Source: Clostridia bacterium (GTDB lineage Bacteria; Bacillota; Clostridia; Christensenellales; Aristaeellaceae). Taken from it: 64,000 nt of DNA. Positions 1 through 64,000 of this stretch are shown here, in pieces. Below the pieces are notes generated by a model. That model made no database searches and had not been told where the DNA came from. It saw only the letters and a program-made list of their open reading frames with translations. Position numbers and translations under genes: made by a program. The stretch is from the NCBI GenBank assembly GCA_017936375.1, contig JAGBFR010000025.1, forward strand, positions 1 through 64,000, in the 5' to 3' direction. Each line of letters starts with the position of its first letter. Position 1 is the stretch's first letter.

Positions 1-66
1 AAGGTGTATGTATTCCCCGACAACCGCATTGAGATTGTTTACAAAGTCCATGACCTCTTTGAATAA
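1..66 (+). CDS. C-terminal tail of a probable large serine recombinase (partial)
   Basis: The frame is open from base 1 and stops at 64-66, giving the 21-residue tail KVYVFPDNRIEIVYKVHDLFE. Tails of the form VxVYPDNRIEIxxKFxDxF are typical of large serine recombinases of clostridial integrative elements (TnpX-like). The rest of the gene lies outside the window. It reads towards the truncated tyrosine integrase and is followed by a stem-loop terminator. In such elements the recombinase gene commonly lies next to the element end, so an attachment junction just beyond the terminator is plausible. The assignment rests on a short tail only. Confidence 0.45.
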   Translation, partial: KVYVFPDNRIEIVYKVHDLFE

Positions 67-1157
67 TTGAAGATACAAAAACGGAAAACCCAGGCTATCA
101 AATCTATCTTGGTAGCTTGGGTTTTCTGCTTTTCAGAATTATATTTTTTTGTCGTGTGCTTGACATACGGGTGTCGCAAGTCATGAAATCTCAGGTGTTC
201 CAGTCCCGCGTCTTTCAGGATTTTCTTATGGATGTTGACCACCGAGTCCGGGTGGTACATCTCGCCCGTTTTAGGTGATGGGAACATCCACGGGTTGCTG
301 GGGTGCTTCTGATGTTCTGCGACCAACAGCTCGACCGCGTCCTGCGGAATTGAGATTTTGCGAATGGAGTTTTCCGTTTTCGGACGGGTGATGTCTGGTT
401 CGCCCACATTGTTGCGTCCGGCCTGCTTGCTGACAGAGATGGTCTTATTTTCGATGTCCAAGTCTGTCCATTGGAGCGCGACCAGTTCACCTTTTCGCAG
501 ACCGCTGATGAGTTCGAGATAGAACATTGGCAAGACGCCGCGCTGCTCGGCAGCCGTCAGGTAGGACTTGATCTGCTCCGGCGGCAGGATTTTCATTTCG
601 TGCTTCGGAATTTTCGGCGGTACGCAGTCGTCCGCCGGATTTCGGACAATCAATCGCTCCTTAAACGCGCGGTCGAGGGCGTTGTGCAGCATCGTGTGGA
701 TGCCGTGAATCGTCGAGTCGCTGAGCCCCGGCTGCTTCCCCTTCTGCGCTTCGCGGAGCCGCCCGTGTTCCTGTAGGTCTTTGTAGAGCCATTGCAGGTC
801 GCGTCCAGTCAGTTTTTTCAGCGGAATATCTCCGAGGCGTGGTATGATATGCAATTCGATGCCGCGCCGGTAGTATTCGGCAGTCGAGAATCGCAGGTGT
901 GGCTTTGCGTATAGCTCATACCACGTTTGCAGCCATGTGCCGAGCGTGTACTCGTCTGCTCTCCGCACATCGACAGTTTCCGCTTCCGCAACTGCCTTCG
1001 CCAGCTTCTCTTTTACTTCTGCCTGTGTCTTGCCGAGGACGTTCTTAATCAGCCGCTTGCCGGTCTTTTCGTCATATCCGGCAGTGTAGCGCCCTTCCCA
1101 GCGTCCATCCTTGCGCTTTCGGATGTTGCCTTCCCCGTTTGCCCGATTCTTTGCCAC
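39..1157 (-). pseudogene. Tyrosine integrase truncated at its HxxR box
   Basis: This is a phage/ICE-type tyrosine recombinase. The likely start is GTG at 1157 (VAKNRANGEG) behind the ribosome site AAAGGAGGCACAGAC; an upstream ATG at 1211 adds an unlikely cysteine-rich leader. An AP2-like arm-binding region (GNIRKRKDGRWEGRY) and a SAM-like core-binding domain lead into the catalytic domain, where the first Arg (SGLRKGELVAL) and the HDLRH box (171-185) are present. After HDLRH the similarity stops and the reading continues as a lysine-rich tail that runs through the 85-125 stem-loop. The C-terminal His/Trp and nucleophilic Tyr are missing, so it should be catalytically dead. Insertion of another element at about 165-172 would explain this. 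Confidence 0.8.
85..125. terminator. Bidirectional stem-loop terminator
   Basis: Arms AAAACCCAGGCTA (85-97) and TAGCTTGGGTTTT (113-125) pair with one G-T wobble around a 15-base loop. A-rich and T-rich ends serve both strands. It lies between the recombinase tail and the integrase remnant. Confidence 0.75.
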
Positions 1158-1332
1158 GTCTGTGCCTCCTTTTCTTCGGTAGCACAAACAACTACCACAG
1201 AACCGGCACAAAGTCTACTGATTTTTTTGGAAGATCGGAATATTTTTACTCAGTTCCACACATATCAGAAATCCCTATTCTTTGTTTACTGCGGCGCAGT
1301 TTTTGCGTGTGCCAGCTGCATTTCTCTTTGCC

Positions 1333-2436
1333 TTATCCGTCGCTCCCATCCACGCCCAATGTCCGCAAAACGGTCTGCGCATAGACGCGAACAGAAAAAT
1401 CATTGGGGTGATTGATGCAGTTTCCGGTCAGCTCCAGATAGTGCTTCCCACGGGCGGTCATTTCCCGGAAAACAGAATGCACCGGCGCAATGCAGACACC
1501 TTCCAGCTCCGCCGCGATCTGATACAGCACGTCCTGCTGCGCGGGAAGCTGGTTGTTCTGAAAGCCTTTGATCTCCGGATTTGGGATCATGGGCGACACG
1601 AGCACAAACTCGCAGTCGGGGCATTCCTTACGTATGGTGCGTATAATCGAGAGAATTGCGCGCCGGTAATCCTCGGCGCTTTCCTGCATACTGTTCATAC
1701 CAAAGCCCAGCATGATCAGATCCGGCTTGCAGGGCGGAACGAGCTCCGCCGCATGTTCGACCCCCCACTGTACGGTGGAGCCGCCCGCGGCGCGGTTCGT
1801 TTTGATCACGTTGCTCTGCGGATAGCGAGCTTGCAACGCGTTCGTCACAAGCTCCGCCCATGCTGGCTGATACGGCGCGTGCCAGAGGGAAACATGATAT
1901 TCGCCCAGTGTCACCATATCGATGGCGCGCTCATTGCAGCCGCTGGCTTCCCAGCCGGCTGTGATGCTGTCGCCGTAAAATGTCAGATGAAAGTCTCCTC
2001 CCGCGCGCAGCTTTTCCATGCTGCGCGGAAGGCTCTCACCGCAAGCCTCCGGTTGAAATCCCGCCCATTTGTCTCTGTGCGTATAGGTCACGAGCGTCTG
2101 CCAGCGATAGACATCGGAAACGACCTCCATGTAGGCTTTTCCGCCCGACAGGCGGACCCAGGCTGTTTCCGGTACGCCGGTAAATGGCTTACAATACACG
2201 CTGCGCTCCAGATACGGGATGCGCGATGCCTCCGTGCGCACCAGCTGCCGCCCATTTGCGGTATAATCCCGCACCGGTTGGTAAAAAACACTTCCGTCAA
2301 ACGACGTGACTGACAAAATCTCCTCCGGCTGATACAGCAGTGTTCCGCCGGTCGGTCGCCCGTCTTTGTCGGCGGAAAAACAGACCGGCTCCCGATAGAC
2401 AAATGTCCCGTCCCAAATCGGCTGCAAAATCCCCAT
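1333..2436 (-). CDS. SGNH/GDSL-type esterase
   Basis: A 367-residue predicted hydrolase of the SGNH family, probably a carbohydrate or acetyl esterase. Block I FYGDSITAG carries the nucleophilic Ser, GFGMNSM is block III with the Asn, and GNCINHPNDF near the C-terminus supplies the block V His. The first ~145 residues form a beta-rich N-terminal domain seen in two-domain members of this family. No signal peptide is visible, so it is probably cytoplasmic. The ribosome site (CAGGAGGCATCCGTT) supports the ATG at 2436. It diverges from the histidine kinase gene at 2592, an arrangement common in sugar-uptake loci controlled by YesM/YesN systems, but no transporter is in the window. Confidence 0.8.
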   Translation of the reverse strand: MGILQPIWDGTFVYREPVCFSADKDGRPTGGTLLYQPEEILSVTSFDGSVFYQPVRDYTANGRQLVRTEASRIPYLERSVYCKPFTGVPETAWVRLSGGKAYMEVVSDVYRWQTLVTYTHRDKWAGFQPEACGESLPRSMEKLRAGGDFHLTFYGDSITAGWEASGCNERAIDMVTLGEYHVSLWHAPYQPAWAELVTNALQARYPQSNVIKTNRAAGGSTVQWGVEHAAELVPPCKPDLIMLGFGMNSMQESAEDYRRAILSIIRTIRKECPDCEFVLVSPMIPNPEIKGFQNNQLPAQQDVLYQIAAELEGVCIAPVHSVFREMTARGKHYLELTGNCINHPNDFSVRVYAQTVLRTLGVDGSDG

Positions 2437-2531
2437 AACGGATGCCTCCTGAAATTTTATGCGTTTATCATAGCAGACTCCGACAGCGGGAAAATTGTAC
2501 TTTTTTGATCTGTTTTTCGAAAGCTGCCACT

Positions 2532-2559
2532 TTGAATTTTTTCGTATTTTGTATATGAT
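2532..2559 (+). promoter_or_regulatory. Promoter of the histidine kinase gene
   Basis: TTGAAT (2532-2537), 16-base spacer, TATGAT (2554-2559), about 30 bases before the ATG at 2592. A TATGAT on the opposite strand (2467-2472) may serve the esterase. Confidence 0.5.
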
Positions 2560-2591
2560 AGAGAAAACGGCTCGAAAGGCGGATCTGTATC

Positions 2592-5042
2592 ATGAAAGTG
2601 CTGCACAGCTTTACCGCACGGATTCTCGCGATCATGGTGGCGCTGCTGCTTCTGTTCTGCGCAGTCAGTACACTGGCGTGGTATCGGAGCTTCACCCGCG
2701 AGGCGGTTGAGACCGCGCAGGCGCATCTGGATACGGTCATTGAAACGCTGAACGAAACGTTTGAAGAAAGCCTGCGCGAGATCGACTATACGACCGCGTT
2801 TATTTCCAACAAGGTCCGTTCCACGCAGAACAACTGCGTTGTGCAGTTTCTGACCGCGCAGGAGTCCAATGCGCAGATCGCCTCGTTACAGCAGGCGCGG
2901 AGCTATCTCTTCAACCGCTGCAACTTCAAGGCATATCTGAACGGCGTTTCCATCTACGGCTTCGACGGTCGTATCTGCACCTATGGGATCACAACGCCCT
3001 ATGACGAGGTTTTTCAGACGGAGTGGTTTTCCCAGATACAAAGCGGGCAGGCGGATGTCGTTTATCTAACGCCGCACGCATATACAAGCAAGCAGCCGTC
3101 GCCCAAAAGCAGCTACGTCTTTTCCATCGTCCGCCCGGTGCTGAACAACGGCACGATCATCGGCGTGATCAAGGCGGATGTGAAAAGCAGCCTTCTGGAA
3201 ACGATCTTTGACATTCAGGAAATGCAGGGCTATGCGCTGTATGTGTTTGACCGGGACACTGGCGAAGCCGTCTATGTGCCGGAGGGCGCGGACACTCTGC
3301 CGCTGACCCGTTTTCAGGATTCCGTCCCGCGCGGGCACGGAAGCTACACCGATCAGATCGGCGGCGCGGACTGTCTGGTCGTCTATACGACCTCTGAGAT
3401 TACACCCTGGCAGATCGTCGGCGTCGTCCGGCAGAATACGGTCATATCTGGCTTTTTACAGGTCCGAAACCGTATGCTGCTAATCGTCTTGCTTTGTGCG
3501 GCACTGTTTGCGGTCATCGCATTTGCGCTGGCGCACTATCTGACGAAGGATTTACGGAGGCTGACGCGCGCGGTGGAGCAGACCGGCGATGAGGCGCTGG
3601 AGCTTCCGATCCGTATCACCCGGCAGGACGAGGTCGGCATTCTGTATCAGCGCATCTGCGCCATGCTGGCGCGCATCCGCACCCTGATCACGAACATCCG
3701 CTGCGCCGAAGCGGAAAAGCGCACCTCCGAGATCGCGATGCTTTCCATGCAGATCAACCCGCATTTTCTCTATAACACCCTGCACACCATCAAGGTGCTT
3801 TCCATCATGCAGGGCGTTGAGAATATCCAGACGGTCACAGACGCGCTTTCCCGGATGATGCACCTCAATCTGGACACGCGGAAGCTCATCAGCGTTGCAG
3901 AGGAAGAAACCTATCTGCGGGACTATCTGCAAATTCAGCAATACCGGTACGCCGGCAAATTCACCTACAACATTTCCATCGAAGCGGAGGCAAAAGGACA
4001 TTTTCTGCCGAAGCTGCTCGTTGAGATGGATGGCTTCGCTGTCAACGAGGGCGTGATTGTCCTTGCTGCGACCAACCGCAAGGACATCCTTGACCCGGCG
4101 CTGCTGCGCGCGGGCCGCTTTGACCGGCAGATCACCGTCAATTACCCCGATGTGCGCGGCCGTGAGGCGATCCTGCGCGTGCATGCGAAGGATAAGCCGC
4201 TTGCCGACGACGTCGATCTGGCGAACATCGCCAAGCGCACGCCGTACTTTGCCGGCGCGGATCTGGAAAACATCATGAACGAGGCTGCGATCCTCTGCGC
4301 CCGCGAGGGGAAGGAGAAGATCACCGCCCGCCACCTGAACGACGCCATCGAGCGCGTGCAGATGGGTCCGGAGAAGAAGAGCCACATCGTCACCGACGAG
4401 GATAAGCGCCTTGTCGCCTGCCATGAGGCGGGTCATGCGATCGTCGGCGAGCTGCTGGACGGCTGTGACGATGTGCATCTGGTCACCATCATGCCGCGCG
4501 GCTCCTCCGGCGGCCATACGCTGCTGCTCCCGGAGAAGGAGAGCGACTTCACCACCCGCAGCCAGCTGCTGGACTTTGTGGCCATGGCGCTGGGCGGCTA
4601 TGCGGCCGAGCGTGTGGTGCTGGGCGAGGTATCCACCGGCGCGGGCAGCGACCTGCAGCGCGCGACGGATATCTGCCGCCGCATGGTCACCCAGTACGGC
4701 ATGAGCGACGATATGGGCCCGATCTATCTTGCCGGCGCGCACGACGAGGTCTTCCTCGGCCGCGACTACGGCCATCAGGACCGCATGTTCAGCGAGGACG
4801 TCGCCGCGCGCGTGGATGCCGAGGTGCAGCGCAAGATGAACGATGCGCTCAGCCGCGCTGTGAGCCTGCTCACCGAGAACAGGGAGAAGCTTGACGGCCT
4901 GACGGCGCTGCTCATCGAGCGTGAGACGATCGACAGGGCGCAGTTCACCGCATTCATGCGCGGCGAGCCCCTGCCCGAGACGGAGAAGGAGACCGCGAGT
5001 CTTGGCGCCACGGCGGGAGAGGAGACCGGCGCGAACGCGTAA
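2592..5042 (+). CDS. Chimeric ORF: YesM-type histidine kinase N-part fused to FtsH C-part
   Basis: The 816-residue frame joins two unrelated proteins. Residues 1 to ~473 are a sensor kinase: N-terminal membrane segment (~8-28), extracellular sensor region, second membrane segment (~293-315), HAMP, and the His_kinase box MQINPHFLYNTLHTIK with H391. At ...GHFLPK|LLVEMDGF (bases ~4008-4020) it switches, before the HATPase N-box, into the AAA module of FtsH: second region of homology (ATNRKDILDPALLRAGRFDRQ), zinc site HEAGH (611-615) and the M41 peptidase domain. The FtsH part lacks both membrane helices, Walker A and Walker B, and the kinase lacks its ATP-binding domain, so neither half should work. 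Both parents encode a similar string around AAGCTGCTCGT, which could have guided a recombination or an assembly error. Confidence 0.85.
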   Translation: MKVLHSFTARILAIMVALLLLFCAVSTLAWYRSFTREAVETAQAHLDTVIETLNETFEESLREIDYTTAFISNKVRSTQNNCVVQFLTAQESNAQIASLQQARSYLFNRCNFKAYLNGVSIYGFDGRICTYGITTPYDEVFQTEWFSQIQSGQADVVYLTPHAYTSKQPSPKSSYVFSIVRPVLNNGTIIGVIKADVKSSLLETIFDIQEMQGYALYVFDRDTGEAVYVPEGADTLPLTRFQDSVPRGHGSYTDQIGGADCLVVYTTSEITPWQIVGVVRQNTVISGFLQVRNRMLLIVLLCAALFAVIAFALAHYLTKDLRRLTRAVEQTGDEALELPIRITRQDEVGILYQRICAMLARIRTLITNIRCAEAEKRTSEIAMLSMQINPHFLYNTLHTIKVLSIMQGVENIQTVTDALSRMMHLNLDTRKLISVAEEETYLRDYLQIQQYRYAGKFTYNISIEAEAKGHFLPKLLVEMDGFAVNEGVIVLAATNRKDILDPALLRAGRFDRQITVNYPDVRGREAILRVHAKDKPLADDVDLANIAKRTPYFAGADLENIMNEAAILCAREGKEKITARHLNDAIERVQMGPEKKSHIVTDEDKRLVACHEAGHAIVGELLDGCDDVHLVTIMPRGSSGGHTLLLPEKESDFTTRSQLLDFVAMALGGYAAERVVLGEVSTGAGSDLQRATDICRRMVTQYGMSDDMGPIYLAGAHDEVFLGRDYGHQDRMFSEDVAARVDAEVQRKMNDALSRAVSLLTENREKLDGLTALLIERETIDRAQFTAFMRGEPLPETEKETASLGATAGEETGANA

Positions 5043-5048
5043 CTTAAG

Positions 5049-5074
5049 AGGCTGTCCTGACCGACAGCCTTTTT
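5049..5074 (+). terminator. Terminator after the ftsH part
   Basis: AGGCTGTC/GACAGCCT stem (5049-5056, 5063-5070) with a 6-base loop and a following T run, 7 bases after the stop codon. Confidence 0.85.
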
Positions 5075-5145
5075 CCCGTTTTCTGCGGCCGCATGGCGCG
5101 GCGGCAGACGGGCGGAAAGAGCAGGAAGAAAGCGAGGATCTGCCG

Positions 5146-6009
5146 ATGAATGCGCATATGTCGTCCCTGAAGGCCGATCTCCATCTGCATTCCACCGCCT
5201 CGGACGGCACGCTGACGCCGGCGGACGTCGTCCGTCTTGCGGCGAAGGAGGGGTATACCCTCATCGCGCTGACGGATCACGACAGCATGGACGGCGTGGC
5301 CGAGGCGATGGCCGAGGCACGCGCCTGCGGGGTGATGCTGATCCCCGGGGTGGAGCTCAGCTGCGGAGCGCAGCGGGAGATTCACATCCTCGGCTACGGC
5401 ATGGACCCGCAGGATGAGGCGCTTGCCGCCTTCTGCCGGGCACGGAGGGAGCAGCGCATCGCGCGCACACGGCGCATGGTTGATCTGCTTGCAGAGCATG
5501 GCGCGCCGGTCGCGTTTGAGCGGGTGGCGGAGCTTGCGCGCGGGGTGATGGGCCGGCCGCATGTGGCGCGCGCCCTCGTGGAGGCGGGGCATGTGACCTC
5601 GGTCTCCGAGGCGTTTGACCGCTATATCGGCACGGGGAAGTGCGCCTATGTTCCCAAGGAGGATGTGCGCGTCGCGGACGCTGTCCGGCTGATTCACGGG
5701 GCGGGCGGCGCAGCTGTGCTGGCCCATCCGATGGAGTTGAAGATGGGGGAAACGGCCCTTGCCTCCCTGATCGTGGAATGGAAATCGCAGGGGCTTGACG
5801 GCATCGAAGTCTGGCATCCGAGCGCGCAGAACAATCACGCCGCCTTCCTGCACAGGCTGGCGCGGGAGGAAGGGCTGCTTGTCACCGGCGGCAGCGATTT
5901 TCATGGACAGGATCTGCACGGCGGGCGCATCGGCGATGGGCTGGAGCGCTGGCGCGAGGTGCAGAGCGATGCGCAGCGCCTGATGGAGCGCATCCCGCGC
6001 GGCAGCTGA
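5146..6009 (+). CDS. PHP-domain phosphoesterase (YciV/TrpH-like)
   Basis: A 287-residue protein of the PHP metallo-phosphoesterase family. Members of this branch hydrolyse nucleoside 3',5'-bisphosphates (pAp) or act as 5'-3' exonucleases on short RNA. Metal-ligand motifs are visible in order: DLHLHSTASDG, LTDHDSMDG, PGVELSC, HILGYG, LAHP (~residue 200) and GSDFHG near the C-terminus. The ATG at 5146 fits the family's short N-terminus; the longer open frame upstream overlaps ftsH and is not supported. The next gene starts 37 bases downstream on the same strand. Confidence 0.85.
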   Translation: MNAHMSSLKADLHLHSTASDGTLTPADVVRLAAKEGYTLIALTDHDSMDGVAEAMAEARACGVMLIPGVELSCGAQREIHILGYGMDPQDEALAAFCRARREQRIARTRRMVDLLAEHGAPVAFERVAELARGVMGRPHVARALVEAGHVTSVSEAFDRYIGTGKCAYVPKEDVRVADAVRLIHGAGGAAVLAHPMELKMGETALASLIVEWKSQGLDGIEVWHPSAQNNHAAFLHRLAREEGLLVTGGSDFHGQDLHGGRIGDGLERWREVQSDAQRLMERIPRGS

Positions 6010-6046
6010 GCGGAAGGAAACACGAATCGACGACAAGGAGGCAGGC

Positions 6047-7555
6047 ATGCCGGGTATGACACAGGCGGGCTACAGGCCCCCGAAGATGGAGAAGCCTGCG
6101 CCGAAGAAGAGCGGCGCGCCCAAAAAGCATAAGAAAAAGAAGCGCCAGCGCATCAGCGGCGCGGCGATTGTCTCGCTCGTGATTCTGCTGGCGGCGGTGA
6201 TCATCGGCGCGGGGACGCTCTGGGTTTTTGCCCGAACGAATCCCTATCAGGACGTCTTTCTCCCGGGGACCTATCTTTCCGGCGAGATGCTCACGGGCCT
6301 GACCCGCGCGCAGGGCGAGGCGAAGCTGGCACAGATGACGGAGGCTTCCGTCGCCGGCTGGAGATTTGAGCTGGAATTTGAGGATACGACCTACACCCTC
6401 ACGGCGGAGGAATGCGGCCTCGCCGTCGACACTGCGGCGACGCTTGATCCTCTCTGGACGCCGGGGCGCGAGGGCGGCATGCTCGGCAGGCTTGCGGCGA
6501 TGATGAAGCTGCGCGTGGAGCCTGTGTTTGCCGAGCCCGTCGTAACCTATTCGATGGACGCGGCGGACGCCCTGCTGGAGACCGTGCGTCTTGCCGTCGA
6601 CCGTGACCCTGTGAATGCGGAGGTCTCCTTTGCGCCCGGTTCGAGCGAACCCTTTGCCTTTACCGACGACGCCCAGGGATTGAAGCTCGATACCGCGCCC
6701 GTGCGCGGCGCCATTGAGCGCGCGCTGGCGTCCATGGCCCCGGGCAGGATCATCCTTGAGCCGGAGCGCATCGCGCCCGCTGTGACGCGGGAGACGCTGG
6801 AGGAAGCCTGCGTGCTGCGCGGCCGCACGGTGCTGACGATTCAGGCTGACGAGGCGGCTGCGCAGAATATCGCGCTGGCCGCAGGAAAGCTCAATGGCGC
6901 GGTGATCGCGCCGGGAGAGACGCTCTCCTTTAACGATACGGTCGGCGCGCGCACGGCGCAGGCTGGCTATCTTGAGGCGGAGGAGGAGGCCTACGGCTTG
7001 GGCGCTGCCGGCGTGGGTGGCGGCGTGTGCGCCGTGTCCACCGCGCTGTATCAGGCGGCGCTGCTGGGCGATATCCCTGTTCAGGCGCGCAGCGCAGCCG
7101 TGCGACCGGTATCCTACAGCCCGATGGGGCAGGAGGCCGCCGTCTCCGGGCAGGGGCTGGATCTTGTGCTCGGCAATGACACAAAGACGCCGGTTTATCT
7201 GACCGCAAGGACGTATCCTGCGCAGGATGCGGAGGAAAAAGCAGGAACAAAGGCCGTCGTTGTCGAAATTCAACTGATCGGGGCTCCGCTCTCCTGCCGC
7301 TATGCGCTGGAAACGCAGGCACTTGAAACGGGCATGATCGAGGAGCCGCTGTATATCCGCGACCGCGATGGCGTCTACGCGACCTATACGGACGAGAAGG
7401 TCCCTGTCGGCGAGGGCGAACCGGGATATTCCGCGCTCGTGGAGCTCGTCAGCTTTGACGAGACGGGGAAGGAGACGGGGAGAACGACCGTCTCCGAGGA
7501 CAGCTATGCGCCGCTTCCGCCGACGATTTACGTCGGAGCAAAGGAACGGCAATAA
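6047..7555 (+). CDS. VanW-family membrane-anchored protein
   Basis: 502 residues. A very basic cytoplasmic N-terminus (KKHKKKKRQR) is followed by one membrane helix (~38-61), so the bulk is extracellular. The middle (~80-245) resembles the peptidoglycan-binding-like repeats that precede VanW domains, and ~275-400 is the VanW domain (GETLSFNDTVG, GVGGGVCAVSTALYQAAL, near-invariant Gly/Cys). The C-terminal ~100 residues are beta-rich and resemble a degenerate G5 region. VanW proteins occur in glycopeptide-resistance clusters and in many Clostridia as housekeeping envelope proteins of unknown biochemical role. No van genes are nearby, so resistance is not implied. Confidence 0.85.
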   Translation: MPGMTQAGYRPPKMEKPAPKKSGAPKKHKKKKRQRISGAAIVSLVILLAAVIIGAGTLWVFARTNPYQDVFLPGTYLSGEMLTGLTRAQGEAKLAQMTEASVAGWRFELEFEDTTYTLTAEECGLAVDTAATLDPLWTPGREGGMLGRLAAMMKLRVEPVFAEPVVTYSMDAADALLETVRLAVDRDPVNAEVSFAPGSSEPFAFTDDAQGLKLDTAPVRGAIERALASMAPGRIILEPERIAPAVTRETLEEACVLRGRTVLTIQADEAAAQNIALAAGKLNGAVIAPGETLSFNDTVGARTAQAGYLEAEEEAYGLGAAGVGGGVCAVSTALYQAALLGDIPVQARSAAVRPVSYSPMGQEAAVSGQGLDLVLGNDTKTPVYLTARTYPAQDAEEKAGTKAVVVEIQLIGAPLSCRYALETQALETGMIEEPLYIRDRDGVYATYTDEKVPVGEGEPGYSALVELVSFDETGKETGRTTVSEDSYAPLPPTIYVGAKERQ

Positions 7556-7594
7556 CCATGAATAACAAGGCCGAAAGGCAAGGAGGATATCACG

Positions 7595-7978
7595 ATGGAA
7601 AAGATTTGCTTTAAGACGGCGAAGGGACCGGCGGCTGTCGGCCCGTACAATACGGCTGTGATCTACGGCGACACCATCTATCTCAGCGGCATGATCGGCA
7701 TCGATCCCGCCGTGCAGAAGCCCGTTGAGGGCGGTACCCTCGCTCAGGCGAAGCAGGTGTTTGAGAATCTGGTCACGGTGCTGGGCGAGCTGGGCGCGAC
7801 GATGGACGACGTGCTCAAGACGACCGTTTATCTGACGGACATCGGCGAGTTCGCCGAGGTCAATAAGATCTACGCCGAGTATTTTGCGCCGAATTTTCCG
7901 GCGCGCACCTGCGTGGAGGTATCCAAGCTCCCGATGGGCCTGTCCATCGAGGTCGAGTGCATTGTGCGCAAGCCCTGA
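7595..7978 (+). CDS. ridA: RidA family 2-iminobutanoate/2-iminopropanoate deaminase
   Basis: A 127-residue YjgF/YER057c/UK114 protein of full family length. RidA hydrolyses reactive enamines/imines made by PLP enzymes such as threonine dehydratase, protecting other PLP enzymes from 2-aminoacrylate. The signature near the C-terminus (FPARTCVEVSKLPMGLSIEVECIV) contains the substrate-binding Arg (R105 in E. coli numbering) and the conserved Glu. The ATG follows AAGGAGGATATCACG. It acts in the cytosol as a trimer in characterised relatives. Confidence 0.93.
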   Translation: MEKICFKTAKGPAAVGPYNTAVIYGDTIYLSGMIGIDPAVQKPVEGGTLAQAKQVFENLVTVLGELGATMDDVLKTTVYLTDIGEFAEVNKIYAEYFAPNFPARTCVEVSKLPMGLSIEVECIVRKP

Positions 7979-8103
7979 TTGAATCTGCCTGACAACCCGA
8001 TGACCCGGAGCGGCCGTCGGGCTGATTTGCTGTATCCCTTTCCTGAAAGAGGACGGGGAAGACGATGACGGACGATTATAGAGAAAAGGAAGCGTGTTGA
8101 GCA

Positions 8104-10074
8104 ATGAAGGAAATGACGTTGTCGGGGCAGGATATCCGCTATCTTCAGCTGCTGAGAAAGGAATACAAGACGATACAGGAGGCGTCCGCTGAGGTGGCGC
8201 ATCTGCAGGCGATCATGCATCTGCCCAAGGGAACGGAGCACTTCCTTTCTGATCTGCACGGCGAGCATGCGGCCTTCCTGCACATTCTGCATAACGCGAG
8301 CGGCGTCATCAAGACGAAGATCAAGGATCTGTACTGCGATCTGCTTTCGCGCCATGAGCAGGACATGCTCTGCACGCTGATCTATTATCCGGATGAGAAG
8401 CTTGCGATGCTCAAGAAGCAGGGCGTTGTGGACGACGAGTGGTACCGGCTGACGATCTACCGGCTGATCGAGGTCTGCAAGATGTGCTCGGTCAAGTACA
8501 CCAGAAAGCGTGTGCGCGACGCCATGCCCCGTGCGATGGGCGCGCTGATTGAGGAGCTGCTCCTCAACGACGGCACGCCGGACAAAGAGGGCTACTACAA
8601 GGCGATCATGCAGTCCATCCTCGAGACGGAGCAGGCGGACGCCATGATCATCGCCCTCAGCCAGATGATTCAGACGCTGGTCATCGACCGCCTGCACATC
8701 ATCGGCGATGTCTTTGACCGCGGCCCGCGCCCGGACAAGATCATGGACGCGCTGGAAAACTACCATCAGGTCGATGTGCAGTGGGGCAATCACGACATCG
8801 TCTGGATGGGCGCCGCGGCGAGGTCGGAGGCCTGCATCGCACAGGTCATCGTGACCTCTGTCAAGTACGGCAATCTGGAGACGCTGGAGGTCGGTTACGG
8901 CATTTCGCTGCGCCCGCTGACCACACTGGCCATGACCTGCTATGCGGACGACCCGTGCGAGGCCTTCCGTCCGCGCGATAACGGCGAGGAGCTGCATGAG
9001 GACGAGATGGAGCTGGCGCGCATGCACAAGGCGGCGGCGGTGCTCCTCTTCAAGCTCGAGGGTCAGCTGCTTGAGCGCCATCCGGAATACGGCATGGCAG
9101 ACCGCCGCCTGCTGCACAGGATTGACTTTGAGCGCAGGGTGATCACGCTGGATGGAAAGGAATACCCGCTGCGCAGCGGCCTGTTCCCGACGATCGACCC
9201 GGCGGATCCCTACGCGCTCACGCCGCTGGAGCGTGAGGTGATGGACAAGCTCATCCTTGAGTTTGCCCATTCGGAGAAGCTGCAGCGCCATGCGCAGTTC
9301 CTTTACAGCGCGGGCGGCATGTACCTGTGCTGCAACGGCAATCTGCTCTATCACGGCTGCATTCCGATGGATGAGGAAGGCAGGTTCGCGCCCATTCCCG
9401 TCAGCAGGACGGAAAAGCTCTGCGGCCGTGCGGCGATCGACGCGGCGGATCAGCTGGCGCGTCAGGGCTACTTTGCCCGCCTTGGCAGTCAGGAGCGCCG
9501 CGACGGTCAGGACTTTATGTGGTATCTGTGGTCCGGCCCGTATTCTCCGCTCTTTGGCAAGAGCAGGATGGCGACCTTTGAGCGCTACTTTATCGCCGAT
9601 AAGGAAACGCATACGGAGATCAAGAACGCATACTACGATTACCAGAACGACGAGGCGACAGCCTGCCGCATCCTTGGCGAATTCGGGCTGAGTGAAAGCG
9701 GCTTCATCATCAATGGCCATGTTCCGGTCAAGCTCAATCAGGGGGAGAGCCCGATCCGCGCCGGCGGCAGGCTGCTGGTCATCGACGGCGGCCTCTCGCG
9801 CGCCTATCAGAAGGTGACGGGCATCGCCGGCTATACGCTGGTCTTCTCCTCGCATGAATTGAGCCTCGTGGCGCATCAGCCGTTTGAGTCCCGCCAGAGC
9901 GCGATTTCCTCCGAGCAGGACATCCGCTCCGTGCAGAGCCCGGTGATGGAGATGCCGCGCCGCGTGCTCATCGCCGATACGGATGAGGGCCGGGCGCTGC
10001 GCCAGCGCATCGATGATCTGATGGCGCTGATCTACGCCTATCGCAGCGGCGTGATCAAGGAGTCCCGCGGATGA
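8104..10074 (+). CDS. fbp: Class III fructose-1,6-bisphosphatase
   Basis: A 656-residue member of the Firmicute-specific class III FBPase family, converting fructose 1,6-bisphosphate to fructose 6-phosphate in gluconeogenesis. It has the calcineurin-like metallophosphatase motifs FLSDLHGEH, HIIGDVFDRGPRPD and VQWGNHDIVWMGA in the first ~230 residues and GHVPVK with RLLVIDGG near the C-terminus. Length matches B. subtilis YydE/Fbp (~640-670). The ATG at 8104 is 4 bases after a TGA and is preceded by an AGAGAAAAGGAAG region. The stop overlaps the next gene (ATGA at 10071), indicating translational coupling. Confidence 0.93.
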   Translation: MKEMTLSGQDIRYLQLLRKEYKTIQEASAEVAHLQAIMHLPKGTEHFLSDLHGEHAAFLHILHNASGVIKTKIKDLYCDLLSRHEQDMLCTLIYYPDEKLAMLKKQGVVDDEWYRLTIYRLIEVCKMCSVKYTRKRVRDAMPRAMGALIEELLLNDGTPDKEGYYKAIMQSILETEQADAMIIALSQMIQTLVIDRLHIIGDVFDRGPRPDKIMDALENYHQVDVQWGNHDIVWMGAAARSEACIAQVIVTSVKYGNLETLEVGYGISLRPLTTLAMTCYADDPCEAFRPRDNGEELHEDEMELARMHKAAAVLLFKLEGQLLERHPEYGMADRRLLHRIDFERRVITLDGKEYPLRSGLFPTIDPADPYALTPLEREVMDKLILEFAHSEKLQRHAQFLYSAGGMYLCCNGNLLYHGCIPMDEEGRFAPIPVSRTEKLCGRAAIDAADQLARQGYFARLGSQERRDGQDFMWYLWSGPYSPLFGKSRMATFERYFIADKETHTEIKNAYYDYQNDEATACRILGEFGLSESGFIINGHVPVKLNQGESPIRAGGRLLVIDGGLSRAYQKVTGIAGYTLVFSSHELSLVAHQPFESRQSAISSEQDIRSVQSPVMEMPRRVLIADTDEGRALRQRIDDLMALIYAYRSGVIKESRG

Positions 10075-10808
10075 GCGCGGGGGAGAAGGCGCTGCGCAGC
10101 GTGATCACAGCCGGATGCGGCGGGGCGCAGCCCTGTCTGTCTGCGCTGGCTGCGCCGTATGCCGCGGGGCAGGAGCGCCCCGTGCTGATTGTGCTCGACC
10201 TTGACGGCACGCTCACCGACAGCGCACAGCTTGGGCGCGTGCTCTTCAAGCGCGTGTTTGCGATGCTCGGCTGCGGAGACATCAGCGATGAGCTGGCGGA
10301 TTCCTTCAACGGCCCCAGCGCGGACGAGGTCTGCCGGGTGATGGGCGTGACGGGAGAGCGGCGCATCCTCTATGACGCGCTGCTGGATGAGGTCGAGGTG
10401 TCGCTCGTGCGCTCGATGGGCGTGGTCTATCCGGGCGTGCATGAGATGCTCGCGCGCCTTGCGCCGCATGCTGTGCTCGCCATCCTGACCAACGGCTCGC
10501 AGGCCTACTGTGAGGCCTGCCTGAGCGAGTATGGCTTTTCGCCCTATATCACGCTGCATACGGGCTATGTCTGCGGGGTGAGCAAGGCGGAGCGCATCGC
10601 CATGTGGGAGCGGGAGCTGAATGCGCGCAGGGTGATCTGCGTGGGCGACCGCGCAACGGATATCAGCAATGCGCGCGCGGCGGGCGCGTATGCCGTGGGC
10701 GTGACCTACGGCATGGGCTCCGAAGAGGAGCTCGCCGGGGCGGACTGCCTGTGCGGCAGCGCGGCGCAGGTCGCCGAGGCCTGCCTGCGCGTGATCGCGG
10801 GCGTATAA
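10071..10808 (+). CDS. HAD-superfamily phosphatase (Gph/PGP-like)
   Basis: 245 residues. HAD motif I is DLDGTLTDS (~residue 42), motif II ILTNGSQ, motif III the Lys in SKAERI, and motif IV VGDRATDISNA. It resembles phosphoglycolate-phosphatase-like small-molecule phosphatases with a helical cap. About 38 residues precede motif I, unusual for the family; they come from the start that overlaps fbp by four bases, and I see no better-supported internal ATG. The substrate cannot be predicted. Coupling to fbp suggests co-expression. Confidence 0.8.
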   Translation: MSAGEKALRSVITAGCGGAQPCLSALAAPYAAGQERPVLIVLDLDGTLTDSAQLGRVLFKRVFAMLGCGDISDELADSFNGPSADEVCRVMGVTGERRILYDALLDEVEVSLVRSMGVVYPGVHEMLARLAPHAVLAILTNGSQAYCEACLSEYGFSPYITLHTGYVCGVSKAERIAMWERELNARRVICVGDRATDISNARAAGAYAVGVTYGMGSEEELAGADCLCGSAAQVAEACLRVIAGV

Positions 10809-10875
10809 ACAGACAGATACGATCCGCCATGACGGCGGATGACATACATATCGATATGACAGGAGGATAATCCCC

Positions 10876-11151
10876 ATGGAAAAGAAGAATACGGCGGTTG
10901 TGACCGTTGTCGGCAACGATACGAGGGGCATCATCGCGCGCGTGAGCGCCGTGCTTGCCGCCCATGATGCGAATATTCTGGATATCTCTCAGACCGTTCT
11001 CTCCGGCATGTTCAACATGATCATGATCGTGGATATTTCCCTGAGCCGCTTTGCGCAGCTGGAGGAGGAGCTTGCCGCCGTCGGCGCGCAGCTCGGCCTG
11101 CAGATCCGCATCCAGCGCAGCGAGATCTTTGACGCGATGCACCGCATCTGA
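10876..11151 (+). CDS. ACT domain protein (UPF0237)
   Basis: A 91-residue single ACT domain ([32 protein letters not shown]). Family members are small putative amino-acid sensors, usually encoded immediately before a UPF0210/PFL-like protein, as here (next gene 24 bases downstream). The ribosome site AGGAGGATAATCCCC fixes the start. The regulated enzyme and ligand are unknown, but the conserved pairing implies that it regulates or binds its neighbour. Confidence 0.9.
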
Positions 11152-11174
11152 TTGTCCGGCAGGGAGGAAGAGAT

Positions 11175-12530
11175 ATGATCAATACATCCGAAATCCTGCA
11201 GACAGTGCGGATGATCACCGAGGAGAAGCTCGATATCCGCACGATCACCATGGGCATTTCTCTCTATGAGTGCGCCCATCCGGACGCAAAGGTTCTCTAT
11301 CAGAAGATTTACGACCGCATTACGAAGCAGGCGGAGCATCTCGTCCGCACGGGCGAGGAGCTTGAGCGCGAGTTCGGCATTCCGATCGTCAATAAGCGCA
11401 TCTCCGTCACCCCGGCGAGCCTCGTCGCGGCGGCATGCGGCGATCCGATCGTCGTCGCCCGCGCGATGGACGCTGCGGCGAAGGAGACGGGCGTCAACTA
11501 CATCGGCGGCTATACCGCGCTGGTGCAGAAGGGCATGACCGCGTCCGACAGGGCGCTGATCGCCTCGCTGCCGGAGGCGCTCTCCACGACGGAGCGCGTC
11601 TGCTCCTCGGTCAATGTCGCCTCCACCCGCGCGGGCATCGACATGGACGCCGTGCGCCTGTGCGGCCAGGCGATCAAGGACATCGCCGAGGCGACCCGCG
11701 ATCAGGACGCGGCGGGCTGCATGAAGCTTGTCGTCTTCGCCAACGCTGTGGAGGATAATCCCTTCATGGCCGGCGCGTTCCACGGCCCGGGCGAGGGCGA
11801 CTGCTGCATCAACGTGGGCATCTCCGGCCCGGGCGTTGTCAAGAATGCGCTTGCCCGTGAGGCGAAGGGCCAGCCCTTTGACGTCGTCGCGGAGACGATC
11901 AAGAAGACCGCCTTCAAGATCACGCGCGTGGGCCAGCTGATTGCGCGCGAGGCGTCCTCTCGCCTCGGCGTGCCGTTTGGCATCGTCGATCTGTCCCTCG
12001 CGCCGACCCCGGCGATGGGCGACTCCGTGGCGCATATCCTGGAGGAAATGGGCCTTGAGATGTGCGGCTGCCACGGCACGACGGCGGCGCTCGCGCTGCT
12101 CAATGACGCGGTCAAGAAGGGCGGCGTGATGGCCTCCAGCCATGTCGGCGGCCTGTCCGGCGCGTTCATCCCGGTGTCCGAGGATATCGGCATGATCAAC
12201 GCTGCGGCCAAGGGCGCGCTCAGCCTTGAGAAGCTCGAGGCGATGACCTGCGTCTGCTCCGTGGGCCTTGATATGATCGCCGTCCCGGGCGATACCCCGG
12301 CCTCCACGATCTCTGCGATCATTGCGGACGAGGCGGCCATCGGCATGGTCAACAGCAAGACCACAGCCGTGCGCATCATCCCGGCTCCGGGCAAGAGCGT
12401 GGGCGACGAGGTGGAGTTCGGCGGTCTCTTCGGCCGCGCGCCGATCATGCGCGTGAGCCCGTATTCTGCGGAGGAATTCATCGCCCGCGGCGGCCGCATC
12501 CCGGCCCCGCTGCAGAGCCTGAAGAACTAA
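11175..12530 (+). CDS. UPF0210 / DUF711 (PFL-like) protein
   Basis: A 451-residue member of UPF0210, a glycyl-radical-enzyme-like fold without a characterised reaction. Typical features: the N-terminus ([25 protein letters not shown]), the glycine-rich [19 protein letters not shown], and the C-terminal [13 protein letters not shown] ending. Length is normal for the family. It forms an operon with the ACT protein upstream. I do not see a classical RVxGY glycyl-radical loop, so radical catalysis should not be assumed. Confidence 0.88.
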
Positions 12531-12573
12531 GCAAACAGACAGCGCCAAGCTGTATTCGGAAAGGAAGATCATC

Positions 12574-14379
12574 ATGGAAAAGGAACTCACCCGTGCGACA
12601 GTGGACACGAAGTATACATGGGACCTGACCCGCATCTATGAGAGCGACGAGGCGTGGGAGGCGGCTTTCGCTGAGGTCAAGGCGATGGGCGGCGAGATTG
12701 AAAAGCTCGCCGGCACGCTCGCCGGCGGCAAGGAAGCCGTCCTCGCGGCGCTGCGCCTCGAGGATGAGCTGGGCCTCAAGCTCAGCTGCATCTACACCTA
12801 CGCGATGATGAAGCAGAACGAGGATACGACCGTCGGCAAGTATCAGGCGATGCTCGGCCGCGCGGCCAGCCTGGCCAACGAGGTCATGGCCAAGGGCGCG
12901 TTCCTCACGCCGGAGCTGCTGTCCCTTGCGGACGGCGTGCTCGAGGGCTATATCGAGGATCCGGACTTTGCGGATTTTGACGCCTCCCTGCGCAAGACCC
13001 TGCGCATGAAGCCGCATACCCTCTCCGCGCGCGAGGAGCAGCTGCTGGCGATGGCCGGCGAGGTCTGCGGCGCGTCCGAGAATGCGTATGACATGCTGAC
13101 CGATGCGGACATGGATCTGGGCAAGACCCGCGGCGAGGACGGCAAGAAGGTCAAGCTCACCGACGTGCGCCTGCTCTCCTTCCTGGGCAGCCATGACCGC
13201 GCCGTGCGCAAGGCTGCCTATACCAATGTCATGAACGGCTACAACAAGCTGGGCAATGCGATTGCCGCGATGTACGCCGGTCAGGTCAAGGGCGATATCT
13301 TCAACAGCCGCGCCCGCGGCTTCTCCAGCTGCCGCGAGTCCTATCTCTATCGCGACAGCGTGAGCGAGGATGTCTATGACAGCCTGATCAACGCCGTCCA
13401 CGGCGGTGTGGATACGCTGTGCGAGTACCTGCGCATAAAGAAGGAGCAGATCGGCCTGTCCGTCATGCACCTGTATGACATGTATGTGGGCGTGGATACC
13501 GGCTTTGATATCAACATGGACGTCGAGGAGGCCTTTGCGACCTTCCTTGAGGCGGTGAAGCCGCTGGGCGAGGATTACGTCGCCGACGCCTCCCGCGCGT
13601 TGCCGGATCGCTGGATCGACTGCTACGAGACCAAGAACAAGCGCGGCGGCGCCTACAGCACCAGCGTGCACTGCGCCGCGCCGTACGTCCTGCTCAACCA
13701 TAAGAAGACCTACGACGGCCTCTCCACGCTCTGCCATGAGATGGGCCACGCGATGCACAGCTACTACTCCAACAAGGCGCAGCCCAGCGCGAAGGCGGAT
13801 TACACGATCTTTGTCGCCGAGGTGGCCTCCACCTGCAACGAGATCCTGCTCTCCGAGTATCTGATGAAGAAGTACGAGGGTAACCGCGCCGCGCAGATCA
13901 TGCTCATCGGCCATCTGCTCGAGCACTTCCGCACGACGGTCTTCCGTCAGACGATGTTTGCCGAGTTCGAGCACAAGGCGCACAAGATGGCGGAGGAGGG
14001 CCAGACCCTGACCCGCGACAGCCTGTGCGAGATGTACTATGGGCTCAATAAGCTCTACTACGGCGGCGCCTGCAAGGTCGACAAGGAGGTCGCCTACGAG
14101 TGGATGCGCATTCCGCATTTCTACAGCTCCTTCTATGTCTACAAGTATGCCACCGGCTTCTGCGCTGCGGTCGCGATTGCGCGCGGCATCCTCAGCGGCG
14201 ACAAGGAGAAGCTGGCGAATTACCGCAAGTTTCTCAGCCTCGGCGGCAGCATGCCGCCCATCGAGGAGCTCAAGGTGGCGGGCATCGACATGTCCACCCC
14301 GCAGCCGGTCTGCGAGGCGCTTGACTACTTCGCCGAGCTGGTGCTGCAGTATCGCGAGCTGCTCAATCAGGAGGATTGA
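12574..14379 (+). CDS. pepF: Oligoendopeptidase F
   Basis: A 601-residue M3B zinc metallopeptidase that degrades short peptides in the cytosol. The zinc motif CHEMGHAMHSYY (HExxH, ~residues 388-392) is followed by the downstream Glu ligand in FVAEVASTCNE. The N-terminal helical PepF domain (YTWDLTRIYESDEAWEAAF) is complete and total length is as expected. ATG at 12574 follows GGAAAGGAAGATCATC. The last codon overlaps the ribosome site of the small acidic gene downstream. Confidence 0.95.
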   Translation: MEKELTRATVDTKYTWDLTRIYESDEAWEAAFAEVKAMGGEIEKLAGTLAGGKEAVLAALRLEDELGLKLSCIYTYAMMKQNEDTTVGKYQAMLGRAASLANEVMAKGAFLTPELLSLADGVLEGYIEDPDFADFDASLRKTLRMKPHTLSAREEQLLAMAGEVCGASENAYDMLTDADMDLGKTRGEDGKKVKLTDVRLLSFLGSHDRAVRKAAYTNVMNGYNKLGNAIAAMYAGQVKGDIFNSRARGFSSCRESYLYRDSVSEDVYDSLINAVHGGVDTLCEYLRIKKEQIGLSVMHLYDMYVGVDTGFDINMDVEEAFATFLEAVKPLGEDYVADASRALPDRWIDCYETKNKRGGAYSTSVHCAAPYVLLNHKKTYDGLSTLCHEMGHAMHSYYSNKAQPSAKADYTIFVAEVASTCNEILLSEYLMKKYEGNRAAQIMLIGHLLEHFRTTVFRQTMFAEFEHKAHKMAEEGQTLTRDSLCEMYYGLNKLYYGGACKVDKEVAYEWMRIPHFYSSFYVYKYATGFCAAVAIARGILSGDKEKLANYRKFLSLGGSMPPIEELKVAGIDMSTPQPVCEALDYFAELVLQYRELLNQED

Positions 14380-14381
14380 GC

Positions 14382-14720
14382 ATGGCGCTGATGCAGGGAT
14401 ATGACGCGCAGGCAGCGCGGGCGTTTATCGCCCGCGCGATGCGCAAGGCGGGGATCAAGGCGGCGCAGGATGAGCTGGACGCCTTCATTGCCCGTGCCAT
14501 TGATGTCGATATGCAGTACATGCAGGAGACCGGCGTCATTGACGATGAGGGTCTGATGGGCGAGGGCGAGTACGACGATGACGACGCCTTTGAGGCACTG
14601 CTGGATATGCTTGCCGATGGTGAAGACGACGACGGCGAGATCGACCGCATCGCGCAGTGGCTGGACGCCTACATGGGCGCGCAGCAGGACTTTCTCGAGG
14701 AGAGCGGCCTGATGGAGTGA
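14382..14720 (+). CDS. Small acidic hypothetical protein
   Basis: 112 residues from ATG 14382, which has AGGAGG seven bases upstream; a TTG at 14376 would add two residues. The middle is strongly acidic (DDDD, GEDDDGE) and the ends are helical. No motif, membrane segment or signal peptide is recognised. It is translationally close-coupled to pepF. Its function is unknown. Confidence 0.65.
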   Translation: MALMQGYDAQAARAFIARAMRKAGIKAAQDELDAFIARAIDVDMQYMQETGVIDDEGLMGEGEYDDDDAFEALLDMLADGEDDDGEIDRIAQWLDAYMGAQQDFLEESGLME

Positions 14721-14757
14721 TCCGCAGGACGATAAAACAGGAACACTAGGGGATACC

Positions 14758-15651
14758 ATGGACGAGATCATCTTTCTGCAGAAGGACAGGCCGAAGGCCC
14801 TGACGGGCAGAGCCTTTGTGCGGGGCGTCATCGGGATTGTGCTGCGGCTTTCCGCTGCGCAGATCATTGTGACGCTGCTGGGGGGCACAGGGATGCTTTA
14901 TTTCCTGCTTTATCTCTACGCCCTTGCTCTTCTGGTGCTCTTTGTGCAGGGGACGGTCGAAGGCTATACCTATGCGCTGGGGCGTGAGACGCTCGTGCTT
15001 CAGCGGATGCTGGGCGACAGCATGCGCTCTGTCGTGGAAATTCCGCTGCGGAGCATCCGGGCGATCCGTCCCGTCGCGATGGGCGAGCGCCTGCGGCTGT
15101 ATTACAGACGGGTGACGGTCATCGACCCGAAGGCCGCGCCGTCCCTTCGCATGAGGGCGGCGTTTGCCGCGAGCCTGTTTTCTTCATGGCTGGCCAAGAC
15201 GCTGGCGGGGCAGCGCGCTTATGACGTGATCGGCTGTGTGGCGGTCTATGAGGAGGAGGGCAGGCTGCATGCCTGCGTCTTCCGCCCCAATGAGCAGATG
15301 CGCGTAAAGCTGATGGAGGAGATCCCCGGCGTGTTCGGCGCGGACGACCGCGAGTGGCGCGGCAAGCTCGAGACGCTCTATGCAAGGGCGCTCTACCGCG
15401 CCTTCCCGACGCTCTATCCCCATGTGCGTCCGCTCTTTGACGAGCAGGAGGCCGCATGGGCCAGGGAAGAGATTGCCCGGCAGAAGGAAGAGCGCGTTCT
15501 GAAAAGGCAGGAAAAGGCAAAGAAACGGATGGAAAGCCGCGAGATTGTCAGCGGCTGGATCACCGGAAAAGACAGAAAAGCGAAAAAGAAAAAGGCGCAG
15601 GATGACGGCGCGCAGCCGGAAGCAAAAAAGCGCAGAAGGAAGCAGGGGTAA
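14758..15651 (+). CDS. Membrane protein with basic C-terminal tail, function unknown
   Basis: 297 residues. Two hydrophobic stretches (~22-48 and ~50-70) form a membrane hairpin. A following PH-like beta region (GYTYALGRETLVLQRM, RSIRAIRPVAMGERLRLYY) resembles bacterial PH/YdbT-type modules. From ~225 a charged coiled-coil segment leads into a Lys/Arg-rich tail (KKKKAQ, KKRRRKQ) likely to contact membrane or nucleic acid. It sits 3 bases before the HAD-tmk gene. No family assignment is secure. Confidence 0.65.
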   Translation: MDEIIFLQKDRPKALTGRAFVRGVIGIVLRLSAAQIIVTLLGGTGMLYFLLYLYALALLVLFVQGTVEGYTYALGRETLVLQRMLGDSMRSVVEIPLRSIRAIRPVAMGERLRLYYRRVTVIDPKAAPSLRMRAAFAASLFSSWLAKTLAGQRAYDVIGCVAVYEEEGRLHACVFRPNEQMRVKLMEEIPGVFGADDREWRGKLETLYARALYRAFPTLYPHVRPLFDEQEAAWAREEIARQKEERVLKRQEKAKKRMESREIVSGWITGKDRKAKKKKAQDDGAQPEAKKRRRKQG

Positions 15652-15654
15652 GCG

Positions 15655-16935
15655 ATGAAGTATACGACGGTGCTGTTTGATCTGGACGGAACGCTGACCA
15701 GATCCGAGGAGGGCATTACCCGCAGCGCGCTCTATGCAGCGGATAAGATGGGCTTCACCGGCTTTACGAAGGAGGAGTTCATGGCCTTTATCGGCCCGCC
15801 TCTCTTTGAGTCCTTCAAGAAGATCTGCGGCATGACCGACGAGCAGGCCGATCAGGCGACGGCGCTCTACCGCGAGCGCTTTTCCGTCGTCGGCTGGGCG
15901 GAAAACGAGGTCTATCCCGGTATTCCCGCGCTGCTGCGCAGCCTGAAGAAGAATGGCGTGAAGATCGCCATGGCGACGGCGAAGCCGCTGGTCTTTGCGG
16001 AGAAGATTGCCAAGAGATTTGGCTTTGAGCCGTATCTGGACGCGCTTATCGGCCCGGGGCTTGACAAGAAGCATGCGGGCAAGGCGGATATCGTCGCCGA
16101 GTGCATCCGTCTGCTGGGCGGCGAGGTCGTCATGGTCGGCGACCGCTGCTATGACGTGGAGGGCGGCGCCGCCAACGGCGTGGATACCATTGGCGTGACC
16201 TATGGCTACGGCACGGAGGAGGAGCTCATCGCCTCCGGCGCGACGCACATCGCGCACAGCGTGCAGGAGCTTGCCGATATCCTTCTGGGCGACGCCCCGA
16301 GGGCGAAGGGGCTGTTTGTGACGATGGAGGGCGTGGACGGCTGCGGAAAGACGACGCAGCGCGAGGCGCTCGTCGCCCACCTGACCCAGCTGGGCTGGGA
16401 GGTGCAGGTTACAAGGGAGCCCGGCGGGGATGAGATCGCGGAGAAGATCCGCCATCTCGTGCTCGACCCGGTCAATACCGCCATGTTTGACGAGACGGAG
16501 GCGTATCTCTACGCCGCCAGCCGCGCGCAGAATGTCCGCGCGCTGATCCGCCCGGCGCTGGAGGCGGGAAAGCTCGTCGTCTGCGACCGGTATGTCGATT
16601 CGTCCATCGCCTATCAGGGCGGCGGCAGGCAGATGGGCACGGCGCGCATCGCGCAGATCAACAAAGAGGCTGTGGGCGATACGATCCCTGAGATCACGGT
16701 CTATCTGCGGATGACCCCGCAGGACGCACTGGCCCGCAGGCTCAGCGCCTCCGAGCCGGACAGGCTGGAAAAGGAAAAGGACAGCTTCTTTGCGCGCACG
16801 TTTGAGGCCTATGAAGCGCTCTATGCGCAGGCGGGCATGGAGCGTGTGATCACGGTGGATGCGTCAAAGTCCATCGAGGAGGTCACCGCGCAGATGCTTA
16901 AGCAGCTCGACGCGCGGCTGGAGGCGCTCGCGTAA
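15655..16935 (+). CDS. tmk: HAD phosphatase - thymidylate kinase fusion
   Basis: A 426-residue two-domain protein. Residues 1-215 are a phosphoglycolate-phosphatase-like HAD (DLDGTLTRSEEG, MATAKP, HAGKADIV, MVGDRCYDVEGG). Residues ~220-426 are a full dTMP kinase: P-loop MEGVDGCGKTTQ, DR(Y/H) motif CDRYVDSSIAYQGGGR, and the LID region (ARRLSASEPDRLEKEKDSF). The kinase makes dTDP from dTMP for DNA synthesis; the HAD half might act on nucleotides or phosphoglycolate, but its substrate is not shown by sequence. There is no stop or internal start with a good ribosome site between the parts, so it is a true fusion. mnmA follows 41 bases downstream. Confidence 0.9.
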   Translation: MKYTTVLFDLDGTLTRSEEGITRSALYAADKMGFTGFTKEEFMAFIGPPLFESFKKICGMTDEQADQATALYRERFSVVGWAENEVYPGIPALLRSLKKNGVKIAMATAKPLVFAEKIAKRFGFEPYLDALIGPGLDKKHAGKADIVAECIRLLGGEVVMVGDRCYDVEGGAANGVDTIGVTYGYGTEEELIASGATHIAHSVQELADILLGDAPRAKGLFVTMEGVDGCGKTTQREALVAHLTQLGWEVQVTREPGGDEIAEKIRHLVLDPVNTAMFDETEAYLYAASRAQNVRALIRPALEAGKLVVCDRYVDSSIAYQGGGRQMGTARIAQINKEAVGDTIPEITVYLRMTPQDALARRLSASEPDRLEKEKDSFFARTFEAYEALYAQAGMERVITVDASKSIEEVTAQMLKQLDARLEALA

Positions 16936-16976
16936 TTCAGAACACGATGCCCCAAAAGGGCGGAAAAGGATACAGT

Positions 16977-18083
16977 ATGGCAAGAATTGTCGTGGGGATG
17001 TCCGGCGGCGTGGATTCGTCCGTCGCCGCGCTGCTGCTCAAGCGCGCGGGGCATGAGGTCATCGGCGTCTTCATGAAGAACTGGGAAGAGAAGGACGACA
17101 ACGGCGTATGCACGAGCGAGGCGGACTGGGCGGATGTGCGCGAGGTCTGCGACGCGATCGACATCCCGTATTACTCGGTCAATTTCGTGAAGGAATACTA
17201 CGACCGCGTGTTTTCCTATTTTCTCGATGAATACCGCCGCGGCAGGACGCCGAATCCCGACGTGCTGTGCAACAGGGAGATCAAGTTCAAGGCGTTCCTT
17301 GACTATGCGATGAAGCTCGGCGCGGATGCGCTGGCGACGGGGCATTTCTGCAATCTGGGCACGGCGCAGGACGGGCAAAGGCAGCTGCTGCGTGGCGCGG
17401 ACGGAAATAAGGACCAGAGCTATTTCCTTTATATGCTCGGGCAGAATGCGCTGGAAAAGGCGATGTTCCCCGTGGGCGGCCTGACAAAGGCGCAGGTGCG
17501 CGAGATTGCGCAGCAGGAGGGCCTTGTCAACAGCCGGAAGAAGGATTCCACGGGCGTATGCTTTATCGGAGAGCGCAATTTCAAGCAGTTCCTCTCGCAG
17601 TTTCTCCCGGCGAAGCCGGGCGACATCCGCACGCTGGAGGGCAGGAAGGTCGGCCGGCATGACGGCCTGATGTACTATACCCTCGGTCAGCGTCGCGGGC
17701 TTGGCATCGGCGGCGTGGACGGCGAGGCGCATGACGGCGGGCGCTGGTTCGTGCTGGCCAAGGACATGAACCGGAACGAGCTCATCGTCACGCAGGGCAA
17801 GGATCACCCGCTCCTCTACAGCAAGAATGCCGAGGGCGAGGGCGCGACATGGATCGCCGGAGAGGCGCCTGCCGGTGAGTTTGACTGCACCTGCAAGTAC
17901 CGCTACCGCCAGCCGGATCAGAAGGTGCATGTCACGCTGCTTGGCGATGGGCGCGTGCATGTGGAGGCGGCGGAGCGTCAGCGTGCCGTCACCCCGGGTC
18001 AGAGCATGGTCTTCTATCAGGGTGAGGTGTGCCTGGGCGGCGCGGTGTGCGAGAAGGTTCTTGATGTGGGCGAGGTGGGCTGA
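16977..18083 (+). CDS. mnmA: tRNA-specific 2-thiouridylase MnmA
   Basis: 368 residues. MnmA thiolates U34 of tRNA Lys, Glu and Gln using persulfide sulfur. The PP-loop SGGVDSS near the N-terminus binds ATP. The two catalytic cysteines are present in NPDVLCNREIKF and STGVCFIGERNF. The C-terminal beta-barrel region is complete. ATG 16977 is chosen over an upstream ATG at 16947 because the family starts directly with the strand RIVVGMSGG and GGAAAAGGA precedes it. The stop lies one base before the next start region, so the downstream DUF5662 gene is probably co-transcribed. Confidence 0.95.
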   Translation: MARIVVGMSGGVDSSVAALLLKRAGHEVIGVFMKNWEEKDDNGVCTSEADWADVREVCDAIDIPYYSVNFVKEYYDRVFSYFLDEYRRGRTPNPDVLCNREIKFKAFLDYAMKLGADALATGHFCNLGTAQDGQRQLLRGADGNKDQSYFLYMLGQNALEKAMFPVGGLTKAQVREIAQQEGLVNSRKKDSTGVCFIGERNFKQFLSQFLPAKPGDIRTLEGRKVGRHDGLMYYTLGQRRGLGIGGVDGEAHDGGRWFVLAKDMNRNELIVTQGKDHPLLYSKNAEGEGATWIAGEAPAGEFDCTCKYRYRQPDQKVHVTLLGDGRVHVEAAERQRAVTPGQSMVFYQGEVCLGGAVCEKVLDVGEVG

Positions 18084-18084
18084 G

Positions 18085-18627
18085 ATGAACGGATGGGCTA
18101 AGTTCTGGGGTCATCTGAGGACCATCACCCGTCACAGGCATGCCGTCATCCGCCACTGCGCGAAGGCGGGCATTTTCCTGCAGGGATTGGGGCATGACCT
18201 GTCCAAGTACGGCCCGGCGGAGTTCATCCCGGGCGTGCGCTACTTCAATGGGAAGCATTCGCCCACGGAGGACGAGCGCAGGACGCTCGGCTATTCCGCC
18301 GCATGGATGCACCACAAGGGGCGCAACCGCCACCACTGGGAATACTGGACGGACTACGACGCGCAGGCGGGCCGCTACAAGGCGGCGCCGATGCCGCGCA
18401 GGTTTGTCGCCGAGATGCTCTGCGACAGGATTGCAGCGAGCAAGACCTACAACGGAGCGGCCTATCGGGACGGCGACGCGCTCGATTATCTGATGAGCCG
18501 AAAGCTCAAGGATGAGATGCATCCGTCTACATATGCGCTGCTGGAGCGCTTTCTGACGCTCCTTCGCGATGAGGGCGAGGATGCGATGTTCGCCGCTCTC
18601 AGGCAGTGGCTCAGGGAAAAAGAATAA
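18085..18627 (+). CDS. DUF5662 family protein
   Basis: 180 residues, start ATG immediately after the mnmA TGA. The pattern LGHDLSKYGPAEF, WMHHKGRNRHHWEYW with many His and Asp residues is typical of DUF5662, an uncharacterised family that resembles HD-type metal-dependent hydrolases. No membrane segment or signal peptide. A good stem-loop terminator follows, so it ends this transcription unit. Confidence 0.8.
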   Translation: MNGWAKFWGHLRTITRHRHAVIRHCAKAGIFLQGLGHDLSKYGPAEFIPGVRYFNGKHSPTEDERRTLGYSAAWMHHKGRNRHHWEYWTDYDAQAGRYKAAPMPRRFVAEMLCDRIAASKTYNGAAYRDGDALDYLMSRKLKDEMHPSTYALLERFLTLLRDEGEDAMFAALRQWLREKE

Positions 18628-18635
18628 AAGAATTG

Positions 18636-18673
18636 GGGCCTCCTTTTCGCTTGATGCGGAGAGGAGGCCCTTT
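18636..18673. terminator. Terminator between convergent genes
   Basis: GGGCCTCC (18636-18643) pairs with GGAGGCCC (18663-18670); an inner CGC/GCG also pairs; T-rich on both sides. It can serve the DUF5662 gene and the convergent collagen-like gene. Confidence 0.8.
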
Positions 18674-18692
18674 CTCTGTGCGCTTACATGCT

Positions 18693-19709
18693 TCAGGCGA
18701 GCTTGAGGAAGGTGATCGTCGCCAGAACGTTGTCAGGATCCGTGACGGTCAGCGTGAGATCATCCTCGGCGGTCAGCGCGATGGTATCCGCGCCGCCGGA
18801 GGTCACGATGGCGCTCAGGGTATAGCTGCCCGCGCCGGCGGCGGCGGGGAGCGGCGTGATGCTGGCGGGGATGACCGCGCCGTTCTGCGTCAGGCGCAGG
18901 CTGGAGTCCGCGGAGAGCGTCTGATCGAGATTGACGGTTGCTGTGATCAGATACGTGCCTGGCTGTGCAAGCGTAAAGGTGCCGTCCGTCTGCGTCACAG
19001 CGTCTGCTGGCGTGGACGTGAATACCGGGAAGACGAACGGCGTCACAGCCGAGATATCCGTCGGGGCTGTGCTGTAGCCTGAGGCATAGGCGGCAAGGCC
19101 GGTGCCATCAGCGCCAGCCGGACCGGTTGCACCTGTCGCGCCGGTCGGGCCAATGGGACCAATCGGACCAGTCGGACCAGTGGGACCGGTCGGGCCGACG
19201 GGGCCAGTCGGGCCAATGGGACCAGTCGGACCAATCGGGCCAATGGGACCAGTTGGACCAGTGAGGCCGGTCGGACCGACAGGGCCAGCCGGACCAATTG
19301 CGCCAGCCGGGCCAGCGGGGCCGGTCGCGCCAGTTGCGCCGGTCGGGCCAATGGGACCAATCGGACCAGCGGGGCCGATCGCGCCAGCGGGGCCAGTAGC
19401 GCCAGTCGGACCAGTCGCGCCAGCCGGACCGGCGGGGCCTGTCGCACCAGCCGGACCGGCGGGGCCTGTCGCACCGGCTGCGCCCGTTGCGCCGATCGGT
19501 CCCTGTGCGCCCTGAGGCCCCTGCGGACCGGTTGGTCCGGTGGCTCCTGTTGCTCCGGCGACACCCTGCGGGCCCTGAGGACCGACAGGTCCCTGCTGCG
19601 GTGAAGGCGGCCATGGGGACGGCGGCTGCGGAACTGGGTATCCCGGATAGGGATTGCAGCCGCCGAAGCAGCCGTCATGGCAGCCCTGATTGGCGATAAA
19701 GAACGGCAT
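18693..19709 (-). CDS. Collagen-like surface/exosporium protein
   Basis: 338 residues from ATG 19709 (AGGTGACGC ribosome site). The N-terminus [18 protein letters not shown] is Cys-rich and is followed by a Pro-rich spacer. About 150 residues are Gly-X-Thr/Pro triplets ([19 protein letters not shown]), then a C-terminal globular beta domain of ~130 residues similar to the BclA C-terminal trimerisation domain (TNF-like jelly roll). There is no classical signal peptide, as in spore-coat and exosporium proteins placed from the mother cell. Triplet Thr residues are O-glycosylated in BclA, and a glycosyltransferase is encoded divergently. Bacillus-type exosporium is not proven for this organism. 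Confidence 0.85.
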
Positions 19710-19860
19710 TGCGTCACCTGCTTTCATAGGATGAGAACGGACTGCGCAAAAAGCGCGGGGCAGGAGAACTTGTTTTCTCCTCCCTGGCATACTCTATGAA
19801 CGATGGACCGAAGCTGTGCCTGTCCACTGAATGGTGAGGCCCAAAGGAGTGTGGATTCGG

Positions 19861-20955
19861 ATGGAGCTATCGCTTTGCATGATTGTAAGGAATGAGGAAG
19901 CGACGCTTGCGCGATGCCTTGAGAGCGTCGCAGGAGCGGTGGATGAGATCGTCATCGTCGATACGGGATCGACGGATGGGACGAAGGAGATTGCCCTGCG
20001 GTATACGGATAAGGTGATCGATTTCCCGTGGAGAGATGATTTCTCTGCGGCGCGCAATGAGGCGTTTGCGCATGCGGCAAAGCCATACCTACTCTGGCTG
20101 GATGCGGATGACGTCCTCAACGCAGGCGATCGGGCGAAGCTGATCGCCCTCAAGCCCCGGCTCGACGGCACGGTGGATGCGGTCATGACGCCCTATTATT
20201 ATGCCTTTGATGGCAGCGGCCGCCCGTCTCTGATCTTTGAGCGGGAGCGGATTGTGCGCGCGGCGGCGGGATTTCGCTTTGAAGGCGCAGTGCATGAGGC
20301 AATGGCGGTATCCGGGCGGGTGATTCATGAGGATATCGTCATACGGCATGCGCGCGCTGCGGACGCGGGGCATACCGGGCGCAACCTGGCGATCTACGAG
20401 CGCATGATCGCGAACGGAGAACGGCTCGCTAAGCGGGATCAGTATTATTATGCGCGGGAATTGGCGGACGCCGGACGGCATCGGGAGGCGGAGGCGGCGT
20501 TTGCCCGCTTTCTTGACATGGACGCCGGCGATGACGAGCGGCAGGACGCCTGCATCCGCCGCGGGCGCTGCCTGCTTGCGCTGGGGGATTATGATGGGGC
20601 GAAGGCGCAGCTTTTCGGCGCGCTCGCTGTGCGCGCGGGACGGGCAGAGGCATTCTGTGCGCTGGGAGAGGTCTGCATGGCGCAGGGGAAGGATGAAGAC
20701 GCCATGTTCTACTATCGTGCGGCGCTGCTGTGCGGCGAGCCGCCGATGGGCTGTGCCTTTACCGAGCCGGCGGCATATGACTATATCCCGCTGATGCAGC
20801 TGTGCGTGCTCTGTGACAGGCGGGGCGATTACTGCGAGGCGTCGAGGATGAACGAGCGGGCGCTGCTGCTGCGGCCGGATGATGCGAATGCGCTGCGCAA
20901 CCGCGCGTATTTCGAGGAGCTCTTTGAGCGCAGCAGGCTGATCTGCGGTTCATAA
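19861..20955 (+). CDS. Family 2 glycosyltransferase with TPR-like C-terminus
   Basis: 364 residues from ATG 19861. Residues 1-~110 are a GT-A fold: LSLCMIVRNEEATLARCLESV, the nucleotide-binding strand DEIVIVDTGSTDGT, and the metal-binding WLDADD. Residues ~190-350 hold TPR-like helical repeats (YARELADAGRHREAEAAFARFL, LGDYDGAKAQL). This architecture is common among Firmicute glycosyltransferases next to collagen-like or S-layer proteins. An upstream ATG at 19831 is possible. Divergent position, ~150 bases from the collagen-like gene, suggests that it decorates that protein; this is inference. Confidence 0.85.
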   Translation: MELSLCMIVRNEEATLARCLESVAGAVDEIVIVDTGSTDGTKEIALRYTDKVIDFPWRDDFSAARNEAFAHAAKPYLLWLDADDVLNAGDRAKLIALKPRLDGTVDAVMTPYYYAFDGSGRPSLIFERERIVRAAAGFRFEGAVHEAMAVSGRVIHEDIVIRHARAADAGHTGRNLAIYERMIANGERLAKRDQYYYARELADAGRHREAEAAFARFLDMDAGDDERQDACIRRGRCLLALGDYDGAKAQLFGALAVRAGRAEAFCALGEVCMAQGKDEDAMFYYRAALLCGEPPMGCAFTEPAAYDYIPLMQLCVLCDRRGDYCEASRMNERALLLRPDDANALRNRAYFEELFERSRLICGS

Positions 20956-20998
20956 GGCCTGACGCGGTGCAGTCAGGGTGGACAGGGAGGGCTGAAAA

Positions 20999-22111
20999 AC
21001 GAAAAGATGGGCGGCAGGGCTTTTCTTTGCCCTTGTTTTTATGTATAATCAATGTGGAGGATTGGCGCAGGGCGATACAAGCGCAAAAGCGGCCTGCATC
21101 ATGGAGATGAAGACCGGGCGCGTGCTGTTTTCCTACAATATGCACCAGCGTCTGCCCATGGCCTCTACGACCAAGGTGATGACGGCGCTGCTTGCGCTGG
21201 AGCGCGGAGAACCCGAGGCCAAGGTCACCTGCTCGGAGCAGGCCTATGGCGTGCCCGGCACGTCGATCTATCTTTCCCTTGGAGAGACGCTGACCCTCAG
21301 GGAGATGCTCCTCGGGCTGATGCTCTCCAGCGGGAATGACGCCGCCGTCGCCATCGCTGAGCATATCGGCGGCAGCACGGCGCAGTTTGCGGCCATGATG
21401 AATGAGCGGGCGCGGCAGATCGGCGCGGTGAATACGAATTTCACCAATCCGCACGGACTGCCCGAGGATACGCATCTGACGACGGCCTACGACCTTGCGC
21501 TGATCGCGAGGGAGGCAATGCGCAACGACGCCTTCCGCGAGCTGGCGTCGACGAAGCAGGCGCAGATTCCGTGGGATGGGCGCGCCTATCCGCGTCAGCT
21601 GAGAAGCAAAAACCGCCTGCTCACCGATTATGAGGGCGCGACAGGCGTAAAGACCGGCTTTACCAGCCGCGCAGGCCGCTGTCTCGTCTTCGGCGCGCAG
21701 CGGGAGGGCATGGAGCTGATCGGCGTTGTGCTGGGATGTGCAGACTGGTTTGACGAGGCGGCGCGGCTGATGGACGCTTGCTTTGAGACCTATACGATGA
21801 CGCGCATGCTCGGCCCTATGCAGTCCGCAGGCGAGATCGCTGTGACGGGCGGCAGGCAGGAGCGCGTTGGCATGTGCCTGATGGAGACCTTATCCCTGCC
21901 GCTTGCGCAGGGGGAGGCTGCGCAGGTGGTGCTCGACGTCCCGCAGAGCGTGAGCGCGCCGGTGTATCCCGGCATGCATCTGGGAACGGCGTCGCTCGTG
22001 TGCGGTGGGCAGGTATACGGCCGGTGCGAGGTGGTCGCCGCCGGGCGCGTGGATGGAACGAGCGTTTCTGCGGGGCTGCTGCGGGTGATTGCGCTGTGGC
22101 CGCTGCCATAA
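20999..22111 (+). CDS. D-alanyl-D-alanine carboxypeptidase (DacF/PBP5-like), start uncertain
   Basis: A serine-type S11 peptidase that trims the terminal D-Ala of peptidoglycan stem peptides outside the membrane. Motifs: SxxK = MASTTKVM, SxN = LSSGNDAAVA, KTG = VKTGFTSRAG. The C-terminal ~100 residues form the usual PBP5_C-like beta domain. The first ATG (21041) leaves no signal peptide, but the same frame upstream encodes a plausible one: KRWAAGLFFALVFMYNQCGG. That stretch has no ATG, GTG or TTG; the only candidate is ACG at 20999, eight bases after GGAGGG. Either a rare non-AUG start is used or the start codon was mutated or misread. If 21041 is used, the protein would stay in the cytosol. 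Confidence 0.75.
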   Translation, partial: TKRWAAGLFFALVFMYNQCGGLAQGDTSAKAACIMEMKTGRVLFSYNMHQRLPMASTTKVMTALLALERGEPEAKVTCSEQAYGVPGTSIYLSLGETLTLREMLLGLMLSSGNDAAVAIAEHIGGSTAQFAAMMNERARQIGAVNTNFTNPHGLPEDTHLTTAYDLALIAREAMRNDAFRELASTKQAQIPWDGRAYPRQLRSKNRLLTDYEGATGVKTGFTSRAGRCLVFGAQREGMELIGVVLGCADWFDEAARLMDACFETYTMTRMLGPMQSAGEIAVTGGRQERVGMCLMETLSLPLAQGEAAQVVLDVPQSVSAPVYPGMHLGTASLVCGGQVYGRCEVVAAGRVDGTSVSAGLLRVIALWPLP

Positions 22112-22165
22112 AGTGAGATAACATACCCGGGGGCCTTCCGGGATCAGAATAAAAGGAGAAGACGC

Positions 22166-22876
22166 ATGAGGCTTCAGAAATACATGGCGATGTGCGGCGT
22201 GGCCGCCAGAAGGAAGTGCGAGGAGATCATCCTTGCCGGGCGCGTGAGCGTCAACGGTCAGGTGATCGACCAGATGGGCACGCAGGTGGAGGAGGGCGAT
22301 ATCGTCGAGCTTGACGGGCAGAGGATCATGCCCGAGGAGCGCAAGCGCTACATCATCTACCACAAGCCCGCCGGCGAGGTCACGACCGTCAGCGACGAGA
22401 AGGGCCGCGAGACGGTCATGGACCGCTTCAGGGATTTTGAGGAGCGCCTCTATCCCGTGGGCAGGCTGGATTACGACAGTGAGGGCCTGCTGCTGCTGAC
22501 CAATGACGGCGAGCTTGCCCAGCGGCTGACGCATCCGAGCTGCGAGGCGGATAAGGTCTATCTCGCCCGCGTGACAGGCAACCCGAGCAACGAGGCGATT
22601 GAGCGCCTGCGCAGGGGCGTCTTTATGGAGGGCGACGAGCGCAGGACATATCCGGCGCAGGTGCGCGTGGTGCGCGACGAGGCGCTGTATTCGGATATCA
22701 TCGTCTCCATCCATGAGGGGCGCAACAGGCAGGTCAGGCGCATGTTTGACGCGGTGGGGCACAAGGTGCTCCTCCTGCGCAGGATCCGCTTTGGCCCGCT
22801 GGAGCTGGGCGATCTCAGGCGCGGGGAATGGCGCGAACTGACCGAACAGGAGATTGAGACACTCAGGCAGATGTAA
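22166..22876 (+). CDS. rluB: Pseudouridine synthase RluB/RsuA family
   Basis: 236 residues. An N-terminal S4 RNA-binding domain (MRLQKYMAMCGVAARRKCEEIILAGRVSVNG, residues 1-50) precedes the synthase domain. The catalytic motif is GRLDYDSEGLLLLTNDG with the essential Asp, and EGRNRQVRRMF is the RsuA/RluB C-terminal signature. It probably modifies 23S rRNA near U2605 (E. coli numbering); RsuA activity on 16S rRNA cannot be excluded. AAAAGGAGAAGACGC supports the start. Confidence 0.9.
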   Translation: MRLQKYMAMCGVAARRKCEEIILAGRVSVNGQVIDQMGTQVEEGDIVELDGQRIMPEERKRYIIYHKPAGEVTTVSDEKGRETVMDRFRDFEERLYPVGRLDYDSEGLLLLTNDGELAQRLTHPSCEADKVYLARVTGNPSNEAIERLRRGVFMEGDERRTYPAQVRVVRDEALYSDIIVSIHEGRNRQVRRMFDAVGHKVLLLRRIRFGPLELGDLRRGEWRELTEQEIETLRQM

Positions 22877-22921
22877 TAGACGCGCGCACGCGCGAGGATG
22901 AGCAGCGAGAGGTGACAGAGG

Positions 22922-25720
22922 ATGAAAAGCGATCTGACCTGCCCGGTGGAGGTCGTCAGCGTACGGCTTGGCCAGGAGACCTATGGCGAGGAGGCAAAGG
23001 AGCAGCTTGTCTGCGTGATTGAGTTCTTCAATCTGTCCGACAGGGTGATCGAGAGCCTGCAGATGAACATCATCTGCTTTGCCGCGGACGGCACACGCAT
23101 CGGCGGACGCCTTGTCCGCGCGAGCGCGAGGGGCGAGGGGCGCGCGCGCTTTTCCGGCGCGTTCATGCCCGAGCATGTCGACGGCACCGAGCGTGTGGAG
23201 GCCTCTGTGGAAAAGGTCTGGTTCCAGGGCGGCATGGTCTGGCGGCGCGAGGAGCGCAATGTGCGTGAATACACGCCTAACGCGCTGCCCGAGGGACGCG
23301 AACTGGATCGCCTGCGCGCCGTCGCCGGGCCGGACGCGGCTGGCTATGCGCGCGAGGACGACATCGTCTGGATGTGCGTCTGCGGCAGGGCGAACCGCAC
23401 CAGCGACGGCAAGTGCCTGCGCTGTGAGCGCGAGCGCGCGGCTGTGCTGCGGGATTACTGCTTTGCTGCGATCGACTCGACCGTGGGCCGCAGGGAGCGC
23501 ATGCTCGAAGAGAAGACCATGGAAACCATGCGCCGCAGCAGCGAGGAGACGGCGAAACAGGTCGCCGATGAAAAGAAGAAGGAAAAGCGCAGGCGCAGGC
23601 GCATGCATGCGGTCATTGCGCTGCTGATTCTTGTGATCATCGGCCTGCTGATGGCGCGCTGGGGCGTGCCGTACGCCGCCGGGCTGTATGCGGATTATGA
23701 GATGAAGCAGGGGCATGCGGCTGACGCCAAGGAAGTCTACGGCTTCATCGACCGGTATTGGCCGGGCTTTGGCGGCGCTGCCGATCGTGCCAACGAGGCG
23801 GAGACGATCATCATCGAGGGGCTCATCACCGCGAACACGGATGAGTCGCTGGAAAACGCCGCCCGCCGCGCGCAGGAGCTGAAGACGGAGGGCGCGCCGG
23901 CGCTGCATGAGCGCGCTGTTATCGCGCGCGCGCAGCTGGCGATTGAAAACAAGGATACCGACAGCGCAGAGGCGCTGCTTGCCGCCCTGCCGAAGAGCGA
24001 GACGGCACAGAATATGCTCCTTGAGCTGGTCCGCAGCATCGCGGACGAGGCGATGGCGATGACGGATTACCCGACGGCCATCGCGCGCTATGAATCTCTC
24101 GGCGAGGCGGGCGACGCGCAGGAGATGAAGCTTGAATGCGTCTATCTCTATGGCAGGCAGCTCATGCGCGAGGGGAAGTATGCCCTTGCCTGTGAGCAGC
24201 TGCTGCAGGTGACCGACCGCGAGGACGCGATCTCTCTGATCCGCCAGTGCCGCTATGCGCTGGCGGGCGAAAAGATGGAGGCTGGGGAATATATCGAGGC
24301 CGCCGCTCTCTATGAGACGCTGGGCGTCTACGAGGAGGCGGAAACGCGCGGAAAGTACTGCCGCTATACGGCGGGCATGGATGCGCTGGCGGACGGCAGG
24401 CTCGAGGAGGCTGCGCAGCAGCTGAAGCTGGCGGAGGATTACGAGGACGCGCATCAGCAGTATACGGATGTGTCCTTTACGCTGGGCAGCGCCGCGATGA
24501 CCGACGGACGCTATGCCGACGCCATCCGCTGGCTGGAGCAGCTGGACCGCGAGGGCGAGATCGCAGAGGCGTATCAGCTCTCCGTCTATACCTACGCCAG
24601 GCAGCTGGAGGACGCGGGGCAGCTCGTGCCTGCGCTGGAGCAGTTTGCCGTTGTGGGCGACTATGAGGATGCGGCGGAGCGCTGCAGAGCGATCGAGTAC
24701 ACGCTCGCCGTGCGTGAGATGGCGCAGTCCGCCGAGGCGGCGCTGGCGCGCTTTGAGGCGCTGGGCGAGTATAAGGACGCGCCCGAGCAGGCGGACGCCT
24801 GCCGCTATATGATTGCTTCTGCGGCGTTTGACGCGGGCGAATATGAGGATGCACTTGAGCGCTTTGAGGCGCTGGGCGAGTATGAGGACAGCGCGAGCCA
24901 GGCGCAGCGCAGCCGTTACGCGCTGGCGAATCAGATGAGCGCGATGACGCTCTATGCCGAGGCGGCCTCGCTTTATGAGGCGTGCGGCGTCTATCTGGAC
25001 GCGGAGGAGCGCGCGATGCGCATGCGCTATGAGCAGGCGGCTGCGCTGGAATCTGCCGGCGAATACGAGTCCGCGGCGAAGGCGTTTGCCGCGCTTGGCA
25101 GCTATGAGGACGCCAAGACGCGGACGGGCCGCTGCGAGGACGCGTGGCTGAAGAAGGCCTATCGCGCTGCTGTGATGGATATGGAGCTGGGTGATTACGA
25201 CAGCGTGATTGCGGGGCTTGAGCCCTATTGGCAGAAGGAACTGCCGGAGCGGTATGCGAGCATGACGGATATGTACCGTGAGGCCAGCATCGCCCGCGGC
25301 GAGGCGCTCATCGAGCAGGGCAAGCCGTTTGACGCGCTGCCCATCCTTGAAAAGATTACGGACAGCAGGCGCGTGGACAAGCTGCTGGACGCCTATGTCT
25401 ACGGCGTGATCGGCCGCTGGAAGGACCTCCAGGGCGGGGAATACATTTTCAGGCGCGACGGCTCCTGCTCGATTCTGGGCGTGGAGGGCTGGTACGGCGG
25501 CGAGGCGTATGACCTGTATATCGGCGAGGAACCCTATCCCGATAAGACGGTCTATTCTGTGGTCGATCTGAGAAAGAAATCGCTCACGCTGCGCCGGGCG
25601 GAGGATAAGAAGAACATCCGCCTGACGTATCTGGGCGAGCCGACTCCGGCGCCCGAGCCGGAAACTGAGCCGGAGATCACGCCGGCGACACCGGCTGAGG
25701 CGCAGCGCGCCGAGTCATAA
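22922..25720 (+). CDS. Zinc-ribbon, single-pass membrane protein with long TPR array; unknown function
   Basis: 932 residues. Residues ~1-140 form a beta-rich domain of unknown type. A zinc ribbon follows at ~158-177 (CVCGRANRTSDGKCLRC), then a charged linker, a KEKRRRRR stop-transfer patch and one membrane helix (~228-248). Residues ~255-840 are outside and hold about a dozen TPR-like repeats of the form F-x-x-LGxYxDA (FEALGEYKDA, FEALGEYEDS, FAALGSYEDA). A lipocalin-like beta end (GGEYIFRRDGSCSILG) and a Pro/Glu tail close the protein. Similar zinc-ribbon/TPR proteins are found in Clostridia without known role. The following NusG-II gene is 24 bases away. Confidence 0.75.
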   Translation: MKSDLTCPVEVVSVRLGQETYGEEAKEQLVCVIEFFNLSDRVIESLQMNIICFAADGTRIGGRLVRASARGEGRARFSGAFMPEHVDGTERVEASVEKVWFQGGMVWRREERNVREYTPNALPEGRELDRLRAVAGPDAAGYAREDDIVWMCVCGRANRTSDGKCLRCERERAAVLRDYCFAAIDSTVGRRERMLEEKTMETMRRSSEETAKQVADEKKKEKRRRRRMHAVIALLILVIIGLLMARWGVPYAAGLYADYEMKQGHAADAKEVYGFIDRYWPGFGGAADRANEAETIIIEGLITANTDESLENAARRAQELKTEGAPALHERAVIARAQLAIENKDTDSAEALLAALPKSETAQNMLLELVRSIADEAMAMTDYPTAIARYESLGEAGDAQEMKLECVYLYGRQLMREGKYALACEQLLQVTDREDAISLIRQCRYALAGEKMEAGEYIEAAALYETLGVYEEAETRGKYCRYTAGMDALADGRLEEAAQQLKLAEDYEDAHQQYTDVSFTLGSAAMTDGRYADAIRWLEQLDREGEIAEAYQLSVYTYARQLEDAGQLVPALEQFAVVGDYEDAAERCRAIEYTLAVREMAQSAEAALARFEALGEYKDAPEQADACRYMIASAAFDAGEYEDALERFEALGEYEDSASQAQRSRYALANQMSAMTLYAEAASLYEACGVYLDAEERAMRMRYEQAAALESAGEYESAAKAFAALGSYEDAKTRTGRCEDAWLKKAYRAAVMDMELGDYDSVIAGLEPYWQKELPERYASMTDMYREASIARGEALIEQGKPFDALPILEKITDSRRVDKLLDAYVYGVIGRWKDLQGGEYIFRRDGSCSILGVEGWYGGEAYDLYIGEEPYPDKTVYSVVDLRKKSLTLRRAEDKKNIRLTYLGEPTPAPEPETEPEITPATPAEAQRAES

Positions 25721-25744
25721 TCCCGAAGGGAAGCATTCAAAGGC

Positions 25745-26125
25745 ATGAAAAAGAAGGACATGATACTCATCGCCGTGCTGCTGCTGGCTGCGCTTGCGCT
25801 CTATGCCGTGTCGCAGATCACGCTGGGCGCGCCTGCGGCGTCCGTGGTGGTGACGCTCGACGGCAAAGAGGTGCTCAGAAAGCCCCTCGCCGTCGAGGGC
25901 CGCTACCCGATTGAGCAGGCGGACGGATCGGTCAATGTGATCGCCGTCGAGGACGGCGCGGTCTATATGGCGGAGGCGAACTGCCGCGACGGCCTGTGCA
26001 TCAGGCAGGGCAGGATGAAGAATGCTGCCAAAACCATCGTCTGTCTGCCGCATAAGCTGGTTGTTCAGCTCAGCGGCGAACCCATTGTGCAGGAGAACAG
26101 CGATCTGGACGTGATCATTCAGTGA
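25745..26125 (+). CDS. NusG domain II-type exported protein
   Basis: 126 residues. An N-terminal membrane anchor (~6-26) precedes a domain matching the NusG_II family (DGKEVLRKPLAVEGRYPIE, NCRDGLCIRQGRM, IVCLPHKLVVQL). Such proteins occur widely in Clostridia, often beside Gx transporter (heptaprenyl/ApbE-related) genes, which I do not see here. The two Cys of NCRDGLC are conserved. The stop overlaps the start region of the next gene. Its biochemical function is unknown. Confidence 0.82.
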   Translation: MKKKDMILIAVLLLAALALYAVSQITLGAPAASVVVTLDGKEVLRKPLAVEGRYPIEQADGSVNVIAVEDGAVYMAEANCRDGLCIRQGRMKNAAKTIVCLPHKLVVQLSGEPIVQENSDLDVIIQ

Positions 26126-26202
26126 CGTCCTGCGCAGATGAATCGGGGAAAGAATCCGCGCCTTCGGGTGAGGGTTCTTTTCTCACATTTTACGGAGGTT
26201 TC

Positions 26203-27438
26203 ATGAATCCCATCAGAATCTGGCTCAGCGACGCGAGGAAGCGTCCTGATTCCCGCCATGTCGATACCTGCGACGGCCTGCGCGCCATCGCGATCCTGAT
26301 TGTCGCGTGGTATCACATCTGGCAGCAGTCATGGCTCTACCCGGCGGTGGATGTTTTCGGGCGGCATATCAGCTTTGATCCGCTGGTCCGCTCGGGCTAC
26401 ATGTGGGTCGACATGATGATCCTGATCAGCGGCTTCTGCCATTACCTGCCATGGGCGCGCCTTGCCGATGGGGATAAGCGCCCGCATCCTGTGGATTTCT
26501 ATGCGAAGCGCCTGTTCAGGATTCACCCGTCGTATCTGCTGACGATCGCGGTGATGTTTGCCGTGGCGCTGGCGACGGACGCCTACTACAGCGATGCGCA
26601 TCTGCGGCTGGATCTCTTCTCTCATCTGACGTACACGCATACGTTCTTTTACAATTCGTACTATGCCAGCAATCTCGGCGGCGCGCTGTGGACGCTGGCC
26701 ATCGAGCTTCAGTTCTATCTGATTTTCCCGTGGCTGGCGAGGGAATTCAAGCGTTCTCCGCTGATGACCTTCCTGGCGATGACCTGCTTTTCCGTGGCCT
26801 TCAGGCTGTGGGGGCTTTCGCGCTATGCCGACGTGTCGATGATCGTCAATCAGCTGCCGGCGTATCTGGATACCTTCGCCTTCGGCATGGCCGGCGCGCA
26901 TATCCACCATACGCTCTCCAGGCATAAGCGCGGCGCAGCATCGCGCATCGCCTGTTCGGCGCTCTGCGTGATGATGATTCCGCTTGTCTGGCGCGTGGTG
27001 CGCGCGCAGGCGTCTCTTTCCAGCGTGGAGGCGATCCGCATCGGTCAGATGAATCACCGCATGGCGATGAATGTGCTGGGCTGCGCGCTGCTCGTCCTCT
27101 CGGCGAATGCCGGGCTGATCGTGCGCAGGCTGCTGTCCAATCCGCTGACGCGCTTTGTCTCTGCGGTGTCGATGCAGTTCTACATCTGGCATCAGACGAT
27201 TGCCGTCTGGCTGCTCAAGTACAGGGTGATCCCCAGCGAGGCGGAGCACCCCAATTACGAGGGCGATCTGAGATGGCAGGTGCTCTATACGATCGCATGC
27301 TTTGCTGTGTCCTTCCTCGTCAGCGCGGTGCTGACATACGGCTTTGAGCGGCCTGTGAGCCGGCTCCTGCAGAGGGAATGGAACGCATGGCGCACACGCC
27401 CGAAGAAGACGGCGCACGCAGAGGAGGCGGAGGAATAA
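26203..27438 (+). CDS. Acyltransferase family 3 membrane protein
   Basis: 411 residues from ATG 26203 (ACGGAGGTTTC ribosome site). About ten hydrophobic segments. The family signature is the N-terminal catalytic His region DGLRAIAILIVAWYHIW, followed by GYMWVDMMILISGFC and AKRLFRIHPSYLL. These integral membrane enzymes O-acylate (commonly O-acetylate) cell-surface glycans, peptidoglycan, antibiotics or lipids. The target is unknown. The stop codon TAA overlaps the ATG of the endonuclease IV gene by one base, so the two are coupled. Confidence 0.85.
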   Translation: MNPIRIWLSDARKRPDSRHVDTCDGLRAIAILIVAWYHIWQQSWLYPAVDVFGRHISFDPLVRSGYMWVDMMILISGFCHYLPWARLADGDKRPHPVDFYAKRLFRIHPSYLLTIAVMFAVALATDAYYSDAHLRLDLFSHLTYTHTFFYNSYYASNLGGALWTLAIELQFYLIFPWLAREFKRSPLMTFLAMTCFSVAFRLWGLSRYADVSMIVNQLPAYLDTFAFGMAGAHIHHTLSRHKRGAASRIACSALCVMMIPLVWRVVRAQASLSSVEAIRIGQMNHRMAMNVLGCALLVLSANAGLIVRRLLSNPLTRFVSAVSMQFYIWHQTIAVWLLKYRVIPSEAEHPNYEGDLRWQVLYTIACFAVSFLVSAVLTYGFERPVSRLLQREWNAWRTRPKKTAHAEEAEE

Positions 27439-28271
27439 TGCTGCACATCGGATGCCATCTGTCGTGTTCAGCGGGCTATCTGGCGATGGGCCGTCAGGCG
27501 CTGGCGATCGGGGCGGATACGTTTCAGTTTTTCACGCGCAATCCGCGCGGCGGCTCGGTCAAGGCGTTTGACCCGGAGGACGCGAAGGCGCTGGTTGATT
27601 TCATGCAGGCGCACCGCTTTGCGCCCGTGCTGGCGCATGCGCCGTATACGCTCAATGCCTGCGCAGCGGAGCCCTCCATCCGCGAGTTTGCGGAGCGGAC
27701 GATGCGCGAGGATCTGGAGCGGCTTTCGCATATTCCCGGCGCGATGCTCAATTTCCATCCCGGCAGCCATGTGAAGCAGGGCGCGGAGACGGGCATACGG
27801 CTGATCGCGCAGATGCTCGATCGTGTCCTGACCGCGGACATTCAGACGCCTGTGCTGCTTGAGACCATGGCGGGCAAGGGCAGCGAGGTCGGCCGCAGCT
27901 TTGAGGAGCTGCGCGCGATCATGGACGCCAGCCGCGAGGGGGACAGGCTGGGCGTTTGCCTAGATACCTGCCATGTATCCGACGCGGGCTATGACGTCGT
28001 CGGGCGGCTTGACGACGTGCTGGAGGAGTTTGACCGGGTCGTGGGCCTTGAGCGCCTTCGTGCCATCCATATCAATGACAGCAAGAATCCGCCCGGCAGC
28101 CGCAAGGACAGGCATGAGCGGATCGGCGAAGGGCAGATCGGGCTGGAAGCGCTGGTGCGCGTGATCAATCATCCTGCGCTGCGCAGCCTGCCCTTCTATC
28201 TGGAGACGCCCAATGAGATTGACGGCTATGCGCAGGAGATTGCGCTGCTGCGCAGCCGGTATAAGGAATGA
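27438..28271 (+). CDS. nfo: Endonuclease IV (deoxyribonuclease IV)
   Basis: 277 residues, a TIM-barrel AP endonuclease that nicks DNA 5' of abasic sites in base-excision repair. Zinc-ligand motifs are in order: HAPYTLN, LNFHPGSH, LLETMAGKGSEVG, CLDTCHVSDAGYD, HINDSKNPPGSRKDRHERIGEGQIG and FYLETPN. Length and start (LHIGCHLSCSAGY) match the family. The start codon overlaps the acyltransferase stop. Confidence 0.93.
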   Translation: MLHIGCHLSCSAGYLAMGRQALAIGADTFQFFTRNPRGGSVKAFDPEDAKALVDFMQAHRFAPVLAHAPYTLNACAAEPSIREFAERTMREDLERLSHIPGAMLNFHPGSHVKQGAETGIRLIAQMLDRVLTADIQTPVLLETMAGKGSEVGRSFEELRAIMDASREGDRLGVCLDTCHVSDAGYDVVGRLDDVLEEFDRVVGLERLRAIHINDSKNPPGSRKDRHERIGEGQIGLEALVRVINHPALRSLPFYLETPNEIDGYAQEIALLRSRYKE

Positions 28272-28284
28272 GGAGGAACAGAAG

Positions 28285-29193
28285 ATGGAAATCCGTAAGG
28301 TTGGCCTGATCGGCCTTGGCGCGGTGGGCATGAACTTTGGCGAGCACCTGCTTGACGCCGGCGCGGATCTGCTGGTCATCGCCGACGAGGGACGCATCGC
28401 CCGCTTCAGGGAAGAGGGCCTGTACAGCAATGGAAAGAAGATTGAATTCACCTATGCCTCGCCGAAGGAGGCGCAGGAGGTGGATCTGCTGCTGATCGCC
28501 ACAAAGATCGGCGGGCTGCGCGGGGCGATGGAGACCGCCGCGCCCTTTATCGGCGCGCATACGCTGCTTGTCTGCCTGATCAACGGCATCACCAGCGAGA
28601 GCCTGCTCGCCGAACGCTTTGGCGGGGAGAATGTGCTATACAGCGTTGCGCAGGGTATGGACGCGGTCAAGGTGGGCAATCAGCTCACTTACACGAATTC
28701 CGGCAGGATCGTGCTGGGTGAAAAGGAGCCCGGCCCCGTCTCTGCGCGCGTGCAGGCGGTGGCGGATTACCTGAACAGCCATGGCGTGACCTGCCAGCCG
28801 GTGGAGGATATGGTCCGCCGCCAGTGGGGCAAGCTGATGCTCAACGTCGGCCTCAATCAGGCCTGCATGGTCTTTGAGGGCGATTATTCCGCCGTGCAGA
28901 AGCCCGGCAGGGCGCGCGATACGATGCTTGGCGCGATGCGCGAGGCGCAGACGCTCGCCGCGCTGGAGGGCTTTGCGATCAGCGAGGCGGAGTTTGAAGA
29001 GTGGGTGGCGATGGTCGACGGCCTCGCGCCGGAGGGCAAGCCGAGCATGCGCCAGGACGGCGAGGCGCACAGGAAGAGCGAGGTCGAGCTTTTCGCCGAT
29101 ACGATGATCCGCCTCAGTGAAAAGCATGGCGTGCCCGTCCCCGTCAACCGCTGGCTCTACGAGCGCGTGATGGAGATGGAAGCGGCTTACTGA
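28285..29193 (+). CDS. panE: 2-dehydropantoate 2-reductase
   Basis: 302 residues with ATG at 28285 behind AGGAGG. An N-terminal Rossmann fold (VGLIGLGAVGMNFG) binds NADPH, and the ApbA_C helical domain (QWGKLMLNVGLNQACMVF, catalytic Lys in WGKL) completes the enzyme. It reduces ketopantoate to pantoate for coenzyme A synthesis. The paralogous family also includes other ketoacid reductases, and no panB/panC gene is nearby, so the exact substrate is less certain than the fold. Confidence 0.85.
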   Translation: MEIRKVGLIGLGAVGMNFGEHLLDAGADLLVIADEGRIARFREEGLYSNGKKIEFTYASPKEAQEVDLLLIATKIGGLRGAMETAAPFIGAHTLLVCLINGITSESLLAERFGGENVLYSVAQGMDAVKVGNQLTYTNSGRIVLGEKEPGPVSARVQAVADYLNSHGVTCQPVEDMVRRQWGKLMLNVGLNQACMVFEGDYSAVQKPGRARDTMLGAMREAQTLAALEGFAISEAEFEEWVAMVDGLAPEGKPSMRQDGEAHRKSEVELFADTMIRLSEKHGVPVPVNRWLYERVMEMEAAY

Positions 29194-29213
29194 TCCCATT
29201 CCAAAGCATAAAG

Positions 29214-29244
29214 AAAACTGCCCGGCAGAATCGGACAGTTTTTT
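29214..29244. terminator. Bidirectional terminator panE/ansA
   Basis: AAAACTG-C-CCG (29214-29224) pairs with CGG-A-CAGTTTT (29232-29242) with one mismatch, T run after. It lies between convergent genes. Confidence 0.8.
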
Positions 29245-29292
29245 CATATCGGGGAAGAATTGGGTGATTTGAAGCGTCTTATATGTAACGGC

Positions 29293-30294
29293 TCAGACGA
29301 AGCGCAGCAGATCGTGCGACACAGGCTGATAGAAGAGTACTGCGATCTCGCTGAGCTCATGCGCCTGCGGGAGGATCCACATGAGCTTGGTGACGACGGA
29401 CTCGACCGTCATCGTGTGCGCCTGCAGGACGCCCGGCGTATCCGCCACGCGCGCGCCGACCTGATAGACGGACAGATCGCTGCCTTCGTGCGGCACCTGC
29501 GTGGTGATGACGATGGGCTTGCCGATGCGCGCCCATGCAGCGACGGCGGCAAGGAAATCCTCGCTTTCATAGCAGGGGAGGCCGCCCACGCCGAAGCTCT
29601 CGATCACCAGCGCGTCAAAGCTGTCCAGCAGCGTATAGAGCACGCCCGGATTCATGCCGGGGATGAGGCGCAGGACAAAGACGCGGGGGTTGAGCTGATC
29701 GTAGAAGACGGGGCAGCCCTCGGGCTTGGGCTCGCGGATATAGTGAAGGATGCGTCCCTCGCGAAGGAGGGCGACGTCGGGATAATCGATGCTGGAAAAG
29801 GCGTTGAGGGATTTGGTGCGTGTCTTGCGCGCACGCGTGCCGGTGATGACCCGGCCGTCAAAGACCAGCAGCACGCCGTGAAGCTCGTCATCCTGCGCGG
29901 CGAGGAAGGCGTCGTAGAGATTGCGGCGCGCGTCCGTATCCTGAGAGTAGATGGACTTCTGCGAGCCGGTGAGGACGATGGGCTTGGCGCTTTGCTGGAT
30001 GAGATAGGACAGGGCGCTGGCGGTATAGGCCATGGTGTCCGTGCCGTGGGTGATGACAAAGCCGTCGTAGTCCTCGTAATGCTTGCGCACGCAGGCGGCG
30101 ATGGCCAGCCAGCATTCTGGGGACATGTTCGTCGAATCGATATTCATCAGCTGCAGGGCGTCGATGCGGCACAAATCCCGCAGCGCAGGCACACAGTCAA
30201 GGATATCCTGCGCGCGCAGCTGCGGCGCGAGGCCGGCGATCGTGGGCCGGCTGGCGATGGTGCCGCCGGTGGCGATGAGCAGAATGCTTTTCAT
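29293..30294 (-). CDS. ansA: L-asparaginase (type I, cytosolic)
   Basis: 333 residues. Hydrolyses asparagine to aspartate and ammonia. The two catalytic-Thr regions are present: ATGGTIAS at residue ~9 and ITHGTDTMAYTASAL at ~82-95. No signal peptide, consistent with the type I cytosolic enzyme. The RPTIAGLAP loop and the C-terminal regulatory region (VVITTQVPHEG) are complete. The start ATG 30294 follows GAAAGGAACGCG. Confidence 0.92.
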   Translation of the reverse strand: MKSILLIATGGTIASRPTIAGLAPQLRAQDILDCVPALRDLCRIDALQLMNIDSTNMSPECWLAIAACVRKHYEDYDGFVITHGTDTMAYTASALSYLIQQSAKPIVLTGSQKSIYSQDTDARRNLYDAFLAAQDDELHGVLLVFDGRVITGTRARKTRTKSLNAFSSIDYPDVALLREGRILHYIREPKPEGCPVFYDQLNPRVFVLRLIPGMNPGVLYTLLDSFDALVIESFGVGGLPCYESEDFLAAVAAWARIGKPIVITTQVPHEGSDLSVYQVGARVADTPGVLQAHTMTVESVVTKLMWILPQAHELSEIAVLFYQPVSHDLLRFV

Positions 30295-30325
30295 GAGGCG
30301 CGTTCCTTTCGCGTTTGCTGGTAAC

Positions 30326-30353
30326 AGTATACCACGTTTTTGAGGGATGAAAA
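30326..30353 (-). promoter_or_regulatory. Promoter of ansA
   Basis: On the minus strand, TTTTCA (30348-30353), 16-base spacer and TATACT (30326-30331), about 30 bases before the ansA start. Confidence 0.5.
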
Positions 30354-30360
30354 AGAGGCT

Positions 30361-30389
30361 TTGACGAATGGCGCACGGGATGATATAAT
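30361..30389 (+). promoter_or_regulatory. Promoter of the small exported protein
   Basis: TTGACG (30361-30366), 17-base spacer, TATAAT (30384-30389); near-consensus sigma-A promoter about 80 bases before ATG 30471. Confidence 0.8.
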
Positions 30390-30470
30390 ATACGACCGTG
30401 ATCCATTTGCCATAGAGAAAAGGGCGGCGCGCTGCTGGCAGCTGCCGGCCGGAATCAAGGAGGATACAGA

Positions 30471-30968
30471 ATGAAAAAACTGATGACTGCGCTGATGGCG
30501 CTTATGCTGCTGCTGCCCGCGCTTGCGCTGGCGGCGGGCCCCGTGCTGCTCGTTGAGCTGCCGGAAGATGCGCTGATGGTGGAGAATATTGAGTTTGAGG
30601 ATGGGGATTTCATCCAGACCTATCAGATGGGCGGCGCTCAGGTGCAGCTGCTGCGCTATGCGTCCTTTGACATGACTGTCGAGGAGTTGGCGATGAGCGA
30701 CTGGGCCGGTGCGCAGAATGTCCTGCCGATGGAGATGACCCGCGTGGGCAATTTCCCGATGAGCGGCGTGACGCTGACCTATGCCGAGGAGGGGCAGGAG
30801 CCTCTTGACGTGACCCTTGCTCTGGTGGACGCCGGCGCGTATACGCTGGTGTTCAGCGCGGTGGTTCCGCAGGGCGCGGACGAGGCTGTGCATGCGCAGA
30901 TCGACGCCCTTGTAAAGACCATGCAGGTCTACAGCGAGGAGCTGGGCGGCGAGGGCGAAGTGGGCTGA
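30471..30968 (+). CDS. Small exported protein of unknown function
   Basis: 165 residues with a clear signal peptide (MKKLMTALMALMLLLPALALAAG, cleavage after ALA). The mature part is acidic and predicted alpha/beta, without Cys, lipobox or recognised domain (SFDMTVEELAMSDW, MSGVTLTYAEEGQEP). It has its own strong promoter and its own terminator, so it is a monocistronic unit. It resembles small secreted stand-alone proteins of Clostridia; no function can be given. Confidence 0.75.
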   Translation: MKKLMTALMALMLLLPALALAAGPVLLVELPEDALMVENIEFEDGDFIQTYQMGGAQVQLLRYASFDMTVEELAMSDWAGAQNVLPMEMTRVGNFPMSGVTLTYAEEGQEPLDVTLALVDAGAYTLVFSAVVPQGADEAVHAQIDALVKTMQVYSEELGGEGEVG

Positions 30969-30992
30969 GGCTCCAAATAAACAGCACACAGG

Positions 30993-31026
30993 AAAAGCAG
31001 CGGTGATCAAAGCGCCGCTGCTTTTT
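30993..31026. terminator. Bidirectional terminator
   Basis: 11-bp stem AAAAGCAGCGG/CCGCTGCTTTT (30993-31003, 31015-31025) and T run, between the exported-protein gene and convergent murC. Confidence 0.88.
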
Positions 31027-31044
31027 TATGTGATGGAAATAAGA

Positions 31045-32439
31045 TCAGAGGACGTAATCGTCGCCGTGCTTCTGGATCTGCGCATTGAGCAGATGGACGT
31101 CGCCGCAGCTCATGGTGATGACCAGATCGCCGGGCTGCCAGTTCGCGCGGAGGAAGCGCTCCGCGTCGTCAAACGTCGGGGTGTAGTGCACGCGCTTGCC
31201 CGTCGCGGCGATGGCGTCCACGAGCATGGTGGAATGGATGTCGCCGGGGTCCTTTTCCCGTGCGGCGAAGATGTCCGTGATCAGGATCTCGTCGGCGAGA
31301 TCGCAGCAGTGGATGTAGTCCGCAAAGAGGGACTTGACGCGTGAATAGGTGTGCGGCTGCATGACGGCGAAGAGCCTGTTATGCGGCTGATGGGCGGCAT
31401 TCTCCAGCGCGCTGTGCATCTCAGCGGGGTTGTGGCCGTAATCGGTGTAGAGCTTCACGCCGCAGACCGTGCCCGTATGCTCAAAGCGCCTGTGCGGCGC
31501 AGTGAAGCGGGAGAGGGATTCGGCGACGACGCAGGCGTCTGCGCCGACCTCCACGCAGGCGGCGATGGTCGCCAGCGCATGCATGACATTGTACTCGCCG
31601 GGGACGTGCAGAACGACGTGCGCCTTGACCTCCCCATCGAATGCCGCGTCAAACTGCGTGCAGCCGGTCTCGTCATAGACGAGATTGGCCGGCTGCCAGC
31701 TGCAGCCCGCGCCAAAGCCATAGCTGACGGTCTTGACCGGGAGCGCCTGCATCAGGCGGACGACGCGCTCGTCATCGCCGTTGCCGATGCATACGCCATC
31801 CTCCGGCAGGAGGGCGAAGAAGCGGGCGAAGGCGGAGCAGATGTCGTCGATATCCTTGTAGAAATCGAGATGGTCTTCCTCGATATTGGTCACCACGGCG
31901 ATCGTCGGATGGAACTGCAGGAAGCTGGCGTTGAATTCACACGCCTCCACAACAAAGGTCTCATGGCTGCCGATGCGCGTGCTGCCGCCGATGTAATCCA
32001 GCTGACCGCCGATATGCACGGTGGGGTCGAGCCCGGCGTCGAGGAGCACCTCGGCGATCATGGAGGTGGTGGTGGTTTTGCCATGCGTGCCGCAGACGTT
32101 GATGGCGTGGCGATAGCCCTCCATCAGCTGCCCGAGGAGCGTTGCGCGCTCCATCTGCGGGATGCCAAGCGCCAGTGCGCGGGCGCGCTCGGGGTTCTCG
32201 GCGGAGATGGCGGCGGAATAGACGACCAGATCCGCGCCGTCGACATTCTCGGCGCGATGGCCGATGGAGACGCTGATGCCGCGGGCGGCGAGCGCATCGG
32301 TCATATAGGAGCGGGCATTGTCAGAGCCCGAGACCTTGACGCCGGTCTTGGCGAGCATGCCGGCAAGGCCGCTCATCGAGCTGCCTCCGATGCCGATCAT
32401 GTGAACGCGCTTTCCGGTATAATCCTTGATATGCGGCAT
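31045..32439 (-). CDS. murC: UDP-N-acetylmuramate--L-alanine ligase
   Basis: 464 residues. Adds L-Ala to UDP-MurNAc, the first stem-peptide step of cell-wall synthesis. N-terminal UDP-binding Rossmann (HMIGIGGSSMSGLAGML), ATP P-loop VCGTHGKTTTTSMIAEVL, central-domain VVTNIEEDHLDFY and the C-terminal ligase domain (YTDYGHNPAEM, MQPHTYSR) are all present. AAGGAGGCACATT precedes ATG 32439. It stands alone here rather than in a dcw cluster. The ~305-base gap to purR holds divergent control DNA. Confidence 0.95.
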   Translation of the reverse strand: MPHIKDYTGKRVHMIGIGGSSMSGLAGMLAKTGVKVSGSDNARSYMTDALAARGISVSIGHRAENVDGADLVVYSAAISAENPERARALALGIPQMERATLLGQLMEGYRHAINVCGTHGKTTTTSMIAEVLLDAGLDPTVHIGGQLDYIGGSTRIGSHETFVVEACEFNASFLQFHPTIAVVTNIEEDHLDFYKDIDDICSAFARFFALLPEDGVCIGNGDDERVVRLMQALPVKTVSYGFGAGCSWQPANLVYDETGCTQFDAAFDGEVKAHVVLHVPGEYNVMHALATIAACVEVGADACVVAESLSRFTAPHRRFEHTGTVCGVKLYTDYGHNPAEMHSALENAAHQPHNRLFAVMQPHTYSRVKSLFADYIHCCDLADEILITDIFAAREKDPGDIHSTMLVDAIAATGKRVHYTPTFDDAERFLRANWQPGDLVITMSCGDVHLLNAQIQKHGDDYVL

Positions 32440-32648
32440 AATGTGCCTCCTTGCTGTGCTGTAAGGCGCGTGCTATGTGCACGTCAGCCGTCATAGTGAA
32501 ATGGGCATGATAAGAATATTATACGTCAAACGGGACCCTGCAATCAACCGGAAAGCAGAAATCAAAGACAAAAATTTGCCTGAATGGACGAAGGAAGGCA
32601 GCTGAGAGACGGAAGAAGCTGAAATTTTTGAGAAATTTCAAAAATGGC

Positions 32649-32726
32649 TGGATTTCTGTCAAAACATGAATTATAATATGTAATAAACTGCCTAACATTC
32701 GGGAAAAATTGATGCAGGAATATTCG
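32649..32726 (+). promoter_or_regulatory. purR promoter with possible operator repeats
   Basis: The murC-purR gap (32440-32744) holds this promoter and no gene. TGGATT (32649-32654), 17-base spacer, TATAAT (32672-32677). Downstream, AACATTCG (32694-32701) and AATATTCG (32719-32726) lie 25 bases apart. Read on the minus strand they give CGAATGTT/CGAATATT, close to the CCGAACAWT core of PurR boxes. Autoregulation is inference. Confidence 0.45.
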
Positions 32727-32744
32727 TATTTGGGAGGGACTAGC

Positions 32745-33587
32745 ATGGACCGCATCCGCCGAAATGAGCGTCTTGCCGCCATGACAAGGATTCTTGTTGA
32801 ATCCCCTAATAAGATTCTGACGCTTGGAACGTTTTGTGAGATGTTTGGCGCGGCCAAGTCCACGCTCAGCGAGGATATCGACATTCTGCGTGGTGTGTTC
32901 GCGCAGTTCCATCTGGGTCAGCTGGATACCGTGACCGGCGCTGCAGGCGGCGTGCGCTATCGCCCCGTTCCGTCTGCGGAGGATGCGCATCTCTGGGTGA
33001 AGGAGCTTGCGCAGATGCTCTCCACGCCGGACAGGCTGCTTCCGGGCGGGTTCATCTATATGGCGGATATCCTTGCCATGCCGGAGCAGGTGGAGCGCAT
33101 GGGCGCTGTGATCGCCGCTCAGTATTATCGCGCGGAGCCGGACTTTGTCCTGACGATGGAGACCAAGGGCATTCCGATCGCGATGATGACGGCCAAGATG
33201 CTTGGCGTGCCGATGGTCATCGTCCGCCGCGACAGCAAGGTCTATGAGGGCCCGGCGGTCAATATCAACTATCTTTCCGGCTCCGGCGGAAGGGTGGAGA
33301 CGATGAGCCTCTCCCGCCGCGCGGTGAAGGAGGGGCAGCGCGCGCTGATTATTGACGATTTCATGCGCGCAGGCGGCACGGCGCGCGGTATGGTCGACAT
33401 GATGCGCGAATTCTCGGTGACGGTTGTCGGCGTGTGCGTGCTGGCTGCGACGCAGGAACCTGTGCGCAAGCGCATTGACGGCGTCAAGTCTCTGCTGGTC
33501 ATCGAGGGTGCGGACGAAAACAGCAGCACCATCAGCATCCGTCCGTCTGCATGGCTGACCAGCGCAGCGGAGAAGTCGAAGGCATAA
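32745..33587 (+). CDS. purR: Purine operon repressor PurR (Bacillus type)
   Basis: 280 residues. An N-terminal winged-helix DNA-binding domain (~1-75: RNERLAAMTRILVESPNKILTLGTFCEMFGAAKSTLSEDIDIL) is followed by a PRTase-fold effector domain with the PRPP loop LIIDDFMRAGGTARG. In B. subtilis this repressor controls purine genes and is released by PRPP. The ATG at 32745 has GGGAGGGACTAGC upstream; a 12-residue longer version from 32709 is less likely. Purine biosynthesis genes are not in the window. Confidence 0.92.
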   Translation: MDRIRRNERLAAMTRILVESPNKILTLGTFCEMFGAAKSTLSEDIDILRGVFAQFHLGQLDTVTGAAGGVRYRPVPSAEDAHLWVKELAQMLSTPDRLLPGGFIYMADILAMPEQVERMGAVIAAQYYRAEPDFVLTMETKGIPIAMMTAKMLGVPMVIVRRDSKVYEGPAVNINYLSGSGGRVETMSLSRRAVKEGQRALIIDDFMRAGGTARGMVDMMREFSVTVVGVCVLAATQEPVRKRIDGVKSLLVIEGADENSSTISIRPSAWLTSAAEKSKA

Positions 33588-33641
33588 CGGCGTTTGGGGA
33601 CGCGCATATGCGTGAAACCCGAACGATCAGCATAAAATCAA

Positions 33642-33668
33642 GCGGGGGCCCCTGTATGGGACTCCCGC
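33642..33668 (+). other. GC-rich hairpin in the pth leader
   Basis: GCGGG (33642-33646) pairs with CCCGC (33664-33668) and the inner GGCCCC/GGGACT partly pairs. No T run follows, so it is not a simple terminator; it may stabilise or separate the purR and pth messages. Confidence 0.4.
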
Positions 33669-33700
33669 ATAGGCTGTTTTGGGATAACGGAGGTTTACAT

Positions 33701-34270
33701 ATGTTTATTGTGATCGGCCTGGGCAATCCGGGCAGGGAATACGCGAGAACGCGGCACAACGTCGGCTTTGACGTGATCGATGTGCTCAGCGAGAAGTATG
33801 GCATTCCGCTGACGAAAAATGCCATGCATGGTCAGATTGGCGAGGGCTTTGTCGGCGGGGAGAAGCTGATCCTTGTCAAGCCGCAGACATTCATGAATCT
33901 CTCCGGCCAGTGTGTGACGGAGATCGTCTCCTGGTATAAGCCGGAGATGGACCGCGTGCTGCTTATCTACGACGACATTGATCTGCCGCTGGGCAAGCTG
34001 CGCCTGCGCAAGAGCGGCAGCGCCGGCACGCACAATGGCATGCGCTCGGTGATCGGCTTGCTGGGCAGGCAGGATTTCCCGCGCCTTCGCGTGGGCGTGG
34101 GCAAGAAGCCTGAGGGATGGGAGCTGGCTGACTGGGTGCTCTCCCATTATCAGACCGAGGAGGACAGAAAGGTGCAGTTCGACGCCTTCATGCTCGCCGC
34201 GGACGTGGTCATCGACCTGATGAAGAACGGCATCGACAGCGCCATGCGCACCGCGAACACGCAGAAGTGA
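33701..34270 (+). CDS. pth: Peptidyl-tRNA hydrolase
   Basis: 189 residues. Releases peptides from prematurely dropped peptidyl-tRNA. Signature LGNPGREYARTRHNVGF contains the catalytic His (H20 in E. coli), and PQTFMNLSG, DDIDLPLGKLRLRKSGSAGTHNGMRS and the Asp/Asn residues are intact. ATG 33701 follows AACGGAGGTTTACAT; the longer upstream frame overlaps purR and is rejected. The pth-mfd order is the conserved Firmicute arrangement. Confidence 0.95.
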   Translation: MFIVIGLGNPGREYARTRHNVGFDVIDVLSEKYGIPLTKNAMHGQIGEGFVGGEKLILVKPQTFMNLSGQCVTEIVSWYKPEMDRVLLIYDDIDLPLGKLRLRKSGSAGTHNGMRSVIGLLGRQDFPRLRVGVGKKPEGWELADWVLSHYQTEEDRKVQFDAFMLAADVVIDLMKNGIDSAMRTANTQK

Positions 34271-34318
34271 CGCGGCGGGCCATCGCGCAGAGTTGTGTAT
34301 TGACGATAAGGAGTCATC

Positions 34319-37300
34319 ATGCAGACGCATTTCTTATTTGATGCGCTGGAGGAGCTCAAGCCCTTCCGGGAGATTGTGGAGGAATCCGCGAAGCCCGGCG
34401 CGGTGATCGCAGCCTCCGGCCTTGCCGGCGCGCAGAAGATTCATCTTGCCTGTGCGCTGGCGAAGAAGACGGGCAGACCGCTCGTCTTCCTTGCCGCCAG
34501 TGAACGTGCCGCAGCGGAGGCGATGGAGGATGTCGCCTCGCTGACGGATGGCGGCGTGAGCCTCTTTCCGGCGAGGGAGATCACCTTTTATCAGGACGTT
34601 GCGGCCAGCCGTGAGGTCGCCTTCCGCAGGATTGAGACGCTGCGCAGGCTGGTGACGGGCGAGGTGCGCGCTGTCGTCGCCCCGGCGGACGCTGTGCTGC
34701 ACAGGGTCATGCCCCGCAGCGTATTCAATGATTTTACCATCGATCTGCGCACGGGCGAGCGGATGGACATGGATTATCTGGTGGAGAGCCTGCTCGCCGC
34801 AGGATATTCGCGCGAGCACATGGTCGAGGGCAAGGGGCAGTTTTCCGTGCGCGGCGGCATCGTGGACGTCTATCCGGCGGATGCGCTCAATGCGGTGCGT
34901 GTGGAGTTCTTTGACGATGAGGTCGACTCCATCCGCGCCTTTGATGTGATGAGCCAGCGCTCGCTGCACAACCTTCGCGAGATCGTCATCCCGCCGGCGA
35001 GCGAGGCGCCGTCCCTCCCGGAGAGCGCTGAGGAATTTGCGGAGAGAATCGAAGCCGCGCTGCGCGCGCAGAGTGAGCGCATGCGCCGGGCGAAGGAAAA
35101 GGACGACTCGGAAGGCTCGCTCGCTGATCTGCCGCTGGAGGAGGGGGAGATCGCCGTTCCCGCGGCGAAGGAGGCCTTCACTCGCGAGAGCAGGACGCTG
35201 GACCGCTATCAGGAGAATGTCCGCACGGCGCTGGAGCAGATGAAGAAGGGTATTTCCAGCCGCCTGCTGGAAAAGTACATCCACCTGCTCTATGAGCAGA
35301 CGAGCACGCTCTTTGACTACATGCAGCGCCCGATCATCGTGCTGGATGAGCCGGAGGCGCTCTTTGCCCGCATGGACAGCCGTCTGTCCGAATTTGGACA
35401 GGCGATCTCCGCGGCGCTTGAGCGCGGAGACGCCATCCCCGAGCAGGAGGGCCTGATGCTCGGCAAGGATGAGACGATCGAGCTCATGCACGGGCAGACG
35501 ATGCTCGCCCTGACGACAATCCTGCGCCCTGTCGAGCGCCTCAAGCCTACGCTCCTTGCCCAGATGGGCGGCATGGGCGCGGGCAGCTATGGCGGGCGCA
35601 TCAAGGACATGTGCGACGACGTCACCCGCTGGATGAACGATGGGTGGCGCGTGATCATGCTCTCCGGCGGCGCGGCGCGCGGCGAGCGCATGCGCCAGTC
35701 CTTTGAGGACGAGGGCGTCAGGACCCGGTTTGACGAGCTTGGCGCGTCCATGCCGGAGCGCGGAGAGTGCGCGATCTATCCGATGATGCTCTCCGGCGGC
35801 TTCCAGTATCCGCAGATCCGCCTTGCCGTGCTGGTGGAGGGCGACGTCTATGGCGCGAAGGGCGCAAAGGCGAAGGCTAAGACCAAAAAGGGCAGCAAGA
35901 TCGCCTCGTTCACCGATCTGACAGTGGGCGATTACGTCGTCCATGAGATGCACGGCATCGGCATCTATCAGGGAACAAAGCGCATCACCACGGACGGTGC
36001 GGCGCGCGATTATCTGCTGGTGCAGTATCTGGGCAGCGACAAGCTCTTTATCCCCGTGGATCACCTTGACCGCATCCAGAAGTACATCGGCGGCGGCGAG
36101 GCGGCTGCGCCCAAGCTCTCCCGCCTTGGCGGCAAGGACTGGGATAAGCAGAAGAGCAAGGTCCGCGAGAGCCTCAAGGAGCTGGCGTTTGACCTTGTCG
36201 GCCTCTATGCCCAGAGGCAGAAGAACGCGGGCTATGCCTTTGATAAGGACACGCCGTGGCAGCAGGAATTCGAGGAGAATTTCCCCTATGAGGAAACGCC
36301 GGACCAGCTGCAGGCGACGGACGAGATCAAGCGTGACATGGAGCGCGCGCAGCCGATGGATCGCCTGCTCTGCGGCGACGTCGGCTACGGCAAGACGGAG
36401 GTCGCGCTGCGCGCAGCCTTCAAGGCGGTGATGAGCGGCAAGCAGGTCGCCATCCTCGCGCCGACGACCATCCTTGCCCAGCAGCATTACAACACGCTGC
36501 TGCGCCGCTTTGAGGGATTCCCGGTACAGGCGGCGGTCCTGAGCCGCTTTGCCTCGGCAAAGGAGCAGAAGGAAACGCTGCGCCGCGTGGAGGCGGGCGA
36601 GGTGGATATCGTCGTAGGCACGCACAGGCTGCTGGCCAAGGACGTCAAATTCAAGGACCTCGGATTGCTGATCGTCGACGAGGAGCAGCGCTTCGGCGTG
36701 GGGCATAAGGAGACGATCAAGAATCTCAAAAAGAGCGTGGACGTGCTGACCATGTCGGCTACGCCCATCCCGCGTACGCTGCATATGTCCATGGTCGGTA
36801 TCCGCGATATGAGCCTTCTGGAGACGCCGCCGCAGGCGCGCTATCCCGTGCAGACCTATGTCATGGAGTATCAGGACAGCGTCATCCGCGACGCCATCCT
36901 GCGCGAGCTGGGGCGCGGCGGCCAGGTCTTCTTCCTCTACAACCGCGTGGGCTCGATCGACCTATGCTACAAGCAGCTGCAGAAGCTGGTGCCCGAGGCG
37001 CGCATCGCCATCGCGCACGGCCAGATGAAGGAAAATGTGCTGGAGGACGTCATGCTCGACTTCAGCCAGCAGAAATACGATGTGCTCCTGTGCACGACGA
37101 TCATCGAATCCGGCCTCGATATTCCGATGGCCAATACGCTGATCATCTATGATGCGGATCACTTCGGCCTCTCCCAGCTCTATCAGACGAGGGGCCGCGT
37201 CGGCCGCTCGAACAGGCTGGCCTATGCGTACTTCACCGTCCGCCCGGGCAAGGTGCTCTCCGAGACGGCGCAGAAGCGCCTTGACGCCATCCGCGAGTTC

Positions 37301-37942
37301 ACGGAGTTTGGCTCCGGCTTCCGCATCGCGATGCGCGATCTGGAATTGCGCGGCGCGGGCAATCTGCTCGGCCCGCAGCAGAGCGGCCATCTGGCGAACA
37401 TCGGCTATGACCTGTACTGCAAGCTGCTGGAGGAGGCGGTCCTTGAGGCGCAGGGCGAGGAGCCCAAGCCCAACCGCGACATCGAGACGCGCATGGATGT
37501 GCATATCAATGCCTATCTGCCGGCGGATTATGTCACGGGCGACAAGCAGCGCCTTGAGGTCTATAAGCGCATTGCTTCCATCACAACGGCGGAGCAGCGC
37601 GACGAGATCGAGGATGAATTGATCGACCGATTCGGTGACGAGCCGCTGTGCGTGTCCAATCTGGTCTCCGTCGCGTACCTCAAGGCAATGTGTACGCGCC
37701 TTGGCATCGACAGGGTGCACCAGACGGACGGCTTGATTGAAATGCGCTTCCATCCGCAGGCGAAGATCGACGGACAGAAGCTCTTTGAGGCGCTGCAGCG
37801 CTTTGATCCGAGGCTGACGCTCAATGCCCGCGTGCCGGTTTCTCTGCGCCTGCAGGACAGGACGCTGGCGAGGGATGATCTCTTCCAGCTGTGCGTCAAG
37901 ATCATGGAGCGCCTGCTTACGCGCATGGGCATGCCGCTGTAA
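34319..37942 (+). CDS. mfd: Transcription-repair coupling factor Mfd
   Basis: 1207 residues, full length. Removes RNA polymerase stalled at DNA lesions and recruits UvrABC. Order: UvrB-like N-terminal domains (~1-330), the CarD-like RNA polymerase-interacting domain (~530-600: [21 protein letters not shown]), the RecG-like translocase with Walker [18 protein letters not shown] (~688), DEEQ box VDEEQRFGV, helicase motifs [11 protein letters not shown] and [14 protein letters not shown], and the C-terminal TRCF domain ([10 protein letters not shown]). AAGGAGTCATC precedes the start. Confidence 0.95.
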
Positions 37943-37996
37943 AAACTGCGCCGAGAAATGGAAGAAGCTTCATTTATGAATTCTTTGTTAACTGAC

Positions 37997-38025
37997 TTGC
38001 ATTTTGCCCGCAGATGAGGTACAAT
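37997..38025 (+). promoter_or_regulatory. Promoter of the SRP RNA gene
   Basis: TTGCAT (37997-38002), exact 17-base spacer, TACAAT (38020-38025); the RNA 5' end predicted from base-pairing (38033) is 8 bases downstream. Confidence 0.8.
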
Positions 38026-38032
38026 AGGCGGG

Positions 38033-38155
38033 TAGAGTGTGATGACGGATGGAACTCATGCAATGCGAAGGTGTGAACCTTGTCAGGGCCGGAAGGCAGC
38101 AGCAATAAGCATTGTATCGTGTGTGCCGTGGGAATTTTCTGCCCCGAGCATTCTA
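38033..38155 (+). ncRNA. ffs: Small (4.5S-type) signal recognition particle RNA
   Basis: The conserved apical domain is present: GTCAGGGCCGGAAGGCAGCAGC around 38080-38102 (symmetric loop plus GGAA tetraloop), with GTGTGCCGTGGGA on the 3' side. The ends pair: TAGAGTG (38033-38039) with the GCATTCTA end (38148-38155) through one G-U. This RNA binds Ffh and targets membrane proteins co-translationally. The Alu domain of Bacillus-type SRP RNA is absent; the length is of the short bacterial class. The exact ends are inferred from pairing. Confidence 0.88.
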
Positions 38156-38173
38156 CGTTTTTTATGGAAAAGC

Positions 38174-38199
38174 AGCGCCGGAGCGATCCGGCGCTTTTC
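38174..38199 (+). terminator. Terminator after SRP RNA
   Basis: AGCGCCGG/CCGGCGCT perfect 8-bp stem with a 6-base loop and TTTT. Confidence 0.85.
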
Positions 38200-38210
38200 T
38201 ATATGAATAT

Positions 38211-38248
38211 AACAGGACACGGATCGAGATGGGGATCCGTGTCCTGTT
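38211..38248. terminator. Long perfect stem-loop downstream of the 390-residue membrane protein
   Basis: A 14-15-bp perfect stem (ACAGGACACGGATC with GATCCGTGTCCTGT) and an 8-base loop, just after the stop of the minus-strand gene at 38255. T content downstream on the minus strand is modest. Confidence 0.6.
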
Positions 38249-38254
38249 TGGCTT

Positions 38255-39427
38255 TTATTCCGGCTGGGTGAAGAGCGCGGCAAACGCCTTATCCTGCATC
38301 AGCCTGGAGATCCACCAGGCGCTGGCGAGCGGATTGCGCTCACGCATGAGGGCTGCGCACTGCTGCATGCTGCGGGATGGCAGCTCCGCCCACTTGACGG
38401 TCAGCCAATACGAATGATGAATCTTGCGCGGGTCGGGATTGCGCGGCGTGGGATTCTGCTCCGTGTTCATACGGAATTCGATGCCATCCTCCGTGTTGTG
38501 GACGGTGACGATCTCCCTGCACATATAGAGCATATCGTTCCACGAGCGCGCAGCGCCCGCGGCGATTGGCGCAGCATCCAGCAGATCATTGAGCACGTGC
38601 TGCAGCGTCTCGCGCTGCTCCGGCGCTGCGGCGGCCAGCACGCGCGCGGCGACCTCGGGATGATCGGGCATGGAGATGGCCAGCACATTCTGCGGGGAGA
38701 GCGGACCCCAGCCGCTGCGGACAAGCGTCCCATCCTGCGCGGGCTTATGAAGGTCGATATAGTAGTAGCCGATCTCCTCGCGCATGCGGATGATGCTGGT
38801 CTGTCCGTCCTTTTCCCGGCGCATCAGCTCGATATCGCTGCTGAGCCAGCGGTTGAGGCGCTCCGCATGCCGGACGAGGCGCTCGCGCCAGTCGTCGTTG
38901 AATACGGCGGGTTTGAGCCCCTCCAGCGCGGCGGCCTTCTCATTCGGTGCAAGCGCTTTGTCGCGCCATGCGCTGCCGGGGGTGGGGATAATATCGGGCA
39001 GGCCTGCGGCCAGAGCGCTCTCCTGCGGATTGGATGGAGCAGGAGGTGCGGCCTCTATGAGCGATGCCGGCGTAGCCGCCAGCTCAGCCTTTTCGCGCGC
39101 GGCTTCGCGGGCGTCCTCTGCGGCGCGGAAGGTGGCAATCTGCCTGGCCTGGGCGAGCTGGGAAAGCTGCTCGGCCTCTCGCTTTTTGAGGCGGGCGGCA
39201 TACAGGCGCAGGCCGCCCCAGACGAGAAGAGCAATGGGCCCCGAGATCAGCCACAGGGCGAAGAGGAAGACGGGCGCGGCGGCAACCTCCGTGATATCGG
39301 TGACGGCCTGAATGACCATCATGATGAAGGAAAAGCTGAGCACGAAAATCAGGCTTCGCCGATAGACGGAGGCGATCCTGCGGCTTTGCTCAAGGATTCT
39401 TTCTGAAGAGCGCTGGGTCGGGCGCAT
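38255..39427 (-). CDS. Two-helix membrane protein of unknown function
   Basis: 390 residues from ATG 39427 (CAAGGAGGGCAAGCC ribosome site). Two membrane helices (~25-47 and ~52-75) near the N-terminus are followed by an Ala/Glu-rich coiled-coil (~80-125), a Pro-rich linker and a folded domain of ~200 residues (RLNRWLSSDIELMRREKDGQTSIIRMREEIGYYYIDL). No catalytic motif is recognised. Likely the bulk is cytoplasmic. It is monocistronic on the minus strand. Confidence 0.65.
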   Translation of the reverse strand: MRPTQRSSERILEQSRRIASVYRRSLIFVLSFSFIMMVIQAVTDITEVAAAPVFLFALWLISGPIALLVWGGLRLYAARLKKREAEQLSQLAQARQIATFRAAEDAREAAREKAELAATPASLIEAAPPAPSNPQESALAAGLPDIIPTPGSAWRDKALAPNEKAAALEGLKPAVFNDDWRERLVRHAERLNRWLSSDIELMRREKDGQTSIIRMREEIGYYYIDLHKPAQDGTLVRSGWGPLSPQNVLAISMPDHPEVAARVLAAAAPEQRETLQHVLNDLLDAAPIAAGAARSWNDMLYMCREIVTVHNTEDGIEFRMNTEQNPTPRNPDPRKIHHSYWLTVKWAELPSRSMQQCAALMRERNPLASAWWISRLMQDKAFAALFTQPE

Positions 39428-39520
39428 GGCTTGCCCTCCTTGGTGTATAGATACATACATTATAGCATTCTTTGGCGCGGCAGGCAATCGCAGACAAGCT
39501 GGCCGGGCTGTGGGTTGAGA

Positions 39521-39549
39521 TTGAAAACGCGGCTCCTTTGGGGTATAAT
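39521..39549 (+). promoter_or_regulatory. Promoter of deoB
   Basis: TTGAAA (39521-39526), 17-base spacer, TATAAT (39544-39549); near-consensus, ~70 bases before the deoB ATG. Confidence 0.85.
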
Positions 39550-39621
39550 GATATGAGGATTCGTCTGCGCAGAGGATGCGCAGGCGATGGAATGTGAACA
39601 AGAGCATCGGAGGATGAGAAT

Positions 39622-40791
39622 ATGAATAAAAAGGCCATTCTGATCGTGCTGGACAGCGTGGGCATCGGCGCCCTTGAGGATGCTGCGGCCTATGGCGACG
39701 CCGGCGCGGACACGCTGGGGCATATCATCAATACCTGCCATCCCGCGCTGCCCAATATGATGCAGCTGGGCCTTGCGCATATCGACGGCGCATCCTTCTC
39801 GGGGCGTGTGGAGGCTCCGACGGGCTGCTACGGCAGGCTGAAGGAGGTCTCCGCCGGCAAGGACACGACCACCGGCCATTGGGAGATCGCCGGCGTGCAG
39901 CTCGCGCGCCCGTTCCCGACGTTCCCGGAGGGATTCCCGCAGGACTTCATCGAGCGATTTGAGCAGGCTGTCGGCCGCGGCACGCTGGGCAACAAGCCCG
40001 CCTCCGGCACGGCGATCCTCGACGAGCTGGGCGAGGAGCACATGCGCACGGGCAAGCTGATCGTCTATACCTCTGCGGACAGCGTCTTCCAGATTGCGGC
40101 GCACGAGGAGGTCGTGCCGCTTGAGGAGCTCTACCGCATCTGCGAGATCGCGCGGGATATGCTCGTGGGCGAGCTTGAGGTGGGCCGCGTGATCGCGCGT
40201 CCGTTCATCGGCGAGCGCTCCGGCGCGTTCACCCGCACGGGCGGGCGCAGGGATTTCAGCGCGATTCCGCCGACGACGATGTGCGACCTGCTGGAAAAGG
40301 CTGGCAAGACCGTCTACGCCGTGGGTAAGATTGAGGACATCTTCTGCCTGCGCGGCATCACGAAATCGAATCACGCTGCGGGCAATGCGGCCTGCATGGA
40401 GGCGGCATTCGCCGCGCTCGACGAGGACTTTGATGGCCTGCTGTTCGTCAATCTGGTCGACTTTGACATGCAGTACGGTCATCGCCGCGACGTCGAGGGC
40501 TACACGAAGGCGCTGGAAGCCTTTGACGCGCAGATTCCGCAGATCATGGAGAAGATGAGCGATGAGGACATCCTGATCCTCACGGCGGATCACGGGTGCG
40601 ATCCCTGTCACACCGGCACGGACCACACCCGCGAGCATACGCCGCTGCTCGTCTGGGGAAAGGGACTCAGGAGCGGCGTGAATCTTGGAACGCGCGCAAC
40701 CTTTGCCGACATCAGCGCGACGGTGCTTGATTTCTTCGGCGTTGCCAATACGCTCAAGGGTGAAACCTTCCTCGACGAGACGGCGAAGTGA
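39622..40791 (+). CDS. deoB: Phosphopentomutase
   Basis: 389 residues. Interconverts (deoxy)ribose 1- and 5-phosphate in nucleoside salvage. Alkaline-phosphatase superfamily metal motifs are intact: VLDSVGIGALEDA near the N-terminus, the phosphorylated Thr in AGKDTTTGHWEI, NLVDFDMQYGHRRDVEGY, LTADHGCDPCHTGTDHTREHTPLL. Length is normal for Firmicute DeoB. No deoC, pdp or nupC gene is adjacent. Confidence 0.95.
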   Translation: MNKKAILIVLDSVGIGALEDAAAYGDAGADTLGHIINTCHPALPNMMQLGLAHIDGASFSGRVEAPTGCYGRLKEVSAGKDTTTGHWEIAGVQLARPFPTFPEGFPQDFIERFEQAVGRGTLGNKPASGTAILDELGEEHMRTGKLIVYTSADSVFQIAAHEEVVPLEELYRICEIARDMLVGELEVGRVIARPFIGERSGAFTRTGGRRDFSAIPPTTMCDLLEKAGKTVYAVGKIEDIFCLRGITKSNHAAGNAACMEAAFAALDEDFDGLLFVNLVDFDMQYGHRRDVEGYTKALEAFDAQIPQIMEKMSDEDILILTADHGCDPCHTGTDHTREHTPLLVWGKGLRSGVNLGTRATFADISATVLDFFGVANTLKGETFLDETAK

Positions 40792-40830
40792 GCATGCCGT
40801 GCAGCGGCGATGACAGGAACGGAGAAGCAC

Positions 40831-41442
40831 ATGGAGATACTGCATCAGGACAGGGAGCTGGCCGTCGTCGTCAAGCCCGTCGGGCTGGATGCGGAGCACC
40901 AGCTGCCGGAGGCGATCCGCGCGAAGCTGGGCGGCGAGGTATATCCCATCCACAGGCTTGACCTGAATGTCGGCGGCGTGATGGTCTACGCGCGGACAAA
41001 GGCTGCAGCTGCAGCGCTCTCCCGCGCCGTGCAGGAGGGGACGATGGTCAAGGAATACGTCGCCATGGTGCACGGCGAACCGCCGGAGGCAGGCGACTGG
41101 GAGGATCTGCTCTTTAAGGATTCCAGAAAGAACAAGGTCTTTGTCGTCAGCCGCATGCGCGCGGGCGTCAAGCGCGCCCGGCTGGAATACAGAAGGCTGA
41201 CAGCGGGCGAGACGTCGCTGGTGCGCATCCGCCTGCATACGGGCCGCAGCCACCAGATCCGCGTGCAGTTTTCCAGCAGGAAGTATCCGCTGGTTGGCGA
41301 TCACAAGTATGGCGCGCGGGATGAGGCGGCGGCGCCGATGCTCTATTCCTGCTGCCTGACATTCCCGTGGAAGGGACAGACGCTGCGCTTTGAACAGCTG
41401 CCCGATTGGGCAGAGCGATCGACTGCGGAGGCTGAAGCATGA
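40831..41442 (+). CDS. RluA-family pseudouridine synthase
   Basis: 203 residues from ATG 40831 (AACGGAGAAGCAC); an ATG at 40810 would add seven residues. Catalytic motif HRLDLNVGGVMVYA contains the essential Asp, and HTGRSHQIRVQFSS is the second RluA signature. No S4 domain, so a short RluA/RluD-type enzyme with unknown target (rRNA or tRNA). The stop overlaps the next ATG (ATGA). Confidence 0.88.
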   Translation: MEILHQDRELAVVVKPVGLDAEHQLPEAIRAKLGGEVYPIHRLDLNVGGVMVYARTKAAAAALSRAVQEGTMVKEYVAMVHGEPPEAGDWEDLLFKDSRKNKVFVVSRMRAGVKRARLEYRRLTAGETSLVRIRLHTGRSHQIRVQFSSRKYPLVGDHKYGARDEAAAPMLYSCCLTFPWKGQTLRFEQLPDWAERSTAEAEA

Positions 41443-41879
41443 TCTATACACCGATGACAATCCGGGCAATGAGGCTTGCATACCGTGCGCATGAAGGTCA
41501 GATGGATTACAGCGGCGTGCCGTATATTTACCATCCCATGCACCTGGCGGAGCAGATGGACGACGAGGTGAGCTGCACCGTCGCGCTGCTGCACGACGTG
41601 GTGGAGGATACGGATGTGACTGCGGAGGAGCTTGCGCGCGAGTTCCCGCAGGAGGTTGTGGAGGCGGTGCTGCTGCTGACGCACGACAATCAAACGGATT
41701 ATTTCGACTATGTCCGGGCGATAAGCAGAAACCCCATTGCAAAGAAGGTCAAGCTGGCGGACGTCGCGCACAATTCCGACGAGAGCCGGGACGTCGATAC
41801 GGAGATTTCGCCGGAGCGGCGCATCTGGTGGAAGAATAAATACGCAAAAGCAAAGCGGATTCTGATGGGGGAAGAGTAA
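41439..41879 (+). CDS. Single-domain HD hydrolase (SpoT/MESH1-like)
   Basis: 146 residues. An HD-type metal site runs H (RAHEGQMDYSGVPYIYHP), HD (ALLHDVVEDTDVT), and a final Asp (KKVKLADVAHNSDES). The pattern and size match the isolated hydrolase domain of RelA/SpoT proteins and MESH1-like small alarmone or NADPH hydrolases. No synthetase domain is present. The start overlaps the upstream pseudouridine synthase stop. (p)ppGpp hydrolysis is plausible but unproven. Confidence 0.8.
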   Translation: MIYTPMTIRAMRLAYRAHEGQMDYSGVPYIYHPMHLAEQMDDEVSCTVALLHDVVEDTDVTAEELAREFPQEVVEAVLLLTHDNQTDYFDYVRAISRNPIAKKVKLADVAHNSDESRDVDTEISPERRIWWKNKYAKAKRILMGEE

Positions 41880-41915
41880 TCCCTCGGAACGGACCGAAAG
41901 GTTTCGGAGGAACGT

Positions 41916-42845
41916 ATGGAGAAATGGAGCGCCGTGGCGCAGGTGGTTGCGCCGATTTTTGCGGCGGTGTTCGTCGGCATCTATGCCAGGAAAAAGCAGC
42001 TGCTGACGATGAAGGAAGTCAAGGGCATGCAGTCGTATGTGATGAGCTTCGGTCTGCCGTGCGTGCTGTTCAATTCCTGCCTTGGCGCGACGATGAATGC
42101 GGGCTCGCTGGCCAGCTTTGCGATGGTCTTTCCGACGATCCTGATGACCGCGCTCTTCGCCTTCTTCTATCTGAAAAAGAGGATGCCGTATCATAATCTG
42201 CCCATGCTCTTTGCCGCGCAGGAGAGCGGCATGCTGGGCATTCCGCTGTATATGACGCTCTTTGGGGCGGAGCATATCTTCAAGATGGGCGTATTGGATC
42301 TGGCGCAGGCGCTGATCTGTATCGCGACGATTGCAATCCTGACGGCGGACGCGGGTGAGAATCCCACGCCCGGGGCCATCGCCAAAGAGGTGCTGCGCTC
42401 GCCGCTGCTGCTGATGTGCGCGGGCGGATTGATTCTCAATGTGACGGGCGCAAAGCTTGTGCTGGACGGCTGGGGCGTGCTGCCGGTGATCACGGAGGTC
42501 GCCTCGTTTATCGCGCAGCCCGTCAGCGCGCTGATGCTCTTTACTGTGGGCTTCAGCCTGTCGCTGTCCGAGGGTAACCGCAGCGTGATTATCCGCATCT
42601 GCGTGATTCATTTTGTGATCATGGCCGCAGCCGGTCTGGTCATGCAGGGAATCATGTGCCTGCTGCCACAGGTGGAGGCGGAGACCCGCTGGGCGATCCT
42701 CCTGTACACGATGCTGCCGGGCAGCTATATCGCCACGACGCTCAGCCGCACGAAGGAAGAATCCGAGATGGCCTCCGGCGTCTGCTCGATCCTGACGCTG
42801 GTGACGCTGGCGGTGTTCTGTGTGATTGCGGTGTGCGTGGCGTGA
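41916..42845 (+). CDS. AEC-family (auxin efflux carrier-like) transporter
   Basis: 309 residues with about ten hydrophobic segments and the family's N- and C-terminal halves (VVAPIFAAVFVGIYARKKQLLT; LYTMLPGSYIATTLSRTK). Bacterial AEC/Mem_trans proteins export or import organic acids such as malate or malonate. No substrate can be inferred. GGAGGAACGT precedes the ATG. Confidence 0.85.
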   Translation: MEKWSAVAQVVAPIFAAVFVGIYARKKQLLTMKEVKGMQSYVMSFGLPCVLFNSCLGATMNAGSLASFAMVFPTILMTALFAFFYLKKRMPYHNLPMLFAAQESGMLGIPLYMTLFGAEHIFKMGVLDLAQALICIATIAILTADAGENPTPGAIAKEVLRSPLLLMCAGGLILNVTGAKLVLDGWGVLPVITEVASFIAQPVSALMLFTVGFSLSLSEGNRSVIIRICVIHFVIMAAAGLVMQGIMCLLPQVEAETRWAILLYTMLPGSYIATTLSRTKEESEMASGVCSILTLVTLAVFCVIAVCVA

Positions 42846-42882
42846 TGCTGGAGGCGAAGCCGAGACTGAGAGGGCTTTCACT

Positions 42883-43317
42883 ATGTTGATTCGTGCGGAT
42901 ATCACTCAAGCAGGTGTAATTGCTGCACTGGCTGTGCAGATGTGGGACGAACATACGCAGGAGGAGCTTGAGCGGGATTTCGCTGCGCTGCTCCAGAGAG
43001 AGGACGCCGCTGTCTTTCTGGCGGAAGAAGAGGGCAAGGCAGTTGGCTTTGCGCAGTGCCAGCTGCGGCGCGATTACGTTGAGGGAACGGAAACGAGCCC
43101 TGTCGGGTACCTTGAGGGCATCTTCGTAGAGCCTGCATACCGCGGAAAGGGCGTCGCCCGCGCGCTGCTTGCCTGCTGTGAGCAGTGGGCGAGGGAGCAG
43201 GGCTGCATGGAATTTGCCAGCGACTGTGAGCTTGACAACACGCAGAGTCTGGCTTTCCACATGCGGCTGGGCTTTGACGAGGCAAACAGGGTCATCTGCT
43301 TTACTAAATTGCTTTGA
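42883..43317 (+). CDS. GNAT acetyltransferase resembling aminoglycoside 6'-N-acetyltransferase
   Basis: 144 residues from ATG 42883 (MLIRADITQAG), GAGAGGG upstream. The acetyl-CoA motif A is GYLEGIFVEPAYRGKGVARALL (spanning ~75-97), and the C-terminus (GCMEFASDCELDNTQS, FHMRLGFDEANRVICFTK) matches the chromosomal AAC(6')-Ii/-Ij type closely: EFASDxELDN and the GF-E-x-x-RVxCF ending are hallmarks. It may confer intrinsic aminoglycoside modification or act on another amine. The gene is flush with the AEC transporter gene and no mobile signature touches it. Confidence 0.75.
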   Translation: MLIRADITQAGVIAALAVQMWDEHTQEELERDFAALLQREDAAVFLAEEEGKAVGFAQCQLRRDYVEGTETSPVGYLEGIFVEPAYRGKGVARALLACCEQWAREQGCMEFASDCELDNTQSLAFHMRLGFDEANRVICFTKLL

Positions 43318-43392
43318 TAATTGTTAAGGTTTGATTTCGTTGTTGGCGTTTTGATATTGTTCCAAGTAGTGTATATGAGAAGGAGAAATACA

Positions 43393-43917
43393 ATGGCGAT
43401 ATTTGGTTTTGGAAAACAAAAGAAGGAAAAAGAGTACTTATTACAATGGCAAAACACCATCATCTCTGAACCTATCAATAAGCTTGTCCTTTCGAAGGAA
43501 GAACTTGAGGCACAGACAAGGGAATTGGCTTCAAATGATATTCGCATTATTGAAGATTCGCTCGCCATTGTTCAGAAGACATTAAATCCAGATGTGTTTT
43601 TCACACGAATGAACCTTCTAATTGATGTTTCTACTAGGCTGAAAAAATATGAGCCGTATTTGCCTAGAGCAAGAACGACACCAAGTGAGCTGAATTTACA
43701 TTTGAAAGAGCAATATCAGAGCGTTGTAAGGAGGTTCCTATTAAGGTATTATTCTGACACTAGAGACAAAATAAATGCCCTAAAAACAGACAAAGGAAAA
43801 CTTGCAAGATGGAAGAACTGGTATGATTCATTGCGTGACTATTATGAGTATATGGACGAAGAAAACATCCATTTGATAGAAGCGGATTACCGTATCAATA
43901 CAAGAGAAAAGGAATAA
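43393..43917 (+). CDS. AT-rich orphan gene, hypothetical protein
   Basis: 174 residues from ATG 43393 with AAGGAGAAATACA upstream. The protein is charged and mostly helical (EYLLQWQNTIISEPINKLVLSKEELEAQ; LRDYYEYMDEENIHLIEADYR), without membrane segment or recognised domain. Its codons end largely in A/T (ATT, AAA, TTA) whereas all chromosomal neighbours prefer G/C, so it is probably recently acquired. It ends at a strong hairpin before gltX. Confidence 0.65.
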   Translation: MAIFGFGKQKKEKEYLLQWQNTIISEPINKLVLSKEELEAQTRELASNDIRIIEDSLAIVQKTLNPDVFFTRMNLLIDVSTRLKKYEPYLPRARTTPSELNLHLKEQYQSVVRRFLLRYYSDTRDKINALKTDKGKLARWKNWYDSLRDYYEYMDEENIHLIEADYRINTREKE

Positions 43918-43926
43918 AATCAACAA

Positions 43927-43965
43927 ATCCCCCTGAATGTCTGAGAAACAGAGATTCAGGGGGAT
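43927..43965. terminator. Bidirectional terminator
   Basis: 12-bp perfect stem ATCCCCCTGAAT/ATTCAGGGGGAT (43927-43938, 43954-43965) with an inner CTG/CAG pair; T-rich on the minus side, suited to gltX. Confidence 0.82.
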
Positions 43966-43979
43966 CATTCGTAATACTA

Positions 43980-45527
43980 TTACAGCTTCGCCATTGCGGC
44001 GTCAAGGCGCTTCATAGCCTCGTCCTTGCCCAGCAGGTAGAGCATCTCAAACGCTCCGCCCGGTGTGGCGGCGCGGCCGGTGACGGCGATGCGCAGCGGC
44101 CAGAGGACGGTGGCATTCTTCATGCCGGTCTGCGGAATAGCCTCCATGACCACGTCGTGCAGATTCGCCTCGGTCCAGTCGGTGATGCCCTCAAGGATCG
44201 GACGGATGAACTCGAGCGCGGCCTTGCTGGTCTCGGGGGTGGACTTGCTCTTCTTGTTGGTGAAGAGCGCCATGTCCAGTTCCGGCATCTCAGCGAGGAA
44301 GTCGACCAGACCCGGCAGCTGGGAGAGAATCTCGGTGCGGGCCTGCAGCAGCTCGCAGATGCGCTTGAAGTCGAACTTCGCGGGATCGAGCACCTTCGCC
44401 AGCCACGGGGTGGCCTTCTCCTCGAACTGCTCGGGGGTGAGCCTGCGGATGTACTCGGCGTTGAACCAGTTCATCTTGCCAAAGTCGAAGAAGGACGGGC
44501 TCTTGGACAGGCCTTCGAGGTCAAAGACCTCCTCCAGCTCCTTGAGCGTGTAGAACTCGCGCTCGCCGCGCGGGCTCCAGCCCAGCAGGACGAGATAATT
44601 GATGATCGCCTCGACCAGATAGCCGCCGGCCATCAGATCCTCAAAGGACGGATCACCCTGGCTCTTACTCATCTTGCGCTTGACGATGGCCTTCTTCGGC
44701 TCGCCGTTCTCATCGAGGACGACGTTGCCCTTCTCATCGGTTTCATAGGTGTAGACGCCGGTCTTCTTGTCGCGCAGCGTGCCCTCGACCATGACGGGGG
44801 TCAGGTGCACATAGGTCGGCGGCGTCCAGCCGAAGGCCTCATAGAGCAGATTGTACTTCGGCGCGGAGGAGAGGTACTCGTTGCCGCGCATGACATGGGT
44901 GATGCCCATGGTGTGGTCGTCGATAACGTTGGCGAAATTGTAGGTCGGCAGGCCGTCGGCCTTGATGAGCACGTTGTCGTCCAGCGTGTCGCAGTCCACC
45001 TCGACATGGCCGTAGATGACGTCGTCAAAGCTGGCCTTGCCGGTGGTCGGGATGTTCTGGCGGATGACGTACGGTTCGCCCGCGGCGATCCTGGCCTCGA
45101 TCTCTTCCTTGGACAGGTGCAGGCAGTGCTTGTCGTACTTGAAGGTTTCGCCCTTGGCCTCAGCCTCGGCGCGCGCCTCGTCAAGGCGCTCCTTGCTGCA
45201 GAAGCAGTAGTAAGCGCCGCCCTTCTCGACGAGCTCCTTGGCATAGGGGAGGTACATGTCCTTGCGCTTGGACTGGATGTACGGGCCGCAGGGGCCGCCG
45301 ACGTCCGGACCCTCGTCATGAATGAGGCCGGCAGTCTTCATGGAGCTGTAGATGACGTCCACAGCGCCGGCGACCTCGCGCTCCTGATCGGTGTCCTCAA
45401 TGCGCAGGATGAACTTGCCGCCGTTGCGGCGGGCCCACAGATAGGTATACAGCGCAGTGCGCAGATTGCCCAGGTGCATATAGCCGGTCGGGCTCGGCGC
45501 AAAGCGCGTACGAACATCGTTAGACAT
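43980..45527 (-). CDS. gltX: Glutamyl-tRNA synthetase
   Basis: 515 residues, class I synthetase. HIGH-type motif TRFAPSPTGYMHLGNLRTALY at the N-terminus and KMSKSQGDPS at ~residue 274. Catalytic core and the C-terminal anticodon-binding cage are complete. It attaches Glu to tRNA-Glu. It follows glnS on the same strand with a 75-base spacer containing two hairpins. No T-box leader is visible. Confidence 0.95.
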   Translation of the reverse strand: MSNDVRTRFAPSPTGYMHLGNLRTALYTYLWARRNGGKFILRIEDTDQEREVAGAVDVIYSSMKTAGLIHDEGPDVGGPCGPYIQSKRKDMYLPYAKELVEKGGAYYCFCSKERLDEARAEAEAKGETFKYDKHCLHLSKEEIEARIAAGEPYVIRQNIPTTGKASFDDVIYGHVEVDCDTLDDNVLIKADGLPTYNFANVIDDHTMGITHVMRGNEYLSSAPKYNLLYEAFGWTPPTYVHLTPVMVEGTLRDKKTGVYTYETDEKGNVVLDENGEPKKAIVKRKMSKSQGDPSFEDLMAGGYLVEAIINYLVLLGWSPRGEREFYTLKELEEVFDLEGLSKSPSFFDFGKMNWFNAEYIRRLTPEQFEEKATPWLAKVLDPAKFDFKRICELLQARTEILSQLPGLVDFLAEMPELDMALFTNKKSKSTPETSKAALEFIRPILEGITDWTEANLHDVVMEAIPQTGMKNATVLWPLRIAVTGRAATPGGAFEMLYLLGKDEAMKRLDAAMAKL

Positions 45528-45560
45528 AGATTTCTCTCTTTCTGTTAAAGTAGTTTCCGA

Positions 45561-45602
45561 GCGCCCTCTGTGCGAAGCGAAGAGGGGGCGGGCACTGCCC
45601 GC
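45561..45602 (-). other. Tandem hairpins between glnS and gltX
   Basis: GCGGGC/GCCCGC (45588-45602) abuts the glnS stop, and GCGCCCTCT/AGAGGGGGC (45561-45589) follows with one mismatch. There is no T run, so likely mRNA-stability or partial attenuation elements. Confidence 0.45.
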
Positions 45603-47324
<1,722 letters not shown>

Positions 47325-47371
47325 GGAAATCCCTCCTTTGGAGTACCTTGGATTAGTATCCATATTGAGAT

Positions 47372-47400
47372 AGTATACTATACCTGCGTTTTTTTTTCAA
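47372..47400 (-). promoter_or_regulatory. Promoter of glnS-gltX
   Basis: On the minus strand TTGAAA (47395-47400), 17-base spacer, TATACT (47372-47377), ~48 bases before the glnS ATG. Confidence 0.8.
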
Positions 47401-47514
47401 TGATTCTTTGGCTATTTCGCCCCCGTGCAGAGAAATTTGCGCAGGAAAAACCGCGGACAATCGCGATGCGCCGTATCGCTTTACAATCCGATTTGTTTGA
47501 TATATGATGGAAAT

Positions 47515-47623
47515 AGAAAAAGCCCGCAGAAGCGGGCAGCTCACACACTGTGAGGTTGGACAAAGCCAACAGGTTTGGCAACGCCGTATTTGAACGCGTT
47601 GTGTTGTAAGATGGTAACCTTAC
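47515..47623 (-). ncRNA. tracrRNA of the type II-A CRISPR locus
   Basis: Read on the minus strand, the anti-repeat occupies 47619-47589. It pairs with the CRISPR repeat in three blocks (TTTGA, TTGTGTTG, GATGGTAA) separated by a bulge. Next come a short nexus hairpin (GGC-GTT-GCC), a GTTGG/CCAAC hairpin, a CTCACA/TGTGAG hairpin and a terminator GCCCGC-TTCT-GCGGGC plus T run (to ~47515). Its own promoter lies at 47630-47658. The RNA of ~109 bases should guide crRNA maturation by RNase III and load Cas9. It is transcribed away from cas9. Confidence 0.88.
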
Positions 47624-47629
47624 ACGGTT

Positions 47630-47658
47630 ATCTTATCACGGCGTGCGCCTGTTGTCAA
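47630..47658 (-). promoter_or_regulatory. tracrRNA promoter
   Basis: On the minus strand, consensus TTGACA (47653-47658), exactly 17 bases, TAAGAT (47630-47635). The start site is expected near 47623. The -35 box ends only ~6 bases before the cas9 ribosome site, so cas9's own promoter must lie within or before the tracrRNA gene. Confidence 0.82.
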
Positions 47659-47678
47659 TGGACAAAGGAGGAAAATGC

Positions 47679-50600
47679 ATGTCCGAATACTTCATTGGTC
47701 TGGATATCGGTACGGATTCCGTGGGCTGGGCGGTGACGACGCCGGATTACCGCGTGGTAAAGAAGAACGGCAAGGCGCTGTGGGGCGTGAGGCTGTTTGA
47801 AAGCGCGCAGAATGAGAAGGACAAGAATAAAAAAACGCCCATGGCCGAACGCAGAGGACACAGGTCAGCGCGCCGCCGCCTTGAGCGAAGGAAGCAGAGA
47901 ATCAGCATGATCCGAGCGTATTTCAGCGAGGAGATTGCGAAGATTGATCCGGCGTTTTTTCTGAGATTGGACGAGAGCAAATTCCACCCGGAGGATAAGA
48001 AGCTCACCGATGATGGGATGCCGCTGGGGAAGCATCTGCTTTTCACCGGGAGTGCGTATAATGACAAACAGTATCATAAGGACTATCCGACGATTTATCA
48101 TCTCAGGCATGCGCTGATGACACAGGAACGGGAGTTTGATGTGAGGCTTGTGTATCTGGCTGTCCACCATATTATTAAAAACCGTGGTCATTTTCTTCAG
48201 CCGGATATGAACATAGAGGATGTACAATCGTTTGATCTGTGCTGGAATGCGCTTATTGATTATCTGAGAGAAGAATCTGATGCTGAAGATGTGCCCGTGA
48301 TTTCCTTTGCAGATATAAAGGGGATTGAGGATATTCTGCTCAGCCGTGATCTCCGGGCGAAGGAGAAGAAAAAGCTGCTGTGCGAAAAGGCCGGACTTAA
48401 TCAGAAGAACGACGCGCACAAACAGCTGTGTGCAATTCTTGGATTGATCTCGGGAAATACCGAGAGCGCAGCGACGGTATGCCGTCTCAGAATACCTGCG
48501 CAGGAAGATATGAAAGTCAGCTTCAGTGATTTTGACGAAGAAAAAGAAGGCAAGCTTGCAGAACTGGTCGGCGAGAGCATGGAATTGATGAATATTATCA
48601 GGGGTGTTTTTGACTGGGCAGTACTCAATCAAATGACGCATGGCAATAGTTCTATTTCTGAAGAACGGATAAAGACATATGAATGCCATCGTCAGGATCT
48701 GAAAGATTTGAAAGCGGTCTTTGGCACAGACAGGAAACTCTATAACGAAGTATTCCGCAAAGAGGGAATGGATAATTATCCCAGCTATATTGGACACACG
48801 AAGCGGAAAAGCAATTTCAAATATGAGGACTTCTGCAAATTTGTCAAAAAGCGGGTTGAAATGGTCAAGAATGGCCTCCATGGTGAACTGAGAGAGAAAG
48901 CCGAGAAGATTCTGCAAAGGCTTGAGGATGGCACATTCATGCCCAAACAGACGAACAGGGATAACGGTGTGATTCCCCATCAGCTGCACGAGTATGAGCT
49001 GAAAGTCATTCTGGATCGCGCGAGCCGGTATCTGCCGTTTCTCAATGAGATTGACGAGAGCGGCCTTGCGTGCAAGGAACGGATCATGGCGATTTTCCGC
49101 TTCAGAATTCCCTATTATGTCGGGCCGCTGACCAGCAAGGGGGCAAAAAAGCCTGAGGAGAATGGCAGAAAGGACAGAAAGAAACAGAACTGCTGGGTGG
49201 TTCGCACCGATGAAAAGATCACGCCGTGGAATTTTGAGCAGGTCGTGGATCTTGAAAAGTGCGCAGAAAACTTTGTTACCCGCATGACGGCAGTCTGCAC
49301 CTATATCGGGGAGCCCATTCTGCCTAAGGATTCGCTGCTGTACAGCCGCTTTATGGTGCTCAATGCCATCAATAAAATCAGGATTAACGGGGATCTGATC
49401 TCGCCGGAGCTTAAGCAGCGGATATACAATGAGCATATTCTCGCACAAGGAAAGACGAGCTATGCGCAGATTCGGAGATTCATGCTCGCCAATGGATTGA
49501 TGCAGAAAGGCGATGAACTGACGGGCATTGATGAAGAATTCAAGGCAACGCTGACCGGGTACAAGACATTCAAGCAGATTCTCTCAAAGGGCGGCAATGA
49601 GGAGATGATTGAGGACATCATCCGGCATATTGTCCTATTCAGTGAGGAGAAAAAGCGGCTGGCCATATGGATGGAGAAAACGTACGGCAACCGTCTTGGC
49701 GAGGGGGACTGCGATTATGTTCTCAAGCAGTGCGGCCGATTCAAGGGCTGGGGTAAGCTGTCGGCTGAGTTCCTGACAGAGATCAAGCATGCTGACAGTG
49801 AAACAGGCGAACTGCTGTCCATCGACGACATGCTCTGGCAGACGAGCGATAATCTGAATGAACTGCTCTCGGACAAATACAGCTTTATGCAGGCAGTCAG
49901 GGAATACCGCGCCGGTAAGGCTGGGGCGAACAGGGACACGCTGGAAGATGTGCTTGACAATTCCTATGTATCGCCCAATATCCGCAGAGCGATCCATCAG
50001 ACGATCGGCGTCATCTCGGAGATTGAGAAGATCATGCGCGGAAAACCCAAGCGAGTGTTTGTCGAAGTGGCCAGAGAGAAGGGAAAAGAGGGACGGGTAC
50101 CCTCACGAAAGAGGGAACTGGAAGCACTCTATGCCAAATGCAGCGGCGAAGTCGAGGCAATCTGCGAGCAGCTTGGGCTGGAAAATGAAGGCAATTTGCG
50201 CAGCAAGAAGCTGTATCTGTATTACAAGCAGAAGGCACAGTGCATGTACAGCGGAGAACCGATTAAGCTGAGCGAATTGATGACCAGCAATGGGCGCTAT
50301 GACATCGACCATATCTATCCGCAGAGCCTTGTGAAGGAAGACAGTCTTGACAATATGGTACTGGTAAAAAAGAGCCTGAATCAGGAAAAGAGCAACGATC
50401 TGCTCAGCCCGAAGATTCGCAGCGATAGAAGGCCCTTCTGGGAGGAACTCAAACGAGAAGGGTTTATCTCAGAGGAGAAGTTTAAGCGGCTGACGCGCAG
50501 AGAGCCATTCGGCGAGGAGGAACGCGCGGGATTTATCGCCAGACAGCTTGTTGAAATGCGGCAGTCTACAAAGGTGATAGCGCATCTGCTTGAGGAGCGG

Positions 50601-51800
50601 TATGGCGAAGCAAGCGAGGTCGTCTATGTAAAGGCGGGCAATGTCAGCGCATTCAGGCAGGATCAGCACATCCTTCCGGATGGAACAAGGATTGACGCCA
50701 GCGTATGTAAGAGAGATGATTCTAAGCAGGATCCGCTCTTTGTCAAGTGCCGCGAGGTCAATGATTTCCACCATGCGAAGGACGCCTACCTCAATATCGT
50801 TGTGGGCAATGTGTATCACATGAAATTCACGCGGAGCCCGATTACCTTTATCCGCAGCGGACAGCCTTACAGCATGAACTGCGTGTTTGCCAGAGATGTT
50901 ATCCGCAATGGCGAGTGTGCATGGAAGGCGGGGGACGAGGGTTCGATCGCCATGGTTCGCAGCATGATGCGCAAAAATAATATTCTCTTTACGAGGTATA
51001 CGCATGAAGCGGCGGGTAAGTTGTTCGATGCAAATATTGTATCCAAAAGAAAAGGATTGACGAGAATCAAGGAAAGCGATCCAAGATTAACAACCGAGAA
51101 GTATGGTGGATACGATAAAGCCCGAACTGCGTATTTCTTCTTTGCAGAGCATACAGAAGGAAAAAAACGCATACGTTCGATAGAAACTGTGCTGATTATG
51201 CACAAAGAGATGTATGAAAAGAATCCTGAATTATATTGCGAGATGATGTGTGGATTAATAGAGCCAAGAGTTCTTATTCGCAAGATTCCGATTGATAGCC
51301 TTATTTCCTACGATGGATATAGGATGTTTATGGCCTCAAGATCAAACGATAATATATTCTATAATAATGCTCATCAGCTTGTGATTGACAATGAGATGTG
51401 TTCATATGTAAAACAGCTGGCAAAGAGTAAAAAAACAGGGATTCTTGTTAAGGGGATTACTGCAGAAAAGAATACTGAACTATATGATTTAATCAGATCA
51501 AAACTGAGTGCAACAATATATAGGATTAAGTATGAAACACCGCTTAAGCATCTGGATAGTCTGAGAGAGAATTTCGTATCTGCTGCTATAAAAGATCAGG
51601 TTGAAGCACTCATGCAGATTATGAATCTGTTTACAACGAGTACAGTTAAAAAGGATCTCAAGATCATAGGCGGAAAGGCAACGGGGCAGTTAAGCCTTTC
51701 AAAGAGGCTTGACGTTTCTGGGAAACACAAAGTGATACTGATTCATCAATCAATCACTGGCTTCTTTGAGCAGGAAATCGACCTGCTTGGTGAATTCTGA
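47679..51800 (+). CDS. cas9: Cas9 endonuclease, type II-A
   Basis: 1373 residues from ATG 47679 (AAAGGAGGAAAATGC). RNA-guided double-strand DNA nuclease. RuvC-I IGLDIGTDSVGWAV (D9), Arg-rich bridge helix (RRGHRSARRRLERRKQR, ~60-80), a large REC lobe, RuvC-II RVFVEVAREKG (E796), HNH YDIDHIYPQS (D877, H878) with its distal Asn, RuvC-III NDFHHAKDAYLN (H1032, D1035), and a C-terminal PAM-interacting region ending IHQSITGFFEQEIDLL. All catalytic residues are intact. Codon use is more AT-rich than neighbours, most of all in the last ~800 bases. It is followed directly by a csn2 remnant; cas1 and cas2 are absent. Confidence 0.96.
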   Translation: MSEYFIGLDIGTDSVGWAVTTPDYRVVKKNGKALWGVRLFESAQNEKDKNKKTPMAERRGHRSARRRLERRKQRISMIRAYFSEEIAKIDPAFFLRLDESKFHPEDKKLTDDGMPLGKHLLFTGSAYNDKQYHKDYPTIYHLRHALMTQEREFDVRLVYLAVHHIIKNRGHFLQPDMNIEDVQSFDLCWNALIDYLREESDAEDVPVISFADIKGIEDILLSRDLRAKEKKKLLCEKAGLNQKNDAHKQLCAILGLISGNTESAATVCRLRIPAQEDMKVSFSDFDEEKEGKLAELVGESMELMNIIRGVFDWAVLNQMTHGNSSISEERIKTYECHRQDLKDLKAVFGTDRKLYNEVFRKEGMDNYPSYIGHTKRKSNFKYEDFCKFVKKRVEMVKNGLHGELREKAEKILQRLEDGTFMPKQTNRDNGVIPHQLHEYELKVILDRASRYLPFLNEIDESGLACKERIMAIFRFRIPYYVGPLTSKGAKKPEENGRKDRKKQNCWVVRTDEKITPWNFEQVVDLEKCAENFVTRMTAVCTYIGEPILPKDSLLYSRFMVLNAINKIRINGDLISPELKQRIYNEHILAQGKTSYAQIRRFMLANGLMQKGDELTGIDEEFKATLTGYKTFKQILSKGGNEEMIEDIIRHIVLFSEEKKRLAIWMEKTYGNRLGEGDCDYVLKQCGRFKGWGKLSAEFLTEIKHADSETGELLSIDDMLWQTSDNLNELLSDKYSFMQAVREYRAGKAGANRDTLEDVLDNSYVSPNIRRAIHQTIGVISEIEKIMRGKPKRVFVEVAREKGKEGRVPSRKRELEALYAKCSGEVEAICEQLGLENEGNLRSKKLYLYYKQKAQCMYSGEPIKLSELMTSNGRYDIDHIYPQSLVKEDSLDNMVLVKKSLNQEKSNDLLSPKIRSDRRPFWEELKREGFISEEKFKRLTRREPFGEEERAGFIARQLVEMRQSTKVIAHLLEERYGEASEVVYVKAGNVSAFRQDQHILPDGTRIDASVCKRDDSKQDPLFVKCREVNDFHHAKDAYLNIVVGNVYHMKFTRSPITFIRSGQPYSMNCVFARDVIRNGECAWKAGDEGSIAMVRSMMRKNNILFTRYTHEAAGKLFDANIVSKRKGLTRIKESDPRLTTEKYGGYDKARTAYFFFAEHTEGKKRIRSIETVLIMHKEMYEKNPELYCEMMCGLIEPRVLIRKIPIDSLISYDGYRMFMASRSNDNIFYNNAHQLVIDNEMCSYVKQLAKSKKTGILVKGITAEKNTELYDLIRSKLSATIYRIKYETPLKHLDSLRENFVSAAIKDQVEALMQIMNLFTTSTVKKDLKIIGGKATGQLSLSKRLDVSGKHKVILIHQSITGFFEQEIDLLGEF

Positions 51801-52167
51801 TGAACTTTGGTATCATCTTATACTTCTGAAACCTGAGATGGATTATCCTGTCGCCTATGAGCAGAGCGAGAATCTGGCGGCTCTGCTCAAGGCGATGGAT
51901 TTCCGCGTCGAGCTCGACGGGCTTCCTGTTGTCGAGGCGCTATATGAGCATATTGCGCTGTATCACAGGCTGATGAAGAATCAATGCTTTATCCTTGTGC
52001 ATGCGAAGGCGTACTTTTCTGAAGATGAGATGCTGAAGCTGTATGAGATGGCGCAGTATCAGAAGTGGAATCTGCTGCTGGTGGAGTCGCACGAGTACGA
52101 AAACAAGCTTAAAGCTGAACAGCACAGGCTGTTTGATGCAGATTTATGCGAACTCATTCTTGAATAA
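51766..52167 (+). pseudogene. csn2: Truncated csn2 (C-terminal part only)
   Basis: A frame overlapping the cas9 end encodes a segment that resembles the C-terminal ~90-110 residues of Csn2: LAALLKAMDFRVE, VVEALYEHIALYHRLM, FILVHAKAYFSEDEMLKLYE, WNLLLVESHE and a terminal DADLCEL. Intact Csn2 is ~220 residues; the N-terminal half is missing. Recognisable csn2 sequence begins within ~40 bases after the cas9 stop (51798-51800), placing a deletion junction at about 51800-51840. No strong ribosome site precedes the possible ATG at 51838. Csn2 forms a DNA-end-binding ring for spacer acquisition; this piece should not. Confidence 0.75.
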
Positions 52168-52188
52168 TGGGGAACCATGCGATAAAAT
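52160..52188 (+). promoter_or_regulatory. CRISPR array promoter in the leader
   Basis: TTGAAT (52160-52165), 17-base spacer, TAAAAT (52183-52188), overlapping the csn2 remnant end; start expected ~52195, ~50 bases before the first repeat. Confidence 0.65.
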
Positions 52189-52236
52189 GAATGTACCATC
52201 TACATGCACGGCGCTTCGTTGTGGCGTTATCTCTCA

Positions 52237-52243
52237 ATTTGAG
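52237..52243 (+). promoter_or_regulatory. Leader-anchoring sequence ATTTGAG
   Basis: The seven bases directly before the first repeat are ATTTGAG. This is the leader-anchoring sequence described for type II-A systems such as S. thermophilus CRISPR1, where it directs Cas1-Cas2 to the leader-proximal repeat. Confidence 0.6.
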
Positions 52244-52609
52244 GTTTGAGGATTGTGTTGTTTTAGATGGTAATCAAACCATCTCCTGAGTGTGACCCTT
52301 TGGCAGATCGTTTGAGGATTGTGTTGTTTTAGATGGTAATCAAACCGTAGAGCTAGAGACATTGGAGATAACGGTGTTTGAGGATTGTGTTGTTTTAGAT
52401 GGTAATCAAACGCGGGATTCGCTCTGGCTGTCGCCCTTGTAGTTTGAGGATTGTGTTGTTTTAGATGGTAATCAAACAAGAAGGCGAGCACGATGCTCGC
52501 GCCCAAGGTTTGAGGATTGTGTTGTTTTAGATGGTAATCAAACGTCGTAAAGCTCGGCTTCGACATCGACATGGTTTGAGGATTGTGTTGTTTTAGATGG
52601 TAATCAAAT
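52244..52609 (+). CRISPR. CRISPR array: 6 repeats of 36 bp, 5 spacers of 30 bp
   Basis: Repeats at 52244, 52310, 52376, 52442, 52508 and 52574 begin GTTTGAGGATTG and end GGTAATCAAAC. The first five are identical; the last ends in T rather than C, marking the trailer end. Spacers: 52280-52309, 52346-52375, 52412-52441, 52478-52507, 52544-52573, all 30 bases. Direction is + : the GTTTGAG end follows each spacer and pairs with the tracrRNA anti-repeat, and the anchoring motif is on the left. No spacer matches anything I can find in this window. Spacer 3 and the complement of spacer 4 read as hydrophobic peptides, as in membrane-protein genes. Confidence 0.97.
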
Positions 52610-52622
52610 ATCCTGCATATAC

Positions 52623-52660
52623 ACGCCTGTGATTCTCCCATGAGCATCGCAGGCGTTTTG
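52623..52660 (+). terminator. Terminator after the CRISPR array
   Basis: ACGCCTG (52623-52629) pairs with CAGGCGT (52650-52656) with an additional GAT/ATC pair inside, followed by TTT. Confidence 0.75.
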
Positions 52661-52804
52661 CTATACAGACGAGCGCCACAGAAAGCGCCCCGCCGCCCCG
52701 GCGCATTCCCCCGAATTCCGTCACATACAGGCAAAAAAGCGCGCGAAATCTTCACCCTCTTGTGAAAAATATGCCGCAGGGTGTTTCCTTTTGCCGAAGG
52801 GATG

Positions 52805-52813
52805 TGCTATAAT
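52805..52813 (+). promoter_or_regulatory. Extended -10 promoter of the NifU-like/GGGtGRT operon
   Basis: TGCTATAAT (52805-52813) is a consensus extended -10; the -35 (TTTCCT, 52784-52789) is weak. 64 bases to the ATG. Confidence 0.65.
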
Positions 52814-52876
52814 AAACCGGTTGCAAATATTGAGCATTCTCTGCTCTCAAGCATCACGATAAGGAGGACACACACT

Positions 52877-53578
52877 ATGCAGTATTCCCGCGAAGTGGAA
52901 GAAATGATCTGCGTTGCCAAGGGTCCGAATCACGGCCCGGCTCCGATCCCGGAAGAGGGCAAGTGGGTTCAGGCGAAGGAGATCAAGGATATCTCCGGCT
53001 ACACCCATGGCATCGGCTGGTGCGCCCCGCAGCAGGGCACCTGCAAGCTCTCCCTGAATGTTAAGAACGGCGTCATCGAAGAGGCTCTGGTCGAGACCAT
53101 CGGCTGCTCCGGTATGACCCATTCCGCCGCGATGGCGTCCGAGATTCTCCCGGGCAAGACCATCCTCGAGGCGCTGAACACCGACCTCGTCTGCGACGCG
53201 ATCAACACCGCCATGCGCGAGCTGTTCCTGCAGATCGTCTATGGCCGCACCCAGTCCGCTTTCTCCGATGACGGCCTGCGCATCGGCGCCGGTCTGGAGG
53301 ATCTGGGCAAGGGCCTGCGCTCCATGGTCGGCACCATGTACGGCACCAAGGCGAAGGGCACCCGCTACCTCGAGATGACCGAGGGCTACGTGCTCAAGAT
53401 GGCGCTGGACAAGGACGATCAGGTCTGCGGCTATCAGTTCCTGTCCCTGGGCAAGATGATGGACGCCATCAAGAAGGGCATGTCCCCGAACGAGGCGTAT
53501 GAGAAGAACATCGGCACCTACGGCCGCTTCAAGGCTGAGGATGGCGCTGTGAAGTGGATCGATCCGCGCAACGAGTAA
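52877..53578 (+). CDS. NifU-like iron-sulfur scaffold-related protein
   Basis: 233 residues from ATG 52877 behind AAGGAGGACACACACT. The first ~140 residues resemble the NifU/IscU fold (CKLSLNVKNGVIEEALVETIGCSGMTHSAAMASEILPGKTILEAL), with Cys residues in GWCAPQQGTCK and IGCSGM. It is the partner always found next to the GGGtGRT protein in Clostridia and Bacteroidetes. Whether it carries a cluster is unknown. Codon use is strongly biased to C-ending codons, suggesting high expression. Confidence 0.82.
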   Translation: MQYSREVEEMICVAKGPNHGPAPIPEEGKWVQAKEIKDISGYTHGIGWCAPQQGTCKLSLNVKNGVIEEALVETIGCSGMTHSAAMASEILPGKTILEALNTDLVCDAINTAMRELFLQIVYGRTQSAFSDDGLRIGAGLEDLGKGLRSMVGTMYGTKAKGTRYLEMTEGYVLKMALDKDDQVCGYQFLSLGKMMDAIKKGMSPNEAYEKNIGTYGRFKAEDGAVKWIDPRNE

Positions 53579-53598
53579 TAGAAGGAGGCGTACGGAAA

Positions 53599-54618
53599 AT
53601 GGCTCTGTTTGAAAACTACGAAGGTCGTATGCCCCAGCTCCAGCCTGTTCTGGAGAAGTACGGCTTCAAGGACTTTGACGAGGTCAAGGCCTACACCAAT
53701 TCCATGGGCGTTGACGCCTACAGCATCGTTGAGAGCACTCAGCCGATCTGCTTCGAGAACGTGAAGTGGGCCTATGAGCTGGGCGCTGCCATCGCCATGA
53801 AGAAGAATGCGGAGACCGCCGCCAAGGCCGCTGAGTACATCGGCGAGGCCTTGCAGGCCTTCTGCATCCCGGGCTCCGTTGCTGACCAGCGTCAGGTTGG
53901 CTACGGCCACGGCAACCTGGGCGCCATGCTGCTGGACGAGAAGACCGAGTGCTTCGCCTTCCTGGCCGGCCACGAGTCTTTCGCCGCTGCTGAGGGCGCC
54001 ATCAAGATCGCGCTGAACGCCAACAAGGTCCGCAAGAACCCGCTGCGCGTTATCCTCTGCGGTCTGGGCAAGGATGCGGCGATGATCATCTCCCGCATCA
54101 ACGGCTTCACCTACGTGGAGACCAAGTATGATTACCTCTCCGCCGACGTCAAGGAAGACCATGCGCTCACCATCGTGAACCGCACTCCGTATTCCAACGG
54201 CGACCGTGCGAAGGTCAACTGCTACGGCGCTGACGACGTCCGCGAGGGCGTTGCCATCATGTGGCACGAGAATGCCGATGTTTCCATCACCGGCAACTCC
54301 ACCAACCCGACCCGCTTCCAGCATCCGGTTGCCGGCACCTATAAGAAGGAGCGCATCGAGGCTGGCAAGAAGTACTTCTCCGTCGCTTCCGGCGGCGGCA
54401 CCGGCCGTACCCTGCACCCGGACAACATGGCTGCCGGCCCGGCTTCCTATGGCCTGACCGATACCATGGGCCGTATGCACGGCGACGCTCAGTTCGCGGG
54501 CAGCTCCTCCGTCCCGGCTCACGTCGAGATGATGGGCTTCCTGGGCGCGGGCAACAACCCGATGGTCGGCATGACCGTCGCTGTTGCCGTTGCGGTTTCT
54601 CAGGCGCTGGCGAAGTAA
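53599..54618 (+). CDS. GGGtGRT protein
   Basis: 339 residues from ATG 53599 (AGAAGGAGGCGTACGGAAA), 20 bases after its partner. Named after the motif SGGGTGRTLHPDNMAAGPASYG near residue 270. Other conserved blocks: QVGYGHGNLGAMLLDE, ITGNSTNPTRFQHPVAGTYKKERIEAG. It is a conserved family of unknown function encoded with a NifU-like protein. No membrane segments. Codon bias is as strong as in the upstream gene. It is the last chromosomal gene before the mobile element. Confidence 0.88.
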   Translation: MALFENYEGRMPQLQPVLEKYGFKDFDEVKAYTNSMGVDAYSIVESTQPICFENVKWAYELGAAIAMKKNAETAAKAAEYIGEALQAFCIPGSVADQRQVGYGHGNLGAMLLDEKTECFAFLAGHESFAAAEGAIKIALNANKVRKNPLRVILCGLGKDAAMIISRINGFTYVETKYDYLSADVKEDHALTIVNRTPYSNGDRAKVNCYGADDVREGVAIMWHENADVSITGNSTNPTRFQHPVAGTYKKERIEAGKKYFSVASGGGTGRTLHPDNMAAGPASYGLTDTMGRMHGDAQFAGSSSVPAHVEMMGFLGAGNNPMVGMTVAVAVAVSQALAK

Positions 54619-54778
54619 TTTTTCTAAGTATTGCTTGATTTCTTGAGGGTTGCCTCAAGAGGGAATAAGCGATACAGACGGGATAAAAACCACTCAGTTT
54701 GGTTTGTGACCCCGTCGTGACCCCGACAGCTCAAAAAGCTGTTTGAATATGTGGGGTCACAGCTGAATACAGCAAATT

Positions 54779-54807
54779 AGAGAGAGTTCGTAAGAGCTCT
54801 CTCTTTT
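54779..54807 (+). terminator. Terminator in the boundary region
   Basis: AGAGAGAG (54779-54786) pairs with CTCTCTCT (54797-54804), followed by TTT. Confidence 0.8.
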
Positions 54808-54863
54808 CATATACCTGTGAACATACGCTGCAAAGGCGCAGTTGTATGGGGCATAGCAGATTC

Positions 54864-54894
54864 AAGGCGTTCATGAAAATGAGCGCCTTTTTTT
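54864..54894 (+). terminator. Terminator/attenuator before parA
   Basis: AAGGCGTTCAT/ATGAGCGCCTT 11-bp stem with a GAAA loop and seven T, 34 bases before the parA start; it may attenuate read-through into parA or control its leader. Confidence 0.82.
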
Positions 54895-54927
54895 GTTTCT
54901 CGGAAACAGAGAAGGAGGAGTGATTCT

Positions 54928-55749
54928 TTGACAGCCAATATCATCGCCATCGCCAACCAGAAGGGCGGCGTCGGCAAGACAACGACTTGTGCCAACTTGG
55001 GAATCGGATTGGCGCAGGAAGGAAAGAAGGTGCTGCTGATTGACAGCGATCCGCAGGCCAGCCTCACGATCAGCCTTGGATTCCCGAAGCCGGATCAACT
55101 GCCTATGACGCTTTCGGATGTCATGGGCGCAGCTATGATGGATCAGCCGGTGAACGTACAGGACGCCATTCTTCAGCATTGGGAGAAGGTGGACATTCTG
55201 CCGTCGAGCATCGAGCTTTCCGGTCTGGAGGTATCGTTGGTTAATGCCATGAGCAGAGAGACGATTCTCAAGCAGGCGCTTGAACCGCTGAAAAGGCAGT
55301 ACGACTACATCCTGATCGATTGTATGCCCTCGCTGGGGATGCTCACGATCAACGCGCTGGCGGCAGCAAGCAGCGTCCTGATTCCAGTTCAGGCGCAGTA
55401 CCTTCCGGCGAAGGGCCTTGAACAGCTTCTGCACACAGTATCGCGTGTACAGCGGCAGCTTAATCCAAAGCTCAAGATCGACGGCATTCTGCTGACAATG
55501 GTGGATAGCCGGACGAACTACGCCAAAGAAATCAGCGGCTTGCTGCGTGAGACATACGGCAGCAGAGTAAAAGTCTTTGGAATGGATATCCCGCACTCCG
55601 TTCGCGCTTCAGAGATCAGTGCGGAAGGCAAGAGCATCTTCGCACACGATCCCAAGGGAAAGGTTGCAGCGGCGTATCACGATCTTACGAAGGAGGTGCT
55701 CAAGATTGAAAGGCAGCGGCAGAAAGCTAAGTCTGACCTCTTACGATGA
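54928..55749 (+). CDS. parA: ParA/Soj partition ATPase
   Basis: 273 residues starting at TTG 54928 behind GAAGGAGGAGTGATTC. Deviant Walker A NQKGGVGKTTTCAN, Walker A' DSDPQASLT, and Walker B ILIDCMPSLGMLTINAL. It powers segregation of low-copy replicons and excised integrative elements. It overlaps parB by 44 bases. This gene opens the element's maintenance module. Confidence 0.92.
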   Translation: MTANIIAIANQKGGVGKTTTCANLGIGLAQEGKKVLLIDSDPQASLTISLGFPKPDQLPMTLSDVMGAAMMDQPVNVQDAILQHWEKVDILPSSIELSGLEVSLVNAMSRETILKQALEPLKRQYDYILIDCMPSLGMLTINALAAASSVLIPVQAQYLPAKGLEQLLHTVSRVQRQLNPKLKIDGILLTMVDSRTNYAKEISGLLRETYGSRVKVFGMDIPHSVRASEISAEGKSIFAHDPKGKVAAAYHDLTKEVLKIERQRQKAKSDLLR

Positions 55750-56644
55750 AATCTTCTCGACGGAGGAAAGCAGGGCGGATGAGCGGCGCGAGAAGGTCAC
55801 GGAGATTCCGCTTTCACAGCTTCATCCGTTCAGAAATCATCCCTTCAAGGTGCAGGACGATGAGAGAATGGCAGATACGGCTGAGAGCATCCGGGAATAC
55901 GGAGTTCTTGTTCCTGCGATTGTCCGTCCACGGGAAGAAGGCGGTTTCGAGATTGTTGCCGGTCACAGACGAAAGCGCGGATGTGAAATCGCTGGGCTTG
56001 ACACGATGCCGGTGATTGTCCGTGATCTGGATGACGATGCAGCGACGATCATCATGGTTGACAGCAACATCCAGCGCGAGAGTCTTTTGCCCAGCGAAAG
56101 AGCGTTTGCGTACAAGATGAAGCTGGATGCCATGAAAAGACAAGCCGGAAGGCCGAGCAAGGGAAATTATTCCCAAGTTGGGAATAATTCTTTGGGAACG
56201 ACTTCAAGTGAGCTTATGGCTCAACAAATTGGCGAAAGCAAGAATCAAATATTCAGATTCATTCGCCTCACCAACCTGATTCCTGAACTGCTGGAAATGG
56301 TCGATAATCGCAAGATTGCGTTCAATCCTGCCGTGGAACTGTCGTATCTCAAACAGGACGAGCAGACGGAACTTCTGGACGCTATGGACAGCGAACAGGC
56401 GACACCTTCGCTTTCTCAGGCACAGCGCCTGAAGAAGTTCAGTCAGGAAGGGCGCTTGTCCATCGACGTGATGCGCGCGATCATGTCGGAAGAAAAGAAA
56501 AGCGATCTGGATCGTGTGACGCTATCGAGCGAGAAGCTGTCAAAATACTTCCCCAAGTCATGGACGCCTTCGCAGATGGAAAACCAAATCATCAAGCTCC
56601 TTGAAAGCTGGTACAAACGACGCCAGCAGATGCAGGAGCGGTAA
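55706..56644 (+). CDS. parB: ParB/Spo0J-type partition protein
   Basis: 312 residues from TTG 55706 (AAGGAGGTGCTCAAGA), inside the end of parA. The ParB/Srx N-terminal domain has ERMADTAESIREYGVLVPAIVRP and VAGHRRKRGCEIAGL (the CTP-binding GxRR-like box as GHRRKRG). A central HTH (SSELMAQQIGESKNQIFRFIRL) binds parS. The C-terminus is helical. Longer upstream frames overlap parA and lack support. Confidence 0.9.
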   Translation: MKGSGRKLSLTSYDEIFSTEESRADERREKVTEIPLSQLHPFRNHPFKVQDDERMADTAESIREYGVLVPAIVRPREEGGFEIVAGHRRKRGCEIAGLDTMPVIVRDLDDDAATIIMVDSNIQRESLLPSERAFAYKMKLDAMKRQAGRPSKGNYSQVGNNSLGTTSSELMAQQIGESKNQIFRFIRLTNLIPELLEMVDNRKIAFNPAVELSYLKQDEQTELLDAMDSEQATPSLSQAQRLKKFSQEGRLSIDVMRAIMSEEKKSDLDRVTLSSEKLSKYFPKSWTPSQMENQIIKLLESWYKRRQQMQER

Positions 56645-56666
56645 CGCCCTGCATGGGCGTTTTTTT
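56644..56666 (+). terminator. Terminator after parB
   Basis: ACGCCC-TGCAT-GGGCGT followed by seven T, overlapping the parB stop. Confidence 0.85.
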
Positions 56667-56694
56667 GTATCCGTGAGGAAAGGGGGAAACCAGC

Positions 56695-57606
56695 GTGGCG
56701 TTTTTTCGCGTGGAGAAAACGAGGGATTACACGGTTATGGCAAACCATCACCTGAAAAACAGGAATCTGACGCTCAAGGCCAAGGGGCTGCTGTCCGTCA
56801 TGCTTTCGCTGCCGGATGATTGGGATTTCACACTCAAGGGGCTGGCGCGGATCAACCGCGAGGGCATCGACGCGATCCGGGAAGGGATCAGGGAACTTGA
56901 GCAGGCTGGTTATGTGATGCGACACAGGGTACGGGACGAGCGGGGAAAGCTGCGCGGCAATGAATACGTGATCTATGAACGCCCGCAGCTGCCAACATCG
57001 GATTGTCCTGCGCAGGAAAAGCCTGCGTTGGAAAACCCAACGTTGGATAATCCAACGCAGGAAAACCCAACGTTGGAAAAACCTACGTTGGAAAATCCAA
57101 TGCAATTAAATACTCAAGGAACAAGTACGTATTCCCCAAATACGTATGTACCCAATACTCATGCAGAAAATCCTAATCCATCAAATCCTTATCCATCCTT
57201 CAGGCAGACGCCTGCGCGGGAAACGGATGGAGTGATGGAGCTGATGGATGCCGTCCGCAGCCAGATCGGCTATGACTGCATTGCGGACAGGTTCAACCGG
57301 GAACGCCTGGATGAAATCGTCGAGCTCATCACGGAGATTCTTGCTTCCCAGAGTGAAACCATCACGATATCTGGCATGGCGTACCCGGCAGCGCTGGTGA
57401 AGCGGCGCTTTGAAATGATCAACAGCCTGCATATCGAGTTTGTCTTTGCCAGCCTTGAGCAGAGCGCAAGCCCGATCCGCAACATCAAGCAGTACCTCAA
57501 AACGACGCTGTTCAATGCGACCGGCACGATGAACAGTTATTATGACGCGCTGGTTCGACACGAACAGCGAAGAAAATACGATTGGATGGATGATCTGGAT
57601 GGATAG
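56695..57606 (+). CDS. Replication-initiator-like winged-helix protein with DUF6017
   Basis: 303 residues from GTG 56695 (GGAAAGGGGG upstream). Residues ~1-95 are a winged-helix replication/regulatory domain (NHHLKNRNLTLKAKGLLSVMLSLP, GIDAIREGIRELEQAGYV), common in clostridial integrative elements. A pentapeptide-repeat linker (105-139: PALEN, PTLDN, PTQEN, PTLEK, PTLEN) follows. The C-terminal ~120 residues match DUF6017 (DGVMELMDAVRSQIGYDC...). It probably starts replication of the excised element or regulates it. The 15-bp linker repeats are described separately. Confidence 0.82.
   Translation: MAFFRVEKTRDYTVMANHHLKNRNLTLKAKGLLSVMLSLPDDWDFTLKGLARINREGIDAIREGIRELEQAGYVMRHRVRDERGKLRGNEYVIYERPQLPTSDCPAQEKPALENPTLDNPTQENPTLEKPTLENPMQLNTQGTSTYSPNTYVPNTHAENPNPSNPYPSFRQTPARETDGVMELMDAVRSQIGYDCIADRFNRERLDEIVELITEILASQSETITISGMAYPAALVKRRFEMINSLHIEFVFASLEQSASPIRNIKQYLKTTLFNATGTMNSYYDALVRHEQRRKYDWMDDLDG
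57007..57111 (+). repeat. Tandem 15-bp repeats inside the initiator gene
   Basis: Seven 15-base units encode PAQEK, PALEN, PTLDN, PTQEN, PTLEK, PTLEN and PMQLN. Central units contain the palindrome CCAACGTTGG. Either a simple protein linker repeat or iterons within the rep gene. Confidence 0.7.
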
Positions 57607-57680
57607 GATGGGATATGGATGCCGCTCGCCGCCGCCAGAGGATGGGCAGCATTTCACAACGACAAACAGGAGGAATCCCA

Positions 57681-58625
57681 ATGAGCAAGCACAACGACAG
57701 GAAACACAGTGGACGCAAAGGCGTCATGGGTACGTTTCTGGCGCTTCTTCTGATCGGCGCGCTGGCAATTGCCGTGCCGGTCATCATGCAGGATATGGAG
57801 CTGAACCGCGATGCGGCGGAATACGAGGAACTGCGTAAGTCATTGGTGACCGCAGTGCCCGTACCGACGCCGGATGAACCCAAGCCGGTCGATCCGGCTG
57901 TGAACGTAGGCATTCCGGACGAAACGGAAACGCCGGACAGCGAAACCGAGGAAAGCGGCGATGAGTCGGTGCCGCCCGCAGCGGCGGCAGAACCGCAGGC
58001 AACCGAGAACCCGGCAGCAGAGGAATCTGCTGCCCCTTCTCAGGTGCAGGAAGAGAGAACCGTGCCCGATATGGCGGCGCTCAAGGCACAGAATGACGAT
58101 TTCGCCGCCTGGATTCAGATTCCGGGTACGAATGTCGATTATCCCGTGGTGGTGTCGGACGATACAGAATACTACCTGACGCATACGTTCACCGGGAAGG
58201 AAAGCAAGATCGGCACGCTCTTTTCTCTGGCGAAGACCGATTACGCAGCGCCCAGCAGGAACATTGCCATCTACGGTCACAACATCAAGAGCAGCGGAAA
58301 CAACATGTTCCGCACGCTCCACTCCTACAAGGATCAGGACTTCTATGACGAACACGATACCGTTTACTTCGATACGCTGTATCGCTCCGGCGCGTATTCC
58401 ATCTTTGCGGTGCTCAACATGATCGACGGTGAATGGGACCCGTCCACGGCGATGTTCGTGGATGATGATGCGTTCATGCGATTCGTTGAGCGCGCAAGAG
58501 CACAGTCCATGTACGAGACGGGCGTGGATGTGACGCCGCAGGATGAAATCCTCACGCTCATCACCTGTGACCGTTCATACAGCTCCCCGGATGGCCGCCT
58601 GCTGGTGATGGCAGTCAGACAGTAA
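57681..58625 (+). CDS. srtB: Class B sortase
   Basis: 314 residues from ATG 57681 (CAGGAGGAATCCCA). One membrane anchor (~15-36), a Pro/Glu-rich spacer (~60-135), then the sortase domain. The catalytic triad is visible: His in AIYGHNIKSSG, Cys in LTLITCDRS and Arg in DGRLLVMAVRQ. Class B sortases attach or polymerise surface proteins at (N/S)PxTG-like motifs. The adjacent Cna-B giant is the obvious substrate; its sorting signal lies outside the window. Confidence 0.92.
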   Translation: MSKHNDRKHSGRKGVMGTFLALLLIGALAIAVPVIMQDMELNRDAAEYEELRKSLVTAVPVPTPDEPKPVDPAVNVGIPDETETPDSETEESGDESVPPAAAAEPQATENPAAEESAAPSQVQEERTVPDMAALKAQNDDFAAWIQIPGTNVDYPVVVSDDTEYYLTHTFTGKESKIGTLFSLAKTDYAAPSRNIAIYGHNIKSSGNNMFRTLHSYKDQDFYDEHDTVYFDTLYRSGAYSIFAVLNMIDGEWDPSTAMFVDDDAFMRFVERARAQSMYETGVDVTPQDEILTLITCDRSYSSPDGRLLVMAVRQ

Positions 58626-58655
58626 TGAAAAGCACAACTGGAAGGAGGAACGGCA

Positions 58656-61600
58656 TTGAAACTGACGAAAGGCAAAGTGATCTCAGCGCTGCTGGTTTTG
58701 CTGCTGGTGCTTCTTGCGCTCTTCCCGATTCCGGCGACGTCGGAAAGCGGGATGGGAGAAGAGGCGGCGATTGAAATCACGATCCCGGATGAAGAACCGC
58801 CGGAAGAACCCGAAGCGATTCAGATTGAGCTGGATGCGGATGACGATGAACCGGCGCAGGAAGATGTTCCTGAGATTGAGGTGTCCTTGGAGGAAACCGA
58901 AGATGATCTGCCGGATGAAGAACCAGCAGACGAGCTGGTGATCGAAGATATCCAGATCACCGAAGAAGCGCCGGAAGAACCCGTGCAGTCGGAAGAACCT
59001 GCACAGCCGGAAGAAGAACCGGCTGATCTGGCGGGCGTGATTGCGGCACACGGATATGCGTATGTGGTGACAACCGGTGAAACGAAGGTGTATGGTTCTT
59101 CGGATTTGGCGGAAGATCAGCACGTTTTCACGATTACAGGCGGTCAGCCGCTTCTGGCAACGGCTTGTATTGACAGCGAAACACATTCCAGTATCAAGGT
59201 CTGGTTCATCACGGGAACCGGTGAGGCGATGACCGGCTATGTGCCCGCGCAGTTCCTGGAGGAAGCGCCGCTTGATGTGGATGAAGCCAATGCGGTGGCT
59301 GCCTATGGTTCCGGCTATGTGGATTCGGAAGCGGGCATTCTGCTGGCCTTTGTCGTTCTGGGAGAGTTCCCGCAGACGATGGAGGAAACAGCGCCTGACG
59401 ACATGGTGGCGGAGGACATTCAGATTCCTGACGAGGAAGAGAGCGCAGCCATCGAAGTGGTGCTGCCGGATGAACAGGAGGACGAATCGATTCCCGCTGA
59501 GCCTGAGACAACTGAAGAGCATGAAGAAATCCCCGATTCCAAGCAGATGCTTGCTGAAATCGGGGATTTTGCTTATGTCACGACGAATACGCGAGCCTTC
59601 ATGGAGGTCGATGAATCGGCTGCGGACGATTACTACGGCGACTATTTCCTTGGCTACTTCCTCAAGGACGCCGCTGTTCAGGTCGAGGACGTAGTGACAG
59701 ATTTCCTTGACCGCACATGGTACAGCGTCTCATACATCTACGGCCCGGATGAAGGCGACGGCCTGACCTGTGAAATCGTCGGCACGGTATACGTCCTTGC
59801 AGAAGAAACGGAGCAGACCGATCTTGATGAGCGAACGGCGACGGATTACGGATATCCGCCTGATTATTTCAGGCCGATACTGCTGTCATCGTTCTATGTG
59901 GATCTGGAAGACCATTATGGCGGTGTGGCGAGCTTCTATGTCGGAGAATCCGGCCTGCATGCCACGACCGGTCACGACAACGAGTATAAGCAGATCGCCC
60001 GGCACGACGAGTACGGCACGATCTTTGCTACGCCGCATTACCTCAAGGGAGAGACGGCGTACTGCCTTGAGCATACCCAGCCCAGCCCGGTTGTACGCGA
60101 TCATGCTTCCGGCCCTTATCAGATCGTCGATCTGGACGGCTACAAGGTGACGCCCGGTTACTCCGGCTACATCTTCTCGGATAAGACCATGCACGCGCTT
60201 GCATGGGTGCTGCGGCATACCTACCCGTTCATGGTGCTGGATCGCAGCGATTCGGATAACGAAGTCTGGTGCCGCGTTGCCGGTCAGTTTGCCATGCGTG
60301 AGGTCATCAAGCAGCTTGAAGGCGATTTCTACGTCATGGACTATTGGGAGATGGACGAGTTCTATCGCGCCTACGATCAGGCTCCCGGCGTCTATCTGGA
60401 TTATGCCAGATGGCTGGCGGAGGAAGCACTGGCCTACGTAGAGGATTACGGAAACGTCACGGTATCGAATAAATCCGTCAGCGCGTCCGGCGGCAAGTAC
60501 ATCGGCACGGCAACGCTGTATACGAGCGCGGACAGACTGCGCATCAGCACATCGGTTGGTTCGGTTTCAGGTCACTCCGGTGGCAGCGATGGCGAATACT
60601 ATTACGTGTACAGCGGCGATACGATCTCCATCACGTCCAGCAAGAGCAAGTTCTCCGTGCCGATTGAGATCATGCCTTCTGCGGATGATGAGGCGCGCTT
60701 CTATGTTGGCGTCACCTATGAGGATATTCAGAAGCTGGTTCTGCCGGTATACGGCGAGCCGTATCCGATCCTTGCGACGTCGCTGGATTTTGAAGTGCCT
60801 CACGGCTCTGTCACGGTGAGCAAGAAGAGTGCACAGACCGGTGCGCTGCTGCCGGGAGCCGTCTTTGAGCTTTTGAACAGCTCCGGCAGCGTCGTGCAGA
60901 CGCAGACGACCGGGGCAAATGGCACGGCGACGTTCAGCAACCTGACGCCGGGTACTTACAGCGTCCGTGAAAAGACAGCGCCGCAGGGCTATCTGCTTTC
61001 GGCGACGAGTTCGCAAAGCGTCACGGTGACGGCAGGCGTCAATGCACAGGTGAGCTTCTCCAATGAAGTCAGCAAGTCGAGAATCCGGATCATCAAGACG
61101 GATTCGTTGACCGGCGATGCGCTGGCTGGTGCAGAGTTCACGATTACACGCCTGTCTGCACCGTCTGGCGGTTCGGGCGTTGGGAGCGTCGCGGCAGTCC
61201 TGACGACGGGTGCAGATGGCACGGCTGAAACCGGCTGGCTTGAATGGGGCAGGTACAGGATTGAAGAAACCAAAGTGCCTGAACATTATGAGGACAGCGG
61301 CTTTGTCACGGAGATCGATGCGTATGAAAACGGCAGAACGTATGAGTTCAGCGTGAAGAATACGCCGGTCTGTGGTTACATCCAGCTGACCAAGACGGAT
61401 GCTGAGCGCGGCATCCCACTCAGCGGCGTCCAGTTCGATATCTATCACAATGACGCCTACGGATCGGGGCTTGCCGGCAGCATGACGACGGATGCAGACG
61501 GAATTGCGCATTCCGGGCCGCTGCGAAAGGGAACGTATCGCGTGGAAGAGCATGCGAATCCCGAAGGCTATACCGGCGAGCTGACAACGCTTGACGCAGT

Positions 61601-64000
61601 GGTAAAACCGGATGAAACGACAGCGCTTGAAGCTGAGAACCAGCCGATTCAGGGAAAGATTCGGATTGTCAAAACGGATGAGCTGACCGGCGAAGCACTT
61701 GCAGGCGCAGAGTTCACGATCACGCGCATCGAAGCCTCTCCAGCTGCGAACGGCGCTGGTGTTGGCGAAACGACAACCATCACGACGGACGAAAGCGGCA
61801 TTGCTGAAACCGGATGGCTTGACTATGGTACATATCGCATCACAGAAACCGTTGTCCCGGAACATTTCGTGGACAGCGGTTTTTCTGTTGAGGTAGACGT
61901 CCATGAGGATCAGCAGACCTATACCGTAGATGTTCCGAATGAACCGACGAAGGGATACATCCAGATCGTCAAGACGGACAGCCTCGATCAGACGCCGATT
62001 GAGGGCGTGCAGTTTGATATCTACTACAACGACGAGTATGGCGAAGGGCTTGCGGCGACCATGACGACCAATGCAGACGGCGTAGCGGTTTCGCAGCCGC
62101 TTCGCAAGGGCAGGTACATCGTGCGCGAGCACGACAATCCTACCGGCTATGTCTCTGAGCTGATCGAGCTGAACGCTGCGGTCAAGTCGGATGAAACGAC
62201 GTATCTGAGCGCAGAGAATGAACCGATTCAGGGGCAGATTCGGATCGTCAAAACGGATGAGCTGACCGGCGAAGCGCTTGCGGGCGCGGAGTTCACGATC
62301 ACCAGAATCAGCGGCCTGCCGTCTCATAAGGGCGCGGGCAACGGCGATGTTGTTGCCGTGCTGACTACGGATGCTTCCGGCGTTGCGGTTTCTCCGCTTC
62401 TGACGTGGGGCGTATACCGGGTGGAAGAGACGAAGGTGCCGGAGCATTTCGTGGACAATGGATTCACCGCTGATGTGACCATCGACGCGGAGAATATGCA
62501 GACCTATGAGGTTGCGGCGGAAAACGAGCCGACAAAGGGCTACATCCGAATCACCAAAACGGACAGGGTAAACGGCAATCCGATTGCCGGTGTTCGTTTT
62601 GATGTCTACTACAACGATCAGTACGGTGAAGGTCTGGCGACGAGCATGGTGACGGATGAAAACGGCGTCGCTGTATCTGAGCCGATCCGCAAGGGACGAT
62701 ACATCGTCAGGGAAAGCGGCGCAACGACCGGCTATCATTTTGAAGAGGTCACGCTGGATGCTACGGTCAGATCGGATGAAACGACGGAGCTTGCGGCAAC
62801 CAACATGCCTGTGCTGGTCAAACTGAGGATTTACAAGCGGGACGCCGGGGAGATGGCTCCCAAGAGCATCGGCCTGAAGGCTCGCGGCGACGGTATCCTG
62901 ACCGGAGCGGAGTTTCAGGTGCTTGCTGCCGAGGACATCGTGGATCGACAGGGAAATGTGGTACATCCCATAGGCAGCATCGTCGTGGATTCCATTGTGA
63001 CCGAAGGCGATGACGCGGCAGCTCTTACCGATAACCTCTGGCCCGGTCTGTATGAGATCGTGGAAGTGACGCCGCCTGAAGGTTATCATCTGAGCAGCGA
63101 GCCGATCATTGTGGACGCGAGAAGCGCTGCGCAGCAGTCGGAGGAAGCGGTCATCATCTACGAAGGGACGAAATCCAATGAGATCATGACCGGCGCGCAG
63201 GCTATCGTGAAAATCCTTGGCAGCGGCGATCATAACCCCGATCCGGATCGCGTGGAGATTCCTGAACCCGGAGCAGAGTTTGAGGTTTATCTCAAGCGCG
63301 CTGGATCGTATGAGAACGCGAGAGACATCGAGCGCGATTACCTGGTGACGGATGAAAACGGCTATGCCAGAACCAAGGAGCTTCCGTATGGCGTGTATGT
63401 GCTCAGGCAGACGGTCGGCAAGGACGGCTATGAGCTCAAGAGCGCTATCGAGTTTAAGATCGACGGTACGGAAGATCTCATTTATCCGCCGATCATGACG
63501 CTCAGCGACAGACCGATCCTGTATCGCCTGCGCCTGATCAAGACGGATGCCAAGACCGGCAAGGTGATTACGCTGCCCGGAGCTTCGTTCAAGCTCAAGG
63601 ACGCGGACGGCAATTACGTGAGGCAGACGGTTTACTATCCGACAGAGAGGGAAATCGACACCTTCACAACGGATGATTCCGGTGCGGTGACGCTGCCGGA
63701 GACGGTTGGCTGGGGACTTTACTTCATCGAGGAAGTCAAAGCGCCGCAGGGCTATCTGATCAGGGATCAGGAACTGGCTGTTTTCGTGGGCAGAGACGGC
63801 GATACGCCGGACGGCGTGTATGAACTGGATATCGAGATTCCCAATGATCCGGTAAGCGGCAGGATTGTGGTGCACAAGAAGGGTCTTCAGATGACCGGTG
63901 TGCATGAAGAAAAGGACGAGTATGGTAATACGGTGTATGCGCCGGTTTTTGAAGAACGATATCTTGCAGGCGCGGTCTTTGAAGTGCGCACTGCGGAGGA
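58656..64000 (+). CDS. Giant Cna-B (SpaA) adhesin with probable thioester domain, 3'-truncated by window
   Basis: At least 1781 residues. TTG start at 58656 behind GGAAGGAGGAACGGCA, with signal peptide KGKVISALLVLLLVLLALFPIPATS. An acidic Glu/Pro region containing SH3-like parts (GVIAAHGYAYVVTTGETKVYG; DFAYVTTNTRAFMEV) is followed by a TED/TQxA-like domain (C470 in TAYCLEH and Q544 in AGQFAMREV could form a thioester). From ~residue 714 there are at least ten Cna-B domains (xxIxKTDxxTGxxLxGAxFxI ... GxYxxxExxxPxGY) with Lys/Asn/Glu positions for isopeptide bonds. It should be a long, covalently stabilised surface fibre displayed by the neighbouring sortase. Confidence 0.9.
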   Translation, partial: MKLTKGKVISALLVLLLVLLALFPIPATSESGMGEEAAIEITIPDEEPPEEPEAIQIELDADDDEPAQEDVPEIEVSLEETEDDLPDEEPADELVIEDIQITEEAPEEPVQSEEPAQPEEEPADLAGVIAAHGYAYVVTTGETKVYGSSDLAEDQHVFTITGGQPLLATACIDSETHSSIKVWFITGTGEAMTGYVPAQFLEEAPLDVDEANAVAAYGSGYVDSEAGILLAFVVLGEFPQTMEETAPDDMVAEDIQIPDEEESAAIEVVLPDEQEDESIPAEPETTEEHEEIPDSKQMLAEIGDFAYVTTNTRAFMEVDESAADDYYGDYFLGYFLKDAAVQVEDVVTDFLDRTWYSVSYIYGPDEGDGLTCEIVGTVYVLAEETEQTDLDERTATDYGYPPDYFRPILLSSFYVDLEDHYGGVASFYVGESGLHATTGHDNEYKQIARHDEYGTIFATPHYLKGETAYCLEHTQPSPVVRDHASGPYQIVDLDGYKVTPGYSGYIFSDKTMHALAWVLRHTYPFMVLDRSDSDNEVWCRVAGQFAMREVIKQLEGDFYVMDYWEMDEFYRAYDQAPGVYLDYARWLAEEALAYVEDYGNVTVSNKSVSASGGKYIGTATLYTSADRLRISTSVGSVSGHSGGSDGEYYYVYSGDTISITSSKSKFSVPIEIMPSADDEARFYVGVTYEDIQKLVLPVYGEPYPILATSLDFEVPHGSVTVSKKSAQTGALLPGAVFELLNSSGSVVQTQTTGANGTATFSNLTPGTYSVREKTAPQGYLLSATSSQSVTVTAGVNAQVSFSNEVSKSRIRIIKTDSLTGDALAGAEFTITRLSAPSGGSGVGSVAAVLTTGADGTAETGWLEWGRYRIEETKVPEHYEDSGFVTEIDAYENGRTYEFSVKNTPVCGYIQLTKTDAERGIPLSGVQFDIYHNDAYGSGLAGSMTTDADGIAHSGPLRKGTYRVEEHANPEGYTGELTTLDAVVKPDETTALEAENQPIQGKIRIVKTDELTGEALAGAEFTITRIEASPAANGAGVGETTTITTDESGIAETGWLDYGTYRITETVVPEHFVDSGFSVEVDVHEDQQTYTVDVPNEPTKGYIQIVKTDSLDQTPIEGVQFDIYYNDEYGEGLAATMTTNADGVAVSQPLRKGRYIVREHDNPTGYVSELIELNAAVKSDETTYLSAENEPIQGQIRIVKTDELTGEALAGAEFTITRISGLPSHKGAGNGDVVAVLTTDASGVAVSPLLTWGVYRVEETKVPEHFVDNGFTADVTIDAENMQTYEVAAENEPTKGYIRITKTDRVNGNPIAGVRFDVYYNDQYGEGLATSMVTDENGVAVSEPIRKGRYIVRESGATTGYHFEEVTLDATVRSDETTELAATNMPVLVKLRIYKRDAGEMAPKSIGLKARGDGILTGAEFQVLAAEDIVDRQGNVVHPIGSIVVDSIVTEGDDAAALTDNLWPGLYEIVEVTPPEGYHLSSEPIIVDARSAAQQSEEAVIIYEGTKSNEIMTGAQAIVKILGSGDHNPDPDRVEIPEPGAEFEVYLKRAGSYENARDIERDYLVTDENGYARTKELPYGVYVLRQTVGKDGYELKSAIEFKIDGTEDLIYPPIMTLSDRPILYRLRLIKTDAKTGKVITLPGASFKLKDADGNYVRQTVYYPTEREIDTFTTDDSGAVTLPETVGWGLYFIEEVKAPQGYLIRDQELAVFVGRDGDTPDGVYELDIEIPNDPVSGRIVVHKKGLQMTGVHEEKDEYGNTVYAPVFEERYLAGAVFEVRTAE
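61080..62809 (+). repeat. Three tandem double Cna-B modules
   Basis: Modules start at 61080, 61656 and 62235 (192-193 residues each). Each has one domain beginning IRI(I/V)KTD(S/E)LTG(D/E)ALAGAEF and a second beginning GYI(Q/R)(L/I)xKTD with the FD(I/V)Y core. The strong similarity of copies 2 and 3 suggests recent internal duplication. Confidence 0.85.

Follow-up and report, generated by a model that had tools for sequence, protein, structure and literature searches.

Between glnS and a NifU-like gene in the window, that is, the whole stretch of 64,000 nt analysed here, sits a CRISPR-Cas9 locus made up of a tracrRNA, cas9, the 3' remnant of csn2, a leader and a CRISPR array (Table 1). Each of these parts is ordinary, but the whole is unusual, and it is one of a recurrent kind.

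Table 1. Features of the locus and its neighbours, in window coordinates.
Feature	Position	Strand	Remarks
glnS	45603-47363	-	left neighbour of tracrRNA
tracrRNA	47517..47625 (about)	-	anti-repeat about 47586-47620; terminator hairpin about 47517-47537
tracrRNA promoter TTGACA-17-TAAGAT	47630..47658	-	read from sequence; consensus match only
cas9	47679..51800	+	ATG at 47679, stop 51798-51800; 1373 aa; checked RuvC and HNH residues all present
csn2 3' remnant (C-terminal half)	51796..52167	+	joined to cas9 stop
array promoter TTGAAT-17-TAAAAT	52160..52188	+	overlaps csn2 stop; consensus match only
leader	52168..52243	+	terminates in group-1 II-A motif ATTTGAG
CRISPR array	52244..52609	+	six 36-nt repeats and five 30-nt spacers
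spacer 3	52412..52441	+	28/30 bases identical to tail gene of congener
terminator-like hairpin 3' of array	52622..52660	+	read from sequence by eye
NifU-like gene	from 52877		right of array terminator-like hairpin
GGGtGRT gene			beyond NifU-like gene

A first, sequence-only reading of this DNA had described Cas9 as intact, and the protein is indeed full-length (the reference frame window:47676 includes one extra codon before the ATG), scores 840 bits against TIGR01865 (cut-off 100) and possesses REC, HNH, RuvC and PAM-interacting domains. The RuvC and HNH nuclease residues that define a type II effector are present: at all eight nuclease-motif positions checked, whose roles are presumably those of their SpCas9 counterparts, the window Cas9 carries the residue commonest among 81 aligned Cas9s. 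The closest solved structure by sequence is chain 9jwk_A. The same reading had spoken of naturally minimal Cas9 systems, a description that applies to the locus and not to the Cas9 itself, which is full-sized. Departures from consensus at near-invariant alignment columns (4 of 108, tied for the most among the 81 with two intact loci) are a mild hint of relaxed constraint; a third intact locus departs at 4 of 109 such columns, and the median for intact loci is about 1. In a Cas9 tree built with FastTree only, the window falls in a starred set of four with loci L009, L010 and L011, itself nested in larger starred sets of 10 and 11, and is thereby placed among the Cas9s of csn2-bearing loci, as expected of type II-A. 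The closest relatives, L009 and L010, share 53-55% Cas9 identity with it. A Cas9 query of the viral_contigs collection found no relative, and at the sensitivity of that search there is no sign of a phage-borne copy.

The complete tracrRNA reported earlier, with promoter and terminator, is likewise present. Its anti-repeat is predicted to pair with the array repeat at -31.6 kcal/mol, as compared to a mean of -18.6 and a best of -28.5 among 300 shuffles of the region, so that the tracrRNA-repeat pairing characteristic of type II is found here by computed pairing only; its terminator hairpin was recognised by sequence, and an Rfam scan of 47000-53000 returned no match. An anti-repeat occupies the same divergent place in seven of eight relatives tested, the search in L018 having landed instead on the upstream array of that locus. 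The repeats of the array are spaced 66 nt apart, five of them identical and the last one base off. Many relatives' arrays stop at contig ends.

The five-spacer array looked expressed in the first reading, and the promoter upstream of it has counterparts elsewhere. With a search pattern that permitted spacers of 15 to 18 bases, a promoter-like pair of elements 17 bases apart was found in all ten leaders compared (from nine loci) and in three further leaders, all of them consensus matches only; the -35-like element begins with TTGA in nine of the ten and with TTGC in one, the leader of the L018 upstream array. As a rough yardstick, TTGANN-17-TANNNT is present in 1.25% of 200-base pieces drawn at random from the window, the GC content of which is high overall. 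The leader transcript can be folded onto the first repeat in 10 of 10 leaders compared; a leader-repeat hairpin has reportedly been described in Cas13 systems, and one is likewise known from S. pyogenes. The integration site, ATTTGAG adjoining repeat 1, is intact in the window, and this leader end is the motif described for group 1 of the II-A leaders (PMC5382924).

What the locus is missing is the machinery of adaptation. Profiles of cas1 and cas2 matched nothing in the window or in the whole 81%-complete assembly, in which the remnant is also the sole csn2 match; the genome-wide search that the sequence-only reading had called for thus yields no second set of adaptation genes, leaving a small chance of a distant cas1/cas2 copy outside the 81% that was assembled. 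The remnant corresponds to positions 112-222 of the 222 in TIGR01866, and its homology to csn2 starts at the cas9 stop; a single continuous stretch comprising cas1, cas2 and the 5' half of csn2 is absent. In L009 and L010 the gene order is the expected cas9-cas1-cas2-csn2-array, and L010, the same record as G033, belongs to the same family as the window. The remnant thus occupies the usual II-A place of csn2, and the window Cas9 is nested among those of intact II-A loci; because csn2 is represented by its C-terminal half, however, and cas1 and cas2 do not lie between it and cas9, the locus is filed as a derivative of type II-A and not as a full member. Within the 81%-complete assembly, cas9 and an array with no cas1 or cas2 match genome-wide give the locus the gene content of interference-only Cas9 loci such as that of Campylobacter coli clade 3. 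The first reading had proposed one deletion running from the cas9 stop into csn2, of which the breakpoint at the stop and the csn2 remnant are borne out; the adaptation genes may have been lost in a single event, although two related loci, L018 and L026, show two separate missing stretches each. The frame of the csn2 remnant is still open, by which measure the deletion may be young.

Several observations bear on how the locus came to reside in this genome. At E 1e-3, a Cas9 search of 28 congeners came up empty. Thirteen loci around the NifU-like gene were examined, 12 from congeners and one from the order; in eight of them, all from congeners, glnS lies directly beside the NifU-like gene at a distance of about 240-375 bases, and in the remaining five there is no glnS match within the piece fetched. 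Similarity of the empty site to the window ends near 47401 and restarts about 52759, and the GC content of the cas9 body (0.50) and of the cas9 3' end (0.38) contrasts with that of the window (0.59). Given congeners without Cas9, an empty site and this contrast in composition, the locus arrived horizontally and was inserted in this lineage.

The array holds a clue to what happened after arrival. Spacer 3 matches a tail gene of the congener G005 with 2 mismatches in 30, and the same site in the homologue of G026 with 6; in the other 10 of 12 loci with homologues of the tail gene its best matches have 9-12 mismatches, no better than those of shuffled spacers, of which 200 searched over the same 12 loci gave 8 mismatches at best. 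At E 1e-8, the tail gene family occurs in 14 of 28 congeners and in none of 32 other genomes, and is absent from the source genome itself. The G005 contig is 4.7 kb long and has five frames, two matching phage tail-fibre families, two matching other phage families (one listed as of unknown function, one nameless) and one matching none. Both positions at which G005 departs from spacer 3 are close to the PAM end, and this copy of the target may escape targeting. Judged by these matches, spacer 3 most likely derives from a phage of the genus, in which case acquisition probably still worked after the locus had arrived and was lost later.

The remaining spacers have no significant match among phage records, viral_contigs or genomes. 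Searched with the complete array, a set of 50,697 phage records yielded only weak matches, in 26 records (best E 0.4), and exact 20-23-base parts of spacers 1-4 are absent from viral_contigs. Candidate targets of spacer 5 in the terminase genes of phages of Tsukamurella, Arthrobacter and Gordonia were considered, but these matches, at E 1 to 4, are not significant; they fall at two different gene sites and have 7 to 9 mismatches per 30 bases in the three inspected. Exact parts of spacer 5 occur in nine viral_contigs, but each of these differs from the full-length spacer at 6 positions, and they were rejected as chance.

Loss of adaptation genes is not confined to the window. An order-level Cas9 search matched 54 genomes, the source genome included, and 30 loci of the order were examined; in all, 100 related loci were judged for cas1, cas2 and csn2 by profiles built in this analysis. 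With 3 duplicates and 11 loci whose sequence ends before cas1 could be judged set aside, 86 are readable, of which 80 have cas1 (at least 85% profile coverage; split over frames in 3 of the 80, and with cas2 running off the piece in 5) and six have a gutted cas1, the status of L162 being judged by eye. Loss is here defined on cas1, and loss of cas2 or csn2 only is visible only in pieces that are long enough; one subset of related loci includes 39 in which cas1, cas2 and csn2 all reach 85% or more.

Breakpoints differ among the six gutted loci. L011 retains cas1 profile positions 1-53 followed by the array promoter, and L162 has promoter and array at once 3' of cas9, the contig ending inside the array in both. 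L018 (Zagget6) retains cas1 positions 1-29 and 142-212 joined to the tail of csn2, with cas2 gone, and L026 (Pseudoflavonifractor sp. An44) has internal deletions in both cas1 and cas2 next to an intact csn2. L111 retains cas1 positions 1-63, intact cas2 and csn2 and 17 repeats, and in its near relative L114 cas1 positions 1-19 are joined to csn2, cas2 is gone, the array is eroded and Cas9 is without its N-terminal part; these two may go back to one initial event. A common deletion is impossible for the window and L011, because each retains what the other is missing. On the Cas9 tree, presence and loss of cas1 require six label changes including the window, five of them forced by well-supported branches, and by the tree cas1 was thus lost on at least five separate occasions. 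Shuffled labels require 6.8 changes on average, and the losses are therefore not clearly clustered.

How such deletions may arise can be examined where a close intact copy exists. The intact locus L014 and the deleted locus L026 are 98% identical in DNA over the csn2 region, and their Cas9s are 93-100% identical per 100-residue block to about residue 1100 and 49-73% thereafter. Read from the junctions, the L026 cas1 deletion is bounded by copies of a 10-base direct repeat and its cas2 deletion by copies sharing 8 bases exactly, making slippage between short repeats the likely mechanism in this locus. A comparison of L111 with L114 showed no flanking direct repeat, and the window has no close intact copy for a junction comparison.

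A further regularity concerns where the deletions begin. In all seven cases, the window included, the deletion starts in the first quarter of cas1, with Csn2 or Cas2 sometimes kept and the array promoter always. More exactly, all left edges lie in the first 63 of 287 cas1 positions (those of L026 and L162 read by eye); were edges uniform over cas1, six independent ones this early would be expected about 1 time in 10,000, a post hoc figure resting on a small number of losses that are themselves defined on cas1. A tentative and rather doubtful reading is that type II-A systems of Clostridia have repeatedly been made into fixed-memory Cas9 modules by selection against the integrase Cas1. If it were true, writing memory would be the costly activity and reading it the one worth keeping.

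Taken together, these features point, with a probability of roughly 0.7, to an interference-only derivative of type II-A with a fixed memory, its activity being predicted from the genes retained. A deletion from the cas9 stop into mid-csn2 would have taken out the genes for spacer integration and left what interference needs, namely tracrRNA, Cas9, array promoter, leader and array. Transcription would start at the array's own promoter, and the crRNA precursors would pair with the tracrRNA and be cut by host RNase III, the established route in type II. The five fixed spacers would then direct Cas9 to cut matching DNA, and a phage-type tail gene found in the genus appears to be the target of at least one. 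The locus itself would no longer be able to add spacers, and its memory would be frozen across the population, as the first reading had supposed. Transcription and cutting, and with them interference, are probably still active to judge from the intact parts, and selection may be keeping the module. In favour of such upkeep, Cas9 of the pair L014 and L026 has a dN of 0.006 and a dS of 0.057 in the 1067 codons that precede the PAM domain; over all 1365 codons the values are 0.059 and 0.178, the shorter range having been chosen after the difference in the PAM domain was seen and both ranges including time before the loss. Some related systems probably live on with a fixed memory.

The same remains could also be those of a dying locus, in which adaptation was lost first and the rest, no longer maintained, is merely unbroken so far. 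The open frame of the csn2 remnant, as the mark of a possibly recent deletion, would fit such a history, as would the number of near-invariant columns at which the window Cas9 departs from consensus and the fate of L114, where truncation of cas9 and erosion of the array followed the loss of adaptation. Against this, a full-length open cas9 frame survives in 6 of 7 deleted loci, the window included, and in L018 cas9 is open even though two stretches are missing from the adaptation genes; the array promoter, with its 17-base spacer, and at least part of the array are kept in all six gutted loci, and the promoter in the window too, that is, in 7 of 7. Decay is accordingly a minority reading, somewhat unlikely on present evidence. 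That the draft assembly, in 75 contigs, has simply dropped the adaptation genes is barely credible, as the junction lies within an 86.7-kb contig and a loss of the same kind occurs in Pseudoflavonifractor sp. An44, a record with no MAG label in its title and for which a close intact locus is known.

A fixed memory would not be fixed if a Cas1-Cas2 pair encoded in the unassembled part of the genome fed the array in trans. The 81% completeness of the assembly leaves room for such a pair, some Cas1 match occurs in 23 of 60 relatives, and three genomes with deleted II-A loci (G094, G332 and G801) own another Cas1. Cas1 and Cas2 are nonetheless unmatched in the source assembly, Cas1 searches of other genomes with deleted loci gave no match in G000, G297 (98% complete), G798 (99%) or G800, and II-A integration is thought to require its own Cas1, Cas2 and Csn2, all of which makes adaptation in trans improbable. 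A regulatory role for Cas9, raised in the sequence-only reading, or another non-defence role has precedent in Cas9s elsewhere and could suit a short array. Yet the source genome has four spacer matches beyond the array, of which the two aligned in full show at least 6 mismatches (6 for spacer 4), the nuclease residues are intact, and spacer 3 clearly fits a phage-type tail gene; repurposing is very improbable.

Among the closest known systems is type II-A of leader group 1 (PMC5382924), with which the window locus shares a divergent tracrRNA, 36-nt repeats and the ATTTGAG leader end; it differs by the absence of cas1, cas2 and half of csn2, and the locus itself is therefore unable to add spacers. 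Similar in gene content are L026 and L018, each with gutted cas1 and cas2, an open cas9 frame, promoter and array, although their breakpoints are different, L026 retains csn2, and both genomes have another Cas1. Outside type II-A, Campylobacter coli clade 3 has a cas9-only locus of type II-C with no other cas genes elsewhere, and its authors doubt that new spacers are acquired (PMC4607530); cas9 without cas1 or cas2 is common to that locus and the window, but the former is of another subtype and genus, and the accessible portion of the paper reports no deletion scars. CampyICE1 also encodes Cas9 and arrays without cas1/cas2, and its spacers vary comparatively little across 214 genomes, but it is a II-C system on a mobile element, with three arrays, and is described as targeting competing plasmids (PMC8743540).

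Cas9-only loci are thus known in type II-C, and their recurrence in type II-A looks under-reported. In a survey of complete genomes that counted only loci with three or more cas genes, 0 of 477 type II loci were without cas1-cas2, whereas the share was 13% in type I and 49% in type III (PMC5294841). A cas9-only locus would hardly have been visible under that requirement. Possible parallels among II-A loci, in Mycoplasma salivarium and in Streptococcus anginosus, were considered and set aside, the available portions of the two papers describing no cas1 loss (PMC8725752, PMC10310304), and the sole case without cas1/cas2 in the accessible text of another paper is of type I-E (PMC8730458). A literature search that covered few subscription journals turned up no account of adaptation genes being lost recurrently in II-A, a weak negative. 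If the remaining Cas9 modules work, they offer a direct test of whether the cost of CRISPR immunity lies mainly in its acquisition half, and natural pairs such as L014 and L026 are usable for that question.

At its PAM-interacting end, the cas9 gene of the window is far AT-richer than in its remainder (GC 0.38 versus 0.50), and the Cas9 proteins of a close pair of related loci, one with intact adaptation genes (L014) and the other with cas1 and cas2 deleted (L026), are close throughout except in the C-terminal PAM-interacting part. The PAM domain thus looks to have been exchanged through recombination. The window Cas9 also departs from near-invariant positions at residues 854, 888, 909 and 961 (numbered on the reference at window 47676-51797), three of which lie inside or adjoin the HNH domain.

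Among the relatives, L014 possesses cas1, cas2 and csn2, yet its leader lacks the final ~40 bases or so, including the integration motif; it sits close to a contig end and may be misassembled. In L018, a cas1-gutted relative, one short array lies to either side of cas9; the two share the same repeat, and both have a leader and a promoter-like site of their own. In three further loci (L108, L057 and L171) cas1 is broken up across reading frames, through either real inactivation or sequence errors.

Directly past the GGGtGRT gene lie genes for ParA, a ParB-like protein (assigned from the look of its sequence only), a DUF6017/HTH protein, a sortase, a very large SpaA-repeat surface protein and a large serine recombinase, a cluster that is probably an integrated mobile element.

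Coordinates of features in the window and related loci
Feature	Location	Remark
cas9 PAM-interacting end	window 50951-51800	
Bacterial small SRP RNA	window 38047-38146	ordinary
Cluster past GGGtGRT gene	window 54928-64000 and L096:1-5634	
Leader	L014 13890-14115	
Two short arrays	L018 3370-3640 and 8640 on
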